A stretch of DNA of 64,000 nucleotides, taken from positions 434,001 to 498,000 of the forward strand of contig NZ_JAEPPI010000001.1 of assembly GCF_017641085.1 (NCBI RefSeq). The letters run 5' to 3'. Within the stretch, counting starts at the first letter, position 1. Every line of letters begins with the position of its first letter. The DNA comes from Gracilimonas sp. (GTDB lineage: Bacteria > Bacteroidota > Rhodothermia > Balneolales > Balneolaceae). The notes under the pieces are model-generated. The model ran no database searches. It saw only the letters and a list, made by a program, of their open reading frames with translations, and was not told the DNA's origin. The translations under genes and the position numbers were made by a program. Positions 1 to 64,000 of the stretch are shown in pieces.

Positions 1-294
1 CTCTTCCATCTCAGCAAAGAAATAGATGTACTCCTTATCCCACAGCATTTTTACCCGGGTATCAAAATATGGGCTTCGCTTAGCATCGCCTTCAATATCA
101 ATAAAAGGGTCGGTCCATTGAGCGAGCTCCCAGCTTGCTTCATCAGCCACACCGTCTATAGTAAGTGACTCCGGGCTTTTCAGGATGGTATAAGACTTGG
201 GTATAACGAGTTCAAGAGTGTTGGTCTGAGCCTGATTTGAATCACAACCGACAAGCCATAGCGCAACAAGTAAAAGCGAGATGAAAAATTTCAT
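1..294 (-). CDS. CBM9-like lipoprotein, N-terminal part only
   Basis: This gene is cut by the window edge; only the first 98 codons are visible. The start codon is the ATG at 294. Residues 1-17 form a lipoprotein signal ending in the lipobox LVGC, so the protein should be lipid-anchored at Cys17. From about residue 44 the sequence SLTIDGVADEASWELAQW, followed by FDTRVKMLWDKEYIYFFAEM, has the look of a carbohydrate-binding family 9-like (DOMON-type) domain. Such domains bind sugars or cofactors in secreted proteins, and Bacteroidota have many lipoproteins of this kind. The ligand cannot be told from the fragment. It lies upstream of nothing visible here and is separated from pckA by the pckA terminator. 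Confidence 0.65.
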   Translation of the reverse strand, partial: MKFFISLLLVALWLVGCDSNQAQTNTLELVIPKSYTILKSPESLTIDGVADEASWELAQWTDPFIDIEGDAKRSPYFDTRVKMLWDKEYIYFFAEMEE

Positions 295-379
295 TCCCGA
301 TTATACAAAAATAACCTTCACTCCGAAATTCAGATTCGGAATTGACTCGGTATCGATCGTTTTAGGGAGGACAAATAAA

Positions 380-409
380 AAAGCCTGCATCCTATGGATA
401 CAGGCTTTT
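380..409 (-). terminator. Rho-independent terminator of pckA
   Basis: An 8-bp stem AAAGCCTG/CAGGCTTT surrounds a further ATCC/GGAT pairing. On the minus strand it is followed by a run of T (TTTTTTATT). It lies about 28 bases past the pckA stop codon. Confidence 0.85.
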
Positions 410-436
410 GGTTAAGAAACTATATGCTGAGTATTA

Positions 437-2041
437 TTAAGCCTTTGGAGCAGCAGCAAGCAATTCATCACTTGCTTCGTCTTTAAACTGCTCAAAGTTG
501 TGGATGAACATTTCAGCCAGCGTTCTAGCTTTCTGATCGTAAGCTTCTTTGTCTTTCCAGGTATTTCGCGGGATCAGCACTTCTGAAGGCACTCCGTCAA
601 CCGAAGTAGGTATCTGGAATCCGAAAACCGGATCGGTTTGATATTCTACCTTTTCTAGGTTCCCGGCAATGGCTTCGCTCAGCATTTGTCGTGTGTGCGG
701 GAGTTTCATTCTGTGACCTTCTCCATACTCACCGCCGGTCCAGCCGGTGTTAACCAGCCATACGTTTGCGTCGTGCTTACGGATTTTTTCGGCAAGCAAC
801 TCGGCATACACAGTAGGGTGCAAGGGCATAAAAGGAGCTCCGAAACATGCTGAGAATGTAGCCTGAGGCTCAGTAACTCCGCGCTCGGTACCGGCTACTT
901 TAGCAGTATATCCACTGATGAAGTGGTACATCGCCTGATCCGGTGTCAGTTTGGAAATAGGAGGGAGTACACCGAAAGCATCACAAGTTAAAAAGATGAT
1001 ATTTTCCGGGTGACCGCCTTTGCCTGTTTCACTTGCATTAGGAATATAATCCAGCGGATATGAGCAGCGGGTATTCTGGGTCAGGCTAACGTCGTCAAAG
1101 TCAGGTTCGCGATTTTCATCCAGCACCACATTCTCCAGGATGGTTCCCGGCATCTCGGTGGTGGCATATATCAGCGGCTCATTTTCTTTAGAAAGATTGA
1201 TGGTTTTAGCATAACAACCGCCTTCAAAGTTGAAGGTGCCTTCATCGCTCCATCCATGCTCGTCATCACCAATCAGTGTCTTGTCGGGATCAGCAGATAG
1301 CGTCGTTTTCCCGGTTCCTGAAAGGCCGAAGAATATAGCTGTTTTGCCATTTTCATCATGGTTGGCTGAGCAGTGCATAGCCATCACGCCTTTTTTGGGA
1401 AGCAGGTAATTCATTACAGAGAAAATGCCTTTCTTCACCTCTCCGGAATAAAGCGTACCACCAATAAGGATAATTTTCTTGTCAAAGTTGCACAGTATGA
1501 ATGTGCTGGTACGTGTGCCGTCTTTGTCGGGATTAGCTTTAAGATGTGGAGCAGCCAATACCGTAAATTCAGGCTCATGATTCTCCAGTTCTTCAGCAGT
1601 AGGGCGGATAAACATGTTATGCGCAAAAAGCCCGTGATAAGCGGCTTCACTTACAACGCGTACGTTCAGTCTGTTCTTTTCATCCGCACCGCAAAACAGG
1701 TCTTTCACAAAAAGGTCTTTGTCTTGCAGGTAGTTAACGGCTTTTTCGTACAGGTTGTCAAAAACATCTTCCGAAATTGGCTGGTTCACATCACCCCAGT
1801 CAATGTCATCGTGGATAGATGGTTGATCTACAATGAATTTATCCATTGGAGAGCGCCCGGTGAACTCACCGGTTAAAACCCTAAGGGCATAGTCTTTGGT
1901 GAGAACAGCTTCTTTTCGGAGAATAGCCTGTTCATAAAGTTCGGTAGGTGAGAGATTCCAAAACACATTTTCGTTGTCACCCAATCCAAGGTAATCGAGG
2001 CTTTTTACGGAATTTGGCTGGGTCGTTGTATCTACACTCAT
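437..2041 (-). CDS. pckA: Phosphoenolpyruvate carboxykinase (ATP)
   Basis: This cytosolic enzyme converts oxaloacetate and ATP to phosphoenolpyruvate, CO2 and ADP, the entry step of gluconeogenesis. At 534 residues it has the usual length of the ATP-dependent family. The P-loop GLSGTGKTTLS lies at residues 239-249 and the kinase-2/metal motif GDDEHGWSD follows at about 258-266. The PEPCK signature around residues 220-232 (MHCSANHDENGK) and the N-terminal GRSPMDKF substrate-binding segment are present. No active-site residue looks changed. The start is ATG 2041, with a possible TAnnTTTG promoter 32 bases upstream and a strong terminator downstream, so the gene is probably transcribed alone. 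Confidence 0.98.
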   Translation of the reverse strand: MSVDTTTQPNSVKSLDYLGLGDNENVFWNLSPTELYEQAILRKEAVLTKDYALRVLTGEFTGRSPMDKFIVDQPSIHDDIDWGDVNQPISEDVFDNLYEKAVNYLQDKDLFVKDLFCGADEKNRLNVRVVSEAAYHGLFAHNMFIRPTAEELENHEPEFTVLAAPHLKANPDKDGTRTSTFILCNFDKKIILIGGTLYSGEVKKGIFSVMNYLLPKKGVMAMHCSANHDENGKTAIFFGLSGTGKTTLSADPDKTLIGDDEHGWSDEGTFNFEGGCYAKTINLSKENEPLIYATTEMPGTILENVVLDENREPDFDDVSLTQNTRCSYPLDYIPNASETGKGGHPENIIFLTCDAFGVLPPISKLTPDQAMYHFISGYTAKVAGTERGVTEPQATFSACFGAPFMPLHPTVYAELLAEKIRKHDANVWLVNTGWTGGEYGEGHRMKLPHTRQMLSEAIAGNLEKVEYQTDPVFGFQIPTSVDGVPSEVLIPRNTWKDKEAYDQKARTLAEMFIHNFEQFKDEASDELLAAAPKA

Positions 2042-2072
2042 ATCACTTTTTGTGGTTCAATTTTATAAGTCT

Positions 2073-2080
2073 CAAAGGTA
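2073..2080 (-). promoter_or_regulatory. Possible Bacteroidota-type -7 element for pckA
   Basis: The minus strand reads TACCTTTG, a match to the TAnnTTTG -7 consensus known from Bacteroidota, 32 bases before the pckA start. No clear TTG -33 partner was found at the expected spacing, so this is tentative. Confidence 0.35.
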
Positions 2081-2303
2081 AGGAGAAGCTCTAATAATAT
2101 TAACCTTTCAAGGCCGAAAAACTTAAATACGAAAAGATTAATGAAATAGTGTGGAAGCGCTTTTTTAAGTAATGCAGGTAAGTTTTTTTACTTAAATAAG
2201 ATTGATAGGAAGAGTGGATGCTTGAATTATTAAAGCAAGCTCGTAGTAAGGCTTCAAAAATATTTACTTTTTTGCTACTTAAACTGTGAAAATTATACGA
2301 AAA

Positions 2304-4964
2304 TCAGAGATTATCCTCAGTTGCTTTTTTTTCAATTAGTTGTAAACGGTCTGGTTTCTCCCAGTTGTTATAGTGTGTTTCAAGCCACTTTTTTACAGTT
2401 TGTGTAAAAGGATAATCCAACCCGATTGAATTGCCAAGTTTATGGTACCCATTAAGTAAAAGCGAATCGGCTTGTTCAAACTTACCTTGTTGAGATAAAC
2501 TAAATCCATAAGCACTTTTCGTCTGAGCCACTCTCCAGCCATCAGATGGGTAACCACTTAGGCGAATTTCATGGGCTTTCTTTAGCATTTCTTCTGCTTT
2601 TTTAGTTTGACCGGTTTCCAGGTAGGCAAGTCCTAATGCAAATAGAGGATCTGAGGTTCGGGGATGGCTGGGAGGGTATATTTGTTTATACTCTTCGTTT
2701 ACCTGGTTGAGTATTTCAAAAGCCTGATCATAATTTCCGGTCCGCAGGTTTATTCTCCCAAGATTTAGCCTCGTACGGGAAACATAGGGGTGTTGATCTC
2801 CATAGAGTTTGGTTAGTTTTTGATAGGCAATATTTAGAAGGGAGTCAGCTTTATTAAACTGTTTCTGTTCCAATTTAATATGTCCTAAACTTCCAATACC
2901 GAGGGCCACGTCAATACTATTTTCATCTGTAAGTTTACGGTGCATGGCAAGGGATGCGCGCTGTTGTTCCTCGGCTTCTACAAGTTGGCCACTTTCCCTA
3001 AGCAGAGCCGAATAGTTACTCATAATAATGGCGGTATTTGGATGATCTCCCAAGACCTCCTGATACATTTCAACCGACTGTCTGTAATAAGGCCTTGCCT
3101 GATCATATAAACCCTGAGCATGAAAAAGAGTGGCCAGGTCATTGAGATTTTTGGCTACATGCGCATGATTCTCCTGTCCATGAATGGTGTACCGCAAATT
3201 AAGTGCTTTAGTGAGCATTGAATCTGCCGTATCATAATCACCCTTATTAAACCACATCAGGTTTCCTAAGTGATTTAGAGCAGAAATAGCAGGCTGATTT
3301 TCAAGTCCTTCTTCCGTTTGTTCAAAGTAGCTAATGCTTTTAGTAAGTAAAGACTCTGCTTCAGAGAATCTACCTTGTTCCTGGTAAAGAAAGGCCAGGT
3401 TTCTCATAGCTTTAGCTTGTGCATAATCAGGCCCTGAGCTGATTTGTTTTTGCAACTCAAGAGCGTCTGTAAGAAGTGTTTCGGCCTTCGCAAATTCACC
3501 AAGACTGTTATACACATCGCCGATCACACTTTTCATTTCTGCCTGAATCTCGGGTTGATTTTGAAGTTCATCATCAATCTTGTCGGAACCATACCTGAGA
3601 ATGGAACCCAGTGTCTGATTCAGGCCACTTTCAGACTCTTCAAAATAGGGATTTGATTGACTGAAAAGGTCGGTAAGAAATCCAGCCACTTCTTCAGCTT
3701 TTTGAGCTTCAAGCTGTGCCTGATTGCGTTCCTGGGTAATCCTCCAGGTATAAAAACCAATTAAAGCTGAAATCCCAATAAGTATGCCAGTCGCAATAAT
3801 AATACCCTGATGATGCCGCCGCATGAATTTCTCTGAACGGTAGCGGAATGAATCGTCACGTGCTGACACCGGTAATCCTTCATCATAATTATGCAGGTCG
3901 CTGAGGAAATCACTGGCAGTACGGTAACGTGATTCGGGCTCTTTGCGTATTGATTTCATGATAATCGCATCGAGATCACCTTTGAGCTTTTCTTTGACAT
4001 CTTTTCCAGCAACCGAACTTGGTAGTTCAGGTTCTTTTTCTACAATTATTTGTTCAACCTGGTACCTGGTCAGGTCGTCCAGATCAAAAGGCTCTTGCCC
4101 GGTAAGAAGTTTGTATAGAATCACACCCAAAGAATAGAAATCAGAAGCTGTGGTAATATTTCCGTTTTTAATCTGTTCAGGAGAGGCATATCTCAGTGTT
4201 AAAATCTGGGTCCCGGTTTTGGTAAGGCTGAAGTCGTCATCATCAAGAAGTTTAGAAATACCAAAATCGAGGATTTTCACATTTCCCTGCTGATCAATTA
4301 GAATGTTATCCGGTTTCAGGTCGCGATGGATGGTAAGGTTTTCATGTGCATATTGAACGGCATCCAAAACTTTTTTGAACAGCTCAATTTTTTGTTTTAC
4401 AGAACAGTTTTTTTGCTGGCAATACTCAGTTATAGGCTCACCATCAATATATTCCATTATAATAAACGGAAAGCCATCATCCGTAACGCCGCCATCGTAA
4501 AGCTGAGCAATTCCGGGATGCTTTAGATTTGCAAGGATCTGCTGTTCTTTCTTGAATCGTTGGATGTTTTCATCAGTAGCACGATGTTTCTGTATGATTT
4601 TCAGAGCTACTTCGTGAGTAAAGTCCTCATCGGCACGCTCGGCCAGAAATACGGAACCCATTCCTCCCTCGCCAATTTTCTCCGTAATGATATATGAACC
4701 GATTTTGGTGCCAATTACAGAATGGTTAGTGGAGAGGGAAGACAGGTCTTGGGAAGCTTGATCAAATAATCCTTCTTTGTATTTTTCAGGATGTTCAAGC
4801 CATCCTTCAGATTCAGTAATCGAGGCAAGTAGTAAGGTTACTTCATTATGCAGATCTCCATTGCCCTTACATCTTTCAAGCAAAAATTCTTCTCTCTCGT
4901 CGATAGGTAGTTCCAATACCTCATCTATAATTGTTTCAACTGTTTGCCAGTTATAATTGTCCAT
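2304..4964 (-). CDS. Transmembrane Ser/Thr protein kinase with C-terminal TPR repeats
   Basis: This is a Hanks-type protein kinase. The glycine loop GEGGMGSV is at residues 98-105, the ATP-anchoring lysine at 122 (ALKII), the catalytic loop HRDLKPDN from 213, and DFG at 233-235, followed by SPEQ in the activation segment. All catalytic residues are present, so it should be active. A transmembrane helix at about 388-406 is followed by a coiled segment and roughly nine tetratricopeptide repeats (about 470-840) rich in NLA/ALxYxxxGxxxxAE patterns. The kinase is therefore cytoplasmic and the TPR array extracytoplasmic. An ECF sigma gene lies 82 bases upstream on the same strand, and the two are probably one operon. 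Sigma-kinase-TPR pairs of this kind are known in Planctomycetes and Balneolota/Rhodothermota; the target is unknown. Confidence 0.93.
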   Translation of the reverse strand: MDNYNWQTVETIIDEVLELPIDEREEFLLERCKGNGDLHNEVTLLLASITESEGWLEHPEKYKEGLFDQASQDLSSLSTNHSVIGTKIGSYIITEKIGEGGMGSVFLAERADEDFTHEVALKIIQKHRATDENIQRFKKEQQILANLKHPGIAQLYDGGVTDDGFPFIIMEYIDGEPITEYCQQKNCSVKQKIELFKKVLDAVQYAHENLTIHRDLKPDNILIDQQGNVKILDFGISKLLDDDDFSLTKTGTQILTLRYASPEQIKNGNITTASDFYSLGVILYKLLTGQEPFDLDDLTRYQVEQIIVEKEPELPSSVAGKDVKEKLKGDLDAIIMKSIRKEPESRYRTASDFLSDLHNYDEGLPVSARDDSFRYRSEKFMRRHHQGIIIATGILIGISALIGFYTWRITQERNQAQLEAQKAEEVAGFLTDLFSQSNPYFEESESGLNQTLGSILRYGSDKIDDELQNQPEIQAEMKSVIGDVYNSLGEFAKAETLLTDALELQKQISSGPDYAQAKAMRNLAFLYQEQGRFSEAESLLTKSISYFEQTEEGLENQPAISALNHLGNLMWFNKGDYDTADSMLTKALNLRYTIHGQENHAHVAKNLNDLATLFHAQGLYDQARPYYRQSVEMYQEVLGDHPNTAIIMSNYSALLRESGQLVEAEEQQRASLAMHRKLTDENSIDVALGIGSLGHIKLEQKQFNKADSLLNIAYQKLTKLYGDQHPYVSRTRLNLGRINLRTGNYDQAFEILNQVNEEYKQIYPPSHPRTSDPLFALGLAYLETGQTKKAEEMLKKAHEIRLSGYPSDGWRVAQTKSAYGFSLSQQGKFEQADSLLLNGYHKLGNSIGLDYPFTQTVKKWLETHYNNWEKPDRLQLIEKKATEDNL

Positions 4965-5046
4965 AAAAGTAGCTGCTTTATTGCCGGCTTAACAAAAGTC
5001 CTTCTTTATAGTGACTTACGAAAAGCCGTTTCCAATACGCTCATTT

Positions 5047-5619
5047 CTAAACTTCGAATTTCCCTTTTAACTCTTTATAGAGCCAACCCCTTGCTTTCAT
5101 CCAGTCTCTTTTAACGGTGCTTTTAGAAATGTTAAGCGCTTCTGCGGTGTCCTCAATGGTCATTTCACCGAAAAATCTCATTTCTACCACTTTGGCCAGA
5201 CGTTCATTTAATTTTTCGAGTTCGTTTAAGGCATCATCTATATCAATAAGTTCTTTGGCTTTCTTTTTTTGCTTACTGAAGATTTCATCGATATACGTCA
5301 GGTCTTTATTCTTCCCGCCTCTTTTTTGGGCATGCTTTTTACGGGCGTGATCAATCAAAATTTGGCGCATGCATTTGGAAGCGATTGCTAAAAAGTGGCT
5401 TTTATCCGAAAAGTTGATCGTAGTTTGATCAATCATTTTTAGATAGGCTTCATGAACCAGCTCTGTTTTGGAAAGAGTATGATCATCTCTTTGATGTATC
5501 ATATGGCGATAAGCAAGCTGTTTCAGCTCTCCATAGATAAGAGGGTATAGCTGTTCGTAAACTTTATTTTCTCCCGACTTAAGCCTTTGTAAAAGCTGAG
5601 TTACTTCTTCTTTTTCCAT
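5047..5619 (-). CDS. ECF-type RNA polymerase sigma factor (Sigma70_ECF)
   Basis: A 190-residue sigma factor of the extracytoplasmic-function type. Region 2 is at about residues 20-95 (SKTELVHEAYLKMID and a following DHARKKHAQKR segment). Region 4 has a C-terminal helix-turn-helix around 130-180 with EDTAEALNISKSTVKRDW. The sequence resembles the PF07638-like ECF group often paired with protein kinases rather than with anti-sigma factors. It lies directly upstream of the Ser/Thr kinase-TPR gene on the same strand. I infer that kinase signalling and sigma activity are linked. No anti-sigma gene is visible nearby. Confidence 0.92.
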   Translation of the reverse strand: MEKEEVTQLLQRLKSGENKVYEQLYPLIYGELKQLAYRHMIHQRDDHTLSKTELVHEAYLKMIDQTTINFSDKSHFLAIASKCMRQILIDHARKKHAQKRGGKNKDLTYIDEIFSKQKKKAKELIDIDDALNELEKLNERLAKVVEMRFFGEMTIEDTAEALNISKSTVKRDWMKARGWLYKELKGKFEV

Positions 5620-5872
5620 CCGAAATTATTACCAATGAATCCTACGAAAACCTGAATTGAAAATTCAAACCTCAAGGATTAAAGTCAAAACTTATCTTAA
5701 AAATTATTGCATAAGCCTAAGTATTAGAAAATATTAATTATAATTGTTGTATTTGAGGCTCAAAACAGAAGGTGAGTCGGTAATAAGGTGTGAACTCTAT
5801 GATTTCTGTGATTGAGCGGTTTTAATTTTCTGCTGCGTATTAACTGATGTAATACCAATAAAATGAAGAATC

Positions 5873-6052
5873 ATGAGAATGCTCATATTCACAGCAGTGC
5901 TATTTATTCTACTTCTGCTTCCGATTTTCTTACAAGCTCAGCCCGGTTTACCTGCAGCCCCATCACAAGCGCCTATTGATGGCGGACTTGGACTTCTGGC
6001 TGCTGCCGGCGGAACCTATGCCTGGAAAAAGCTGAAAGACCGAAAGGAATAA
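5873..6052 (+). CDS. Small PID-CTERM-like sorting-motif protein
   Basis: This 59-residue open frame begins at ATG 5873 (MRMLIFTAVL). It has an N-terminal hydrophobic signal (residues 3-22, ending LQAQ), a short linker rich in Pro/Ala, then APIDGGLGLLAAAGGTYAW and a basic tail KKLKDRKE. The order of PIDGG motif, hydrophobic stretch and basic tail matches the short PID-CTERM proteins of Bacteroidota, thought to be recognised by a sorting system in the membrane. An ATG at 5863 is in another frame and closes quickly. It ends 44 bases before the large T9SS protein gene on the same strand, so the two may be co-transcribed. Its function is unknown. Confidence 0.7.
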   Translation: MRMLIFTAVLFILLLLPIFLQAQPGLPAAPSQAPIDGGLGLLAAAGGTYAWKKLKDRKE

Positions 6053-6096
6053 AAATCCCGCTTCCATTCATCATCACATCAATAAAATTCCTCAAG

Positions 6097-9000
6097 ATGT
6101 TCAAAAGAGACTTTGCTTACAATTTTGCAGAAACAAATAATAGAATCTATAAAAAACTCACAGCTTCCCTACTTACGTTTGCATTTGCAATGTTACTGTG
6201 GGTTCCTGTCCAGGCTCAATTAGATTACCAGTGGGTGTGGCAAAGTGGTTCTGACGAGATAGAACAATTTGGAGTGTACGGTACAAAAGGTGTTGCCTCG
6301 GTTTCTAATGTGCCCGGAGCCAGAGAGTATGCTATTTCATGGGTGGGCCCAGACGGTGATTTGTGGCTGATGGGAGGGGAAGGAGCCGATATAAATGGAG
6401 ATAATGGTCACCTTAATGACTTATGGCGGTATGATATACCCAGCGATGAATGGACTTGGGTTAGCGGAGCTGATACGGTTGACCAAGTCGGGATATATGG
6501 TACTAAGGGGGTGGCAAGCAATTCAAATGTTCCTGGGGCAAGAAAAGGAGCCATTAGCTGGACAGGGCCAAATGGAAATTTGTGGCTAATGGGAGGGTAT
6601 GGATACGATGTAAATGGAGATCTTGGTCAACTTAATGACATGTGGCACTATGACCTTTCCAGCGGTCAGTGGATATGGGTAAGCGGAGAGAAAACTCGTA
6701 ATCAAAGTGGTGTGTACGGCATAAAAGGAAGCGCTTCAGCAGCTACAGTGCCAGGGAGCAGAAATGATGCTATCTCTTGGGTGGGTCCGGACGGCGATTT
6801 GTGGCTGATGGGAGGGTTTGGGTACGATGTAAATGGAAATGTTGGTAGTCTTAATGACCTATGGCGCTATGACCTTTCCAGCGAACAGTGGACTTGGGAA
6901 AGCGGGACTGATGATGAAAATCAAACGGGCGTATATGGTACGAAAGGTAATGCAGCAGTCTCAAATGTGCCAGGCGGTAGAACTTTTGCCATATCTTGGG
7001 TTGGTCCTGATGGCGATTTGTGGCTGATGGGAGGGATAGGGTACGATATAAATGGAGATGAAGGTTACCTCAATGACCTTTGGCGTTATGACCTTTCGAG
7101 CGAGCAGTGGACGTGGGAGAGCGGATCAAATATAGAGGGGCAAATGGGGGTATACGGTGTTAAAGGAGAAGCCTCAGACTCCAATTTGCCCAGGGCAAGA
7201 ATTCATTCAGTTTCGTGGGTTAGCCCGGACGGTGACTTATGGCTAATGGGAGGGATTGGAGTAGGCGGTTTCCTCAATGACCTGTGGCGCTATGATCTTT
7301 CCAGTGAGCAGTGGACGTGGGAACGTGGGGAGAAATTTACCTATCAAAATGGAGTGTACGGTACGAAAGGAATCGCCTCGGCAACTACTGAACCCGGGAG
7401 CAGAAAAGGTTCTATCACTTGGGTGGACCCGAACGGCAATTTTTGGCTTATGGGAGGGTATGGGAGAAACTCTAATTTTGAGACTGATCGACTCAATGAC
7501 CTATGGCAACTCACCAGTAAGCCCGGTGCCTTAGAACTGGACGGAAGCGCCATGTATGGAAGGGTACCTGATGTAAATGAGTTGGATGCCAGTAATGCCT
7601 TAACTTTGGAGACCTGGGTGAAATTTGATGATGTGGACCGAAGCTCTCCGGGACAAAATTACACCACGCTTGTTATGAAAGGGGATGTTAGCAGTACCTA
7701 TTCCTATGGCCTGCTGTTAAATACGGGCAGCACAAATAAAACGCTGAGCTTCTACCATAATGGACTCACTTCAAACAATACTGATTATGACTGGACCGGC
7801 ATACAAAATGACATCTGGTATCACGTAGCTGCTACCTACGATGGCTCAAATGCAAAAATCTATATCAACGGAGCAGAGCAGGCCATTTCAGATGTTTCGG
7901 GTTCTATCAGTAATACTTCTGACAGTTTGTTCATTGGCCAAAATGGAGGCAACACCAAATGGAGACTGGATGGTACCATCTCCGGAGTACGTGTGTGGGA
8001 TGATGCCCGTTCCCAACAGGAAATTCAGGATAATATGAACCTTTCGCTGAGTGGTGCAGAACCAAATTTGGTGGGCAGCTGGCTGCCGCGAACCGGTTCA
8101 CGCCACAGTGCCTCAGACCAATCCGGAAACGGTAATAATATGTACCTGTTCCGTGGGGATTACATCACGGACTTCCCGACTACAACCGGTGTTGTAATCG
8201 GCAGTGAAGGCTGGCGTTTCCTGGCTGCTCCGGGAGATACGAGTACGTACGGTGAATTGCTTTCAGATGTCTGGACCCAGGGATATACTGGATCAGACGG
8301 AGGTATACCCCCAAGCTCCAACGTCTATTATTATGATGAGACTACTAAAAGCTGGGAGGTTCCATCCAATGCTACCAATATCGTAGGCTCATCCAGTAAC
8401 ACCCCCGACAGTGCAGGCAATGGAGCTTTGGTTTTTGTTTATGCCGATGATGATAATGACGGCACAGATGATCCCTTTCCCAAAACCCTACAATTGGACG
8501 ACTTTAGTAAAACCCGTCCGGTCAAGCTGCCACTTAGTTATACCGATTCCGGCGTGCCGCAAAATGATGGCTGGCATTTGGTTTCCAATCCTTATCCGGT
8601 AGCTATTAATTGGTATGAGATCGTTCAGGATGAAGCGAATACGAATACACTGGATTACACTTACATATGGGATCACAGTTTAAATGGCGGGTCCGGCGGA
8701 TACCAGGTTCATTATGGGATTGCCAAACCCCCTTCTTTACCCGGCGAAAGCACCTTCGACGGTCGCATTCCGGCGTTCCAGTCTTTTTGGGTGAAAGCAG
8801 AGGGAGCCGATGCCAGCCTCAACCTGACGGCTGATCATCATGTGGTCAATACCGAATTGTATAAGAATGCGACCGATCCATCACCATATATTAAACTATC
8901 CCTGGAAGGACAACAGTTCAGCGACCAGGTCAGCGTGGTGTTTCCGGAAAGCGAAGACGATGCACGAAAAGACGTACCTAAACTAAATAGCCTGTCGGCA

Positions 9001-9669
9001 CAACACGCCGAATTATTTATTGACGGTGAGGCTTCATCGCGATGGATGGCGATTCATAAAACCCCGGAAGCCCTGGAGCAGAATTTTTCGGTTCCTGTGG
9101 ATGTGGATATTACCGTCAACGGCACCTATAGCCTCAGCTGGGATCAATCAGAAATTCCTGAAGAATGGACGGTGAAACTCGAAGACACCCAAACCGGAGA
9201 ACGGATGGATGTCTCCGAAACCGAGAGCTTTGAGTTTACGGTCAACAGCGAAAGCAATGCCAAACTGGCCGATAGCAAACAGCTGATCCTGCCTAAAGCT
9301 CCGGGAAGCTCAGTGGCTAAGCATAATGAAGAAGAAACTCCGCGATTCAGGCTGCACTTTACGAACCTGGTGGGCACCAATATTGGTAACGGCTCAAATC
9401 TACCAGCTTCCGTGGAGCTTAACCAAAACTATCCGAATCCGTTTAACCCAACTACCACTATCAAATATGGACTACCGGAGCAGGCCAGCGTACAGCTGGA
9501 GGTGTACAACATGCTGGGGCAGCGGGTGGCTGAATTGGTTAGCAAAGAGCAATCAGCCGGTAACTATGAAGTCAACTTTGATTCCGGAGGATACACCAGT
9601 GGGGTATATATTTACCAGCTGACGGTAGGCGAGAAAGTCATCACCAAAAAAATGACGCTTATTAAATAA
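6097..9669 (+). CDS. Giant secreted kelch-repeat / LamG protein with T9SS sorting domain
   Basis: A 1190-residue exported protein. A signal peptide ends near residue 41 (VPVQAQ). Six kelch-type repeats of 73 residues follow to about residue 470. Each has a VYGTKG segment, an ISWVGPDGDLWLMGG strand and LNDLWRYDLSSEQW. Six blades suit a closed beta-propeller. A LamG/concanavalin-like domain follows at about 485-640 (LTLETWVKF, GTISGVRVWDDARS). After a long beta-rich stretch, the C-terminus (about 1108-1190) carries the type IX secretion sorting domain with NQNYPNPFNPTTTIKY and a terminal basic motif. The protein should cross the outer membrane through the T9SS. Carbohydrate or surface binding is likely but not shown. 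A terminator follows the gene. Confidence 0.92.
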   Translation: MFKRDFAYNFAETNNRIYKKLTASLLTFAFAMLLWVPVQAQLDYQWVWQSGSDEIEQFGVYGTKGVASVSNVPGAREYAISWVGPDGDLWLMGGEGADINGDNGHLNDLWRYDIPSDEWTWVSGADTVDQVGIYGTKGVASNSNVPGARKGAISWTGPNGNLWLMGGYGYDVNGDLGQLNDMWHYDLSSGQWIWVSGEKTRNQSGVYGIKGSASAATVPGSRNDAISWVGPDGDLWLMGGFGYDVNGNVGSLNDLWRYDLSSEQWTWESGTDDENQTGVYGTKGNAAVSNVPGGRTFAISWVGPDGDLWLMGGIGYDINGDEGYLNDLWRYDLSSEQWTWESGSNIEGQMGVYGVKGEASDSNLPRARIHSVSWVSPDGDLWLMGGIGVGGFLNDLWRYDLSSEQWTWERGEKFTYQNGVYGTKGIASATTEPGSRKGSITWVDPNGNFWLMGGYGRNSNFETDRLNDLWQLTSKPGALELDGSAMYGRVPDVNELDASNALTLETWVKFDDVDRSSPGQNYTTLVMKGDVSSTYSYGLLLNTGSTNKTLSFYHNGLTSNNTDYDWTGIQNDIWYHVAATYDGSNAKIYINGAEQAISDVSGSISNTSDSLFIGQNGGNTKWRLDGTISGVRVWDDARSQQEIQDNMNLSLSGAEPNLVGSWLPRTGSRHSASDQSGNGNNMYLFRGDYITDFPTTTGVVIGSEGWRFLAAPGDTSTYGELLSDVWTQGYTGSDGGIPPSSNVYYYDETTKSWEVPSNATNIVGSSSNTPDSAGNGALVFVYADDDNDGTDDPFPKTLQLDDFSKTRPVKLPLSYTDSGVPQNDGWHLVSNPYPVAINWYEIVQDEANTNTLDYTYIWDHSLNGGSGGYQVHYGIAKPPSLPGESTFDGRIPAFQSFWVKAEGADASLNLTADHHVVNTELYKNATDPSPYIKLSLEGQQFSDQVSVVFPESEDDARKDVPKLNSLSAQHAELFIDGEASSRWMAIHKTPEALEQNFSVPVDVDITVNGTYSLSWDQSEIPEEWTVKLEDTQTGERMDVSETESFEFTVNSESNAKLADSKQLILPKAPGSSVAKHNEEETPRFRLHFTNLVGTNIGNGSNLPASVELNQNYPNPFNPTTTIKYGLPEQASVQLEVYNMLGQRVAELVSKEQSAGNYEVNFDSGGYTSGVYIYQLTVGEKVITKKMTLIK
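6229..7515 (+). repeat. Six tandem 219-bp kelch repeats inside the surface protein gene
   Basis: The anchor CTTAATGAC or CTCAATGAC occurs at 6412, 6631, 6850, 7069, 7273 and 7492. Spacing is 219, 219, 219, 204 and 219 bases, so the fifth unit is 15 bases shorter. Neighbouring units are close in DNA sequence, which suggests recent duplication or gene conversion. Confidence 0.9.
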
Positions 9670-9764
9670 TAAAATGAGCCGCTTTAGATTTTCTTTACGC
9701 ATACAAGTATAAGTACAAGCAAATATCAATTGCTTTACAAATGGGGTTTTCGGGGCTCAGAATG

Positions 9765-9793
9765 AAAGGAAGGCAGTTTGCCTTCCTTTTTTT
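9765..9793 (+). terminator. Rho-independent terminator after the kelch/T9SS gene
   Basis: The stem AAAGGAAGGCA / TGCCTTCCTTT has a three-base loop (GTT) and runs into a T tract. It is about 95 bases past the stop codon of the surface protein gene. Confidence 0.9.
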
Positions 9794-9879
9794 ATGCATT
9801 CTAATTGGCCGGTACTTTCCATAGTTTATCCCTTCACCTTCAAACAAAAAATCGATACGTGGATCATTCGACTCTTCTG

Positions 9880-10905
9880 ATGCCTGCGGAATGGTTCCGG
9901 CATTCAGCTACTCAGCTACACTGGCCTTCAAACCAAAACACCTGGCCCGGAGAACGACTGGAACGTGTGGAAGAGGTGTATTGCAGAATCATCGAGGAAC
10001 TCCATTTTTTTGAACCGATTCACTTGTTTGTGGAAAACCTTGAAATTCGCAACCGGGTGATGCAAAAACTATCGGGCAAAGCCGTGGATCTGGATCGGGT
10101 AATAATTCATCAGCAAAAGATAAATGACGTTTGGGCCAGGGATTGCGGACCGGTTTTTGTGCAGCATGAATCCGGTAATTTTTCGATCATCGACTGGGAT
10201 TATAATGCATGGGGAGAAAAGTACCCGGATTGGGAAGATGACAATGCAATTCCTGCTTTTATTGCACAAAAGTTTGGGGTGAACCGTAATGAACCGGGTA
10301 TGATTTTGGAGGGTGGCTCAATTGACGTTAATGGCGAAGGTGCGCTGCTTACTACAGAAGCTGTGCTGTTGAATGGGAATCGGAACCCGGATCTATCCAA
10401 AGAAGAGATTGAAGAACGTTTACGAATCTATCTTGGGGCAGAGCAAATTATTTGGTTGAAAAGGGGATTGGCCGGGGATGATACCGGCGGAAAAATAGAC
10501 AACATCACCCGATGGTTGAATAAAGATACCGTTCTTACCATGGTTTGTGAGGACAAGGAAGACGTAAATTATGATGCGCTTCAGGAAAACCTGGAAATTC
10601 TCAAACAAGTAGAGTTGAAAGGGGGAAAGAAACTAAATATTGAAACGTTGCCACTTCCTCAAAACAAAACGGTGGGTACTGCCAAAAATGGTTCAGAGTA
10701 TGTTTCGGGCAGTTACGCCAATTTCTACATAGCCAATGGAGCTGTGTTACTTCCAATACTGGATGATAAGTGGGATAACCTGGCTAAAAGTCTTCTCCAG
10801 AAATACTTTCCAGGGCGCAAAGTAATTGGTATAGCATGTACAGATCTGCTGACAGGAAAAGGGTCCATCCACAGTATAACACAACCATGGTACGGGATAA
10901 ACTAA
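9880..10905 (+). CDS. Agmatine deiminase-like protein lacking catalytic Cys and His (putative pseudoenzyme)
   Basis: A 341-residue member of the agmatine deiminase/peptidylarginine deiminase family, from ATG 9880 (MPAEWFRHSATQLHWPS). The frame is open upstream to a TTG at 9805, but MPAEW fits the family N-terminus. Substrate-binding residues are kept: Asp88 in WARDCGP, Glu144 in LEGGSI, and Asp207. The family motif DGHxDN has become GGKIDN, giving Lys205 for the catalytic His. The C-terminal GGGxIHCITQ has become KGSIHSITQ, giving Ser332 (codon AGT) for the nucleophilic Cys. The thioester chemistry of the family therefore cannot run in the usual way. The gene is otherwise full length without frameshift, and I infer a binding or regulatory role. 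It converges on an M28 peptidase gene with no base between the stop codons. Confidence 0.88.
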   Translation: MPAEWFRHSATQLHWPSNQNTWPGERLERVEEVYCRIIEELHFFEPIHLFVENLEIRNRVMQKLSGKAVDLDRVIIHQQKINDVWARDCGPVFVQHESGNFSIIDWDYNAWGEKYPDWEDDNAIPAFIAQKFGVNRNEPGMILEGGSIDVNGEGALLTTEAVLLNGNRNPDLSKEEIEERLRIYLGAEQIIWLKRGLAGDDTGGKIDNITRWLNKDTVLTMVCEDKEDVNYDALQENLEILKQVELKGGKKLNIETLPLPQNKTVGTAKNGSEYVSGSYANFYIANGAVLLPILDDKWDNLAKSLLQKYFPGRKVIGIACTDLLTGKGSIHSITQPWYGIN

Positions 10906-12219
10906 TCAGTCATTAGACGTTAGGTTCTCGTCACCGTTGGAAATACGGGTTGGGGTCTTTTCTGCTGAGACAATCACGCGTGCCGCTTTAGCAATCGCCC
11001 GGATGGTATTGGTGGCATGGGGAATATCTAACGTGTTAAACTCGTCCGACACCCTGTGATAATCCTGATCCACGTCGATAGGCGTTGTGCTGATGGTATG
11101 AGCCGGAACTCCCAGTCTTGCCAGGGTGGCATTATCAGAACGGTAAAACAGGTTTTGATTGGGATAAGGATCGGGATAGAATACAAAGTTGGAATCGGAA
11201 ACGCTGTTTTGCAGAATTTCGCCAAAAGTGGATTTTTCAAAGCCGGTGATCCAGGCCGAATTTGCTCCGTCAACGTCCGGTTTACCAATCATTTCTATGT
11301 TAAACATGGCTACAATTTCATCGGGATTCATCTGCCGGGAAAAATATTTAGAACCATATCCACCCACTTCTTCGCCGGTAAAAGCCACAAAATAAAGGGT
11401 TCTTTCCGGCTGAGGCATTTTCTTAAAATATCGAGCCAGTTCTATGACGGCTGAAACACCGGAGGCATTGTCGTTTGCACCGTTAGCAATGGAGTCTTCA
11501 TCCACCGGCGAAACCACACCAATGTGATCATAATGAGCGGAGAAAAGAACGATTTCATTTTCACGCTTCCCTTCAATTTTCCCGATTACATTCGCAAGCT
11601 GCTGACTTTTTACAGTATTCTCCAGGGTTATATCATAATTGGTAACCCGTCCGTCAAAGAACACAAAGATGTCGTTAGGTTTTGAACCAAGCTCAAAAGT
11701 TCGGTTCGACCGGCTGAAATAGGTGCGGTATTTATGAAATAATTTCTCGTGTTCCTCATCAACGATGATTACAGACGATTCATCATCAGAAGAGTATTCA
11801 CTGAATTTATCCCGGTAGTCGTTGTTAGCTGAAATATAATGGATCGTGGAATTGTCGGCCGTCCAGTTAACGGTTTCTGCATTGGTAAGGCCGAAGTAAT
11901 GCTGATCTCCCAAATCCCGGTTATTTATTGAAACCGAAGCCTGACTGGGTTTCAGTGAATAAATTGAAAATTCCTGCCGGAAATTACTATTACCGTGAAG
12001 GGTAGAGAGGCCGATATCTTGATATTCGGCAGATATGAAATCGGCGGCTTTTTCGATGCCATTCCCAAAAGCGTGACGGCCTTTCATTTTGTCGGAGCTC
12101 AACGTTTCTATGATGCGGGAAACATTGCGTTCGGAGACCTGAGGCTGTGGAGTGCACGCAGAAATCAAAAAACCGAAAATAACGGCAAAGAATACGGTTA
12201 AAGCTGGAATTCGATCCAT
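10906..12219 (-). CDS. M28-family zinc metallopeptidase, lipoprotein
   Basis: A 437-residue aminopeptidase-like protein. The start is ATG 12219, which gives a proper lipoprotein signal with LISAC at residues 18-22. The in-frame TTG at 12255 would add a poor leader. The two-zinc site of the M28 family is visible: His229 (SAHYDH), Asp250 (GANDNASG), Glu283/Glu284 (TGEEVGG), Glu309 (FNIEM) and His388 (DYHRVSD). It should cleave N-terminal residues from peptides in the periplasm or at the outer membrane. The region of residues 90-190 is less conserved and resembles a PA-type insert. The stop codon abuts that of the convergent deiminase-like gene. Confidence 0.93.
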   Translation of the reverse strand: MDRIPALTVFFAVIFGFLISACTPQPQVSERNVSRIIETLSSDKMKGRHAFGNGIEKAADFISAEYQDIGLSTLHGNSNFRQEFSIYSLKPSQASVSINNRDLGDQHYFGLTNAETVNWTADNSTIHYISANNDYRDKFSEYSSDDESSVIIVDEEHEKLFHKYRTYFSRSNRTFELGSKPNDIFVFFDGRVTNYDITLENTVKSQQLANVIGKIEGKRENEIVLFSAHYDHIGVVSPVDEDSIANGANDNASGVSAVIELARYFKKMPQPERTLYFVAFTGEEVGGYGSKYFSRQMNPDEIVAMFNIEMIGKPDVDGANSAWITGFEKSTFGEILQNSVSDSNFVFYPDPYPNQNLFYRSDNATLARLGVPAHTISTTPIDVDQDYHRVSDEFNTLDIPHATNTIRAIAKAARVIVSAEKTPTRISNGDENLTSND

Positions 12220-12319
12220 GCTAACTTTTAAGGGTTTCGTTTTTAATACGCTCAATTTTAAGCAACCTTTTGGTCTCTATTTGAAAAAAAATGATACATC
12301 AGCGTAAAGCTCTGTAAAA

Positions 12320-14695
12320 TCACGAAAACCATTTTCTCAGTGATGAATCTACCATACCCTTAGATATGGGTTTAGATATAAAGTCGTTCATACCGGCATT
12401 CAGGCATCGTTCACGATCTTCGAAGAATGCATTTGCCGTCATGGCTATAATAATCGGTTGGTTCTTCTGAGGTAGTGTTCCTCTTATTTGTAGAGTAGCT
12501 TCAATTCCATCCATCACGGGCATTTCCATATCCATAAATACCAGGTCATAGTTTTTGGAGTTAAGCAGTTCTAAGGCTTCTTTTCCGTTGGTTGCAATGT
12601 CCGGGTGAAGGTCATTTTTATTCAGAATGCTGGTAACAACTTTTTGATTCATTAAATTATCTTCAACCACTAATATTCTGAGCTTGGATAAATCCATCTC
12701 TTCATTATGGGCGGCTGATTTGATTACCTCTTCTTGCTGGTCATGCTCCGGAGGCTTGGTTTCTTCAGCTTCGATGGTAAAGAAAAAGGTGGTCCCTTTA
12801 CCGGCTTCACTCTCAAACCAGATATCGCCGCCTAATGCCTCTACCAGTTTTTTACTGATTACCAGTCCCAATCCGGTTCCTCCGTGCTTCCTTGTACGGC
12901 TGGAATCTACCTGTGTAAAGCTTTTGAAAAGCCGGTGTGCGTCCTTTTTTGAAATACCGGCACCGGTGTCTGTTATTCTGAACAACAGATTACCGGGTTT
13001 TTGCACAGATACCATGGGGCGAATAAGAATAGAAATCTTGCCTTCGGAAGTGAACTTAATAGCATTGCCGATCAGGTTAATCAGGATTTGTTTAAGCTGT
13101 GTTTGATCCGTTAAAACCCAGGCGGGGACGGCTTCGCTAATCTCCAGAGAAACCGGAATGTTTTTTCCGGAAGAAAGTGGCGAGAGCATATTCAGAATTT
13201 CACCGGTAGCCTTGCGGAGATTAACGGGCTGGAAATCAGGTTTAATACCGGCAGACTCAAGCTTAGAGTAATCCAGAATGTTATTAATGATTTCGAGCAG
13301 GTTTTCCCCGCTTTGTTTGATGTTCCGGGCGAATTCTTGCTTTTCCTGTTCCGATTTTGATTCAAGGAGCAAGTCAGAAAGGCCGATTACGGCATTAAGC
13401 GGCGTTCTGATTTCATGGCTCATTGTAGATAGAAACTGACTTTTTGCTCTGGCAGCTTCCTCAGCTTTTATCCTTGCCCGGCTTAGGGAGTTTGTGAACC
13501 GGTAAGAAAGAATCAGGGATTGCAAAAAGAAGAAGGAGAAAAATCCAACAAAATTCAGCAGCAGATTTTCTTGAAGGATGGTCAGGTACTCTAAAAGGTT
13601 GTGCATGAAAACAGTAAATACTATGACTACACTGGCAAGGGCAAACCAAGCCCCCTCTCTTTTCTTAAATGCTGCTTTAATGTAAACCCAGGTGATGTAA
13701 GTCAGGGCTAAAGGTATAGATGCAAAAAACAGGTTAAGTATGGCAGTGAAATAAAATGGAGGGAAGAAAATGGTCACAAAAGAGAAGGCACCGAAAATTC
13801 CCGCAAAAACATAGATAAACTTCCTCGAAGCTTCCTGAGGGTATAGTTTATGGACAAAAATGCAAAACAAGGCCGCTGTAAAATACAATGAAAAGTATTC
13901 TGCCTTTATGGTAAGTATCCATGGGAGGTCAGGGAAGAGGTAATGCAAGGGATAAAGGCCGGTTCCAAAAATTCGGTAACTGAATAAGAAACAGACAAAG
14001 GCGAAATAGAACATGGGCAGTTCGTGGCGCCCGAATAGGTAGAGTCCCATAAAGAACAGGCCGATCATAAAAAGGCAACCGGTTAAAAGAAGGGTATAGC
14101 CTATTTCAATAGTGCGTTCGCGCTCAAGAAAATCCTCCATTCCCAGTTTTATGGGTAATCGAATTCCACCTTTGCTGTGCCTGAAGTTGGACACATGCAG
14201 AACTACCCGGAGTGTGTCTGACTGTATATGATCTATGGATACCGTACTTGGCAGCCAAAAAGGGGTATAGGCTTTACGGTTAGTTGCTACCTGTCCGTTT
14301 CGGGAAATCACTTCGCCATTGATATATAAAGTATAAGCGGTGTAAAGATCAGGAATGCTGATGGCCAGCGATGGGTGGTCACTCGGTTTAATGATCCGGA
14401 CCGCATAGGTTGCATATCCGTAAGAGGAAAGCTCAGGGTCCTCATTCCATAAATGGGGAAAATCTACAAGAGGTGCGGCAGAGTCTTTGTTCACCTGGTC
14501 TGGAGGGATAAGATCACGCCAGTAAAAAAACCACTCACCATCTAAATCAATAACTTTCTCTTGCCGGAAATCAATGTCGGATAAATCAATCACCCCTTTT
14601 ACAGCCAGTGGCTGGCCGATGGATGGTGAACTACTCAGTAATATCAGACTCCATATACAGGCTATGCTGTAATAAAGTTTGTGTCTTTGTTGCAT
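12320..14695 (-). CDS. Hybrid sensor histidine kinase with 7TMR-DISM sensor and receiver domain
   Basis: A 791-residue membrane sensor. A signal peptide (to about 27) precedes an extracellular 7TMR-DISM jelly-roll-like domain (about 30-190), which in related proteins binds carbohydrate-like ligands. Seven transmembrane helices span about 198-400. The HisKA domain has its phosphoacceptor His427 in STMSHEIRTPLNAVIGLS. The ATPase domain (about 545-660) has the N, G1 (DTGAGI) and G2 (HGGTGLGL) boxes. A receiver domain follows (about 673-791) with Asp722 in LVFMDMEMPVMDG and the lysine in SKPIS. It lacks a DNA-binding output and presumably passes phosphate to an Hpt protein elsewhere. No cognate regulator is adjacent. 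Confidence 0.95.
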   Translation of the reverse strand: MQQRHKLYYSIACIWSLILLSSSPSIGQPLAVKGVIDLSDIDFRQEKVIDLDGEWFFYWRDLIPPDQVNKDSAAPLVDFPHLWNEDPELSSYGYATYAVRIIKPSDHPSLAISIPDLYTAYTLYINGEVISRNGQVATNRKAYTPFWLPSTVSIDHIQSDTLRVVLHVSNFRHSKGGIRLPIKLGMEDFLERERTIEIGYTLLLTGCLFMIGLFFMGLYLFGRHELPMFYFAFVCFLFSYRIFGTGLYPLHYLFPDLPWILTIKAEYFSLYFTAALFCIFVHKLYPQEASRKFIYVFAGIFGAFSFVTIFFPPFYFTAILNLFFASIPLALTYITWVYIKAAFKKREGAWFALASVVIVFTVFMHNLLEYLTILQENLLLNFVGFFSFFFLQSLILSYRFTNSLSRARIKAEEAARAKSQFLSTMSHEIRTPLNAVIGLSDLLLESKSEQEKQEFARNIKQSGENLLEIINNILDYSKLESAGIKPDFQPVNLRKATGEILNMLSPLSSGKNIPVSLEISEAVPAWVLTDQTQLKQILINLIGNAIKFTSEGKISILIRPMVSVQKPGNLLFRITDTGAGISKKDAHRLFKSFTQVDSSRTRKHGGTGLGLVISKKLVEALGGDIWFESEAGKGTTFFFTIEAEETKPPEHDQQEEVIKSAAHNEEMDLSKLRILVVEDNLMNQKVVTSILNKNDLHPDIATNGKEALELLNSKNYDLVFMDMEMPVMDGIEATLQIRGTLPQKNQPIIIAMTANAFFEDRERCLNAGMNDFISKPISKGMVDSSLRKWFS

Positions 14696-14758
14696 TACTA
14701 ACCCGACGAATTATTCAGTCAGAATGTATGCAAATGAAAGTCTTTTTAATATTAGAAC

Positions 14759-15868
14759 TTAAACGGCTGTGGTAGGCTGCCATTCAAAACCGGGGTCTCC
14801 GAATTTTTTCAACGTACGGTAATGAGAAGCCACAGCCTGGCGAAAAGTAGGATGGTGATTGTAAGGAATACCGAATTCTTTGGCTGTATCCTCTACGATA
14901 TAACTAATCTGAGGGTAGTGGATGCTGCATACCTTTGGGAAAAGATGGTGCTCAATCTGGAAATTCAATCCGCCAATAAACCAAGACAATGGTTTGTTCT
15001 CACGAGCAAAGTTATTGGTAGTAATCATTTCATGGATAGCCCAGTGGTTTTCAATTACGTTGTCTTCATTGGGCTCGGGGTGCATGGTTTCTTCCACCAC
15101 ATGCGCAAGCTGGAAAATGACACCAAGGATAAATCCGGCGGTGAGGTGTAGACTCATAAAACCGATTAACCAGTGGTACCAGGTAATATCCAATAACAAC
15201 AATGGTAAAGCGATGGTATAGCCGTAGTACAAAATTTTTGTCACTATCAACGTGACCCATTCAGAAAGCGGGTGCTGTTTGTTTTCGTAGGGGCCCAGCG
15301 GACTTTTAAAGAAGTACCAGTAATCTTTAACAAAAACCCAGAAAAATGTGGCAAAACTATAGGCAAAAAAAGCCAGAATATGCTGTAACCGATGAACAGG
15401 CTTATGCTCCGAATGCGGGGAAAGCCGAATGAAGGCGGCTACTTCAAGATCTTCATCATGCCCGTGAATGTTAGTATAGGTATGGTGAATGATATTGTGG
15501 GTGATCTTCCAGATGTACCCGTTGGCGCCCATCAGGTCAAAAGTGAGTCCCAGCAGGTAGTTGATGGTTTTGTTGGAAGAATAAGCTCCGTGAAGGGCAT
15601 CATGAGCTACGGAAAATCCAATACCGGCCATGCCCACGCCCATGGCAATACACATAACCCACATAAACCCAAGCGAGAATTGCCCTGAAATGAGGAGGGC
15701 ATATGCTCCAAAATAAAGAGTAAGCAGCGCAACGGTTTTGATAACCATAGACGCATTCGCATGTTGAGATAAGTTGTTCTCTTTAAAGTATTGATCCACC
15801 CGCTTTTTTACCGTACGGCTGAATTCTTTGTCTATTTTATTGTTGAACGTAACTTTTTCTACACTCAC
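14759..15868 (-). CDS. Membrane fatty acid desaturase (acyl-CoA/acyl-lipid type)
   Basis: A 369-residue di-iron membrane desaturase. The three histidine boxes are complete: HDALH at 89-93, HNIIHH at 124-129, and QIEHH at 304-308. The Gln-containing third box is typical of front-end (delta-6-like) and linoleoyl-CoA desaturase relatives, but no cytochrome b5 domain is fused. Four or more hydrophobic helices lie at about 44-62, 64-86, 165-185 and 205-245. It should insert double bonds in membrane fatty acids, perhaps in cold adaptation; a cold-shock gene lies nearby. The apparent start is GTG 15868 and no clear ribosome binding site is seen, so the N-terminus is uncertain by some residues. Confidence 0.93.
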   Translation of the reverse strand: MSVEKVTFNNKIDKEFSRTVKKRVDQYFKENNLSQHANASMVIKTVALLTLYFGAYALLISGQFSLGFMWVMCIAMGVGMAGIGFSVAHDALHGAYSSNKTINYLLGLTFDLMGANGYIWKITHNIIHHTYTNIHGHDEDLEVAAFIRLSPHSEHKPVHRLQHILAFFAYSFATFFWVFVKDYWYFFKSPLGPYENKQHPLSEWVTLIVTKILYYGYTIALPLLLLDITWYHWLIGFMSLHLTAGFILGVIFQLAHVVEETMHPEPNEDNVIENHWAIHEMITTNNFARENKPLSWFIGGLNFQIEHHLFPKVCSIHYPQISYIVEDTAKEFGIPYNHHPTFRQAVASHYRTLKKFGDPGFEWQPTTAV

Positions 15869-15926
15869 AAAGCCATTGGTTTGTTAATCATTGCCATTTA
15901 CCAAAATACGTATAATTGGATCAAAA

Positions 15927-17126
15927 TCACTTATTGTCGGATATTATCTTCAACCCGCGTGCGGAAAGGCGCTGAACCAGTAATTCACCCAGTGCTGAAA
16001 CGGGAGTTTTAAAACCCGATTTTGTCTTCAACTCATCGGAGTTCTCGGCCAAACATAAAGCCGATTCACATAAAAAAAACACCGTCGATTTATTGCCGGG
16101 ATCACCGGGGTAACTCATTTTCAGTGAAGCCTTTTGGTTATCTTTATCTTCTGCAACAGCCAGTAATTTAAAGTAGCCATTCTCGATTTGTTCTTCTGAA
16201 GGACCTTCGCCCGGTGCCGGCATTATTTTTCGAAGAAGGTTTCTGAACCACTCAAAAGGCCCCAAGAGGGTAATAGAAAGCACAATAATTGATACCACAA
16301 AAAAAGGAACAGGATTAAACCATTGCCCCAGGGATGAATGTTCGCTATAGGAAATGCTCTCCGCATAAGGAGCACCCTGCTCTTTCATCAGCTCTGCTGT
16401 TCTATACACTACTTTGGAATTGATGGCCCCCATAATAAACGGTGCAGACCATCGCCTGATTGCTGAGTCGAAACCAAAAAACTGTGCATCTTCGGGTTTG
16501 TGAATGTTCTGTTCAGTGTTTTGGCTAAGCAACAGGGTGGGGGTATTCATCTTTTTATATTCACCGGTCTCAAACTTATTCAACATGGTAGCGATAGTGC
16601 CGCCGTTAAATCCCCCGCTGATTGAGTAATAACTTTTGATGCTCAGCTTTTCCGGTTGGTCAAACTCTTTTTGAAGCAGAAAAGCGGCAATGTCGGCCGG
16701 TACGGAATCAAATCCTGAAAAAGGAATCAGAAGAGCACCGGATTCCCTGGCCATTTCTCCATATGTATCAGCCATCTGTTTTATGAAGCCGACTTCACCC
16801 GTGATATCCAGGTAGTGAGTGCCGAATTTGGCGCAGGCTGCAATTACGTTTTCCCCATACAGAGAAAACGGACCGGCTGTAGTTATGACGATCTTTGTTT
16901 TTTGGACGACTTCTTCGACCCGCTCTTTGTTTAGGTTGTCAACAATAAAGCATCGGTTTTCAGGGAGGTCCAGTTTTTTAGCAAGTGCAGAAACTTTATC
17001 CGGATTTCGGGCGGCTATTCCCCATTTGAAATCTTCAGGGGCATGTTTTTTAAGGTATCGGGCCGCACGCCTTCCGGTAAACCCGGTAGCTCCAATAAGG
17101 ATGAGGTCAAAAAATGTATCAGGCAT
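15927..17126 (-). CDS. Saccharopine dehydrogenase-family / trans-acting enoyl reductase-like protein
   Basis: A 399-residue protein with an N-terminal Rossmann fold (LILIGATGFTGRRAARYL, residues 7-24) and a saccharopine dehydrogenase-type continuation (DITGEVGFI). A hydrophobic segment lies at about 275-300. This matches the membrane-associated oxidoreductase group that includes mycobacterial trans-acting enoyl reductases, not true lysine-pathway enzymes. I chose ATG 17126. The frame stays open up to 17171, but that extension would run through the cold-shock terminator. The substrate is unknown; a lipid role would fit the desaturase next to it. The two genes are on the same strand with about 58 bases between them. 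Confidence 0.85.
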   Translation of the reverse strand: MPDTFFDLILIGATGFTGRRAARYLKKHAPEDFKWGIAARNPDKVSALAKKLDLPENRCFIVDNLNKERVEEVVQKTKIVITTAGPFSLYGENVIAACAKFGTHYLDITGEVGFIKQMADTYGEMARESGALLIPFSGFDSVPADIAAFLLQKEFDQPEKLSIKSYYSISGGFNGGTIATMLNKFETGEYKKMNTPTLLLSQNTEQNIHKPEDAQFFGFDSAIRRWSAPFIMGAINSKVVYRTAELMKEQGAPYAESISYSEHSSLGQWFNPVPFFVVSIIVLSITLLGPFEWFRNLLRKIMPAPGEGPSEEQIENGYFKLLAVAEDKDNQKASLKMSYPGDPGNKSTVFFLCESALCLAENSDELKTKSGFKTPVSALGELLVQRLSARGLKIISDNK

Positions 17127-17154
17127 AACGCATAAGTTGTAGAAAATAGCAGGT

Positions 17155-17190
17155 ATAAAAAAACCCCTCACTTGGGTAAGTGAGGGGTTT
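17155..17190 (-). terminator. Strong terminator of the first cold-shock gene
   Basis: A perfect 13-bp stem (AAACCCCTCACTT / AAGTGAGGGGTTT) with a GGGT loop. On the minus strand it is followed by seven T. It is 24 bases past the cold-shock stop codon. Confidence 0.95.
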
Positions 17191-17213
17191 ATCTAAAGTA
17201 TCAAAGGATAGAA

Positions 17214-17423
17214 TTATCCGACTCTTGAAACTTCAACAGCGCTAAGGCCTTTAGGAGTTTCTTCGACTTCAAATTCTACTTCTTCACCGTCAGCAAGCCC
17301 CTCTTCAAATCCAAGGTTTTGAATGTTGTTGCGGTGTACAAAAATATCTTTTCCACCATTTTCAGGTTCGATGAAACCAAAACCTTTTTGAGCATCAAAC
17401 CATTTAATTTTACCGTATTCCAT
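17214..17423 (-). CDS. Cold-shock domain protein
   Basis: A 69-residue single cold-shock domain (OB-fold). RNP1 is KGFGFIEPE and RNP2 is DIFVHRNNI; together they bind single-stranded RNA or DNA. The protein starts [12 protein letters not shown] and ends [11 protein letters not shown]. It acts as an RNA chaperone, classically during cold shock or growth change. It has its own terminator. Upstream, its untranslated leader has a sequence block shared with a second cold-shock gene at 21335-21544, which is about 80 percent identical in protein. Confidence 0.97.
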
Positions 17424-17506
17424 AATGTGTTGTGTTGTAATGAGTGCAGCAGACTTTAATTAGTTCAAGAATTGAAGTGAATAAAGGTGCGGCTGCATAA
17501 TTTATT

Positions 17507-17550
17507 GTTAGTTGTACAAACTATAGAGGGGAAACAAATACTAAACTAAA
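17507..17550 (-). promoter_or_regulatory. Conserved leader/promoter block of cold-shock gene 1
   Basis: This block starts 84 bases upstream of the start codon. Its plus-strand text begins GTTAGTTGTACAAACTATAG and continues GGGGAAACAAATACT; it is repeated with few changes ahead of the second cold-shock gene. The rest of the 370-base gap up to 17793 holds the leader and, further right, the upstream region of the aspartyl protease gene. No gene is seen there. Confidence 0.6.
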
Positions 17551-17793
17551 TTACTAATACTGATTCTTACCATACATTTGCATCAGCACTAATATCTTCT
17601 TTATTACAATTAATACCAAATAATGCCCTGTTTATTTGGCGGATATGTCTATCAGGAAAAAATGTATTGTTTGTTTATAATTAGAATCAGATACTAAAAA
17701 CTGAATCTCTTCTTTATAAAACAAGTAGAAGAGCATCGTTAACATAGCCTTGAAGCATATCTTGGTGTTGGAAGGAACCTAATTGAGGAAAGA

Positions 17794-19140
17794 GTGAATC
17801 AATTGTTGGCATTATTTAAAGGTGGAAGATATCGGGTAATAGTAGCCTCCATATGTGTGGTTTTATTTATTCAGTTGGCGGATACGAAACAAGTTTTTGC
17901 ACAAGATTCTACCTCTTTTGAGCCTCAGAAAGCTGCTTTTACTATCAATGGCCGTGCAGACCGACCGGTTGTTATTCCATTCGAACTGGTGAATAACCTC
18001 GTTATTATCGAAGCCAGAATAAATGGCTCAGTTCCTTTAAAACTGATTGTAGATACCGGGGTTAGTAATGTTTTAATTACTTCACTTCCGAATGGAGAAG
18101 AAATATCGCTTAGAAGCACGCGTACGGTTACGTTGTCGGGTTTGGGAGAAGGGGATCCTATTGAAGCTTTCTATGCCGAACAAAACCAATTGAATATCGG
18201 GAGCGTTGAGGGATCAAATATTGAAGTGTTATTTCTGAAAAAAGATATTTTCAATCTTTCGGCCTTTATGGGGACGTACGTGCATGGGTTAATTGGCTAT
18301 GACCTGTTTGCCCATTTTGCCGTGGAGATAGACTACATTGCCAAGAAATTGATTTTATATAAGCCGGAGGAGTTTGAGGAGAAATTCCAAAAACTTCCGG
18401 AACACAGGTGGTGGCACAAATATCCTATCACTATCGAGGAGAGAAAGCCTTATATAGATGTAGATTTTAAACACCGCCCCGGGTTACCGTACACCTCGCT
18501 TCGTTTGCTTATCGATTCCGGTTCAAGTAATGCTTTCTCCCTTTATAAAATCACTCGTGAGGATATCATAGTCCCGCAATCACATATTAAGGCACTTATA
18601 GGGGTTGGTTTGAGCGGAAACGTAAATGGGTATTTGGGAAGAGTCCAAAAAATGAAGTTAGGAGAAGAATTCATCTTTGAAGAGCCCGTTGTTGCCTATC
18701 CCGACAGCTTTGCCATAAGGAGGGCTTTTGAACTGGGAGATCGCAACGGGAGTATCGGTGGGGAAGTACTCCGGCGCTTTAAAATCATATTCCACTACCG
18801 CGATAATTATATTTTGGTAAGACGGAACCATAATTTCGGAGAAGAATTTCACTACAACCGTAGTGGAATAGATATAAATACTCCGCTTCCAAATATCCCG
18901 CTTTTTGTTGTTTCGGAAGTCCGGGAAAATTCGCCGGCTGACAGAGAAGGCATCAAAACAGATGATATAATTAAAAAAATAAACGGGGAGTCGGTGCTTG
19001 ATATGGATCTGAATAAAATCATTAATCTGCTTCAAAAGAGTAAGCGCTCCAGAATGAAAATACGTGTCCAGCGAGATTCAGTATTTAAGAATTTTCATCT
19101 TTTACTTAATGATCAGCTCAAAGTAGATCCCAAAGAATAA
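17794..19140 (+). CDS. Secreted retropepsin-like aspartyl protease with PDZ domain
   Basis: A 448-residue exported protein. A membrane-spanning signal lies at residues 14-36 (cleavage after VFAQ). Two retropepsin-like lobes each have a catalytic aspartate motif: Asp87 in LIVDTGVSN and Asp241 in LLIDSGSSN. A PDZ domain follows at about 360-440 (NSPADREGIKTDDIIKKING). A single chain with two lobes and PDZ matches the clan AA bacterial proteases common in Bacteroidota, which are likely periplasmic. The start is GTG 17794, supported by GAGGAAAGA just upstream. A secreted S10 peptidase gene follows on the same strand 83 bases later. Confidence 0.88.
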   Translation: MNQLLALFKGGRYRVIVASICVVLFIQLADTKQVFAQDSTSFEPQKAAFTINGRADRPVVIPFELVNNLVIIEARINGSVPLKLIVDTGVSNVLITSLPNGEEISLRSTRTVTLSGLGEGDPIEAFYAEQNQLNIGSVEGSNIEVLFLKKDIFNLSAFMGTYVHGLIGYDLFAHFAVEIDYIAKKLILYKPEEFEEKFQKLPEHRWWHKYPITIEERKPYIDVDFKHRPGLPYTSLRLLIDSGSSNAFSLYKITREDIIVPQSHIKALIGVGLSGNVNGYLGRVQKMKLGEEFIFEEPVVAYPDSFAIRRAFELGDRNGSIGGEVLRRFKIIFHYRDNYILVRRNHNFGEEFHYNRSGIDINTPLPNIPLFVVSEVRENSPADREGIKTDDIIKKINGESVLDMDLNKIINLLQKSKRSRMKIRVQRDSVFKNFHLLLNDQLKVDPKE

Positions 19141-19223
19141 TATTTACCTAATTTGACAGGAAAATCAGCTTCAGAATTGGTAACTACTTCTCATTACTCT
19201 TCACATAAAACTTATGCACAACT

Positions 19224-20750
19224 ATGAAATCAGGATTTAAAATATTTTTGTTTCTTTGCAGCTTGTCGGTAGTACTGCTACCTCAATTGGCTCAAGGTCA
19301 GGCAGTGGAAACTGATGACTTTTCAAAAACAGATTACCGAACTTCTAAAATAGACTGGTCTAAAACCTCCGAGCATCAGGTTACCATTAAAGGGAAAAAG
19401 GTGCCTTACACTACCACAGTGGGAAATCAGCCGGTTTGGAATGAGGAGGGCAAACCGATAGCCAGTCTTTTCTACACGTATTACGAGCGTTCGGACGTAA
19501 AGAATAAAGAGCGTCGTCCGCTGGTTTTTTCTTTTAATGGTGGGCCGGGTTCAGCTTCAGTTTGGATGCATATTGGATACACAGGCCCCAAAAAGCTAAA
19601 AATTGATGACGAAGGATTTCCCATTCAGCCTTATGGGGTAGAAGATAACCCGCATTCCATTCTGGATGTAGCTGATATTGTTTTTGTGAATCCGGTGAAC
19701 GTCGCTTTTTCCCGCATTCTCGATCCTGAAACCGAGCGCTCCGAGTTTTTTGGTGTAAACGCTGATGTTGAGTACCTGGCCGATTGGATCAATACATTTG
19801 TAAACCGTCAGAATCGCTGGCCTTCACCCAAATACCTGATTGGTGAAAGTTACGGTACAACCCGGGTTTCCGGTTTGGCCAACGAGCTTCAGTCATCTTA
19901 CTGGATGTATCTGAATGGGGTGATTTTGGTTTCCCCAACAGGACTTGGCGTAGATCGGGATGGTCCGGTAGAAGATGCTACAGCTTTGCCATATTATGCG
20001 GCCACAGCGTGGTATCACGATGCCCTGGGAAGTGAATTGCAGAGCAAAGATCTGGATGAAATCCTCCCTGAAGTGGAAGCTTTTGCAATTAATGAATTTA
20101 TCCCGGCGCTTGCTAAAGGCGGATTTTTAGAGGATTCAGAAAAACAGCGTATCGCTGAAAAGGTATCCGAATATTCAGGACTTTCTGTTGAGTCTATTTT
20201 GGATCGAAACCTTCGCATTTCAACCTCCTTCTTCTGGAAAGAGTTGCTTAGAGATCAGGGGTTAACCGTTGGTCGCCTCGATTCACGATACCGCGGTGTT
20301 GATCGCCAAAATGCGGGAGAGCGCTATGATTATGACCCGGCGCTGACGGCCTGGAATCACGCGTTTACACCCGCTATCAATCATTACCTGAGAGATGAGC
20401 TTGGATACGAAACCGACCTGCAATACTGGACATTCGGGCCGGTTCATCCCTGGGACCGAAGCGGTGATAATACCGGTGAAGATCTGAGATCAGCGATGGC
20501 TGAAAACCCATTCCTGCATGTGTTGATTCAATCCGGATACTACGATGGTGGTACCAACTACTTTGATGCGAAATATACCATGTGGAATATGGATCCAAGC
20601 GGAAGACTCAAAGATCGTCTTTCTTTTAAAGGCTACCGCAGCGGGCATATGATGTATTTGCGGGCTGAAGACCTGGCTACTTCCAATGAAGACATCCGCG
20701 TATTCATAGAAAATTCCATTCCGGAAGAGGGAATGCCTGCCCGATATTAA
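19224..20750 (+). CDS. Secreted S10-family serine carboxypeptidase
   Basis: A 508-residue exported peptidase with a signal peptide to about residue 26 (LAQGQA). The oxyanion motif NGGPGS is at 105-110, the nucleophile Ser209 lies in GESYGTTR, and Asp441 and His475 complete the triad. The alpha/beta-hydrolase layout matches peptidase family S10, which removes C-terminal residues from peptides. It likely works with the upstream aspartyl protease in degrading extracellular or periplasmic peptides, though this is inferred from adjacency alone. A strong terminator follows. Confidence 0.94.
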   Translation: MKSGFKIFLFLCSLSVVLLPQLAQGQAVETDDFSKTDYRTSKIDWSKTSEHQVTIKGKKVPYTTTVGNQPVWNEEGKPIASLFYTYYERSDVKNKERRPLVFSFNGGPGSASVWMHIGYTGPKKLKIDDEGFPIQPYGVEDNPHSILDVADIVFVNPVNVAFSRILDPETERSEFFGVNADVEYLADWINTFVNRQNRWPSPKYLIGESYGTTRVSGLANELQSSYWMYLNGVILVSPTGLGVDRDGPVEDATALPYYAATAWYHDALGSELQSKDLDEILPEVEAFAINEFIPALAKGGFLEDSEKQRIAEKVSEYSGLSVESILDRNLRISTSFFWKELLRDQGLTVGRLDSRYRGVDRQNAGERYDYDPALTAWNHAFTPAINHYLRDELGYETDLQYWTFGPVHPWDRSGDNTGEDLRSAMAENPFLHVLIQSGYYDGGTNYFDAKYTMWNMDPSGRLKDRLSFKGYRSGHMMYLRAEDLATSNEDIRVFIENSIPEEGMPARY

Positions 20751-20771
20751 AAAACAATTTCTCTGATTTGA

Positions 20772-20801
20772 AAAGGGATGCGTATAGCGTCCCTTTTTTT
20801 A
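20772..20801 (+). terminator. Terminator of S10 peptidase gene, possibly bidirectional
   Basis: The stem AAGGGATGC / GCGTCCCTT (one G-U pair) has a GTATA loop and then seven T on the plus strand. On the minus strand it reads into TTTT, so it may also stop the convergent DUF1353 gene. Confidence 0.9.
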
Positions 20802-20803
20802 TT

Positions 20804-21202
20804 TTATGGAGCCTTAAGAGTGTCGGGTTTGGCGGCGGAAGCACCGAATATCCTCACTGCCCAATACACAAAAAATGCCCGAATGGAACTCATGTCGTCA
20901 TCCATACACATTTCTTTCAGAAGCTCGTCAGCATATTTCCTGTATGAAAAGTCCAGGTACTGTTCCCTGATCAGCTGGTATAAAGCATCATGCACCAAAG
21001 AACCCTGCATGAAATTTTTGGTATCGATGGTTGGTCCGCTTGGGCCATCCCAGGAATATCCTTCTGAAATAAAAATCTTTCCGTTGGTATCGAGATATAG
21101 AAAGTTATTTCCCAGTTTTTCATCCGGGCGGATGTCAATAACTCTGGAATAGGATTCTACCAAAGTGTATTTATAATGTCGTCGTTTTTTGTAAAGAATC
21201 AT
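20804..21202 (-). CDS. DUF1353 family protein
   Basis: A 132-residue protein when started at ATG 21202 (MILYKKRRHYKYTL). GGGGA lies a few bases upstream of this start. ATG 21214 is the alternative. The open frame runs further, to 21322, but that would pass through the terminator of the second cold-shock gene. The hallmark GYSWDGPSGPTID and SLVHDALYQLI motifs identify DUF1353, a family found in phages and bacteria with unknown function. No signal peptide is seen with this start. Close to the C-terminus, SSIRAFFVYWAVRIFG is amphipathic to hydrophobic and may touch the membrane. Confidence 0.85.
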   Translation of the reverse strand: MILYKKRRHYKYTLVESYSRVIDIRPDEKLGNNFLYLDTNGKIFISEGYSWDGPSGPTIDTKNFMQGSLVHDALYQLIREQYLDFSYRKYADELLKEMCMDDDMSSIRAFFVYWAVRIFGASAAKPDTLKAP

Positions 21203-21278
21203 TTGTTTCCCCATTGGTGAGTATAGTGACAAGAGTAGCAGGATGGGGCAGATGTTGCAAGAAAAAAATAGCAGGTAA

Positions 21279-21313
21279 TAAAAAATCCCGCACTTAAAAC
21301 TAAATGCGGGATT
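21279..21313 (-). terminator. Terminator of the second cold-shock gene
   Basis: The stem AATCCCGCA / TGCGGGATT has a 12-base loop. The minus strand continues into TTTTTATT. It lies 22 bases past the stop codon. Confidence 0.9.
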
Positions 21314-21334
21314 CAGATTCATTGAATCAGGATA

Positions 21335-21544
21335 TCATTCGAGCAGATATACATCTACTGCGCTAAGTCCTTTGTCTGTTTCTTCAACAGCAAATTCAAC
21401 TTCTTCACCGTCGTTAATATCCTCGTTAAATCCGAGGTTCTCGACGTTGTTTCGGTGAACAAAGACATCTTTTTCACCATTTTCAGGTTTAATGAAACCA
21501 AATCCTTTTTGGCCGTCAAACCATTTAATTTTACCGTATTCCAT
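21335..21544 (-). CDS. Cold-shock domain protein, second copy
   Basis: A 69-residue cold-shock domain starting [15 protein letters not shown]1 is KGFGFIKPE and RNP2 is DVFVHRNNV. The open frame extends ten codons further upstream, but the start at 21544 matches the paralogue at 17214-17423 residue for residue. It binds single-stranded nucleic acid, presumably as an RNA chaperone. It has its own terminator and a leader block like that of its paralogue, so the pair probably share regulation. The two copies are about 4 kb apart on the same strand. Confidence 0.97.
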   Translation of the reverse strand: MEYGKIKWFDGQKGFGFIKPENGEKDVFVHRNNVENLGFNEDINDGEEVEFAVEETDKGLSAVDVYLLE

Positions 21545-21634
21545 AATATATAATAAGTGTTGTTTCACAGGCACAGTGTACTATATGCTTCAAGATGAGC
21601 ATACTTCATTTCAAGATCGGCTGTGAAGGTTTTG

Positions 21635-21680
21635 TGTTAGTTATACAAACTATTGAAGGGAAATAAATACTGTACTAATA
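21635..21680 (-). promoter_or_regulatory. Conserved leader/promoter block of cold-shock gene 2
   Basis: Plus-strand text begins TGTTAGTTATACAAACTATTG and runs on into GGGAAATAAATACT, matching the block upstream of the first cold-shock gene. It starts about 92 bases before the start codon. The remainder of the gap from 21545 to 21936 holds the leader and the inverted 8-bp arrays described separately. Confidence 0.6.
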
Positions 21681-21768
21681 AATAAATACCGATGTTACCT
21701 TTAATTTGTACCTCAAAGATCCCCTGAATATTGACCAATACCAAACTTCATTTCGGATTTTACACTTT

Positions 21769-21940
21769 GTGATGATTGGGGAGTGATGAGGTGAAATGGT
21801 GATGGAGTGATAAGTGGGGCGCTTATGGGAAATATTTCTAAAACCGAATTTTTCGATAAAAGCATAAGCTATCAAAATTTTAGTAGATCAGATATAAAAG
21901 TCACTTACCACATCACCATATCACTATTCCACCCAATCAC
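21769..21940. repeat. Inverted arrays of 8-bp GTGATNNN units
   Basis: Plus-strand units GTGATGAG, GTGAAATG, GTGATGGA and GTGATAAG lie in perfect 8-bp register at 21783-21814, preceded by a looser unit from 21769. The opposite strand carries GTGATTGG, GTGGAATA, GTGATATG, GTGATGTG and GTAAGTGA in register from 21940 down to 21901. Between the arrays, GCTTATG (21821) and CATAAGC (21863) form an inner inverted repeat. The right-hand array contains the stop codon of the S1/P1 nuclease gene. Confidence 0.8.
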
Positions 21941-22716
21941 TCATAAATCTCGTTAATCAAGCCCGCCATTCGAACGCCTGCTTTTACTAAGCGTTGCTCT
22001 ACGGTGTCCCAATTTTTGTACGAATATTCGTAACTCAGCTCCTTGTCTTCCGGGAAATCATAAACCTGTGGCAGTAAAGCCTGAGACTCATACGCCCAGT
22101 CACGAATAGAAGTACTCTGCCATTCGCTGATTTGCTCTTCGGTAGGATGGTTTACAAAATCGGAGAGCTCAGTGTAGCTGAGCTGTTTGTCGTCTATCAT
22201 TTCACTGTCCCACACCCGGTGCAGGTTAGAGTTACTCCAAAACCACTGTAATCTTACATCATTTCCACCACGATCGGTTCCGTTGCCTACATGCAGCGGT
22301 TGGTGCAGATCTCCAACAAGGTGAACCAATATCTTCAGGTTTTCCTCTTCTTGTTTTTGGGTGAGATTGCCTTCTTTCAGCTCTTTAACCACCTTCTCCA
22401 ACGCCCATATGATATTGCCGCCCTCGGCTTTCTCTACTGTTTCATAGGTTTCACCTTCAGGAATGGTTACATAATGCCATGGGGCCATGAAATCGTAAGC
22501 ATCGTCGGAGCGGACTTCATCCATCCAGGTGCTTACTTCTGCAAGGGACTCATTACCAAGAACACGTTCTACTTCAGCTGCGGCTTTGTCGGTGAGATAC
22601 TGCTCGGCAACATGGCCGGTAGTGCGGTGGCCGATTTGTCCCCAGCGCAAAGCTTCATTCGCTGTTGATGTGAATCCTAAAGCAAAAATGGAAATAAGAG
22701 TTAAAAGCTTATTCAT
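21937..22716 (-). CDS. S1/P1-type secreted nuclease
   Basis: A 259-residue zinc-dependent nuclease of the S1/P1 family. A signal sequence covers residues 1 to about 22. The conserved tryptophan and histidine of the trinuclear zinc site follow (RWGQIGHRTTGH, Trp25 and His30). The central motif HLVGDLHQPLHVG and GNDVRLQWF are intact, as is HRVWDSEM. These enzymes cleave single-stranded DNA and RNA, and should here act in the periplasm or outside the cell in nucleic acid scavenging. The stop codon (TGA) lies inside an array of 8-bp repeats. Confidence 0.93.
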   Translation of the reverse strand: MNKLLTLISIFALGFTSTANEALRWGQIGHRTTGHVAEQYLTDKAAAEVERVLGNESLAEVSTWMDEVRSDDAYDFMAPWHYVTIPEGETYETVEKAEGGNIIWALEKVVKELKEGNLTQKQEEENLKILVHLVGDLHQPLHVGNGTDRGGNDVRLQWFWSNSNLHRVWDSEMIDDKQLSYTELSDFVNHPTEEQISEWQSTSIRDWAYESQALLPQVYDFPEDKELSYEYSYKNWDTVEQRLVKAGVRMAGLINEIYE

Positions 22717-22789
22717 TAATAAATAGTTTGGTTTGAATTTTTTACAAGATAAGGGCGTCAGTATTACGATTCAGTAAAAACTTTTGATT

Positions 22790-23281
22790 CTACTTGAGCT
22801 CATTTAATAAATTCTGAAGATCAAGTGCTTTTGTGAACATATTCAGGGAGCCGTCCTCATTTCTGGGCCATTCATTTTCAGGTCGATCCCAATACAGTTC
22901 TACACCATTCTGGTCAGGGTCATCTAAATACAATGCTTCTGAAACCCCATGATCAGAAGCTCCTGAAAGCGGGTAATCAGCATCGATAAGTCGTTGCAAA
23001 ATTTCAGCAAGATCTTTTCGGGTTGGATAAAGGATGGCCGTATGAAACAATCCGGTACTTTTTCTCGGTGCAGGTGGGGCTCCTTTGCTTTGCCATGTAT
23101 TTAACCCGATGTGGTGATGATAGCCGCCGGCCGAAATAAAGGCAGCCTGATCTCCATAGGTTGTTATCAGTTCGAATCCCAAAAGTTCGCAATAGAAATC
23201 CAGAGACTGTTGCAAATCAGATACTTTCAGGTGCACATGGCCAATGCGGGTTTTAGCGGGGATTTGGTAAGAGTTTGCCAT
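22790..23281 (-). CDS. VOC family (glyoxalase/dioxygenase-like) protein
   Basis: A 163-residue vicinal-oxygen-chelate protein. A beta-alpha-beta-beta-beta module starts with GHVHLKVSDLQQSLDFYCELLG, giving the first metal-binding His. HHHIGLNTW supplies the second region, and GVELYWDRP the Glu ligand. This layout resembles catechol 2,3-dioxygenase-like members of the family. No signal peptide is present, so it is cytoplasmic. The substrate cannot be inferred and the neighbours give no hint. Confidence 0.88.
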   Translation of the reverse strand: MANSYQIPAKTRIGHVHLKVSDLQQSLDFYCELLGFELITTYGDQAAFISAGGYHHHIGLNTWQSKGAPPAPRKSTGLFHTAILYPTRKDLAEILQRLIDADYPLSGASDHGVSEALYLDDPDQNGVELYWDRPENEWPRNEDGSLNMFTKALDLQNLLNELK

Positions 23282-23425
23282 ATGGGCTTAAAATTTTATG
23301 GTTCAATCCGATAATACGAATTCATGCCTAAAATGTAGTAGACGTGTAAAATATATAGCACCAGAGTTTCTAGCAGTCAAATTTAGTATTTTTCTGTAGG
23401 TTTCAGGGAAAATAAAACAGGAGTG

Positions 23426-25774
23426 ATGAAGGACAATCGTAAAACATTAACCAGTTCAGAAGTTGAGCAGCTTTTTGAAGATGGGAGTATTATTGTTTTT
23501 AAATGTGAGCCTTCTTTTGCCTATCCCACAACATTTGTGAGTAAAAATGTAGAGAAGATACTTGGCTTTAACAGGGATTATTTTTTAACAACCCCAAACG
23601 CATGGTCTGGTCGTATTCATCCTGATGACAGGGAGAGGGTATCCACAAGCTTTCATAATATACTTGAAAATGGCGGGGCGGCAATTAATGAATACCGGTT
23701 TAAAAGAAAAGATGGTCGAATGGTTTGGCTTCGGGATGAAATTAAACTGCTGTATAACGAATCAGGAGAGCCATCATCAATATTAGGGACCTCTTTCGAA
23801 ATAACAGACAGGAAAATATCGGAGTTAGAAGCTCAGCGGGAAATTGAAAACGAATTAAGAAACAGGCTTAACTTTCAAAACGCACTTTCATTGTGTTCTA
23901 ACCTGTTGGTTGATGCTTCAGAGATCAGCGTATTTGATGAAGTTCTCAAGATTTTGCAGCGTACAACCGGCTCCGGCAGGGTTTACTTTTTCACCAATAA
24001 AACTACGCCGGAAGGGGAGCTTCTTGTCAGTCAGAAGTTTGAAGCTTGTGCAGAAGGTGTGATCCCTGAAATTGACAATCCGGAACTACAGAATATACCC
24101 TACAAAGAGTTTCCTTTCTTCTATCAAAGGCTTAAATCAAACCTGATTGTTAATAAACCAACAGAAGAATTACCGTCTCCGGAAAAGGAGTTGATGCAAG
24201 CCCAGAAAATATCATCTGTGCTTCTATTGCCCGTTTTTCAGGGAGATGATTGGTTTGGATTCATAGGGTTTGATTCTCTGACTGAGGCACGAAGCTGGGA
24301 ACAATATGAGCTTTTGACCCTGAGAACTACGGTGGAAATTATTGGGAACTTTCTCAAACGTATTTCCATGAAAGAATCACTGATTCAGCAAAGAAACTTC
24401 ACTCAGCAGATTCTGGATAACCTGCCAAGTATTCTTACGGTAGTAGATAGGAAAATGAATCTGCTCCTATGGAATAAAACCGGAGAAAAATTAACAGGCT
24501 ACTCAGCTGATGAACTCAAAAATATGTCTGCATTCGACTTTGTTCCTAAAGAAGATCATAAAGAACTGATAGGAGCGATGAAGAAAATTCTGGCACACAA
24601 TACGGCCGGCCAGGAAGTGAATGTGCAACATAAGAGAGGAATGATTAGCCCTTATTTTTGGAGAGGGAATATCATTGAGATGGATGGGAAGGAAGTATTT
24701 TTGCTCGTTGGCTTAAATATCAGCAAGCAGAAAGAAATGGAAAGAGAGTTGATTGAGGAGAAAAGGTTTGCAGATGCAATTATAGATGGCCTGCCGGGCA
24801 CATTTTTTATGTTAGATGAAAACCTGAACCTGGTGAGGGCAAATAAAAACCTTGCGCAGGATATTGGATACTCGGTGGAGGAGCTCTTGAATCAAAAAAT
24901 TCTGAACTACTTTTCTACAGATGATAAACAACAATTAGGCAGTAGGTTAAAGGAGCTCTTTGAAAAGGGGAAAGTAAGCTTGGAAACCAGTCCTGTATCT
25001 AAAGATGGTAATGAATTAACCCGTAATGTAAATGCGGTTCTGTTCGAACGAGGGGGAGAAACATTTATAATTGGAACCGGACAAGACATAAGTGATTTAA
25101 AGAAAAGAGAGAGGGAACTGCGGGCAAGCATTCACGAGAAAGAAGTGCTGCTGCAGGAAATTCATCACCGGGTAAAGAATAACCTTGCCGTTATCTCTGG
25201 TTTGCTGGAACTGCAGGTACATGAATACTCTGACCCGACCTTTAGCCGACTGATCCAGGAAAGCCAGATGCGCATCCAAACAATGGCTATGATCCATGAA
25301 AAGCTCTATAGGTCAGAAAGCCTGAGCAGGATCTTTATTCATGAGTACATTGATGATTTAATTGATCAAATCAGAAGCAGTATTAAAATTGGAAACGCCG
25401 AGATTAGCGTCAATACCGAAATCGAAGACGTAGAACTGAATATCAATCAAGCTATTCCATTTGCCCTGGCTTTAAATGAAATTATCTCAAACTCACTGGA
25501 GCATGCTTTTAAAGGAAAAGATCAGGGAAAGGTTACCGTAAAGCTGGAAGAAAGAGACGGGGTTATCTACAGTACTATCAAAGATGATGGAGTCGGGTTC
25601 TCAACAGAGGAAGATTTATCAACCTTTAACTCACTGGGAATGACGTTAATAAAATCTTTGCTTAGTCAAATTGAGGCCGAATGGACGATAGATGGAAAAG
25701 GCGGAGTTACCTATCGCATTGAATTCAGGAAAGACATGGAAAAAGGTTCAAGCAGCTCTCTCGATATTATCTGA
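23426..25774 (+). CDS. PAS/GAF sensor histidine kinase, HisKA_2 type
   Basis: A soluble sensor kinase of 782 residues from ATG 23426; the preceding GTG (23423) is also in frame. Domains in order are a PAS/PAC (about 12-140, SYPTTFVSKNVEKILGF-like with the PAC FEITDRK), a GAF (about 150-315), PAS (about 325-440), PAS (about 445-570), and the HisKA_2 phosphoacceptor region with EIHHRVKNNLAVISGLLEL. A HATPase domain ends the protein (NEIISNSLEHAF, then DDGVGF). HisKA_2 kinases usually signal to unusual response regulators, and light- or redox-sensing PAS domains are common among them. There is no transmembrane helix. No response regulator gene is adjacent. Confidence 0.94.
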   Translation: MKDNRKTLTSSEVEQLFEDGSIIVFKCEPSFAYPTTFVSKNVEKILGFNRDYFLTTPNAWSGRIHPDDRERVSTSFHNILENGGAAINEYRFKRKDGRMVWLRDEIKLLYNESGEPSSILGTSFEITDRKISELEAQREIENELRNRLNFQNALSLCSNLLVDASEISVFDEVLKILQRTTGSGRVYFFTNKTTPEGELLVSQKFEACAEGVIPEIDNPELQNIPYKEFPFFYQRLKSNLIVNKPTEELPSPEKELMQAQKISSVLLLPVFQGDDWFGFIGFDSLTEARSWEQYELLTLRTTVEIIGNFLKRISMKESLIQQRNFTQQILDNLPSILTVVDRKMNLLLWNKTGEKLTGYSADELKNMSAFDFVPKEDHKELIGAMKKILAHNTAGQEVNVQHKRGMISPYFWRGNIIEMDGKEVFLLVGLNISKQKEMERELIEEKRFADAIIDGLPGTFFMLDENLNLVRANKNLAQDIGYSVEELLNQKILNYFSTDDKQQLGSRLKELFEKGKVSLETSPVSKDGNELTRNVNAVLFERGGETFIIGTGQDISDLKKRERELRASIHEKEVLLQEIHHRVKNNLAVISGLLELQVHEYSDPTFSRLIQESQMRIQTMAMIHEKLYRSESLSRIFIHEYIDDLIDQIRSSIKIGNAEISVNTEIEDVELNINQAIPFALALNEIISNSLEHAFKGKDQGKVTVKLEERDGVIYSTIKDDGVGFSTEEDLSTFNSLGMTLIKSLLSQIEAEWTIDGKGGVTYRIEFRKDMEKGSSSSLDII

Positions 25775-26129
25775 TCTACTACAAAACTGCCCGGTAAGCT
25801 ATCCCCGAACAGACCTGTTTATTGACTATCCCATTCCCTTAAAATGTGAATTCCCCTACTCTCTTAATTACGTTTGGCTTAGCAATTTTCAGAAGTGTTT
25901 TGGGTACAAAAATGTGGATAACTATGTGGGAAAGTTGTGGGAAAATAGGTGATTTTTCTGTTGACAGTCGTCCGTGTTTTATGCTAATTAACTGGTGAAC
26001 AAAGTCATCAAAAGTACTACGGTATAATTGATGGAAAGGTCGAAATAAAGTCCGCGGCCTTGTTTCTTTAAGATTTCAACCCGAAAGATTATAGAAAAGT
26101 GTTCCGGGCGATTTTTTTATGTCCCTGAC
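25775..26129 (+). other. Intergenic 355 bp with three phased DnaA-box-like sites
   Basis: No gene is seen. TGTGGATAA at 25913-25921 is a perfect inverted DnaA box. TGTGGGAAA follows at 25925-25933 and again at 25936-25944, each differing from the consensus TTWTNCACA at one position. The three are in the same orientation with 12- and 11-base spacing, close to one helical turn. Confidence 0.5.
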
Positions 26130-26603
26130 TCAGCCTGCAAATTCCTGTATATAGGTCCGGTTCCCGGTGATGTAAACATCTTTCCTGTCTTTCACCATGT
26201 TAGCCAAAAAGTCGGCAGCTTCTTCATAATTGATATACAGATCCCCAATGGTAATGTTGTTGAAATAGTTATCTCCATAAATTTCCACACCTGCACTTCT
26301 CACTACTACTTTCTCAATGTCATCGTAGGTAAGTTTTTTTGAGATAATGCCATTCTGGAAAATCCCATCCCTGCTAAATACAATATTGAAACGGTGATAG
26401 GTAGGCAGCTGAATAGCAATTACAACTATTGCCAGTGTACAAACGGCAGAGAGGATGACTTTGAAAGCGAAGGGCTCATTGGTGCCGACCACAAAAAGTT
26501 GTACCAATACATACCCACAAATGAACATGGATAACGGTCCTAATGTGTACAGTGAGAGGAGTAACCATTTTTTAGGCCTTACTATAACCTCTTTCTTCGT
26601 CAT
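26130..26603 (-). CDS. Hypothetical membrane protein with PH-like cytoplasmic domain
   Basis: A 157-residue protein I do not recognise by name. Two hydrophobic helices lie at about 13-33 and 43-63. The rest (about 70-157) is a predicted beta-rich soluble part (FNIVFSRDGIFQNGI, then LTYDDIEKVVVRSAGVEIYG) with the pattern of bacterial PH-like domains such as those in DUF304 and YdbT proteins. It is flanked by unrelated genes on the opposite strand, so the context gives no clue. Confidence 0.6.
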   Translation of the reverse strand: MTKKEVIVRPKKWLLLSLYTLGPLSMFICGYVLVQLFVVGTNEPFAFKVILSAVCTLAIVVIAIQLPTYHRFNIVFSRDGIFQNGIISKKLTYDDIEKVVVRSAGVEIYGDNYFNNITIGDLYINYEEAADFLANMVKDRKDVYITGNRTYIQEFAG

Positions 26604-26854
26604 TGCTATCCCTTTTTTAAACCCATTTATTTAACAAGTAAATATATAATAAATAATTTTTTAAATGACCATCCTAAAATTTAAATAAAGAAAAAGCTTA
26701 CAAACACCTGTAAGGGTTTGAATTTGTTGTAGGCTGTTTTAATTGTACTAATTCACAATTCAAGACTCCTCAGTTACAACAGTAGGTTATTTTTAGTAGA
26801 TTAATTGAGTTAAAAAGGGTGTATCGTTTCAATAACATCAACTCTAATTAAACA

Positions 26855-27553
26855 ATGCAAGCGATGAAGGGTACTTTTGGATCACTATTTGTTGCTGTCA
26901 TCTTCTTTCTGATTCTTCAGCCCGACTTATCGATGGCCCGCCAAAGCACGGACTCGGGTACCGTTGAGGGTGTTGTGCTGCTGGCGGCTAAGGAAAGTCC
27001 GGTTAGAGTTGGCGGAAGATATGGCCGTCCTTCCCGATCGTCAGGCGCCTCAACTTCATCCTCAGATTCCGTTCTTATTTGGCTGGAAAGTACAGAAGCT
27101 AATTCCGGTAGTGAGCAAAGAACGCCGGTTATATTTGATCAAAAAGGGTTGTCATTCCAGCCTTCGGTGTTACCCGTTCGGCTAAACGGTACCGTAAGAA
27201 TCCGGAACTCTGATCCCGTATATCATAATGTATTCAGCCTATCTCCAAAGAACAGGTTTGATGTTGGGCGCAGGCCCAAAGGCGAATACCTTGACGTAAC
27301 GTTTGATACACCCGGCGCTGTTGATGTTTTTTGTGATATCCACTCCAATATGCGGGCCACTATTTACGTGATGCCCCCGCGTGTGGTAACATGGATCAAA
27401 GTTAAAAGCGGTGATTCTTTCACCATCGAAGATGTAGAGGCAGGGAATTATCAGTTAAAGGTTTATGCACTGGGATTTCAGGAGCGGGCTATTCCGGTTG
27501 AGATTGTTTCCGGTGAAGCTGCGACTGTGGGAACCTTAACGCTTAGTAATTAA
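26855..27553 (+). CDS. Periplasmic cupredoxin-domain protein (methylamine-utilization-like)
   Basis: A 232-residue exported protein with a signal peptide to about residue 28. A Ser/Gly-rich linker (residues 51-70) precedes a plastocyanin-like domain. Its type-1 copper ligands are visible: a histidine in YHNVFSL, then FCDIHSNM with Cys, His and Met. A C-terminal beta-sandwich (about 175-232, FTIEDVEAGNYQLKVYA) resembles a carboxypeptidase regulatory-like domain. This layout resembles proteins annotated as methylamine utilization protein. It heads an operon: the adenylate cyclase gene begins 3 bases past its stop codon. I infer a copper-binding or electron-transfer role feeding the cyclase. Confidence 0.85.
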   Translation: MQAMKGTFGSLFVAVIFFLILQPDLSMARQSTDSGTVEGVVLLAAKESPVRVGGRYGRPSRSSGASTSSSDSVLIWLESTEANSGSEQRTPVIFDQKGLSFQPSVLPVRLNGTVRIRNSDPVYHNVFSLSPKNRFDVGRRPKGEYLDVTFDTPGAVDVFCDIHSNMRATIYVMPPRVVTWIKVKSGDSFTIEDVEAGNYQLKVYALGFQERAIPVEIVSGEAATVGTLTLSN

Positions 27554-27556
27554 GCT

Positions 27557-29344
27557 ATGAACAGAAGTCAATTTTTCAGTTTGAGGTGGAAGCTGCTGAC
27601 CGGTTTTGTTGGCCTGGTACTTACTACTGTTTTGATTTTACTGTTCAGTTCCAGCCAGATTTTAGAGTCTCGCATTCGTCAGGATATCGATGCCAATTTC
27701 AGTGAGGCCGGACGAATATTTGAGCGTATTCAGGATGTCCGGTTTCGCCAGTTACGGCAAACAGCCATCTTACTTGCAGATATTCCAAGCCTGAAAGCGG
27801 CCATTTCTACCGGTGATACTGCCACTGTTAATTATGTGCTCCGGGAAGACCTGCTGTTCCTGCTCGATTTCGACCCCATCATTCCGGATTCGCTTGTTCC
27901 CAGTGAGTTCTATATGAATCCGGATTCGGCCGGGTTATTAATTATATGCGACTCGGAAGGTAAACCCCTGGGGCAAATGTCATCCACACCGCTTCCGAGA
28001 TATTCCATTGCAGACAGGGCAGGAATCAGTACAGCCCTGCAGGGAGAAATGCCCTCGCAAAGCTATATCTGGAAAGAAGGAGACCGATATTTCAATGTGA
28101 TTACCATTCCGATTTGGTCCGGGAATCAGCTGGAGGGTACGCTTTCGTACGGATTCCCTATCCGGCAGCAGGAAACAGAACAGCTTTCCAAAGACATAGG
28201 CCTCGAAGTATTGTATTATGTAGATAATCAGCTGTTGGCCGGTTCGTTCGAAGAAATATCTCCATCCAATAAAAACACGCTTTCCAGGAATATACACGCC
28301 GCAACTTTTGAGGTGCTGAAGAACGGACAGGCAACCTCAACCGAAGTAGCGTTAGGCTCAGAGAACTGGCTCATTTATATCGCACCGATGTTTGAAACCA
28401 CCGGCAGCATCAAAGGGATTGACGGGTACTACGCAGTAGCTAAATCATTGACGCAGGAACTCATTCCACTGCAAAACCTGCAATTGCTGATATTTGGAAT
28501 CGGGATATTTGCTGTTGCCGGCGCTATCGTCATCAGTATTTGGATAACAGGCCGAATCACCAAACCCATTTACCTATTGTTAGACGGCGTACAGCGTGTC
28601 GAAAAAGAGGACTTTAGTGAAGAAGTACCGATCACAAGCCGGGATGAAATCGGGGAACTGACACGGGCCTTTAATGAACTGGTGGAAGGACTGAGAGAGC
28701 GCTTGTTAATGCTCAAATTCGTTTCTGAGGCCACCCTTGATGCCATCAAGAAGAATATTTCACGCATAGAACCCGGCGGTGAACGAAGGGATGTTACCGT
28801 TCTCTTTTCCGATATTCGTGGATTTACTGCCTGGGGTGAAAATCACACGCCGGAGCAGGTCATTGATATGCTGAACAATTTACTGAGCTATCAGGCCGAT
28901 TTGGTGCATAAGTTTGGCGGTGACGTTGATAAGTTTGTTGGTGATGAACTGGTAGCTGTATTTCAGGGAGAGGATAAGGAGCAACAGGCTGTGAATGCTG
29001 CGGTTCAAATTCAACAAAGGCTGAAGTCCCTGTTGCAGAAAGAGCAAGAAGATCTGGCGGTGGGAATTGGGCTCAACAGCGGTGAAGTGGTTATGGGGGC
29101 CATGGGCAGCGAAAACAGAATGGACTTTACGGTATTGGGCAGCACGGTCAATTTGGGAGCCCGATTATGTTCGGCAGCCAAGAAGCATCAGATTTTAATT
29201 TCTGAATCTGTTTTTCTGAATCTGGAACGTAAAGTGCCTGTCAATGAACTTGAAACCATAAAGGTGAAGGGTATTGAAAAGCCGGTTCAAATCTATGAGA
29301 TAGACTGGCAAACCGAGGATATGATGTCAATCGCGAAGAATTAG
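27557..29344 (+). CDS. Membrane class III adenylate cyclase with sensor and HAMP domains
   Basis: A 595-residue signalling protein. Transmembrane helix 1 (about 14-34) and helix 2 (about 308-332) enclose a periplasmic sensor of about 270 residues that looks like a CACHE-type domain. A HAMP linker (about 332-385) leads into a class III cyclase domain (about 413-590). The metal-binding aspartates are in VLFSDIRGF and KFVGDEL. Lys in DVDKF and Asp in RMDFTVLG suggest ATP as substrate. VNLGAR supplies the Asn and Arg of the transition state. It should make cAMP in the cytoplasm in response to a periplasmic signal. It lies between a cupredoxin gene and an outer-membrane barrel gene, with 3 and 11 bases between them. 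Confidence 0.93.
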   Translation: MNRSQFFSLRWKLLTGFVGLVLTTVLILLFSSSQILESRIRQDIDANFSEAGRIFERIQDVRFRQLRQTAILLADIPSLKAAISTGDTATVNYVLREDLLFLLDFDPIIPDSLVPSEFYMNPDSAGLLIICDSEGKPLGQMSSTPLPRYSIADRAGISTALQGEMPSQSYIWKEGDRYFNVITIPIWSGNQLEGTLSYGFPIRQQETEQLSKDIGLEVLYYVDNQLLAGSFEEISPSNKNTLSRNIHAATFEVLKNGQATSTEVALGSENWLIYIAPMFETTGSIKGIDGYYAVAKSLTQELIPLQNLQLLIFGIGIFAVAGAIVISIWITGRITKPIYLLLDGVQRVEKEDFSEEVPITSRDEIGELTRAFNELVEGLRERLLMLKFVSEATLDAIKKNISRIEPGGERRDVTVLFSDIRGFTAWGENHTPEQVIDMLNNLLSYQADLVHKFGGDVDKFVGDELVAVFQGEDKEQQAVNAAVQIQQRLKSLLQKEQEDLAVGIGLNSGEVVMGAMGSENRMDFTVLGSTVNLGARLCSAAKKHQILISESVFLNLERKVPVNELETIKVKGIEKPVQIYEIDWQTEDMMSIAKN

Positions 29345-29355
29345 GGAGGCAAACC

Positions 29356-30552
29356 ATGAATACCAAAACACGTTATGCTTTTATCATTGTTTCAGCGCTC
29401 AGTTTTTTTGCGGTTCCTGCAGTGGGGCAGGTTCAAATTGGCGGACTGGCAGATTTCGAAATTCGAAAAGGTGGAAGTGATTCATCTCCGTATGTAAATC
29501 AAACGCCCAATGAGAACTGGTCTGTGTACACTCCATATCTGCGATTATTTATAAGTGGCGGAATTTCGGAAAAATGGTTTGTTTCGGCTGCCTTACAGGC
29601 CGATTATTATGACGGGAAGCAACTCAGCTCCCCATTCTTTTCGGTTATGAATATTAATTACCTGCCTATATCGGGGTCTGACTTTATGGTGACGGCTGGT
29701 CGTTTCGTGACTCCATACGGAGCCTATTCCAACCGCGTACTTTCCTCCGATAACCCCTTTGTTCACCTTCCGCTTTCTCATGCATCGGGACTTCCGATTA
29801 GTAAAACCCGTGGCACGTTATACTCCCAGGTAGATTACGGGGAAGACATAACGGGGCTTACAATGGTGTACCAGCGCATGTACACCCAGGGAATAATGAT
29901 AGGAAATCGTTTAGGAGATTCAGGTTGGCTTAAGTACAACCTGGCGGCTACATTAGCAGCTGCTTCAAGTCATTTTGAGTATGGGGAACATGCTACTCCG
30001 GCATTTACCGGGAGAATGGTTTTACAGCCCGTTTTTTGGGGAAGCCTGGGGCTTTCATTAAGCCATGGTTCCTACTTGAAACGGGATGATATTAATGTTT
30101 CACTTACTGATGACGAGCTTGCGGGATATAAACAGACGCTTTTTGGTGCAGATATGGAGCTGTCCTATCATTATTTTACCTTTTTGGCATCCTACAACTG
30201 GAGCAAATGGGAAGCACCGTATCTTGATTCCGTGGGCACTACGATTTCCTTAGTGTGGGAGGATGAAGTTCAGGTACAACACCTGAGTTCAGAACTGGTA
30301 ATGGATTTCCCATTCCTCCCCGGAGCTTACGCTGGGATAAGGGCAGAGCGATTGATTTCAGGAGATCTGAAAAACAATCAATCTACCTATAGCTACGAGA
30401 AATGGACCTATGATCGGGATCGAATTGAGTTCACAGCGGGAATGAAACTCGAGCGCAATGTAATTTTGAAAGCGTCCTATCTGTATTCAACAAACGGAGG
30501 TACCGAGTTACAGGACAATGTATTCGCCCTTCAACTTAGTGCCGGCTTTTAG
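29356..30552 (+). CDS. Putative outer-membrane beta-barrel protein
   Basis: A 398-residue exported protein whose family I do not recognise. A signal peptide runs to about residue 25. The rest alternates polar and hydrophobic/aromatic residues in short strands (SVYTPYLRLFISGG, FVSAALQADYY, KASYLYSTNGG) and ends in an aromatic residue (FALQLSAGF), typical of barrels. It could be a porin or receptor. A GGGAGG ribosome binding site precedes ATG 29356. It is the third gene of the cupredoxin-adenylate cyclase operon and is probably co-transcribed. Confidence 0.7.
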   Translation: MNTKTRYAFIIVSALSFFAVPAVGQVQIGGLADFEIRKGGSDSSPYVNQTPNENWSVYTPYLRLFISGGISEKWFVSAALQADYYDGKQLSSPFFSVMNINYLPISGSDFMVTAGRFVTPYGAYSNRVLSSDNPFVHLPLSHASGLPISKTRGTLYSQVDYGEDITGLTMVYQRMYTQGIMIGNRLGDSGWLKYNLAATLAAASSHFEYGEHATPAFTGRMVLQPVFWGSLGLSLSHGSYLKRDDINVSLTDDELAGYKQTLFGADMELSYHYFTFLASYNWSKWEAPYLDSVGTTISLVWEDEVQVQHLSSELVMDFPFLPGAYAGIRAERLISGDLKNNQSTYSYEKWTYDRDRIEFTAGMKLERNVILKASYLYSTNGGTELQDNVFALQLSAGF

Positions 30553-30564
30553 AATCGTTTTCGG

Positions 30565-32235
30565 TTAATTACTAAAAAGCGGAGGGTGTTTGGTATGATG
30601 ATCGGTAACATCCTGATAAGCTTTAGCTACCGACAGTACAGTGGCTTCATCAAATAGATCTCCCACAAACGTGATGCTGGTCGGATGCATGTCATCGGTA
30701 AATCCATTGGGTAAAACCACACTTGGATGTCCGGTAAGATTGGTTGTCAGTAAATTTCCCCCTCCAAAAGCCGGAGAGATATATACATCAACCTGTTGCA
30801 TAACGGAATCCATTTTCTGAATCAGTTGATAGCGCGCACGGTTAGCATTGATATATTCCGTAGCGGGGATAAAATGAGCAGCGCGAAAAGTATTGGGCCA
30901 GGCATTGGGTTCCTGCCACTTCATGAGATCGTCCTGATCGGTCAAAGTGAGCTGATCGAAAGCAGCGGCACCTTCAGCAGTAAGAATAATTCGAAGAGCA
31001 CCGATTTCAAACTCAGGCAGTTCAACAGGTATGAGTTCAATCCCAAGATCTCTGAAAGTTTCCAATACCAGGCTGTCCCGTTCCTTATTCCAATAATCAC
31101 GTTCAAAAGCAGATTTCAGGTAACCGATTTTCAGCTTTTTAATATCTAATTCGGCGTCATAATTGAAGGGAAGGTCGATGATCGTCTGATCGGTTCCATC
31201 GGGGCCATAAATGGCATTGAAAACCAGGGCCGCATCTTCTACGCTTCGGGTTATAGGGCCGATTTTATCCATGCTCCAGCTCAAAGCCATAGCTCCCGTT
31301 CGGCTTACCCGTCCGTATGTTGGTCGCAGGCCGGTAGTACCATTTCGGGTGGAAGGAGACACAATAGACCCCAGCGTTTCGGTTCCGATGGCAAATGGGA
31401 AAAGTCCGGCTGCAGTACCCGATGCTGAACCGGCAGATGAACCGCTGGATCCCTGCTCCAGATCCCATGGATTGTTGGTACGTCCGCCGAACCAGATGTC
31501 TCCGTAGGCAAGTGCCCCCAAAGTAGTTTTAGCAATCAGCACGGCTCCGGCTCCATCTAATTTTCTTATGACAGTGGCTGTTTCATCAAGTTCCTGATCT
31601 TTGAAAGGCATAGCTCCCCAGGTGGTCTTGTAACCCTCAACGGCCAGCAAATCTTTGGCTCCATAGGGGATGCCGTGCAGAGGTCCGCGATAAATTCCCT
31701 GTTCCAGTTCCACATCCATTTGCTGAGCCTGCTGAAGTGCTCTTTCCCTGGTTACGGTGACAATTGCCTCCAGTTTTTCATCATGCTGCTCAATGCGGTT
31801 CAGGAAAAATTCGGTCAGCTCTACGGATGAAATTTTTCGGTCTTTAATCAATGAAGCCAACTCTCCGATGGTATAAAAAGCCAGGTCATTTCGGTTTTCG
31901 GGAAGTTCTACATTCTCGGGCAAATCCCACGTTTGTGATTTCTGCTGAAAATCAAAAGTCTTACCCACCGGGATAGGGTTGAATTGAAGGGACGGGGGGA
32001 CTGAATTATTTAGCTTAAAGTCACGAATGGTTTGAAGGTCATCGCGGGTGTCATTCAGCGATTCAATCATGGAGTCCCGTTCAGTCTGAGTAAACTCAAG
32101 GCCAATCACCGAAGCTGCATCCTGAATCATCGCTGAGGTGATGGGAGTATTTTGGGGTTGAATAAGTGTGAATGCAAATAAAAAACCGAGAATAATGCCT
32201 CCGGAGAAGAGCATTATTTTATTCGTTTTTTTCAT
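30565..32235 (-). CDS. Amidase-signature family amidase
   Basis: A 556-residue member of the amidase signature family, related to the GatA fold. The catalytic Lys is in GIPYGAKDLLAVEG; the Ser-rich loop GSSGSSAGSASGTAAG and GTETLGSIVSPS provide the cis-Ser and nucleophilic Ser. An N-terminal segment (residues 7-25) is a membrane anchor or signal, so this is not the aminoacyl-tRNA amidotransferase. It likely hydrolyses amide bonds in the periplasm. AAGGA lies upstream of ATG 32235. It is convergent with the barrel gene with 12 bases between. Confidence 0.9.
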   Translation of the reverse strand: MKKTNKIMLFSGGIILGFLFAFTLIQPQNTPITSAMIQDAASVIGLEFTQTERDSMIESLNDTRDDLQTIRDFKLNNSVPPSLQFNPIPVGKTFDFQQKSQTWDLPENVELPENRNDLAFYTIGELASLIKDRKISSVELTEFFLNRIEQHDEKLEAIVTVTRERALQQAQQMDVELEQGIYRGPLHGIPYGAKDLLAVEGYKTTWGAMPFKDQELDETATVIRKLDGAGAVLIAKTTLGALAYGDIWFGGRTNNPWDLEQGSSGSSAGSASGTAAGLFPFAIGTETLGSIVSPSTRNGTTGLRPTYGRVSRTGAMALSWSMDKIGPITRSVEDAALVFNAIYGPDGTDQTIIDLPFNYDAELDIKKLKIGYLKSAFERDYWNKERDSLVLETFRDLGIELIPVELPEFEIGALRIILTAEGAAAFDQLTLTDQDDLMKWQEPNAWPNTFRAAHFIPATEYINANRARYQLIQKMDSVMQQVDVYISPAFGGGNLLTTNLTGHPSVVLPNGFTDDMHPTSITFVGDLFDEATVLSVAKAYQDVTDHHTKHPPLFSN

Positions 32236-32394
32236 GGTGTCCTTCTTTTCTGAATGTAATTAAAGCCAAATATTCTGTACGGGGATTATGAAGAGAAACA
32301 GTGACTAAGTCAATGTCATATATAGAATTGTCAGCTTTTTACAAGGTATGCATCAGGGTTATATCATATTGCATCTGAGAGACTTAGAGAATTC

Positions 32395-32402
32395 TACGTT
32401 TG
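32395..32402 (+). promoter_or_regulatory. Possible promoter for riboswitch-btuB
   Basis: TACGTTTG matches the TAnnTTTG element of Bacteroidota promoters, with a TTG 23 bases upstream (32369-32371). It lies just ahead of the cobalamin riboswitch. The amidase-btuB intergenic space is 571 bases; apart from this promoter and the riboswitch I see no gene in it. Confidence 0.45.
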
Positions 32403-32438
32403 ATTTAAATGAAAATGTCTTTAGTTTAGCAGCGAATT

Positions 32439-32631
32439 AATGATGGTCTCGGGTGTATGTGTTTCATCACCCAGAGTTAAAAGGGAATCTCGTGAGAAAC
32501 GAGAGCTGTTCCCGCAACTGTAATCCGAATCCGCCTCATGGCGGATGAAGTGCAGCCTCACCTTTGCCACTGTTTCTTAATTGAAACGGGAAGGCGCTGC
32601 AATCGGAGAAGCCAGGAGACCTGCCATCATT
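32439..32631 (+). ncRNA. Cobalamin riboswitch
   Basis: The aptamer is closed by a perfect helix AATGATGG (32439) / CCATCATT (32631). It holds the hallmark box segments AAAAGGGAA, CCCGCAACTGTAA and GCCAGGAGACCTGCC. A short hairpin follows (GCACCTCTTT with AAAAGGATGTGC, 32638-32672) and may be part of the expression platform. It should shut off btuB when adenosylcobalamin binds. Its position directly upstream of a TonB receptor, about 175 bases before the start codon, is the classical arrangement. Confidence 0.93.
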
Positions 32632-32806
32632 TAACCGATGCACCTCTTTCGGGTAAAAGGATGTGCAGCTGAACAATCATGCTTTTAGCTCTGGATTTTA
32701 TTCTGTTTCCCTCACACTGATTCCCAGTCCAAGGGATTACTGTATATCATTCAGAAGGAAGTTTTTTACCCGCCCAAAGTAATTCAAAATCATAAATACA
32801 AAATAC

Positions 32807-34663
32807 ATGAAGCATTTAATTACGCTGATCACCCTTTTTCTACTGGCGGTTTCCAATTACACCTACGCACAAGTTGCTGATACCCTCGATTTAGGAGAAG
32901 TAGTAGTAACAGCATCCAAAACCCCCACTACCGATCGGGAAACAACAAAACCTGTGACGGTCATTGAACGGGAAGAAATCGAACGACATACCGGCTTATC
33001 CATTTCTGAGTTATTGAATCAGCAGAATGGAATCACTATAAACGGGGCGGCATCAAGTCCGGGCAAAGACAAATCGGTGTACCTTCGCGGAGCATCTACA
33101 CAATTTACCCTTATTCTTATTGACGGTTTTCCTGTTACCGATCCATCGGGAGAAGGAGGGGCATTTGATCTGCGCCTTTTACCTTTGGAAAACGTAGAAC
33201 GCATTGAAATCGTGAAGGGAAGTATGAGTACACTCTACGGTTCGGACGCCATAGCCGGAGTGATCAATATCATTACAAAGAAAAGCGAGACCGGGACTTT
33301 CAACGTAAACGGAAAAGCATCCTACGGTTCTTTTAATACCTACGATTGGGAGCTCGGCGCAAGCGGAAGTTCGGATATCATTGACTATACGGTGAATGTG
33401 ACACGCACCCAAACAGACGGCATTTCAGAAGCAGAACCCCGGGATGGGGCTGATTTCAAAAAAGATGGGTATGAAAGAAATGCTATCAACACCCAGGTTT
33501 CGGTTAAGCCTGTAGAGGGCCTGACCCTTACTCCATTCTTGAACTACTCCCAATATGATGGAGATTATGATGCGGGTGCTTTTTCGGATGCAGACAACCG
33601 TTACGAAGCGAACCTGCTGAATACCGGCGCCCGAATCAGTTATAAAGGGGATAATTTTGAGATTAAAGAAGCAGCTACGTTCACTCAAACCGGGAGAAAA
33701 TTTACCGATGGATTCGGAGTGTTTAATCCTGAAGCGTCGTTATTTAATTCTGACCTGTACGGTATCTACAACAAGTTTGAGAAAGTAAGGCTGCTTGCCG
33801 GATTTAATGTTCAGAGTTTAAATTTTCAGCTGGAGGGAATTGATGAGGGGTCTCAGATTTTGAGTCCTTATGTAACCGCATTCCTGAGATCAGGATTTGG
33901 GTTGAACGGTGAGCTTGGACTCAGGCTAAACAACCATTCTGAATATGGAAGTAACTGGACGTTTAATGTGGCTCCGGTTTATAACATCACGGAAGAAATT
34001 AAGTTACTTGCGTCGGTAAGTTCCGGATTTAAAGCCCCAACCCTCAATGAATTATTCGGTCCGTTTGGTGCAAACACCGAATTAAAACCCCAGCAAAGCC
34101 TGACGGTAGATACTGGCGTTGAGTTGCAATTATTGGATGGAAGATTATCCGCTTCCGCTATCTACTTCCGAAGAACCATTGAAGATTTGATTTCGTACAG
34201 CGGCAACCAGGGATACATTAATGTGAACGAGCAGAATGATTCAGGTATTGAATTGTCTGTGGGATATAAACTTGACCAAACGAAGGTCGAGGTTTTCTAT
34301 AATTACCTGGATGGGGCAATCACTCAAAACGGGGAAGAAACGGATAACCTGATTCGCCGCCCTGATCATAATTTTGGGGTGAACCTGAATCAGCAACTCA
34401 CTTCCAATTTTAGTGTAAGTCTCAGCGGACAATATGTGGGTGAGCGAAATGATCTTTACTTCAACACCAATACCTTTTCCACTGAAGAAGTAGAGCTGGA
34501 AAGTTACGTACTGATTAACGCAAATATTCAATATCAGCTATTGGATGAACAACTTGCCGTTTTTGCGTCGCTGAACAATTTATTGAATGCAGACTATACG
34601 GAAGTGTACGGTTTCAACACTCCGGGATTCCACTTTAAGGGAGGAGTGAAATTCCTATTCTGA
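32807..34663 (+). CDS. btuB: TonB-dependent vitamin B12 receptor (BtuB-like)
   Basis: A 618-residue outer-membrane receptor. A signal peptide (to about 22) is followed by a TonB box region (LGEVVVTASKT, about 28-38). The plug domain (about 40-160) has YLRGASTQFTLILIDG and VERIEIVKGSMSTLYG. The barrel runs to the C-terminal Phe (GVKFLF). A cobalamin riboswitch lies upstream, so the imported ligand is most likely vitamin B12 or a relative. The receptor takes energy from TonB-ExbB-ExbD. A stem-loop follows the stop codon. The next gene is the B12-dependent ribonucleotide reductase, an obvious consumer of the cofactor. Confidence 0.93.
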   Translation: MKHLITLITLFLLAVSNYTYAQVADTLDLGEVVVTASKTPTTDRETTKPVTVIEREEIERHTGLSISELLNQQNGITINGAASSPGKDKSVYLRGASTQFTLILIDGFPVTDPSGEGGAFDLRLLPLENVERIEIVKGSMSTLYGSDAIAGVINIITKKSETGTFNVNGKASYGSFNTYDWELGASGSSDIIDYTVNVTRTQTDGISEAEPRDGADFKKDGYERNAINTQVSVKPVEGLTLTPFLNYSQYDGDYDAGAFSDADNRYEANLLNTGARISYKGDNFEIKEAATFTQTGRKFTDGFGVFNPEASLFNSDLYGIYNKFEKVRLLAGFNVQSLNFQLEGIDEGSQILSPYVTAFLRSGFGLNGELGLRLNNHSEYGSNWTFNVAPVYNITEEIKLLASVSSGFKAPTLNELFGPFGANTELKPQQSLTVDTGVELQLLDGRLSASAIYFRRTIEDLISYSGNQGYINVNEQNDSGIELSVGYKLDQTKVEVFYNYLDGAITQNGEETDNLIRRPDHNFGVNLNQQLTSNFSVSLSGQYVGERNDLYFNTNTFSTEEVELESYVLINANIQYQLLDEQLAVFASLNNLLNADYTEVYGFNTPGFHFKGGVKFLF

Positions 34664-35299
34664 TTTTCTGAATTAATAAGAATTATGTAGCCGAAAGAAA
34701 CCGGGCGTTGCTTCATTTATGTCAGCGTCCGGCATTGTTTTCTATTTCTATTTGGTAACGCCCCTCAAGCATTTGCCAGCCATGGTTTTTACAAATATTA
34801 CTTTCTATTAAATATAAATATGAAAGTAATATTAGATGCCTTTCCGCTTAAAAAATCTATATACTTTTATTCAAAATATTATTTGATATATATCGAATTA
34901 TAATTATAAAAATATAGAATTAATGATCTTTTCGTAAAAGCAGGGTGTGGATAACTTTCTCCAATCACCCTATTACTTACCGTAAAATATTCGTCTTTAA
35001 ACTGATTTTAAAAGTAATTTCAGCAACGCCTCAAAGTCAGCAAATCATTTATACAATAAAATGTATAATAATAAATTCATTTTTATAAGTTGATTTTGCA
35101 TGTTTATAATTAGTGAATTCACAGATGTGGATAAGTCCCCTAATTTGTGGAAAAGTATTTGATTTTTTTCTTGCCCAATCACCTCTGCTCGTCTATATTA
35201 ATTCGTACTTCTTTAGGAGATAAGGTATCGGGATTTGTTTAATTGTCTCTCATCTACGAAGGTTTCAACATAATATTAATACACTAACGAAGTACGCCA
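34664..35299 (+). promoter_or_regulatory. 636-bp nrdJ upstream region with AT-rich tract and three DnaA boxes
   Basis: No gene is seen. After the btuB terminator, a very AT-rich stretch (about 34790-34920) precedes TGTGGATAA at 34946-34954, TGTGGATAA at 35126-35134 and TGTGGAAAA at 35146-35154. All three match the inverted DnaA consensus TTWTNCACA and share one orientation. TTTGATATATATCGAA, with 7 of 8 palindromic pairs, lies in the AT-rich tract. Either DnaA control of nrdJ or an origin-like element is possible. Confidence 0.5.
34701..34735 (+). terminator. Possible terminator of btuB
   Basis: The stem CCGGGCGTTG / CAGCGTCCGG (ten pairs, with G-U at two) has a 12-base loop, followed by CATTGTTTTC. 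The U run is imperfect, so it could be a weak terminator. Confidence 0.6.
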
Positions 35300-38200
35300 A
35301 TGAAATTTACTCGCTTCTATACTAAGTCGGACTGGAAGACTCCATTTGACGACATCGAATTTGCAACACGCACCTCAGAAATTAAAAACCCGGACGGCTC
35401 CCAGGTATTCCATATGGAAGGCGTTGTGGTTCCTGAAAGTTGGTCTCAGGTTTCCACCGATGTTATCGCTCAGAAATATTTCCGCAAGGCCGGAGTTCCT
35501 GCGAAACTGAAAAAGATCAAAGAGAAGGGAGTGCCCAAATGGTTACAGCGATCTGAAGCTGATGAAAAGGCACTCAAAGATCTGCCCGAAGAAGAACGTT
35601 ATACACATGAAATTGATAGTAAGCAGGTCTTTCATCGTTTGGCGGGATGTTGGACTTATTGGGGTTGGAAACACGACTATTTTGACAGCGAGGAAGATGC
35701 GAAAGTTTTTTACGATGAATTAGCCTGCATGCTGGCTAACCAAATGGCTGCACCTAACAGTCCGCAGTGGTTCAACACCGGGCTGCATTGGGCATATGGA
35801 ATTAATGGTCCTGCACAAGGTCATTATTATGTGGACGGCAAAACCGGAGAGCTCAAAAAATCCGAAGATGCTTACACCCACCCGCAACCCCATGCCTGCT
35901 TTATCCAGAGTGTAGATGATGACCTGGTGAATGAAGGCGGAATCATGGATCTGTGGACACGTGAAGCGCGTCTGTTTAAATATGGATCCGGAACCGGAAG
36001 TAACTTCTCTAAAATTCGCGGAGCCAACGAACCGTTGAGTGGCGGAGGAAGAAGTTCCGGCCTCATGAGTTTCCTCAAAATCGGAGACCGTGCTGCCGGC
36101 GCCATTAAGTCTGGCGGTACCACCCGACGTGCAGCCAAGATGGTGACGCTTGATCTCGACCACCCGGACATTGAAGAGTATATCAACTGGAAAGTTCGAG
36201 AAGAGCAGAAAGTGGCCGCATTGGTAGCCGGATCTAAAACGGTTCAAAAGCACCTTAAAAATATTATAAAACTCTGCCATACACCGGTTGAGATTGAAGG
36301 ACGTACTTTCAACGGAGCGATGAGCCGCGACCCGCTGAAAAACAAAGAACTGGCTGCGGAAATCCGTAAAGCCAAGAGAAATCAGGTTCCTCTTAATTAT
36401 ATAGAGCGTGTGATTCAGCTGGCTGCACAGGGATTCACCGATCTTGAATTTGATACATACGACACCGATTGGAATTCCGAAGCGTATTCAACCGTAAGTG
36501 GTCAGAATTCCAACAACTCCGTTCGTGTGCCAAACTCGTTCATGAAAGCAGTGAAGGAAGATAAAGACTGGCACCTGTACGGCCGTGTGGAAAAAGATGA
36601 TGCAGCTGAAGAGGGCAGAGAGCCGAAGCCTATGAAGACGATGAAGGCCCGTGAACTTTGGGACGACATCGCCTACGCAGCCTGGTCGTGTGCTGATCCC
36701 GGAACCCAATACCACGATACCATCAACGAATGGCATACCTGCCCCGAAGATGGTCCGATCAATGCAAGTAACCCTTGCTCGGAATATATGTTCCTGGATA
36801 ATACCGCTTGCAACCTCGCTTCTCTGAACCTTATGAAATACTTCAAAGGAGATGAGTACAAAGAATTTGATATTGAGTCGCTGGAATACGCCTCCCGAAT
36901 CTGGACGGTTGTTCTGGAGATTTCGGTACTGATGGCTCAGTTCCCGTCCAAAGAAATCGCGGAGTTATCTTATGTATTCCGCACGCTTGGGTTGGGTTAT
37001 GCTAACATTGGTGCTGCGCTGATGGTACAAGGACTTCCTTACGACAGTGAAGAAGGAGCTGCCGTTGCCGGAGCTGTTACCGCGACCATGCATATGACGT
37101 CCTACGCCACTTCAGCCGAAATGGCGAAAGAGCTGGGTACCTTTGAAGGCTACGAGCGCAATAAAGAACATATGCTGAAGGTGATCCGTAATCACCGCCG
37201 TGCAGCTTACAATGCTGACCCGGAAGAGTACGAGGGACTTACGGTGAAACCGATGGGCATCGATGCTTCGATCTGCCCGGATTACCTGGTGAAAGCGGCT
37301 AAAAAGGCTTCTGACAAAGCGCTGAAAATGGGTGAAAAACACGGTTACCGAAATGCACAGGTAACGGTGCTGGCACCAACCGGAACCATTGGTTTGGTGA
37401 TGGACTGTGATACCACCGGTATTGAGCCGGACTTTGCCCTGGTGAAATTCAAGAAATTGGCCGGTGGCGGTTACTTCAAGATTATCAACCAGGCGGTACC
37501 TAAAGCACTGAAGAATCTCGGTTATTCTGCCAAGGAATCGCAAGAGATTATCAACTACGCGAAAGGAGCCGGTTCGGTGGAAGGTTGCCCACACATCAAC
37601 CCTGAAACACTGGGTGAGAAAGGCTTCACCGACACGCAAATTGATGCGATCAACGAAGCACTGCCCGGAAGTTTTGACATCAAGTTTGCCTTCAACCAGT
37701 GGACGCTGGGCGAAGACTTCTGCAAGGATGTACTCGGCATTACCGAAGAGCAGCTCAATGACATGAACTTCGACATGCTGCGCTACCTTGGATTCAGCAG
37801 AGAGCAAATCCAGGAAGCCAACGATTATGTATGTGGAACCATGACTGTTGAAGGTGCCCCGCATCTGAAAGAAGAAGATTACGCGGTGTTTGATTGCGCC
37901 AACCGTTGCGGCCGAATCGGCACACGCTTTATTTCTGCCAAAGGACATATTCGTATGATGGCTGCCGCTCAGCCTTTCCTTTCCGGCGCTATTTCAAAAA
38001 CCATCAACCTGCCAAATGAAGCGACCATCGAAGATATGAAGGACGCTTACATGGATTCGTGGGAGATGATGCTGAAAGCGAATGCGCTGTATCGTGACGG
38101 TTCCAAACTAAGCCAGCCGCTGAATTCTATGGCGGATGTGCTGGAGGAAATTGACGAAGAAGAGGAAGCTCCGGCTGATGCTGAAACCACTATGGCACAG

Positions 38201-38962
38201 GATAAAGTGCTTGAAGTGGCCGAGCGAATCATTCACAAGTATGTGGCCCGTCGTCAGCGACTTCCGTTCCGTCGCGAAGGATACACACAGAAAGTGAAGA
38301 TTGGCGGACAGAGTGTTTACCTGAGAACCGGGGAATACGAAAACGGCCAGCTTGGTGAAATCTTTATTGATATGCACCGAGAGGGAGCCGCTTTCCGAAG
38401 CCTGCTGAACTGCTTTGCCATCTCTATTTCACTTGGATTGCAGCACGGAGTACCACTGGAAGAATTTGTGGACGCCTTTGTGTTCACCAAGTTCGAGCCA
38501 AGCGGTATGGTAAACGGAAACCCACACGTGAAGATGAGTACATCTGTAATTGATTACATCTTCCGTGAGCTTGCGGTTACCTACCTAGGCAGAGAAGACC
38601 TGGCGCACGTGCCGGCCGAGCAGATCGAAACCCGAAATTTACGTCCGACCGCTGATGCCCAGGCTGAAGCCAAAGCGGACAATACACAGACCGAGGCGAA
38701 AGCCCCCAATGCATCATCATCATCGGATGCTGTCGCAAAAAAGACCGTAGCTGAGCCCGAACCGGCCGCTGTTGATACCAGCGAAAGTGCTCAGGTTCAG
38801 CAAAAAGCGGTACAGTCTGACAGCTACGAGAGCGAATACGACAAAGCCAAACAAATGGGATACACCGGTGAAGCCTGCCCCGAATGCGGCAGCATGACCA
38901 TGGTTCGTAACGGAACCTGCATGAAGTGCATCACCTGTGGATCTACAACTGGCTGTAGCTAA
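35300..38962 (+). CDS. nrdJ: Adenosylcobalamin-dependent (class II) ribonucleotide reductase
   Basis: A 1220-residue enzyme that reduces ribonucleotides to deoxyribonucleotides using a radical generated from vitamin B12. The active-site region [21 protein letters not shown] lies near residues 490-510, and [20 protein letters not shown] marks the barrel near 695. The C-terminus has a Glu/Ala/Lys-rich linker (about 1115-1180) and a zinc-ribbon-like tail with [10 protein letters not shown] and CMKCITCG, holding the redox cysteines. Length and tail fit the long class II type seen in marine bacteria. The upstream region has three DnaA boxes and the preceding gene is the B12 receptor. A terminator and several small repeats follow. 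Confidence 0.97.
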
Positions 38963-39030
38963 TTCGTTATTGGTTGATTCGTAAATCGTTAATTCGATTA
39001 ACGAAATCACCATTTAACGAATAACCACTT
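38963..39030. repeat. Palindromic array of 7-8 bp GTTAATTC-like units after nrdJ
   Basis: Right after the nrdJ stop codon the plus strand reads GTTATTG, GTTGATTC, GTAAATC and GTTAAT. The minus strand, read from 39030, has GTTATTC, GTTAAATG, GTGATTTC and GTTAATCG. The halves meet in GTTAAT-TCG-ATTAAC. The 349-base interval from 38963 to 39311 contains only this repeat, the terminator, a REP-like pair and a heptamer array. Confidence 0.65.
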
Positions 39031-39046
39031 TCATGGAGAACAGGAT

Positions 39047-39084
39047 AAACCCTGATTGGCCGATAGCCAGTCGGGGTTTTTTAT
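39047..39084 (+). terminator. Terminator of nrdJ
   Basis: The 13-pair stem AACCCTGATTGGC / GCCAGTCGGGGTT, with a CGATA loop and two G-U pairs, is followed by TTTTTATT. Confidence 0.88.
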
Positions 39085-39101
39085 TAGCCCCATAACTAGT
39101 T

Positions 39102-39171
39102 CAAGCGTCCGCTTGGACAAGCTGGAAAAGGCCAAATAAGCAGAATTAAACATGGCACAAGCGGACGCTTG
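39102..39171. repeat. REP-like inverted pair
   Basis: CAAGCGTCCGCTTG at 39102-39115 and its exact reverse complement CAAGCGGACGCTTG at 39158-39171 face each other across 42 bases. Each copy is itself a hairpin with a two-base centre. This is the layout of a REP doublet (BIME). Confidence 0.7.
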
Positions 39172-39234
39172 CGCTATTTAGCTTCATTTTAGCCAATTTA
39201 AAAGGTATTAATCAGAAAAAGTTCATCCTTCAAA

Positions 39235-39262
39235 TTTCGATGTTCCTTGTTCGATGTTCCAT
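39235..39262 (+). repeat. Heptamer array GTTCNNT
   Basis: Four 7-base units run in register: TTTCGAT, GTTCCTT, GTTCGAT and GTTCCAT. It is a short tandem repeat ahead of the pyrophosphatase gene. Confidence 0.65.
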
Positions 39263-39311
39263 ATAGTTTTACCTTGAGAGGCATCAAAGTTCTAACACTC
39301 ACCATTGAGCT

Positions 39312-39926
39312 ATGAATTTTCCCAATCCTTTTTTCCGGTGGAGGCCGCATCCGTGGCACGGACTGGAAGTGGGCGAAGATCAACCCAAGATCGTAAACGC
39401 CTTTATCGAACTCACCCCTTTTGATACTATCAAATACGAAGTGGACAAGAAAACCGGCTACATGCGTGTAGATCGTCCGCAACGAAGCTCCTCACTTCCC
39501 CCATCTTTATATGGATTTATTCCCCGTACCTATTGCGGAAATCACGTGGGTGAACTGTCGAAAGATGATGTAAAAGGGGATGGTGATCCGCTGGATATTT
39601 GCGTGTTGAGTGAACGACCGATTGACCGGAACGAGGTTATTTTAAGCGCCCGCGTGATCGGAGGACTGCATATGGTGGATCACGATGAAGCGGATGATAA
39701 AATCATCTCCGTACTTGATAACGACACCTATTACAGCAACATAAACAGCGTGAATGATTTACCCCCGGTGCTGATCGAGCGGCTTCGTCATTACTTTGGT
39801 ACCTACAAGCTGATCCCGGGAAAAAACCAGAATGACGTGTATGTGCAGGGCATTTTTGATGCGGACCATGCCTATAATGTAATCGAAGCCTCAATCAAAG
39901 ATTACGAAGAAATGTTCGGTGAATAG
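39312..39926 (+). CDS. ppa: Inorganic pyrophosphatase (family I)
   Basis: A 204-residue soluble enzyme that hydrolyses pyrophosphate to phosphate, pulling biosynthetic reactions forward. The signature [12 protein letters not shown] with its metal-binding aspartates is present, along with the Lys/Glu/Tyr motifs [15 protein letters not shown] and GFIPRTYCG. It starts at ATG 39312. The CDF transporter gene follows 6 bases later on the same strand, so both are likely one operon. Confidence 0.96.
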
Positions 39927-39932
39927 AACCTG

Positions 39933-40928
39933 ATGCAGAAAGCTCGGGAAAATATTCGGGTGCAATGGTTCATCGTTGCGGTGGCAGTCATTCTTTTTGT
40001 CATAAAGATGACGGCCTGGTATCTCACCAACTCGGTGGCTGTTCTCACCGATGGACTCGAAAGTATCGTCAATGTGCTGAGTGGCTTTATCGGGTTATAC
40101 AGCCTGTATCTTTCCGCAAAGCCCAAGGATGAAAATCACCCTTACGGACACGGAAAAGTAGAGTTTATTTCAGCAGGAATTGAAGGCACGCTCATCACCC
40201 TTGCCGGATTGTACATTATTGTAGAAGCCGTGCAAAGCTTCATTCATCCGGAGCCGCTGCAGAGCCTGGATCTCGGTATAATCCTGATTGGAATATCAGC
40301 GGTAATCAACTTTGGGTTTGGATACTGGGCTTATCAAACCGGAAAGAAAAACGACTCGTTGGCCCTTCAGGCAAGTGGCCGACATCTTCAAACGGATACT
40401 TATACCACCATTGGTATCATAGCAGGACTGATTCTCATCCGTTTTACAAATATTCTTTGGCTGGACGGGGCCGTGGCAATTGTTTTTGCCCTTATGATCA
40501 TACACATGGGCTTCCGGATCTTACGGGCAGCGGTGGCGGGAATTATGGATGAAACCGATGAAGAATTACTGGCTGAATTGATTGCTTACTTACAACAAAA
40601 CAGAGATCCGAAATGGATTGACCTCCATAACCTCAGGATCACAAAATATGGGCCCACTCTTCATGTGGATGCTCATCTAACCCTCCCATGGTACCTTACG
40701 GTAAAAGAAGCCCACGCCGAGCTGGATAACATCGAAGAGTTAATTACACATAAGTTCGGAGACAGAATAGAGATTTTTATTCATACCGATTTCTGTCAGG
40801 AATTTTCATGCTATTTATGCACCATTGAGAATTGTGAAGTACGTCAGCATCCATTTGAAAAACGCATTAAGTGGACGGTAGAAAACGTAGCTTCTGATGG
40901 AAAACATAGACTTTCAAAATCAGTGTAA
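39933..40928 (+). CDS. Cation diffusion facilitator transporter
   Basis: A 331-residue CDF-type divalent metal exporter. Six membrane helices run to about residue 205 and a cytoplasmic ferredoxin-like domain follows (about 210-290). The TM5 metal site HLQTD is intact. In TM2 the usual HxxxD is replaced by E-S-I-V-N (LTDGLESIVNV), which marks a separate subclade. The conserved HPYGHGK loop is present. The C-terminal tail has four cysteines (FCQEFSCYLCTIENCEV) and may bind metal. The exported ion cannot be assigned from the motifs alone. It sits 6 bases after ppa. Confidence 0.92.
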   Translation: MQKARENIRVQWFIVAVAVILFVIKMTAWYLTNSVAVLTDGLESIVNVLSGFIGLYSLYLSAKPKDENHPYGHGKVEFISAGIEGTLITLAGLYIIVEAVQSFIHPEPLQSLDLGIILIGISAVINFGFGYWAYQTGKKNDSLALQASGRHLQTDTYTTIGIIAGLILIRFTNILWLDGAVAIVFALMIIHMGFRILRAAVAGIMDETDEELLAELIAYLQQNRDPKWIDLHNLRITKYGPTLHVDAHLTLPWYLTVKEAHAELDNIEELITHKFGDRIEIFIHTDFCQEFSCYLCTIENCEVRQHPFEKRIKWTVENVASDGKHRLSKSV

Positions 40929-41016
40929 ATCAATTTTTCTGTGTTATCCGAGTTCCATTGAAATAAACTGTCAGTCCATATTCATTCAATCTTAAAATAT
41001 AATGCTGCCAGTTTGA

Positions 41017-42168
41017 TCAGACATAATCACTCAAATCCAGGTCCAGCTCTTCGGCATACCTTCGCAGCAACTTCACTTTATAATCAGGCATCAGCTCTGT
41101 TTCGCCGGCTATAATTTCTTTGGTGAGTCGGTTGGGGAGAATAAAGGATTTGGCATGTTTGCCAAAATCAGTCACTAACCGATCCTGAATAGGGGAAAGA
41201 AGTCTATTTCTCAGATCATTGATTCGGTTCTGTTCATTCCGCATGGCCCGGTATTCCTCACCGGTCATAGTATCGCTGGCTTTTCGGGAAGTAGATAGGT
41301 CCTGCTCTTTTGCCTCATGGATTGCAGAATCAACCACCGATTGAAGCTGAGACTTAAAGTTATCATTCTTAATCCGCCCGTAAATCCCCATGGTCTGTTT
41401 CCAGTTGTGCACTTTATCAGGATTCTGAGCAAGCTCACTCACTATTTTTTTACTGGCAAGCTGATACATAGGCTTGTTCAGTTCGCGGGCTTTCTCATCA
41501 AAGAAATCCATGAGTTGGCAATAGACGAACCATTCAAAAACAGACAGGTTATTCTTGTCCTTTTCTTTGATCAGGTTGTTGTGATCTTCATCGCTGTAAT
41601 CCAGGTGATCAAAAACGTCGTTCTCTTGCTTAATCCAGTCGAGGATACCCCGTTTTTCGGCTTGTTGATTGAGTTTGGCTTTAAAGTCGAGCAGGTAAAT
41701 TACATCATCTGCTGCATATTGTTTTTGATTTTCGGAAAGCGGTCGTTTCCACCAGTTGCTCTGCTGTGAAGAGCTGTTCACCTTTACATCCAAAACCTCT
41801 TTGATGAGATTGGTCAGGGAAGCCGGTTCGTAATTCAACAGACTGGTGGCGGCATCCAGATCGTAGAGGTTTTTAGGAAAGCATCCCAGGGAATGCAGCA
41901 GACGAAGATCTTCTCCGAATGCAAAAACCACTTTCTGTACCTCCGGGTTCTGGATGACCGGAAAGATAGTCTTTATATCGAGATCGTCACTGAGTGGATC
42001 TACCAGGTAACAGTCGTTTCCGTCATAAATCTGCATGAGGCACATATTGAACCCATAGCGATAACGATTGCGATCAAACTCTAAATCTATGGCGAATTCT
42101 TTGGTTTGGTGAAGGTCTGAAGTGAGCTTTTGGAGATCATTATTCTCAGTGATGTAGTGAATAGCCAT
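41017..42168 (-). CDS. rnd: Ribonuclease D-like 3'-5' exonuclease with HRDC domain
   Basis: A 383-residue DEDDy exonuclease. ExoI is FAIDLEFD (Asp28, Glu30), ExoII lies in LYDLDAATSLLNY, and ExoIII is QKQYAADDVIYLLDF with its Tyr and Asp. An HRDC domain follows at about 210-290 (NLSVFEWFVYCQLMDFFDEKA). It should trim the 3' ends of tRNA precursors and other stable RNAs. It starts at ATG 42168. The next gene upstream (DUF922) is on the same strand with about 86 bases between. Confidence 0.95.
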   Translation of the reverse strand: MAIHYITENNDLQKLTSDLHQTKEFAIDLEFDRNRYRYGFNMCLMQIYDGNDCYLVDPLSDDLDIKTIFPVIQNPEVQKVVFAFGEDLRLLHSLGCFPKNLYDLDAATSLLNYEPASLTNLIKEVLDVKVNSSSQQSNWWKRPLSENQKQYAADDVIYLLDFKAKLNQQAEKRGILDWIKQENDVFDHLDYSDEDHNNLIKEKDKNNLSVFEWFVYCQLMDFFDEKARELNKPMYQLASKKIVSELAQNPDKVHNWKQTMGIYGRIKNDNFKSQLQSVVDSAIHEAKEQDLSTSRKASDTMTGEEYRAMRNEQNRINDLRNRLLSPIQDRLVTDFGKHAKSFILPNRLTKEIIAGETELMPDYKVKLLRRYAEELDLDLSDYV

Positions 42169-42254
42169 GTATTGTATTAAGTGCGAATTTGATACAAGGT
42201 AAAGATAAGCAGCCCAAATTTCTGATGGTTGTAAAAAGGTATCAGGCTAAGCTT

Positions 42255-42824
42255 TCATTTACCTGTCCGCGAAACCACAATCCGTGTATTAGCAAAAGCC
42301 TCCAGTTTTTTTAACTGTTCCTTTATTTGCTCTGACCATTGTAGCTGGGAGCGGTAATCCATGGAATAATTGGTGGCTTCATCATACTCTTTTTGTGCTT
42401 CCTCAAGATCAGCCATGGCCTGATCACTCATTTCCTCGAATACACTTACAGAGATGGTCCCGGCTTCCATGGCTTCTTTGACCCGCTTTCGGAATCTCCG
42501 TGCGTTTACTTCCGCCAGGTCAAAATGACCCTGTTCGTGGAGCAGAAGGGTAGCAATCCAGCTTTTGGACCAGGATTCATTTTTACTGAAGTAGGTTTTT
42601 ATTTCGGCTTCATACTGCTGCCCGTTCATGTTAAACGAACTTTGATACCCAACAACAGAAAAGGCGGCGTGTTCACTGTATCGCTTGGGAATCTCCTCGA
42701 AATCAGTCCAAACCAATTCGTAGTCATCGCTCCAGTAGATATAATTTTTCCCGGGTTGATGCTGCCCGAAAACCAAACCGGAGCTAAACAGGAAAATCAA
42801 TATGGTGGTTGCTATTGCCTTCAT
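42255..42824 (-). CDS. DUF922-like secreted putative zinc peptidase
   Basis: A 189-residue exported protein (signal peptide to about residue 20, LVFGQ). The conserved LLLHEQGHFDLAEVNARRF contains the HExxH metal motif followed by Asp and Glu, as in the DUF922 family (PF06037). DFEEIPKRYSEHAAFSVVGYQ in the N-terminal half is also typical. The family is annotated as a putative Zn-dependent protease, but this is unproven. It lies between genes of unrelated function. Confidence 0.85.
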   Translation of the reverse strand: MKAIATTILIFLFSSGLVFGQHQPGKNYIYWSDDYELVWTDFEEIPKRYSEHAAFSVVGYQSSFNMNGQQYEAEIKTYFSKNESWSKSWIATLLLHEQGHFDLAEVNARRFRKRVKEAMEAGTISVSVFEEMSDQAMADLEEAQKEYDEATNYSMDYRSQLQWSEQIKEQLKKLEAFANTRIVVSRTGK

Positions 42825-42909
42825 AATCGTGAATGGATGGTGGTATAATATCCGTCAACACGATGAGAAATTAAAATAAAGGCAACAAAAAGCTAACCGA
42901 AAGTTGGGG

Positions 42910-43797
42910 TTAACGGTGTTGATCATACTTTTTGGGAGATAATATGCTTCTGAGGTTATCCAATTCCTCTGCAGAAACAGGGGATTTCATCGAATTGATT
43001 ATCTCCTCTAACTGATGCTTCGTGCGGATGCCAAGAACGGCTGAAGCTACCGCAGGATGATCCAGCACAAATTGAACAGCTGCTGAAATCGGGTTTCCGG
43101 TGTTATTGGCTGCCCGTTGTACTTCTTCAACTTCTTCGGTTGAATGCACCAGGTAATCACGAGCCGGCTTATCGATAAGCATGCCTTTACCCAGGGTTCC
43201 ACGGGTAATCACACTGATATCATTTTCTGCAAGCAGATCCAGGCTTTCTTCTTCCGGGCGACGATCCAGCAGGCTGTACTGCATCATCACGCAGTCCATA
43301 TCTGAGCGTTCTGCGTATTCCCGAATGGTATTTGGGCGGATGGACGAGATTCCATAAGCCCGAATCTTACCCTGATGTTTGAGACGTTCAAATGCTTCAA
43401 TAATTTCGTCAATAGGATCTTCAATGGTTCCGCCATGCAGCATATAAAGATCAATGTATTCGGTCTGGAGCCTGCGTAAACTCTCATTCACGCCCGTCAG
43501 GATGTATTCTTTGGTAGGATTCCATTCCCATCCCGAACCATCTTCATCCCAAACATTACCAACCTTGGTAGAAATAATAACTTCATCCCTGAAAGGTTTC
43601 AGCGCTTTTCCAACTACTTCCTCATTTAGGCCATGATTGTAGAGGTCGGCGGTGTCAAAGAAATTGATCCCTTTATTATAGGCTTCACGGAGAAGGGAAG
43701 AGGCTGATTCTGAGTTGTTCTGAACTTCCAGAGACATACAACCAAAACTGAATTCACTTACTTCAAGATCTGAATTTCCCAATCTGTTGTACTGCAT
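42910..43797 (-). CDS. Aldo/keto reductase
   Basis: A 295-residue NADPH-dependent oxidoreductase of the AKR family. The catalytic tetrad Asp48, Tyr53, Lys78 and His121 is present (FFDTADLYNHG, STKVG, YMLHGG). SVITRGTLGKGML and the C-terminal SAVLGIRTKHQLEEI supply the cofactor-binding half. The open frame runs on to 43908, but ATG 43797 is preceded by AGAGGATT and begins MQYNRLGNSDLEVSEFSFG, the standard family start. The substrate is unknown. Confidence 0.94.
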   Translation of the reverse strand: MQYNRLGNSDLEVSEFSFGCMSLEVQNNSESASSLLREAYNKGINFFDTADLYNHGLNEEVVGKALKPFRDEVIISTKVGNVWDEDGSGWEWNPTKEYILTGVNESLRRLQTEYIDLYMLHGGTIEDPIDEIIEAFERLKHQGKIRAYGISSIRPNTIREYAERSDMDCVMMQYSLLDRRPEEESLDLLAENDISVITRGTLGKGMLIDKPARDYLVHSTEEVEEVQRAANNTGNPISAAVQFVLDHPAVASAVLGIRTKHQLEEIINSMKSPVSAEELDNLRSILSPKKYDQHR

Positions 43798-43982
43798 AAT
43801 CCTCTTTTTTTGATGTGGAATAATATAATCAGATGTGGGAAAGAATGATTCCTGTTTCGCTCCAAAACAACGACTCACAATCACCGTTCGCATAAAAACC
43901 GGATTCAATCACATTCAAAAATTTGATTCATTCCTTCAAATACTGCATACTAAGCCGGAATAAAACTATGGAGGTCATACAG

Positions 43983-44240
43983 ATGGAAGAACGGGACTTA
44001 AAAGGGTATTGGAAACGAAATCTCAAATACCTGGGCATTTTGCTTAGTATCTGGTTTGTCGTTTCCTACGGTTTGGGAATTTTACTTGCTCCCGCTTTAA
44101 ATGAAATTCAGATAGCCGGATTCAAGCTTGGCTTTTGGTTTGCCCAGCAAGGTGCCATTTATACCTTTGTGATCCTCATTTTTGTTTACGTGTATTTGAT
44201 GAACAAACTGGATCGTGAATTTAACGTGAATGAGGACTGA
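43983..44240 (+). CDS. DUF4212 small subunit of sodium:solute symporter
   Basis: An 85-residue membrane protein with two helices (about 18-38 and 51-73, FAQQGAIYTFVILIFVYVYLM). The DUF4212 family accompanies a sodium:solute symporter of the VC_2705 type. I chose ATG 43983 because GGAGG lies eight bases ahead of it. Upstream ATGs at 43968 and 43923 have no such support. The symporter gene begins 2 bases after the stop codon. Confidence 0.92.
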   Translation: MEERDLKGYWKRNLKYLGILLSIWFVVSYGLGILLAPALNEIQIAGFKLGFWFAQQGAIYTFVILIFVYVYLMNKLDREFNVNED

Positions 44241-44242
44241 TC

Positions 44243-46009
44243 ATGGATGTTCAAATCTGGACTTATATTTTAGTTGGAGTAACCTTTGCCCTTTACATCG
44301 GCATAGCTATTTGGGCTAAAGCGGCCTCCACCAGCGATTTTTATGTAGCGGGAGCTCATGTGAATCCCATTACGAACGGGATGGCTACCGCGGCTGACTG
44401 GATGTCAGCAGCTTCCTTCTTATCCATGGCCGGCCTGATATCTTTCATGGGCTACGACGGCTCGGTGTACCTGATGGGGTGGACCGGCGGTTATGTGCTG
44501 CTGGCCTTACTGCTGGCACCTTATCTTCGAAAATTCGGCAAGTTTACCATTCCTGATTTTATCGGCGACCGGTATTACTCCAACTTTGCCCGAACCATTG
44601 CCGTGATTTGTGCACTGGTGGTTTCATTCACCTATGTAGCCGGACAGATGCGCGGGGTTGGACTGGTGTTCTCCAAATTCCTGGAAGTAAACATCGATCT
44701 GGGTGTTCTGATTGGGATGGCGATCGTCTTTTTCTATGCTGTTTTGGGTGGAATGAAGGGAATTACCTATACGCAGGTAGCTCAGTACTGTGTGCTGATT
44801 TTCGCCTTTATGGTTCCGGCATTCTTTATCTCTTTTCAGCTCACCGGAAATCCAATCCCTCAGTTTGGATTTGGTTCTACCTTAGCGGATGGATCCGGAC
44901 AGTACCTGCTTGAAAAGCTTGATCAACTGCATACCGAGCTCGGTTTTGCTGCCTACACCAGCGGTACGAAAAGCATGCAGGATGTCTTTTTTATTACCGC
45001 GGCTCTAATGATCGGTACGGCCGGGTTGCCCCACGTAATCGTACGTTTCTTCACCGTTCCTAAAGTGAAAGATGCCCGTGTTTCTGTAGGCTATGCACTG
45101 ATTTTTATCGCGATCTTGTACACAACCGCTCCGGCTATTGCGGCTTTTGCCAAATACAACATGATGGAAACGGTAAACGAAGAAGAATACACCGAAATGC
45201 CTGCATGGTTTAATACCTGGGAACAAACAGGACTGCTCACCTGGGTAGATAAAAATGATGACGGAATTATCACCTACGCTCCCGGCGAAGCTATCGTTGG
45301 ACTGCCGGATATTCAGCGAAATGCGGATGGGGAAATTATCCGTGGCCCTTTTGGGGAAGTGAAGGTCAATAACGAACCTACAGATACCAATAACGAATTA
45401 TATGTAGATCGGGATATTATGGTGCTCGCCAATCCGGAGATTGCCAATTTGCCGGCCTGGGTTGCCGGGTTGGTAGCCGCAGGTGGGCTGGCCGCGGCCC
45501 TTTCAACCGCAGCGGGTTTACTGTTGGTGATATCCACGGCTGTTTCTCACGACTTAATCAAGAAGCAGATTAAAACTGATATTTCTGACAAAGCTGAATT
45601 GATGTGGGCACGCATATCAGCGGCCGCAGCGGTAGTAATTGCCGGTTATTTTGGGATTAATCCCCCGGGTTTTGTAGCGGAAGTGGTGGCTATAGCCTTT
45701 GGGCTGGCGGCAGCGTCCTTCTTCCCGGCTATTATCCTGGGCATCTTTTATAAGAAAATGAACCGTCAGGGCGCCATTGCCGGAATGATAGCCGGACTGC
45801 TGTTCACGCTTTCCTATGTGGTGTTCTATAAAATTGCCTTCCCGGAGTTTAATTCACCGGAATACTGGTGGTTTGGAATTTCACCAGAGGGTATAGGTAC
45901 ACTGGGTATGCTCCTGAACCTGACCGTTTCTTTTGCAGTTGGTATGATCTTCCCGGAACCGCCGGAGGATGTGCAGGAAATGGTGGAAAGTATTCGCTAT
46001 CCGAAATAA
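44243..46009 (+). CDS. Sodium:solute symporter, acetate/short-chain acid type (VC_2705-like)
   Basis: A 588-residue membrane transporter of the SSS family, similar to ActP, with about 13 helices. Motifs include MATAADWMSAASFLSMAGLI and LAAALSTAAGLLLVISTA. A hydrophilic insert near residue 333 reads DKNDDGIITYAPGE, an EF-hand-like calcium loop, between two helices. The DUF4212 partner lies directly upstream. The likely substrates are acetate or other short organic acids, by analogy. pckA elsewhere in the window would allow growth on such substrates. Confidence 0.93.
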   Translation: MDVQIWTYILVGVTFALYIGIAIWAKAASTSDFYVAGAHVNPITNGMATAADWMSAASFLSMAGLISFMGYDGSVYLMGWTGGYVLLALLLAPYLRKFGKFTIPDFIGDRYYSNFARTIAVICALVVSFTYVAGQMRGVGLVFSKFLEVNIDLGVLIGMAIVFFYAVLGGMKGITYTQVAQYCVLIFAFMVPAFFISFQLTGNPIPQFGFGSTLADGSGQYLLEKLDQLHTELGFAAYTSGTKSMQDVFFITAALMIGTAGLPHVIVRFFTVPKVKDARVSVGYALIFIAILYTTAPAIAAFAKYNMMETVNEEEYTEMPAWFNTWEQTGLLTWVDKNDDGIITYAPGEAIVGLPDIQRNADGEIIRGPFGEVKVNNEPTDTNNELYVDRDIMVLANPEIANLPAWVAGLVAAGGLAAALSTAAGLLLVISTAVSHDLIKKQIKTDISDKAELMWARISAAAAVVIAGYFGINPPGFVAEVVAIAFGLAAASFFPAIILGIFYKKMNRQGAIAGMIAGLLFTLSYVVFYKIAFPEFNSPEYWWFGISPEGIGTLGMLLNLTVSFAVGMIFPEPPEDVQEMVESIRYPK

Positions 46010-46010
46010 T

Positions 46011-46409
46011 TCAGAATGGAAAATAGGAAATGAATAAAAACCAAAGAAGGTAGCTTAAACTAATTAAGATGAATCTTTGGTTTCGTTTCCTGAGAAATCC
46101 TTCATTTTCAAGTTCAATAATGCCCATGCCACTTGGAACGAACCAAAGAAGAGTGAAAGGAGCAAAAACCAACAGCAGTGTCATCTGAAAGTATGAGTAA
46201 GAAGCATTCTTCTTGATTTCTTTAATTTGCTTCTTAGCCTTGCTATGGCTTTTTGCTCTTCTTTTTTGCGTTCCTAAGCAAATACCTCTTTTTGTCAGTT
46301 CATCGGAAGCAATCCTAAGCACATCATCTTCCCATTCGTCTGGCGAGTCAATGATCTTCAGAAGATCATCTTTGTGTCGCTCTCTTATAGGAGGCTTGTA
46401 GGCTTTCAA
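46011..46409 (-). CDS. Small hypothetical membrane protein, TTG start
   Basis: I do not recognise this 132-residue protein. The start codon appears to be TTG 46409, because a stop codon lies four codons further upstream and no ATG is in frame. The N-terminal half is charged (residues 1-75); two hydrophobic helices lie at about 76-95 and 112-130. It abuts the convergent symporter (one base between stop codons) and lies 12 bases after the upstream gene, so it is probably the last gene of that operon. The start is uncertain. Confidence 0.55.
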   Translation of the reverse strand: MKAYKPPIRERHKDDLLKIIDSPDEWEDDVLRIASDELTKRGICLGTQKRRAKSHSKAKKQIKEIKKNASYSYFQMTLLLVFAPFTLLWFVPSGMGIIELENEGFLRKRNQRFILISLSYLLWFLFISYFPF

Positions 46410-46421
46410 AACAATATTCTA

Positions 46422-46862
46422 TTAAAACCATCCGGCCCCTAAACCGCGGAAAGGCCAGGGGATGGAGGCAATAATCACCAAAAGGCCAATGCCATACATA
46501 ATGGCAATTCGTTTGTACTTGGCTACGGAATCAGACATACGTTTAGCCGTGCTGAAACCAATGGTAATCAATGCAATGGCGATGATCATCATGGACATGT
46601 GCTCTACAGTATAGAACCGGAGCACCTGGCTTTCCATTACGCCGGATTCAAATGAAACTTTGGGGCTGATAAAATAAAGAGCCAGACCTATCAATAGCTG
46701 GATGTGCGTAAAAATAAGGGCAAGAAGAGCGGCAAGCCTATCCGATTTTTGATAATCTTTTTTGCCTGACCACCCGGTAACGGCTTTGAACAAAGCCCAG
46801 ACAATGAGTACCAATACAATCCATCGAAGTCCTGAGTGTGCGTGTAATAATCCTTCGTACAT
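46422..46862 (-). CDS. Four-helix membrane protein, cytochrome b561-like
   Basis: A 146-residue protein with four transmembrane helices. Conserved histidines lie at LLHAHSGLRW, LIFTHIQL and VEHMSMM, on helices 1-3 by prediction, which would suit heme binding, as in cytochrome b-like families of Bacteroidota. The proposed heme role is inference; no biochemical motif proves it. It starts at ATG 46862 and may be co-transcribed with the downstream small membrane protein. Confidence 0.7.
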   Translation of the reverse strand: MYEGLLHAHSGLRWIVLVLIVWALFKAVTGWSGKKDYQKSDRLAALLALIFTHIQLLIGLALYFISPKVSFESGVMESQVLRFYTVEHMSMMIIAIALITIGFSTAKRMSDSVAKYKRIAIMYGIGLLVIIASIPWPFRGLGAGWF

Positions 46863-46909
46863 GTGCTAAAATATTTTCTTTAATTGATGAAGATGAATAT
46901 AGCCAAGAA

Positions 46910-47269
46910 TTAACTCTTAATCTTAAGCTTAGCTTTTTTGAGAATGCGTTTTACACGACGTTGATTCACCCCGAGATCGTAAGCTCCAACCCGGCTTGCA
47001 CTTCGGATGAAAACAGTAGTTGTTCCAGCGGCTTCTTCCATAATTACATCCACATCATCCTTAAATCCAAAAACGGGAATGCGATATACGGCATGAAGTT
47101 CAATCCTTTTGGGATCGATCACTTCCCACCGGTACGATTCTTCGTCGAAGACTTTAATAAATGCTTCGTACACCATTTCGAGACCGGTTTGATATACTTC
47201 TGAAGTCCGGATACAGTTCGGCGTAGCAGGGCAGGGAGGTAGTGGATTCTTTTCGGAAATTTTGGGCAT
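46910..47269 (-). CDS. DUF1499 family protein
   Basis: A 119-residue protein with the DUF1499 core: PLPPCPATPNCIRTSE at the N-terminus (paired cysteines at about 12 and 18) and DDVDVIMEEAAGTTTVFIRSASRVGAYDLG. The family is widespread and has no established function. There is no signal peptide with this start. It lies between the LOG-family gene and the four-helix protein gene on the same strand. Confidence 0.85.
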   Translation of the reverse strand: MPKISEKNPLPPCPATPNCIRTSEVYQTGLEMVYEAFIKVFDEESYRWEVIDPKRIELHAVYRIPVFGFKDDVDVIMEEAAGTTTVFIRSASRVGAYDLGVNQRRVKRILKKAKLKIKS

Positions 47270-47301
47270 AGTCGGATTGAAACTTGATTACGAGATAAGA
47301 A

Positions 47302-47856
47302 TCAATCCTCCTCGAAAAAACGTTCCAGCATTTCAATACAAGAGTCAATCTCGTTACAAACTTTGAAGAGCTTGAGGCTGCTTTTTCTTACAAAATCATA
47401 CTGAATTGAGTTCTCGGTAAACTTAACCAGTCCATCGAAATACCCCTCTGCATTAAGCAGGAAAATAGGTTTGTCATGAATACCCAACTGCCGCCAGGTA
47501 AGGATTTCAAAGAATTCGTCAAGAGTTCCGAATCCACCGGGCAGGATAAGAAAAGCGTCAGAAAGAGATTCCATAAGCGCTTTTCGGGTATGCATGTCCT
47601 GCGTTTCGTGGAGGTCGGTGAGTTCGGTATGGGCCACTTCCAGTTTCTTAAGCCGCGTTGGGATCACCCCAAAAACGTCACCGCCACTTTCGAGGGCGGC
47701 ATCGGCCAGCTTGCCCATCATCCCGACTTTACCACCGCCATAAACCACACCCCAGTTTCGCCGGGCAATTTCGCGACCCGCTTGTTGGGCCAGCTCGGGA
47801 AACCGTGGGTTATTGCTTTCTCTGGAACCGCAATACACGCAGACGTTTTTCTTCAT
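47302..47856 (-). CDS. LOG-family / TIGR00730 Rossmann-fold protein
   Basis: A 184-residue protein with the PGGFGTLDEFFE motif and GVVYGGGKVGMMGKLAD. These mark the lysine-decarboxylase-like LOG family, many members of which are nucleoside 5'-monophosphate phosphoribohydrolases. The substrate here is unknown. The start codon overlaps the last base of the upstream cysteine desulfurase stop codon (TGATG), so translation is probably coupled. Confidence 0.93.
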   Translation of the reverse strand: MKKNVCVYCGSRESNNPRFPELAQQAGREIARRNWGVVYGGGKVGMMGKLADAALESGGDVFGVIPTRLKKLEVAHTELTDLHETQDMHTRKALMESLSDAFLILPGGFGTLDEFFEILTWRQLGIHDKPIFLLNAEGYFDGLVKFTENSIQYDFVRKSSLKLFKVCNEIDSCIEMLERFFEED

Positions 47857-49016
47857 CAGGCTACGGTAAACATTCGTTTGAGAACGGTGTCAAGTTTTTC
47901 CACAAAATAGCGCACATCCTCTTCGGTATTCTGCTTACCGAAACTGACGCGAATGCTCGACTTAGCCAGTCCGTCTTCCATGCCAATACCATTCAGCACA
48001 TGCGAAGGCTCAACCGCTCCGGAAGTACAGGCTGACCCATTGGATACACAAATACCCTCAATATCCAGGTTCAGCAGCAGCATCTCGCCATCTATATATT
48101 TTCCCTGCTCATCACTGAAGGAGAGGTTAACGATGTGGGGCACTCCGTTGTCTTGCGGGCCATTCACATTGTAGTTGAAGTCCAGGTTGTTGTCCATCTC
48201 TTTGAGGAGAAGGGAACGTAGTTTTTTGAAATGCTTTTGATGTTCATCCATCTCTTCAACAGCCAGTTCAAGGGCTTTGGCAAAACCAACAATTCCGGGC
48301 ACGTTGAGGGTACCTCCCCGGCGGCGGCGTTCCTGAGATCCGCCATGTACCCACGGGATCCATTTAGAGCCATTTTTCACATACATAATTCCGGTTCCCT
48401 TCGGCCCGTAAATCTTGTGAGCACTGCCGCTCAGGAAGTCAATCCCCAGATCTTTTACGTTGAGCGGAATTTTACCCAGACTTTGAACGGTATCGGAATG
48501 AAGGGGTACTCCGTGCTCTTCACAAACTTCGGCAATTTCTTTCAGCGGGTTGATGGTACCGATTTCATTATTCACGTGCATTATCGTAACCAGTGCCGTG
48601 TTTTCGGTAATGGATTCTTTAACTGCCTCAGCCGTGATGGTACCACAATCTCTGGATGGGGCAAAAACGGGTTTAACTCCCTGCATCTTGGCAAGCTCTA
48701 CCGTGTGCAGAACGGCATGATGTTCCAGTTCGGAAGTGATTACTTCTTTCTTATCTCCGGAAACAGCCAGCACACCTTTAATAACGGCATTATCGCTTTC
48801 GGTGCCGCCACTGGTAAAGATGATCTCTGAAGGTTCAGCACCAATTAAAGCTGCCACTTTTTCCCGGGCGTCTTCCACTACCACCTTCGATTTCTGCCCC
48901 AGGTGATGAGGGGAATTGGCGTTTCCGTAATTTTCTTTCAGGTAAGGAAGCATGGCTTCCAGCACGCGATCATCTAAGGGTGTAGTGGCCGCATGATCTA
49001 AGTAAACCGTTCGCAT
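47856..49016 (-). CDS. Cysteine desulfurase (NifS/IscS family)
   Basis: A 386-residue PLP enzyme that takes sulfur from cysteine for Fe-S clusters and thio-modified tRNA. The start MRTVYLDHAATTPLDDRV is typical. The PLP lysine lies in LSGSAHKIYGPKGTG, and the active cysteine in SNGSACTSG, a group I-type loop. No iscU or scaffold gene is adjacent. The LOG-family gene follows with a one-base overlap. Confidence 0.95.
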   Translation of the reverse strand: MRTVYLDHAATTPLDDRVLEAMLPYLKENYGNANSPHHLGQKSKVVVEDAREKVAALIGAEPSEIIFTSGGTESDNAVIKGVLAVSGDKKEVITSELEHHAVLHTVELAKMQGVKPVFAPSRDCGTITAEAVKESITENTALVTIMHVNNEIGTINPLKEIAEVCEEHGVPLHSDTVQSLGKIPLNVKDLGIDFLSGSAHKIYGPKGTGIMYVKNGSKWIPWVHGGSQERRRRGGTLNVPGIVGFAKALELAVEEMDEHQKHFKKLRSLLLKEMDNNLDFNYNVNGPQDNGVPHIVNLSFSDEQGKYIDGEMLLLNLDIEGICVSNGSACTSGAVEPSHVLNGIGMEDGLAKSSIRVSFGKQNTEEDVRYFVEKLDTVLKRMFTVA

Positions 49017-49120
49017 TCAGTGAATAAGGTTTGGATTATTTTTTGCCCTGAGAAAATATCCATTATTTGATTGAAAAGCAGGGATAAAAGCGCTTTCGGG
49101 ATTAGGATCAGAAACCGGGC

Positions 49121-49290
49121 GTACCCGCCTCGCCCTGATTTGAGCAGGGCTCAAATGTTCCCTCTCGGGGAGAGGGATGTTCTTTGGGAAATAGAGGTGT
49201 GAGTTCACTCAAATATTTGTATAACTCAAACACCTGTGTCCCTCCGGGGAGGGACAGATCATAGTCGCAGACTATGATCAGGGCGGAGGT
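49121..49290. repeat. Composite palindromic repeat, left copy
   Basis: This element is bounded by CGCCCTGAT (49131) and ATCAGGGCG (49285). Inside are TTTGAGC-AGG-GCTCAAA, CCCTCTC-GGG-GAGAGGG and GTCCCTCC-GG-GGAGGGAC, and the 10-bp stem GATCATAGTC/GACTATGATC with a GCA loop. A second copy lies 627-629 bases to the right. Its right end supplies the stop codon of the DUF559 gene. Confidence 0.85.
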
Positions 49291-49685
49291 CCGGACTCTG
49301 CCCCGTCCTCTAATTCCAAAATCACTTTATCTATAGCCATAAGCACCGCATCCATATTGGTAAGCACATCTTTGTTTCGGAACCTGATCACCCTGAACCC
49401 GGCTTCTTCTAAATGTCGCTGCCTTCGTTGGTCGTATTCAAAAGCTTTCGGGCTGTCATGGCTTGAACCATCCACTTCAATGATCAATTTCAGCTTTTTG
49501 CACATGAAATCAGCGATGTAATTCAAAACAGGTCGTTGCCGGTTGAACGTGTATCCCATGCGCTGCTTTTTCCGAAGCCCGTATTTCCAAAGGCAAACCT
49601 CTGCTTTGGTCATGTTTTTCCGTAAAGAACGGGCATTGGGTCTAAGGTCTTTGTTATAGTAGTTAAAAGCGGAGTTTCTTGACAT
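49278..49685 (-). CDS. DUF559 endonuclease-like protein
   Basis: A 135-residue protein of the DUF559 family, a relative of Vsr-type mismatch endonucleases with a PD-(D/E)XK-like core. NYIADFMCKKLKLIIEVDGSSH provides the Asp and Glu of the core, followed by DQRRQRHLEEAGFRVIRF. The last residues (ESGPPP) and the TGA stop codon lie inside the flanking composite repeat. It is likely a mobile passenger rather than a housekeeping gene. Activity has not been shown for most members. Confidence 0.88.
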   Translation of the reverse strand: MSRNSAFNYYNKDLRPNARSLRKNMTKAEVCLWKYGLRKKQRMGYTFNRQRPVLNYIADFMCKKLKLIIEVDGSSHDSPKAFEYDQRRQRHLEEAGFRVIRFRNKDVLTNMDAVLMAIDKVILELEDGAESGPPP

Positions 49686-49747
49686 ATTTGCACCCTCTTT
49701 TTTGGGAAAGTAGTGTTCTTTGGGGTTTTATGCTACGGGGTGGGGTT

Positions 49748-49917
49748 GTACCCGCCTCGCCCTGATTTGAGCGGGGCTCAAATGTTCCCTCTCGGGGAGA
49801 GGGATATTCTTTGGGGTGGTGGTGTATGGGTTTGTTCATAGATTTTGTAATGCACAAATACCTGTGTCCCTCCGGGGAGGGACAGATAAAAGTCGAAGAC
49901 TTATTATCAGGGCGGTG
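49748..49917. repeat. Composite palindromic repeat, right copy
   Basis: Same architecture and orientation as the left copy, with terminal CGCCCTGAT (49758) and ATCAGGGCG (49914). The last stem is GATAAAAGTC / GACTTATTATC with a GAA loop. Its sequence differs from the left copy but pairing is kept, with one bulge. The 306-base space before pgk contains only this repeat and the pgk upstream region. Confidence 0.85.
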
Positions 49918-49991
49918 ATTACCGCTTCATTTCGTGGAGAGATCTTGGTACCTTCATCACCGAATTACCAAACAATTTATTTACTCAAGCC

Positions 49992-51185
49992 ATGGCGAAA
50001 CTCACACTCAACGATATTGATGTAAAAGGGAAAAAAGTGCTGATGCGCGTAGATTTTAACGTGCCTATTGAAAACGGGGAAATCACTGATGACAATCGAA
50101 TTGTACAGGCACTGCCATCTATAAAGCACGTAATTCAGAATGGCGGGTTATTGATATTGACCAGCCACCTTGGGCGACCGTCGGGGATGCCGGAACCTGA
50201 ATTCTCCCTGAAACCGGCAGCCAACCACTTAGCTGAGTTAATTAATGCCAAAGTTCACTTCGCGGAAGATTGTATAGGGGATAAAGCAGAAGAGGCGATA
50301 TACAATGCCAAGCATGGAGAAGTGGTTGTGCTCGAAAATGTCCGCTTTCATAAAGGGGAAACCAAGAATGATGAGTCGTTTAGCAAAGCGCTGGCTTCCC
50401 ATGCCGATGTGTTTGTGAATGATGCTTTTGGAAGCAGTCACCGTGCCCATGCTTCGGTGGCTGGAGTTACACGCTATCTGCAGCCGGCTGTTTCAGGATT
50501 TTTGCTGGAGAAAGAGATTAAGTACCTGGAAGAAAGCATCAATGATCCGGATCGTCCGTTTGTGGCAATTTTGGGTGGAGCTAAAGTGTCCGATAAAATC
50601 GGAGTGATTAAGAACCTGATTTCAAAAGTGGATTCCATCATTATTGGCGGGGGTATGACTTATACTTTTTATAAAGCCAAAGGCTGGCCGATTGGAAATT
50701 CTTTGGTTGAAGATGATAAAGTTGAATTAGCCAAAGAGCTGCTTCAGGAAGCCGAAGAACAAGGCATCCGGTTTATGCTGCCACTGGATTCTGTAGTTGC
50801 CAAAGAATTTAACAACGATGCAGAACACAAAGTGGTAGATGAAGAAGGTATTGAAGACGGCTGGATGGGACTCGACATAGGCCCACAGTCTTCCATTGCT
50901 TTTGGAAACCAGATTAAGGCTGCCAAAACCGTACTATGGAACGGACCGATGGGGGTGTTTGAAATGGAGAACTTTGCAGACGGAACCTTCTCTGTTGCGG
51001 AAGCCCTGGCTGAAGCCACTAAATTCGGAGCGACCACCATTATTGGAGGTGGTGACTCTGCAGCTGCAATCAAAAAGGCAGGCCTCAGTGATGAGGTATC
51101 ACATGTTTCTACCGGCGGCGGAGCCAGCCTTGAGTACCTGGAAGGAAAAGAACTTCCCGGTGTTGCATGGTTGACGGATAAGTAA
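49992..51185 (+). CDS. pgk: Phosphoglycerate kinase
   Basis: A 397-residue glycolytic enzyme that transfers phosphate between 1,3-bisphosphoglycerate and ADP. The signature [16 protein letters not shown] is at residues 14-29. HLGRP and the nucleotide loop GGGDSAAA near residue 355 are present, and the C-terminus [19 protein letters not shown] is complete. Length is normal. It begins about 75 bases after the right copy of the composite repeat and ends in a terminator shared with the convergent DinB-like gene. Confidence 0.98.
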
Positions 51186-51189
51186 AAAG

Positions 51190-51221
51190 AAAAGCCTCTT
51201 ACTTGATATAAGAGGCTTTTA
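51190..51221. terminator. Bidirectional terminator between pgk and DinB-like gene
   Basis: The stem AAAGCCTCTTA / TAAGAGGCTTT has a seven-base loop, with T or A runs on both sides. It lies between two convergent genes. Confidence 0.92.
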
Positions 51222-51228
51222 AGTTCAC

Positions 51229-51819
51229 TTACATTCCTTCCATTTCGCCCAGTACTTCCTGCATCTGGAAAGTATGTCGCTGGCTGTGGGCTCCCACAAG
51301 CAAAAATACCTGGTAGGTATCGATTTCTCCGAATGGAGTATTTGCTTTATGATCTCTGAGGTTCTGCTTGGCATTTGAAAGATAGTTGATGAGTCGATCC
51401 CGGGAGGATTCCAGTTCATCCAGCATTTCCTGTTTGGTGGTCCACTTGCCCGAAGGTTCGAATTGCTCGGCTGTTTGGACTCGGGTTCCGCGATTGGCCA
51501 TCATCCCGATGAGTACTCCATCCGAAACAGAACTGTCAAAATCGGGATCTGCTTCAGACTGACTCATATATCCCTGGGCCATTTGAAAAAACGAGGATTC
51601 TGTAGTCAGGATATGCTCCAGGCAGTTGGCTACCGACCAGCCACCGTCTTCAGGGGTGTAATTCCAGGCTTCATCAGGTAGAGGTTCCACCAAATCCACA
51701 ATATTTTGGTGAGTTGCATTCAGGTATTCGACAGCAAAATTGCGGTCGGCGGTACTAAGCTGTGCCATCACGTTCACAGAAAGCAGCAGGGTCAAACAAA
51801 GCGTAATCATTCTTTTCAT
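51229..51819 (-). CDS. Secreted DinB-family protein
   Basis: A 196-residue protein with a signal peptide (MKRMITLCLTLLLSVNVMAQ). A four-helix bundle with metal histidines follows: LNATHQNIVDLVE, VANCLEHILTTE and VGAHSQRHTFQ. This is the DinB_2 / YfiT-like fold, which often binds zinc or nickel. The secreted form is common in Bacteroidota and its function is unknown. I chose ATG 51819 over the GTG at 51828, since the former starts a better signal peptide. Confidence 0.85.
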   Translation of the reverse strand: MKRMITLCLTLLLSVNVMAQLSTADRNFAVEYLNATHQNIVDLVEPLPDEAWNYTPEDGGWSVANCLEHILTTESSFFQMAQGYMSQSEADPDFDSSVSDGVLIGMMANRGTRVQTAEQFEPSGKWTTKQEMLDELESSRDRLINYLSNAKQNLRDHKANTPFGEIDTYQVFLLVGAHSQRHTFQMQEVLGEMEGM

Positions 51820-51970
51820 AAGGCGCACAATTAGTTAGAGTGAACTTGAGTGTAATAAAAATGCAGAAACAAAGTCCCATCCTGTTAGAAAAAATAATAT
51901 AGACTTAAGCTTATATTAATGATGATATATTGCTGTTCGAATTGTATCCTTTGGCATAAAATCGAATCCT

Positions 51971-53062
51971 ATGAATGAATATCCACTTTTACTTCGAAAC
52001 ACCATACGACTGGCTTTCGCCTTTTTGGTGGTAGCCGCATTGATTTTAGCCCGTCCGCTTTTGGTGCCTTTGTTTCTGAGTATTATGCTGGCCTACCTGC
52101 TTTTCCCTTACGCCGATTGGCTTGAAAAACACAAAATCCCACGTATTGCAACCAACTTTATCGTGGTGTTGGGTTTTATAGCCATTGTGACGGGCGTCGT
52201 GGCGGTCATTGGTACACTATCAACAAACTTCACGGAAGACTTCCCAAAACTAAAAGAGCAGTTCGAGATCAATATCCAAAGTATATTTGATGCAATCGGA
52301 GCATATACCGGTATTTATATCTCGGGGATTGATTCTTTGATTGAGTCGCTGGGCGAAACCGGGCAGTATATAAGTCAGCTTTTTACAGCCACCACAAATA
52401 CGCTTTTGAGTCTTGGGCTGATTCCTGTTTATACCTTCCTGCTGCTGTTTTACAGGGATAAATTCCGGGACTTTATCTCTATGCTGATCTATAACGACCA
52501 GGAGGAAGCCGCACAGAATATCATTGATCAGGCTTCAGAAGTAGTGCCAAAATATTTGAAAGGACTGGTGATTGTATGCTTTATTCTGATGGGATTGAAT
52601 TCCCTTGGGTTTTACCTGATTGGACTGGAATATGCCTTGCTCTTCGGAATAATTGCTGCCCTGTTTAACCTGATCCCATATTTAGGCACTGTGCTTGGTT
52701 ATGGGGTAGTGCTGCTATTTACTTTAGGAACCGGAACGCCGGGCTTGGCCATCCCAATCCTCATCCAGTTTTTGATCGTCCAGTTTTTAGAGAACAACAT
52801 CCTAACCCCGAATATCACCGGTTCATACGTTCAGATAAATCCGCTGGTCATTATTTTTTCATTGATAGCGGCCAGCATGATTTGGGGAGTGCCGGGCATG
52901 CTGATCATCATTCCGTACCTCGGTTTGTTTAAAATCGTCTGTGAAAATGTGGAAGACCTCAAGCCCATCGGGTTTCTTCTGGGAACCCGGGGCACCGAAC
53001 GGCATGCCATCACTATCAAATCGCTGCAACGCAGGTTTGGCTGGCTGGATGAAGAAGAATAG
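51971..53062 (+). CDS. AI-2E family transporter (PerM-like)
   Basis: A 363-residue inner membrane protein of the AI-2E/PerM family with about eight helices. Typical segments are LSIMLAYLLFPYADWLEKHK and, near the C-terminus, IWGVPGMLIIIPYLGLFKIV. Members export autoinducer-2 or act as Na+/H+ exchangers; the specificity cannot be told here. It converges with the TlpA-like gene, with only nine bases between. Confidence 0.93.
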   Translation: MNEYPLLLRNTIRLAFAFLVVAALILARPLLVPLFLSIMLAYLLFPYADWLEKHKIPRIATNFIVVLGFIAIVTGVVAVIGTLSTNFTEDFPKLKEQFEINIQSIFDAIGAYTGIYISGIDSLIESLGETGQYISQLFTATTNTLLSLGLIPVYTFLLLFYRDKFRDFISMLIYNDQEEAAQNIIDQASEVVPKYLKGLVIVCFILMGLNSLGFYLIGLEYALLFGIIAALFNLIPYLGTVLGYGVVLLFTLGTGTPGLAIPILIQFLIVQFLENNILTPNITGSYVQINPLVIIFSLIAASMIWGVPGMLIIIPYLGLFKIVCENVEDLKPIGFLLGTRGTERHAITIKSLQRRFGWLDEEE

Positions 53063-53071
53063 CCACTAACT

Positions 53072-54082
53072 CTATTTTCGGTTTATCAAGGTGTCCATTT
53101 TTGCAGTGAGCCTTTCGCCCCGAAGATGCTTGGCCACAATATTTCCTTCAGGCCCAATAATGTATTTTTGGGGAATGCCGCCAACATTATATAGGGTAGG
53201 AATTTCATCTTCCCTCTTTTTTTCCTGGAGGATTTGAGTCCAGGTCATCCCGTTCTCAGTAAGAAATTTGTCGTATTTCTCTGAATCTTCCTCCAGTGCA
53301 ATACTTAAGATGGTTAAATCTTCTTCCGGGTATGTTTCTCTCAAGGACTTAATAACCGGAATTTCAGGCATGCAGGGCCCGCACCATGTCGCCCAAAAGT
53401 CGAGAATGATATATTTGCCTTTATGATCGGCGAGGTTGAATTCTTCCCCGTGATAAGTTGTAGCTGTGAATTCCGGCGCAGCCTGTCCAATTCCCAAAGA
53501 CTCCAATTCATAAATAGCGCCCAGTCCAAGATCGACGAACCATTTACTTTCATTAATTTCAACCAGATCCTGCGCATATTCAAGTGCCTTTTGGTGGGTG
53601 TCGGGATTTCGTTTATAAACTCTGACAAGCGATGTAAGAATAGCAGATTTGCCAACCGGATTAGTGACGTAATCTTTTAAGGATTCAAGTTTCTTCATAG
53701 CATCCTGATGGGTTCTGCTAGAATCTCCTACATATGCATGGCCGAGAGAGTTAGGAACCCAAGCCCACACATCAGAGTCAGGTTTAAACTTACTAATGGC
53801 TTCATCCATGATAGCCGCATTTCCGGTATTTCCCCACATCATTAGGGCACTCTGTAAAGCTTTTTTTCCGGCCACGGTTTCTTCGTGCTCCAGATAATAT
53901 TCATAGAATTCGGAAGCATACTTTGACTGAATGGAATCGTCATATTCAGTTGCCTGGACTTCATCCCAGGAGCTATTTAAATAATCAATATATGCGGAAT
54001 CAACTTCGGCCTGAGCAAGCCCCTTGGAATTAAATGCTACAATTAATAGAAGAGATAAGATAGTACACCGAAAAATGTTCAT
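53072..54082 (-). CDS. TlpA-like thioredoxin-fold protein with N-terminal helical domain
   Basis: A 336-residue exported protein. A signal peptide ends near residue 24. A mostly helical region (about 28-195) with TPR-like periodicity precedes a redoxin domain (about 200-330), with the active site WCGPC at 233-237 and a cis-proline region GGIPQKYIIGPEG. It is likely a periplasmic thiol-disulfide reductase of the TlpA type that reduces target proteins. The partner is unknown. The gene is monocistronic by spacing. Confidence 0.9.
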   Translation of the reverse strand: MNIFRCTILSLLLIVAFNSKGLAQAEVDSAYIDYLNSSWDEVQATEYDDSIQSKYASEFYEYYLEHEETVAGKKALQSALMMWGNTGNAAIMDEAISKFKPDSDVWAWVPNSLGHAYVGDSSRTHQDAMKKLESLKDYVTNPVGKSAILTSLVRVYKRNPDTHQKALEYAQDLVEINESKWFVDLGLGAIYELESLGIGQAAPEFTATTYHGEEFNLADHKGKYIILDFWATWCGPCMPEIPVIKSLRETYPEEDLTILSIALEEDSEKYDKFLTENGMTWTQILQEKKREDEIPTLYNVGGIPQKYIIGPEGNIVAKHLRGERLTAKMDTLINRK

Positions 54083-54227
54083 GACAGATCCATTTGATTA
54101 AACGTATAACTAAATCTATTAAATTTAGAATGATATGCAAATTTATGAGATCAATTAACAAGTTAGTGTATAGTTGCTGCTGGTAGTGGAGGAAGAAAGG
54201 CTTTCCCGGGTACTTAAGCCTAAAAGA

Positions 54228-54938
54228 CTATAGCAGTTTAAAGTCTTTGGTTTGAGGGGTATAGCATTTGTGAAGTATGAACAGAACGACTGAAGGAATT
54301 AACAGGTACCAGCCCAAACTGATTAAACCTGAATAAGCTCCAGGATCAAAAGGCATTTGTCCCTGAACAGCTTCTAAAAGTTGAATTCCGTTGGGGCCGT
54401 TTGAAAACATGGTGTTGTTAATAACATTCCACCCAAGGTGAAGAGCTATGGGAAGTATGATGGAGTTTGTTTTTTCATAGGAAACAGCGAAAACATAACC
54501 CATGTATCCGGTTATAATAAATACCACAATCATTGCCATGATGTTTCCCATTACCCCAAAAGTAAACCAGTGATAAACCCCAAATGCGGCAGCGGTTAGC
54601 AGAAGGGAAGTTTGTCTTTTCCCTGTATATCTGAGTAGCAGGTACAGAATAATGCCCCTGAATGTGAGTTCTTCAAATAAAACAGATTTCAAATCATAAA
54701 AGGTGGAATTAAAAATCAGTTCAGGGGTGATGCTATCACTGAGTTGCCAGCTTACACCACTTAAGTATCCGAAGAGTAATTGAGTGATGGCACTCAAAAT
54801 CGCAAGAATGAGAAATCCGCTGACGAACTCTTTAGTCCTTTGACTTAGAGGTGTAAACCAAATAGTTAAAAGGTTCTTTTTCTCTGATAAATAGACAATC
54901 ACCCATGAGATGGCGAGCACGGTAATAGCATAGATCAT
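54228..54938 (-). CDS. CPBP-family intramembrane metalloprotease
   Basis: A 236-residue membrane protein with about seven helices. The motif FEELTFRGII gives Glu89, Glu90 and Arg94, VYHWF gives His123, and HLGWNVINN supplies another metal histidine. This is the CAAX protease and bacteriocin-processing family (ABI). The substrate is unknown. It is about 145 bases downstream of the TlpA-like gene's start side and lies on the same strand as the DUF4440-like gene upstream. Confidence 0.9.
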   Translation of the reverse strand: MIYAITVLAISWVIVYLSEKKNLLTIWFTPLSQRTKEFVSGFLILAILSAITQLLFGYLSGVSWQLSDSITPELIFNSTFYDLKSVLFEELTFRGIILYLLLRYTGKRQTSLLLTAAAFGVYHWFTFGVMGNIMAMIVVFIITGYMGYVFAVSYEKTNSIILPIALHLGWNVINNTMFSNGPNGIQLLEAVQGQMPFDPGAYSGLISLGWYLLIPSVVLFILHKCYTPQTKDFKLL

Positions 54939-54993
54939 GGCTGCAAACTACGGAGGATCGGTAGAAAAGTTTTAGTAAATCGTACCATTTTTA

Positions 54994-55473
54994 TTACTTC
55001 AACTTCTCCCATTCTTCCTCAGTGGCCATAGACTCCTGGTACTCCATCAGCAGTTTCCATTCGCCGTCCTTTTTCACCAATAGTCCCTGAAAGTGAACAT
55101 AAATCGGCTGGGGTTCTTTCCCCTCCATTTGCGAATAGTAGTTAAAAATGCCAGTGTCATGAGCGGTGGTTTCGCTGTGCATTCTTTTACTGAAGCGAAA
55201 CTCTACACCGGCTTTCATTTTCCCAGCTTTGGTATCCAGAAAGCCTTGCTTCCAGCCATCTAAGGCACTTGAAATGGGGTAGCTCTCTCCGGAAATGCCA
55301 TTTACCAAAACAGCATCTTCATGATATAAGGCTGCATAATCCTCAAATGCACCTTCTTCTACGGTTCGGCTCATTTCATCCCAGAGAGCATCAACATCGG
55401 TGGCAGGGTCCTGCGCAGGAAGCAGAAATAATACAGTGAGGAGCGGGATAAAGAAAAGATTAGTCATAGTCAT
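54994..55473 (-). CDS. DUF4440/SnoaL-like secreted protein
   Basis: A 159-residue protein with a signal peptide (LFFIPLLTVLFLLPAQ). The remainder has the NTF2-like pattern of DUF4440 (DALWDEMSRTVEEGAFEDYAALYHEDAVLV). The open frame extends to 55608, but ATG 55473 gives a good signal peptide; ATG 55467 two codons later is an alternative. No catalytic motif is visible. The role is unknown. Confidence 0.75.
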   Translation of the reverse strand: MTMTNLFFIPLLTVLFLLPAQDPATDVDALWDEMSRTVEEGAFEDYAALYHEDAVLVNGISGESYPISSALDGWKQGFLDTKAGKMKAGVEFRFSKRMHSETTAHDTGIFNYYSQMEGKEPQPIYVHFQGLLVKKDGEWKLLMEYQESMATEEEWEKLK

Positions 55474-55758
55474 GAATTTTAATTCGGGTGATTTTCCACA
55501 ATAGCTAATTTTGGGTATTCCGCCAAATAGCCAGTTCCCGGTTCCATCCTTCCTGCAAAAAGGGCAACTTGTACTTAATTTTAGTGGGATAAAGCATCTT
55601 CTAATCAAGCAAATCCCAGAATCCTCCTAATCAAGGTTCAATAATCTGAAGTGAAAATATCAGAGTTAGCAGAACCCATTCATCAACCCAAAATTCCTTC
55701 TTTAAATGCCCATCACATTTACTACTTTCCATAATCACTCACAGATAGGAATATTGAT

Positions 55759-56898
55759 ATGTCAGATGAATTAGACTCCATCCGCAAGCAACTGGATGAT
55801 ATAGACCGGACTATTCTTAAAGCGCTGGCTCAGCGACAGGGACTGGTAAAGGAAGTCTCGGATTTGAAGCTCAAAAATGAACAGGGCATCCGGGATCTTG
55901 AAAAGGAAGAGCAGCTATTAAACCGGATTCGGGATTTGGCCCATGAAGTCGGCCTGGATCGATATTACGCTGAACACCTGTTTCGGGAAATCATCACCAA
56001 CTCGGTACGCTTTCAGACACACTCCCTGGTTGATCATCAGAACGAGAAATCGGAGGGGGAAGTCATTCGGGTTTCTTACCAGGGAACCGATGGGGCTTAC
56101 AGTCATCAGGCAGCTACTCGTCACTTTAGCGATCGTTATTCAACGGTGGATGCCATTGGCTATGACACCTTTCAGCAGGCGGCGCAGGCTGTTTTGGATG
56201 ACAAGGTGGATTATGCATTGTTACCCATAGAAAATACCACGGCCGGCTCCATCAACGATACTTATGACATTCTGGGAAATGAAAAACTCCATATTGTGGG
56301 AGAGGAAATTCTGAAGGTAGTTCACTGCTTGATGGCCGTAGAACAAGTAGAATTAGGTAAAATCCGGCGGATCATGTCACACCCCCAGGCCATTGCCCAG
56401 TGCTCGCAGTTCTTAACGAAGCTCCCGCGGTGTAAGGTGGAGTCATATTTGGATACGGCCATGTCGGCCAAAAAAGTACTGGAAGACGGAGATTTATCCC
56501 AGGCAGCTATTGCCGGAGCCCATGCGGCAGACTTATACGGACTACATGTGATTGAACACGACATTGCCAATCAAAAAGAAAACTATACCCGCTTTGTGGT
56601 AGCCGCTAAAGAGCCGGTTCAGGTTGACGTTCAAATACCGGCTAAAACATCCCTGATGATGGTGACTTCAAACGAAGAGGGTTCTTTGATAGAATGCCTG
56701 AATATTTTGCATAAGCATAAAATCAACATGGCCAAGCTGGAATCGCGCCCAAGGTTGAATGAACCCTGGAAGTATTCTTTCTACCTGGATATTCTTGCCA
56801 ATATAGACGACCCTGAAGTTTCTGCCGGTTTGGATGAGCTCAATAAAAAAGCCGAGGAGTTAAAGGTCCTCGGCTGTTATCCTAAACAGGAAGCGTAA
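55759..56898 (+). CDS. pheA: Bifunctional chorismate mutase / prephenate dehydratase
   Basis: A 379-residue P-protein of phenylalanine biosynthesis. Residues 1-90 are an AroQ-type chorismate mutase (DDIDRTILKALAQRQGLVKE). The prephenate dehydratase domain follows (about 105-285), starting SYQGTDGAYSHQAATRHF and containing the catalytic NYTRF motif. The ACT domain at the C-terminus carries KLESRP, which binds phenylalanine for feedback inhibition. The start ATG 55759 is preceded by AGGA. Confidence 0.97.
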   Translation: MSDELDSIRKQLDDIDRTILKALAQRQGLVKEVSDLKLKNEQGIRDLEKEEQLLNRIRDLAHEVGLDRYYAEHLFREIITNSVRFQTHSLVDHQNEKSEGEVIRVSYQGTDGAYSHQAATRHFSDRYSTVDAIGYDTFQQAAQAVLDDKVDYALLPIENTTAGSINDTYDILGNEKLHIVGEEILKVVHCLMAVEQVELGKIRRIMSHPQAIAQCSQFLTKLPRCKVESYLDTAMSAKKVLEDGDLSQAAIAGAHAADLYGLHVIEHDIANQKENYTRFVVAAKEPVQVDVQIPAKTSLMMVTSNEEGSLIECLNILHKHKINMAKLESRPRLNEPWKYSFYLDILANIDDPEVSAGLDELNKKAEELKVLGCYPKQEA

Positions 56899-56912
56899 TA
56901 TCCTAATGTTCT

Positions 56913-57980
56913 TTAGAAAGAGTATGTAGCCCGGGCAAAGAAGTTGTAGTTCGTATCCACAAAATCACTTCGGGACTCACGGATTCGGTACCGGAAATCG
57001 ATATTTAAATCATCAGTGATGAAGTATCGATATCTGAATTCAACTTCATCGGAATTAGGTCCATATACATTTGGAGTAAGCCAGTCTGAATCCGTTTTGG
57101 CAAACTCAACCATAAACTGGTGCTTGTCTGCGAAATTGTGCACGCCCAAAGAAAGCACAGCACTGGTTCCGTCTTCAAAGGTCGTATTCAGGTTTTGGCC
57201 AATTTCGGCGGCAATACGGAAACTTCCTCCGTTAAGGGCATCGGGCTTGGGCAGGTCGTAAACCAGGCGGCTCATTACAGCCAGGTAGGTGCTGTAACCA
57301 CCGGATTTGAAATAAGCATTGGGCGCTACAAACAGCCCAAATCCTTTTTGTATGAAGTTGTTGTCATCGCGCGTTCGGTTTTCGAGCCCAAGATAAGAAA
57401 CCAGGTTATGCTCGTTGTTACCAAAATTAAGCGCTCCGCGGTAGGAGTAAGAGGTATTATTGCGCGGCTGATACTCCCCTAAGATTTCTCCGTACCAGTC
57501 TTCATTCAGGTTTCTTTTCACATAAATCCCATCCACCCAGTGAATGTTTATGTTGTTGCTCATAAAGCGGAAATGACTTCTTCCGGCATTGGAAAGAACT
57601 TTTGGGTAATACTGAAAACGTCCTGCTTTTACCTCGGTTTGTTCATTCTTGAACCGATAGTAAAATTCATCAAAAGAAATGCTTCCGCGATTAAGTCCGC
57701 CGCCATCGGCTTGTATGGTAAAACTGACTTCCGGGAATTCAGAAGACTGAGTAGTAGCTAACCGGGCTTTGAATCCGTGATTCTCGTTGAATGTATAAAA
57801 AGCTCCAACCCGGACTCTCAGGAAAGAAGTACCTTCAAAGTGCTCAAGAGCTTCTCCCGAGGAGCTTACGTAGGCAAACCTGGCGTTCCCTGAAAAGTCA
57901 AAATTGCTGTTATCCTGTGCGTTGGCGTTCAAAAAAAATGCAGCGAACACTGCAATCGTAAAACTTATTCTGGAGATCAT
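56913..57980 (-). CDS. Putative outer-membrane beta-barrel protein
   Basis: A 355-residue exported protein I do not recognise by family. ATG 57980 is preceded by AAGAGA and begins MISRISFTIAVFAAFFLNANA, a clean signal peptide. The frame is open further upstream, to 58190, without such features. The sequence then consists of amphipathic beta strands with many aromatic residues and ends YNFFARATYSF, as barrels do. A porin-like role is likely. It is convergent with pheA. Confidence 0.72.
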   Translation of the reverse strand: MISRISFTIAVFAAFFLNANAQDNSNFDFSGNARFAYVSSSGEALEHFEGTSFLRVRVGAFYTFNENHGFKARLATTQSSEFPEVSFTIQADGGGLNRGSISFDEFYYRFKNEQTEVKAGRFQYYPKVLSNAGRSHFRFMSNNINIHWVDGIYVKRNLNEDWYGEILGEYQPRNNTSYSYRGALNFGNNEHNLVSYLGLENRTRDDNNFIQKGFGLFVAPNAYFKSGGYSTYLAVMSRLVYDLPKPDALNGGSFRIAAEIGQNLNTTFEDGTSAVLSLGVHNFADKHQFMVEFAKTDSDWLTPNVYGPNSDEVEFRYRYFITDDLNIDFRYRIRESRSDFVDTNYNFFARATYSF

Positions 57981-58226
57981 TCTCTTGGTAAAATTTTTTG
58001 TTGGATAATTATAGTTACTTAAAAATTGTCCTACCCTTATCGGCGGTGACTTAAAATTCCTTAAGGCGTTAACCGTTATTATTCCCAAAACGATTAAGTA
58101 CCGAAGCGTTTTGTCAAAACCCATCATTTCAGGACATTTCATATAACCTACTGTTCCGCTACTAAGAACGGCACGTTTATTTTTTTGCAAAGGATAAATT
58201 GTTCTTATTAAGAATTGATGAAGTGA

Positions 58227-59186
58227 TCAGATTAGGTTCATCACATCTTCAGCGCATCCCCAGGATACGGTATAACCCGCGCCGCCATGGCCATAATTAT
58301 GGATTACGGGCAAATGAGGATCTTTTTCCAGCCTGATTTGTGGTCTTCCGGGACGTAACCCAACTTTCACATCTAATACCGGCAGTTCCAAAACAGCAGG
58401 TTCAAATTCCGAGCAATATGTAAGGATTCGTTCTGTAAGGGAGGGATTCGCTTTGGTAGAAGTTTGATACTTTTTGGCGGAACCACCTAATATAATTCCA
58501 TCCCTTCGCGGAATGATGTAAGCCATTTCCTGATCTCCCAGCTCATACTCGGTGGCCATTCCCTGAATTTTCTGATCAGGAGCTACTCGCAGAACCTGTC
58601 CCTGAATGGGGTACAGTTGTTCGTCACTGAATAAATGCTTTGCGCCTAAACCGGTGCAATTCACCACCGGGAAATATGCTTCAAGTTCATCAACAGAGGT
58701 AACTTCCTGCCGGATTATTTCCCCGCCTGATTCTCTAATACGATTCAAAAGGTACTCCAGATAGATGGGAGTTTCTATCAAAGGTACGTTGAGGGTGTAT
58801 CCTCTGTAATTGGGGTGAACCGGATGCTGAACGTTGTCATTAAGTATATTCTCGCCCGGTAAAGCATCCAGCCACCACGGTTTTTCCCGGGTGTCGAGAT
58901 AGGCTGTGAAGGGGATGAAAGAGACCCCGGAGTCTTCATTCTGGGCAAGATGCTTGAATCTTAAAAGCGACCTGCGGCTCCAACTGTTTACTTTGTTTGT
59001 CGGGTAGGCTTCATAAGGAAACCAAATGGCGGCAGCTACGGCCGAAGTGGTTTGTTTGGGAAGTTCTTTTGTAATGATGTTTACCTTGAAGCCATGCTCG
59101 GCAAGCACAATGGCGGTTGTCAGACCGGAAACACCGGCTCCTAAAACCGTTATGTGGTTCTTATTCTCCAAGAGTGACTTTTGCAT
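58227..59186 (-). CDS. FAD-dependent D-amino acid oxidase-like protein
   Basis: A 319-residue FAD protein of the DAO family. The dinucleotide motif ITVLGAGVSGLTTAIVLAEHG lies at residues 12-32 and the C-terminal HNYGHGGAGYTVSWGCAEDV is the family signature. NCTGLGAKHLF marks the middle. The domain set fits D-amino acid or D-aspartate oxidases, which oxidise D-amino acids to 2-oxoacids with peroxide formation. The start codon lies within the last 26 bases of xseA, so translation is probably coupled. Confidence 0.9.
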   Translation of the reverse strand: MQKSLLENKNHITVLGAGVSGLTTAIVLAEHGFKVNIITKELPKQTTSAVAAAIWFPYEAYPTNKVNSWSRRSLLRFKHLAQNEDSGVSFIPFTAYLDTREKPWWLDALPGENILNDNVQHPVHPNYRGYTLNVPLIETPIYLEYLLNRIRESGGEIIRQEVTSVDELEAYFPVVNCTGLGAKHLFSDEQLYPIQGQVLRVAPDQKIQGMATEYELGDQEMAYIIPRRDGIILGGSAKKYQTSTKANPSLTERILTYCSEFEPAVLELPVLDVKVGLRPGRPQIRLEKDPHLPVIHNYGHGGAGYTVSWGCAEDVMNLI

Positions 59187-60360
59187 CTTTCCATTCTAAG
59201 TCAAACCCTGATGCTTTTTTGAAAGCTTTGGATTCCCGGACCCATTTTCCATCCTGCCATACACGTGCAAAACCTTTTTCGAGGGGTTCGTTAGGATTTT
59301 GCTTATCCAGAGAGTGAAATAATTTGGTGAGATGTTCTTTTCGGTTCCGAACCAACGATTCGGTCCGGTGTTCCAGCTTTTCATTCAGGGTAAGAATACG
59401 GGACCGGGCCGATTCCATCTTCTGCTTTACAGCCAGCAAGGCGTGTGACTTCGCCATATTTGCTACTTTATCTTTATATAACTCAATGGCTCCGGTGGTA
59501 TTAACCTCCAGTTTTTTGGCATAATCTTCTACCATAAACCGGATTTCGTTAATGTCGGGCACGGCAAGTACAGCCGCCTGTGTTGGAGTAGCGGCCCGGG
59601 AATCGGCTACAAAATCGGAGATGGAAAAATCAACTTCATGTCCCACCGCGCTGATTACAGGAACTTCACAGTGATAGACAGCGCGGGCAACTGATTCTTC
59701 ATTAAACGGCCACAGGTCTTCCAGGGAACCACCGCCACGTCCGATAATCAGGACATCCACATTCTTGTGATTGGAGAAGTAGTTGATGCCATTCACGATT
59801 TCCGGCGCAGCATTCACGCCCTGCACGCTGGCGTGATAAAGTTTCACATCAGCCAGCGGCCATCTTTTTTCCAGGGTAGAACGGATGTCCTGAAAAGCGG
59901 CACCGGTCGCGGATGTCACCACCCCGATGCGTTCGGGAAATTTGGGAAGTGCTACTTTGTGGGTGTCATCAAATAAACCTTCTTCTTTCAACTTTGCCTT
60001 CAGCTTTTCAAAAGCCTGCTGAAGCTTCCCGATCCCGGCTTGCTGAACCAGATTCACAATCATCTGATAGCGACCATGGGGAGCATACACCTGGATATCG
60101 CCACCGACTACTATCTGTTGACCATCGGTTAGATTAATGCCAAGCCGTTGCGCAGTGCTTCTCCAGATTACACAGGGAAGGGAGGCATCGGCATCTTTGA
60201 GGGTGAAATAATAGTGCCCGTTCCGGCTTTGATTGACGTTGCTGGTTTCGCCCTCCACCAAAATATCCACAAAATTCTGCTCCAGCAGGTTCTTGATCTT
60301 CTCGGTGAGCTCGGCAACGGTTGGGATATCAAAAAGAAACGGAATTTGTTTATCGGGCAT
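59161..60360 (-). CDS. xseA: Exodeoxyribonuclease VII large subunit
   Basis: A 399-residue large subunit of the ATP-independent exonuclease VII that degrades single-stranded DNA. The OB-fold domain (about 10-110; VEGETSNVNQSRNGHYYFTLKD) precedes the catalytic domain with GVVTSATGAAFQDI, IIGRGGGSLEDLWPFN and VGHEVDFSISDFVADSRAATPT. The usual partner xseB is not next to it; a D-amino acid oxidase-like gene overlaps its 3' end. Confidence 0.96.
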   Translation of the reverse strand: MPDKQIPFLFDIPTVAELTEKIKNLLEQNFVDILVEGETSNVNQSRNGHYYFTLKDADASLPCVIWRSTAQRLGINLTDGQQIVVGGDIQVYAPHGRYQMIVNLVQQAGIGKLQQAFEKLKAKLKEEGLFDDTHKVALPKFPERIGVVTSATGAAFQDIRSTLEKRWPLADVKLYHASVQGVNAAPEIVNGINYFSNHKNVDVLIIGRGGGSLEDLWPFNEESVARAVYHCEVPVISAVGHEVDFSISDFVADSRAATPTQAAVLAVPDINEIRFMVEDYAKKLEVNTTGAIELYKDKVANMAKSHALLAVKQKMESARSRILTLNEKLEHRTESLVRNRKEHLTKLFHSLDKQNPNEPLEKGFARVWQDGKWVRESKAFKKASGFDLEWKDAKVTLGE

Positions 60361-60401
60361 GGGGGGGTGGTTGAGGTTTAGAATCTAACAGGCAATTAAT
60401 G

Positions 60402-60977
60402 TAAGAAGGATTGAAATCCTTCGCTTAAATAAAGGACTACATTTTCCTGATATCAAATTCCTTAACCTCATCTTGAAATGAGCGATTTTGATGATGTAAT
60501 TCCTGATTGTAGATGTAATTCCTAATCCTGTTAATATCATTCATACTAACCGAAAATACTCCATATCCCTGTTGCCATTCAAACTTCCCACTTGGGTAGT
60601 AGTTTTCATTCACCCACCTTGATGAAGAACCTTTCATTTGTTTTATGACTTCAGCCACTGAAAGGGTTGTTGGAAGTTTGAATAGAACATGCAGATGGTC
60701 TTGCATACCATTCACGACATCAACCTGAATACCCCATTCCAAGGAGTTTTCTTTAATGTAAATGTTCAGTTCTCCTCTGAAATATCTCTTTAGTAGTGGT
60801 AGTCGGTCTTTTGTACTCCAAACGGCGTGTACCCAAACCTGATTCAATGTTTTTGGCATAGTACTATTTTTGATCAATTCTTTAGTAAGAGCTATTTCAG
60901 GCTGATTCCTTACAAAAATTTCTAAATTGATAAGGCTGTTATCCTTTATTCAAGCAACGGATTTCAATCCGTGCTTG
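60402..60977 (-). mobile_element. IS200/IS605-like element with hairpin ends
   Basis: The element spans a Y1 transposase gene and two hairpins. The left hairpin (60402-60427) has AAGGATT/AATCCTT; the right one (60951-60977) has CGGATT/AATCCG plus CAAGCA/TGCTTG. Their cores GGATTGAAATCC and GGATTTCAATCC are exact reverse complements. Hairpins of this type are the recognition structures of IS200-type and REP-associated transposases. Confidence 0.75.
60437..60859 (-). CDS. IS200-type (Y1) transposase, RAYT-like
   Basis: A 140-residue HUH transposase. The histidine pair is HLH at residues 55-57 (GMQDHLHVLF) and the catalytic tyrosine is Tyr115 in NYIYNQELHHQ. The start is ATG 60859 (MPKTLNQVWVHAVWSTKDR); the frame is open to a TTG further upstream. 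It cuts and joins single-stranded DNA. All catalytic residues are intact, so it may be active. Both sides carry hairpins with the same core. Confidence 0.93.
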   Translation of the reverse strand: MPKTLNQVWVHAVWSTKDRLPLLKRYFRGELNIYIKENSLEWGIQVDVVNGMQDHLHVLFKLPTTLSVAEVIKQMKGSSSRWVNENYYPSGKFEWQQGYGVFSVSMNDINRIRNYIYNQELHHQNRSFQDEVKEFDIRKM

Positions 60978-61086
60978 TACATTGATGGATGTTTTGAAAT
61001 AAATAAACCCGCCCAAAGTCCCTTTGTGCTTTAGCACCGAATCACGGTATATTTGCGGTCGAACTTGAAAGCTCAAAAACAAATTC

Positions 61087-62367
61087 ATGCTCCTCAAAAA
61101 CCTGAAGCCCGTTAGTAACTCTCATAAAGGTAAAGACATCGTAGATATCCGTATTGAGGAAGGAGTAATTAAAGAAATAGGCAGTGGACTTAAAGCCGGG
61201 AAAGGGGAGGAATCTCATGATTTTGAAGGAGCCTATGTTTCTCCGGGCTGGATGGATATGCATGTGCATTTGCGCGAGCCGGGGTTTGAACACAAAGAGA
61301 CCATTAAAACCGGATGCGATGCCGCTGCGTTTGGCGGTTTTACGGCGGTGGCTTGTATGCCTAACACCAAACCGGCAACACATACCCGCGATGTGGTTGA
61401 GTTCATTATCAAAAAATCCGAGAAGCTTCCGGTGGACGTTCACCCGATTGCGTGTGTAACCAAAGAGCGAAAAGGGAAATCCATTGCTGAAATGGCTGAC
61501 CTGAAAGATGGCGGTGCGGTTGCTTTTAGCGATGATGGTGATCCGGTTTACGATTCACAGGTAATGCGCGTGGCTTTGGAATACTCGTCGATGCTGGGCC
61601 TGCCTATTATCAATCATGAAGAAGATCTGGCCCTTTCCCGTCCCGGACATATGAACGAAGGCAAGGTAGCAACCCGGCTCGGTTTGGATGGAACTCCGGG
61701 GATTGCCGAAGAAGTGATGATTGCGCGCGATATCATGCTGGCAGAATACACCGGTGGACATATTCATGTTGCGCACATCAGTACCAAAGGGGCGGTAGAT
61801 TTGGTGCGTCAGGCTAAGAAGAAAGGAATTAACGTAACTACGGAAGTCTGTGCGCATCACTTTGATCTGACCGATGAAGAAATTGAGAAGCAGCATTTTG
61901 ACACCAACTTTAAAATGCACCCACCGCTTCGAACTCAGGAAGATGTGGATGCTATGGTAGAAGGCTTGGTGGATGGAACTATCGATGCCATTTGTACCGA
62001 TCATGCACCGCACGCCATCGAGGAGAAAGAAGTAGAATTCATTTACGCTCCCAATGGAATTATTGGGCTGGAAACGGCATGGTCGATAACGAATCAGCGG
62101 TTGCTTCAAACCAAGAAACTGGATTTGCAGCAGCTGATGGATAAACTGGTATATAATCCGCGTAAGATTCTGAACCTGGAATCTCCGGAGATTAAAGAGG
62201 GAGCTAAAGCCAACCTCACCTTCTTCAATACCGAAGAAGAATGGACCTTCACTCCGAAAAACGTTCGATCCAAATCAAAGAACTCTCCCTACCTGGATAA
62301 ACCGTTGAAGGGTAGAGCCGTTGGGATTTTCAATAAAGGACAGTTGGTGCTTAACGAGCTGAGATAG
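61087..62367 (+). CDS. pyrC: Dihydroorotase
   Basis: A 426-residue type I dihydroorotase of pyrimidine biosynthesis. It cyclises carbamoyl-aspartate to dihydroorotate. MDMHVHLREPG provides the first metal histidines; AFSDDGDPVYDS, NHEED, EVCAHHF and ICTDHAPH give the rest of the metal and catalytic residues. It starts at ATG 61087, downstream of the IS200-like element. No other pyr genes are nearby. Confidence 0.96.
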   Translation: MLLKNLKPVSNSHKGKDIVDIRIEEGVIKEIGSGLKAGKGEESHDFEGAYVSPGWMDMHVHLREPGFEHKETIKTGCDAAAFGGFTAVACMPNTKPATHTRDVVEFIIKKSEKLPVDVHPIACVTKERKGKSIAEMADLKDGGAVAFSDDGDPVYDSQVMRVALEYSSMLGLPIINHEEDLALSRPGHMNEGKVATRLGLDGTPGIAEEVMIARDIMLAEYTGGHIHVAHISTKGAVDLVRQAKKKGINVTTEVCAHHFDLTDEEIEKQHFDTNFKMHPPLRTQEDVDAMVEGLVDGTIDAICTDHAPHAIEEKEVEFIYAPNGIIGLETAWSITNQRLLQTKKLDLQQLMDKLVYNPRKILNLESPEIKEGAKANLTFFNTEEEWTFTPKNVRSKSKNSPYLDKPLKGRAVGIFNKGQLVLNELR

Positions 62368-62385
62368 TATTCATACCGTTCATTC

Positions 62386-62419
62386 CTGCAAAGCTTGCCT
62401 GCTGAAACAGGCAGGGCAG
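62386..62419 (+). repeat. Palindromic hairpin between pyrC and tsaB
   Basis: CTTGCCTG-CTGAAA-CAGGCAGG forms an 8-pair stem, flanked by CTGC/GCAG. No U run follows, so a terminator is not established. It may be a REP-like palindrome. Confidence 0.45.
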
Positions 62420-62483
62420 TAATCCGGATGTAAAAACAAAGACAGATCTTAACTGTCAGATAATGACTTTTTAGTAATCATTT

Positions 62484-63140
62484 ATGATACTCGCTTTCGA
62501 AACAGCTACAAACATTTGCTCGGTTTCCTTTCAGGATGATGGAGGGGAGATCCACGAGAAAAGAACGGAGCGAAAAGGTTCACATTCCGAACTGTTGTTT
62601 CTCTACGTCCGGGAATTGATGAAGGAGCATGACTTTAGTATAGCTGACCTGGATGCTGCTTTGGTGAGTACAGGTCCCGGTTCCTACACGGGGCTCCGAA
62701 TTGCTGCCAGTGCGGTCAAAGGAATGCTGTTTGGTTTGAATGTCGATGTTTATGCCGGCAATACGCTGGCAGGCTTTGCGCAATCAGCCGGTGAGGGAAC
62801 CGTTCATGCTGTAATTAATGCACGGCGGAAGCACTTATACCATCAAAAGTTTGAGGTGGGGGGAAAGCTTACAGCTTCTTCCGGGTCAGAAATTCTTGAG
62901 CTTACTGAAATTGAGCCGATGCTGAATTCTGGTGAGAAGATTATCGGGACCGGAATTGGCCGTTTACATAAAGACAAATTGGAAGGACTTGAAGTGCTGG
63001 AAACCACAAACATTTCGGCTAATGCTCTGATAGCTCTTTTCAATAGCTCATCGGGGAAACAGTTTTTCAAGAAAACCACGGCTGAAGAGCTGGAATCAAA
63101 TTATTTGAGCAGTAGTCAGGTTAATAATACATCCGTATAA
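62484..63140 (+). CDS. tsaB: tRNA threonylcarbamoyladenosine biosynthesis protein TsaB
   Basis: A 218-residue protein of the TsaB family. The start MILAFETATNICSVSF, SHSELLFLYVRELM and STGPGSYTGLRIAASAVKGM are characteristic. TsaB pairs with TsaD and TsaE to make the t6A modification on tRNAs that read ANN codons. No partner gene is adjacent. The accD gene follows 66 bases later. Confidence 0.95.
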   Translation: MILAFETATNICSVSFQDDGGEIHEKRTERKGSHSELLFLYVRELMKEHDFSIADLDAALVSTGPGSYTGLRIAASAVKGMLFGLNVDVYAGNTLAGFAQSAGEGTVHAVINARRKHLYHQKFEVGGKLTASSGSEILELTEIEPMLNSGEKIIGTGIGRLHKDKLEGLEVLETTNISANALIALFNSSSGKQFFKKTTAEELESNYLSSSQVNNTSV

Positions 63141-63206
63141 ACAGATTCAGAATTAACCCTCAGAATCTTTATTTTATCTCTCTGAAAAATTCACAAAACA
63201 CAGTTT

Positions 63207-64000
63207 ATGTCCTGGTTTAAAAGAAAAGACGAAAACATCCAGACCAACACCAAAAAGGAAATGCCGGAAGGGGTTTGGATTAAAGTTCCTACAACCGGTG
63301 AAACAATCCATAAGCGCGAGCTGGAGGATAATCTCTGGGTAGATCCTCTGAGTGGCTATCATTTCAGAATTGGAAGTGAGAAGTACTTTGAGATTATCTT
63401 TGATAAAGGAAAATTCAAGGAAATCGGGCAAGAAATTCAGCCTACCGATCCGCTGGAGTTTGAAGACCGAAAGAAATACAAAGACCGGCTGGAAGAGTAT
63501 CAGGAAAAGACCGGGTTAAGTGATGCCGCACGAGTTGGAGTGGGCAAAATGAATAAGCTCGACCTGGTTGTGGCCTGTATGGATTTCTCTTTTATCGGAG
63601 GAAGTATGGGATCGGTTGTGGGCGAGCGACTGGGTGTTGCGATCGATTACGCCCGTGAGAATAAAATCCCGCTGATGATTATCTCCCAAACCGGTGGCGC
63701 CCGTATGATGGAAAGTGTACTCAGCTTGATGCAGATGGCTAAAACATCAGCCAAATTGGCCCAGCTTGAAGAAGCCGGAATTCCTTACATTTCTTATATG
63801 ACAGACCCGACTACCGGAGGGGTAACCGCCAGTTATGCAATGCTGGGTGATTTTAATATCGCTGAACCCGGCGCTTTGATTGGATTTGCCGGGCCGCGTG
63901 TAATCAGGCAGACTATCGGCAGAGATCTTCCGGAAGGCTTCCAAACGGCAGAGTACCTGCTGGAGCATGGATTTCTGGATTTCATTCTCCCACGAACCAA
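63207..64000 (+). CDS. accD: Acetyl-CoA carboxylase carboxyltransferase subunit beta, partial, zinc-ribbon cysteines lost
   Basis: The 3' end is cut by the window; 264 codons are visible from ATG 63207. The crotonase-like carboxyltransferase core is clear: [42 protein letters not shown], and [18 protein letters not shown]. The first committed step of fatty acid synthesis uses this subunit with AccA, AccB and AccC. The N-terminal region that normally forms a four-cysteine zinc ribbon reads [13 protein letters not shown] and [13 protein letters not shown], so all four cysteines are replaced (Val, Thr, Asp, Ser). The rest is conserved. Confidence 0.93.

Follow-up and report, generated by a model that had tools for sequence, protein, structure and literature searches.

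Conversion of an enzyme into a pseudoenzyme has mostly been inferred from ancient events. eIF6 is a non-catalytic protein of the pentein fold. In the fungal Ssd1/Dis3L2 pseudonucleases, the catalytic site was lost at least four times, an N-terminal part is conserved and a bifunctional ancestor has been proposed (PMC8097288). From agmatine, putrescine can be reached either through agmatinase or through the deiminase-amidase pair (PMC12283126). Here, we describe an agmatine deiminase-like gene, aguA, in a 64,000-nucleotide stretch of Gracilimonas sp. DNA (the window). We interpret its product as a pseudoenzyme that derives from agmatine deiminase and has been retained, and in which a putative binding surface came first and catalysis was later lost repeatedly once it was redundant, and we assign this reading a probability of roughly 0.7. 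Among the papers searched, none linked agmatine deiminase with a pseudoenzyme.

The gene, at 9880..10905 on the + strand of the window, is an intact open reading frame of 341 amino acids from an ATG, with an alternative GTG start at 9859. Its product, the sole PF04371 protein of its genome (G000), matches that family over its whole length in a profile search (E = 2.7e-106), and its AlphaFold2 model (pLDDT 91.7) has as its best PDB match 1xkn, an agmatine deiminase (TM 0.93); family homology and the pentein fold are thus both present. The fold is also predicted for the most diverged copy, that of genome G004 (pLDDT 88.6; TM 0.86 to 1xkn). Against the equivalog TIGR03380 the G000 protein scores 268 bits, compared to a cut-off of 382, and the intact orthologue in G006 reaches just 275 bits.

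Alignment to 1xkn places Lys205 (AAA, 10492..10494, + strand, in GGKIDN) at the position of the family's catalytic His and Ser332 (AGT, 10873..10875, + strand, in SIHSITQ) at that of its nucleophilic Cys, with Asp88, Glu144 and Asp207 still present, as an earlier note on this DNA had described. The His and Cys columns are each at least 97% conserved in 72 homologues, a set that leaves out the seven changed orthologues described below, and G000 has lost 7 of the 63 positions conserved to this degree, mostly near the active site. Further changes are D203G, D208N, P117D, P276S, W325T and Q327K; F212W is common to the intact relatives as well. A sequencing error is excluded because the separate genome G001 (93% identical), from another species of the genus, carries the same Lys and Ser. 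The G000 protein therefore lacks the nucleophilic Cys and catalytic His of an agmatine deiminase (EC 3.5.3.12) and, as is characteristic of a pseudoenzyme, has lost catalytic residues relative to its active homologues. Lys205 probably blocks the guanidinium site, and it is hardly possible that the protein acts as a cysteine-type guanidine hydrolase, a loss of activity that we infer from these replacements. This is a warning against labelling such proteins agmatine deiminases in annotation.

Our genus sample consists of 10 genomes (G000-G009) of the family Balneolaceae which, together with G026 from a related genus, form a small focal clade of 11. Each of the ten has one aguA orthologue at the syntenic locus. 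Three of these, in G006, G005 and G007 (83-74% identical), have the normal His and Cys, and catalytic residues were lost in the other seven in differing ways. The Lys/Ser pair is found only in G000 and G001. In G008 the Cys is replaced by Gly; G003 has His to Arg, Cys to Ser and Glu144 to Ala; in G004 the His loop is deleted; G002 combines Cys to Gly with replacement of Glu144 and Asp207; and G009 has His to Tyr with the same Glu and Asp losses as G002. Reading frames are intact in every dead copy except that of G009, which is cut by a contig end. The catalytic residues are retained in the other homologues that we read from the family and order. In a tree of rpoB and flanking genes, G000 and G001 group with G006 and then with G005 at 100% support, and a single loss for all dead copies was rejected (AU p = 5e-36). 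Grouping the remaining five (G008, G003, G004, G002 and G009) as one clade was not rejected (AU p = 0.23), so the firm minimum is that catalysis was lost at least twice. Four or five independent losses are more likely, since the replaced residues and the deletion ends differ.

The fate of the active site follows that of aguB, the gene for the next enzyme of the pathway. aguB (>320 bits to TIGR03381) adjoins aguA only in the three genomes with an intact site and is absent in exactly the seven with a changed AguA; the G000 gene thus also lacks the adjacent aguB that accompanies an agmatine deiminase. The aguB deletions differ among genomes, with a remnant of the first ~20 codons supported in G008 (p = 0.016 against G005; 0/2000 shuffles against G007), whereas none was found at the G000 and G001 loci. 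All seven aguB-less genomes of the genus retain aguA, unlike those elsewhere in the order, where G010, G011, G014, G032 and G041 lack both genes; G023 has a partial aguB match. G000 encodes an agmatinase (TIGR01230, 221 bits against a cut-off of 174), and the pair of fold-III decarboxylase and agmatinase is present in nine of the ten genomes. The exception is G005, which retains both AguA and AguB and is the only member of the genus with a pyruvoyl arginine decarboxylase. Because both routes lead from agmatine to putrescine, a genome with agmatinase can do without the deiminase route. Elsewhere in the G000 genome (C1:1035092-1038865), an operon-like row of genes encodes a fold-III arginine decarboxylase-like protein, an agmatinase and a deoxyhypusine synthase-like protein, which suggests an unusual polyamine end product.

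What all ten orthologues appear to share is an N-terminal surface segment, not the pocket. This patch, codons 25-78 (9952..10113, + strand), is modelled as helix 25-41, strand 47-51, helix 54-65 and strand 74-78, and its position in the predicted fold would place it on the surface. In all ten members of the genus, and in G026, its residues are nearly identical; in G015 they are half so. In other Balneolaceae AguAs, by comparison, they are the fastest-evolving stretch of the protein. The ratio of patch distance to distance in the rest of the protein is 2.62 in other Balneolaceae (1.03-4.61, 269 pairs) and falls to 0.54 for intact copies within the clade and 0.42 for dead ones. Of the sites that are near-invariant in the clade and highly variable outside it, 19 of 23 lie within residues 25-80 (p = 4e-13). 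The active-type G005, G006, G007 and G026 all carry the patch, so its constraint predates the catalytic losses. An overlapping gene, or an RNA element, was rejected as the source of the patch: synonymous sites there are no more conserved than the gene average (ratio about 1.05), and the constraint therefore acts on the protein. A weak excess of synonymous conservation lies at alignment codons 48-62, mostly ahead of the patch. No second copy of the patch was found elsewhere in the genus genomes.

The locus is ordered M28 peptidase (10906..12255, - strand), aguA, aguB where present, a divergent ECF sigma factor gene (5047..5619, - strand), a kinase/TPR gene and PEP carboxykinase. The ECF gene is a syntenic neighbour in 10/10 genomes and the M28 gene in most, being missing at the G003 locus. 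Among the genomes that carry the frozen patch there was no neighbouring gene common to all, G026 having neither the ECF nor the M28 neighbour, and these two were rejected as AguA partners: they adjoin aguA in this genus alone, and neither G026 nor G015 has them there. Upstream of aguA (9817..9858, + strand), a promoter-like TTTCCATAGTTTA is conserved with intact relatives in an upstream alignment made by eye, and the junction at which aguB is absent comes next. Before it, GGTTTTCGGGG is followed by an intrinsic-terminator-like hairpin (9745..9793, + strand), an element that in G006 stands just before aguB. The stem differs in sequence in G006, G005 and G004 yet still pairs, and the element, a single copy in the genome without an Rfam match, may be the end of a small RNA or an attenuator. 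Several other features of the window were observed. The kinase/TPR gene (3003-4964, - strand), next to the ECF gene, is much nearer in G000 to that of G006 (dN 0.022, dS 0.25) than to that of G001 (dN 0.47), an affinity that contradicts the species tree and the neighbouring genes and so points to recombination or transfer. Between the ECF gene and aguA lies a gene (6097-9669, + strand) for a kelch/LamG protein of 1190 aa that bears a sorting domain of the type IX secretion type; it is present at that site only in G000 and missing there in the other nine genomes. A cobalamin riboswitch is located at 32427-32642 (+ strand, 103 bits).

The least improbable of the alternatives, although we consider it unlikely, is ordinary pseudogene decay, in which aguB was lost first under a redundant route and aguA has since been drifting. 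It would account for active-site loss coming after aguB loss, and for part of the selection pattern. Because the shared ancestor of G000 and G001 had already lost Cys and His, divergence between them is post-loss, and over this interval dN/dS of aguA is 0.146 (bootstrap 0.079-0.240), in a data set where dS is saturated in most pairs and direct dN/dS comes from two close pairs only. Neighbouring genes in the same pair have values of 0.04-0.16, the kinase/TPR gene not being comparable. A branch model (MG94, our own script, with the species topology fixed), whose deep-branch values are rough, gave an omega outside the patch of 0.217 on the G000 and G001 branches, with omega = 1 rejected (2dlnL 36.5), a result that counts against decay. 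Equality with the intact relatives, at 0.066, was also rejected (2dlnL 15.6), and selection outside the patch is thus relaxed yet purifying. Relaxation goes further in the G002-G009 pair and in G004 (omega 0.57 and 0.48, each still different from 1; 2dlnL about 7). This weaker constraint means that the remainder of the protein is slowly decaying in some lineages. Within the patch, however, there are no amino acid changes between G000 and G001, omega in the G002-G009 pair is 0.12 compared to 0.51 outside, and on the G004 branch the patch differs from the rest (2dlnL 23.9). If the excess changes in G004 and G002 were neutral, about 7-8 stops would be expected, yet the frames are intact, and aguA is kept in 7/7 aguB-less genomes. 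Purifying selection thus retains the gene, as befits a pseudoenzyme, which bears out the earlier note in its view of a conserved protein and not one in decay. The genus does contain orthologues that keep Cys and His, a circumstance that the note had named as refuting, but the dN/dS near 1 or sequencing error that it required beside them was not found.

A slightly less probable alternative is a ligand sensor, in which the pocket still takes up agmatine or a polyamine but does not hydrolyse it, and the protein reports on the ligand. According to the title of PDB entry 6b2w, the Campylobacter jejuni enzyme with its Cys changed to Ser was crystallised with substrate bound, and the three acidic residues persist in G000. 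On the other hand, Lys205 would put a positive charge at the guanidinium position, and Glu144 or the whole loop is gone in G003, G004 and G002. Such variation among the other dead copies shows that it is not the pocket that is conserved. Ser/Lys dyads occur in other hydrolases. With this precedent and the persistence of Asp88, Glu144, Asp207 and the fold, Ser332 and Lys205 could form a new catalytic pair for another substrate, but we regard this as very improbable, because the pair is confined to G000 and G001, other dead orthologues have Gly, Arg and Ser with Glu144Ala, or a deleted loop, D203G, D208N, W325T and Q327K remodel the site too, and the shared conserved feature lies far from the pocket in sequence. 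The earlier note raised two possibilities, a non-catalytic binding protein and a changed chemistry. Our results support a retained protein that is hardly a cysteine-type hydrolase, but do not support a changed chemistry in which Lys and Ser make up a new active site kept across the genus: five orthologues differ there and three are normal.

We therefore return to the retained pseudoenzyme. We propose that, in the ancestor of the genus and G026, a new and strong constraint began to act on the outer face of the first blade (approximately residues 25-78), the simplest cause being the binding of another macromolecule, and that AguA would then have been bifunctional. An operon of arginine decarboxylase-like protein and agmatinase, making putrescine from agmatine in one step, would have rendered the deiminase-amidase route dispensable. 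aguB would then have been deleted and the AguA active site lost at least twice, with a non-catalytic role, putatively that of the patch as a binding surface, retaining the gene. That a protein-binding face was gained before catalysis was lost, giving independent pseudoenzyme conversions in one genus with bifunctional sister forms surviving, is in our judgment somewhat better than an even bet.

In its whole-length homology and predicted fold, the G000 protein resembles AguA (PF04371; PDB 1xkn, 3h7k, 2jer and 6b10), and its gene is syntenic with the intact aguA beside aguB in G005, G006 and G007. It differs in the replaced Cys and His, the loss of aguB and the newly constrained patch. The same general fold serves binding rather than catalysis in trypanosome RESC5 (PDB 8dpk) and eIF6; these are ancient and remote in sequence, whereas the change in G000 is recent and active sister enzymes occur in the same genus. 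A single bacterial genus thus harbours active, presumed bifunctional and dead orthologues, all at one locus and with no gene duplication, and loss is tied to a missing next pathway enzyme with a bypass present. The order "second function first, catalysis lost later" can therefore be tested directly: the patch names the residues, and the sister species are active controls. The closest described parallel is Ssd1/Dis3L2, where loss in orthologues was repeated, the N-terminal part is conserved and the ancestor is proposed to have been bifunctional, in a different fold and kingdom and with RNA binding and cytokinesis as the second function (PMC8097288).
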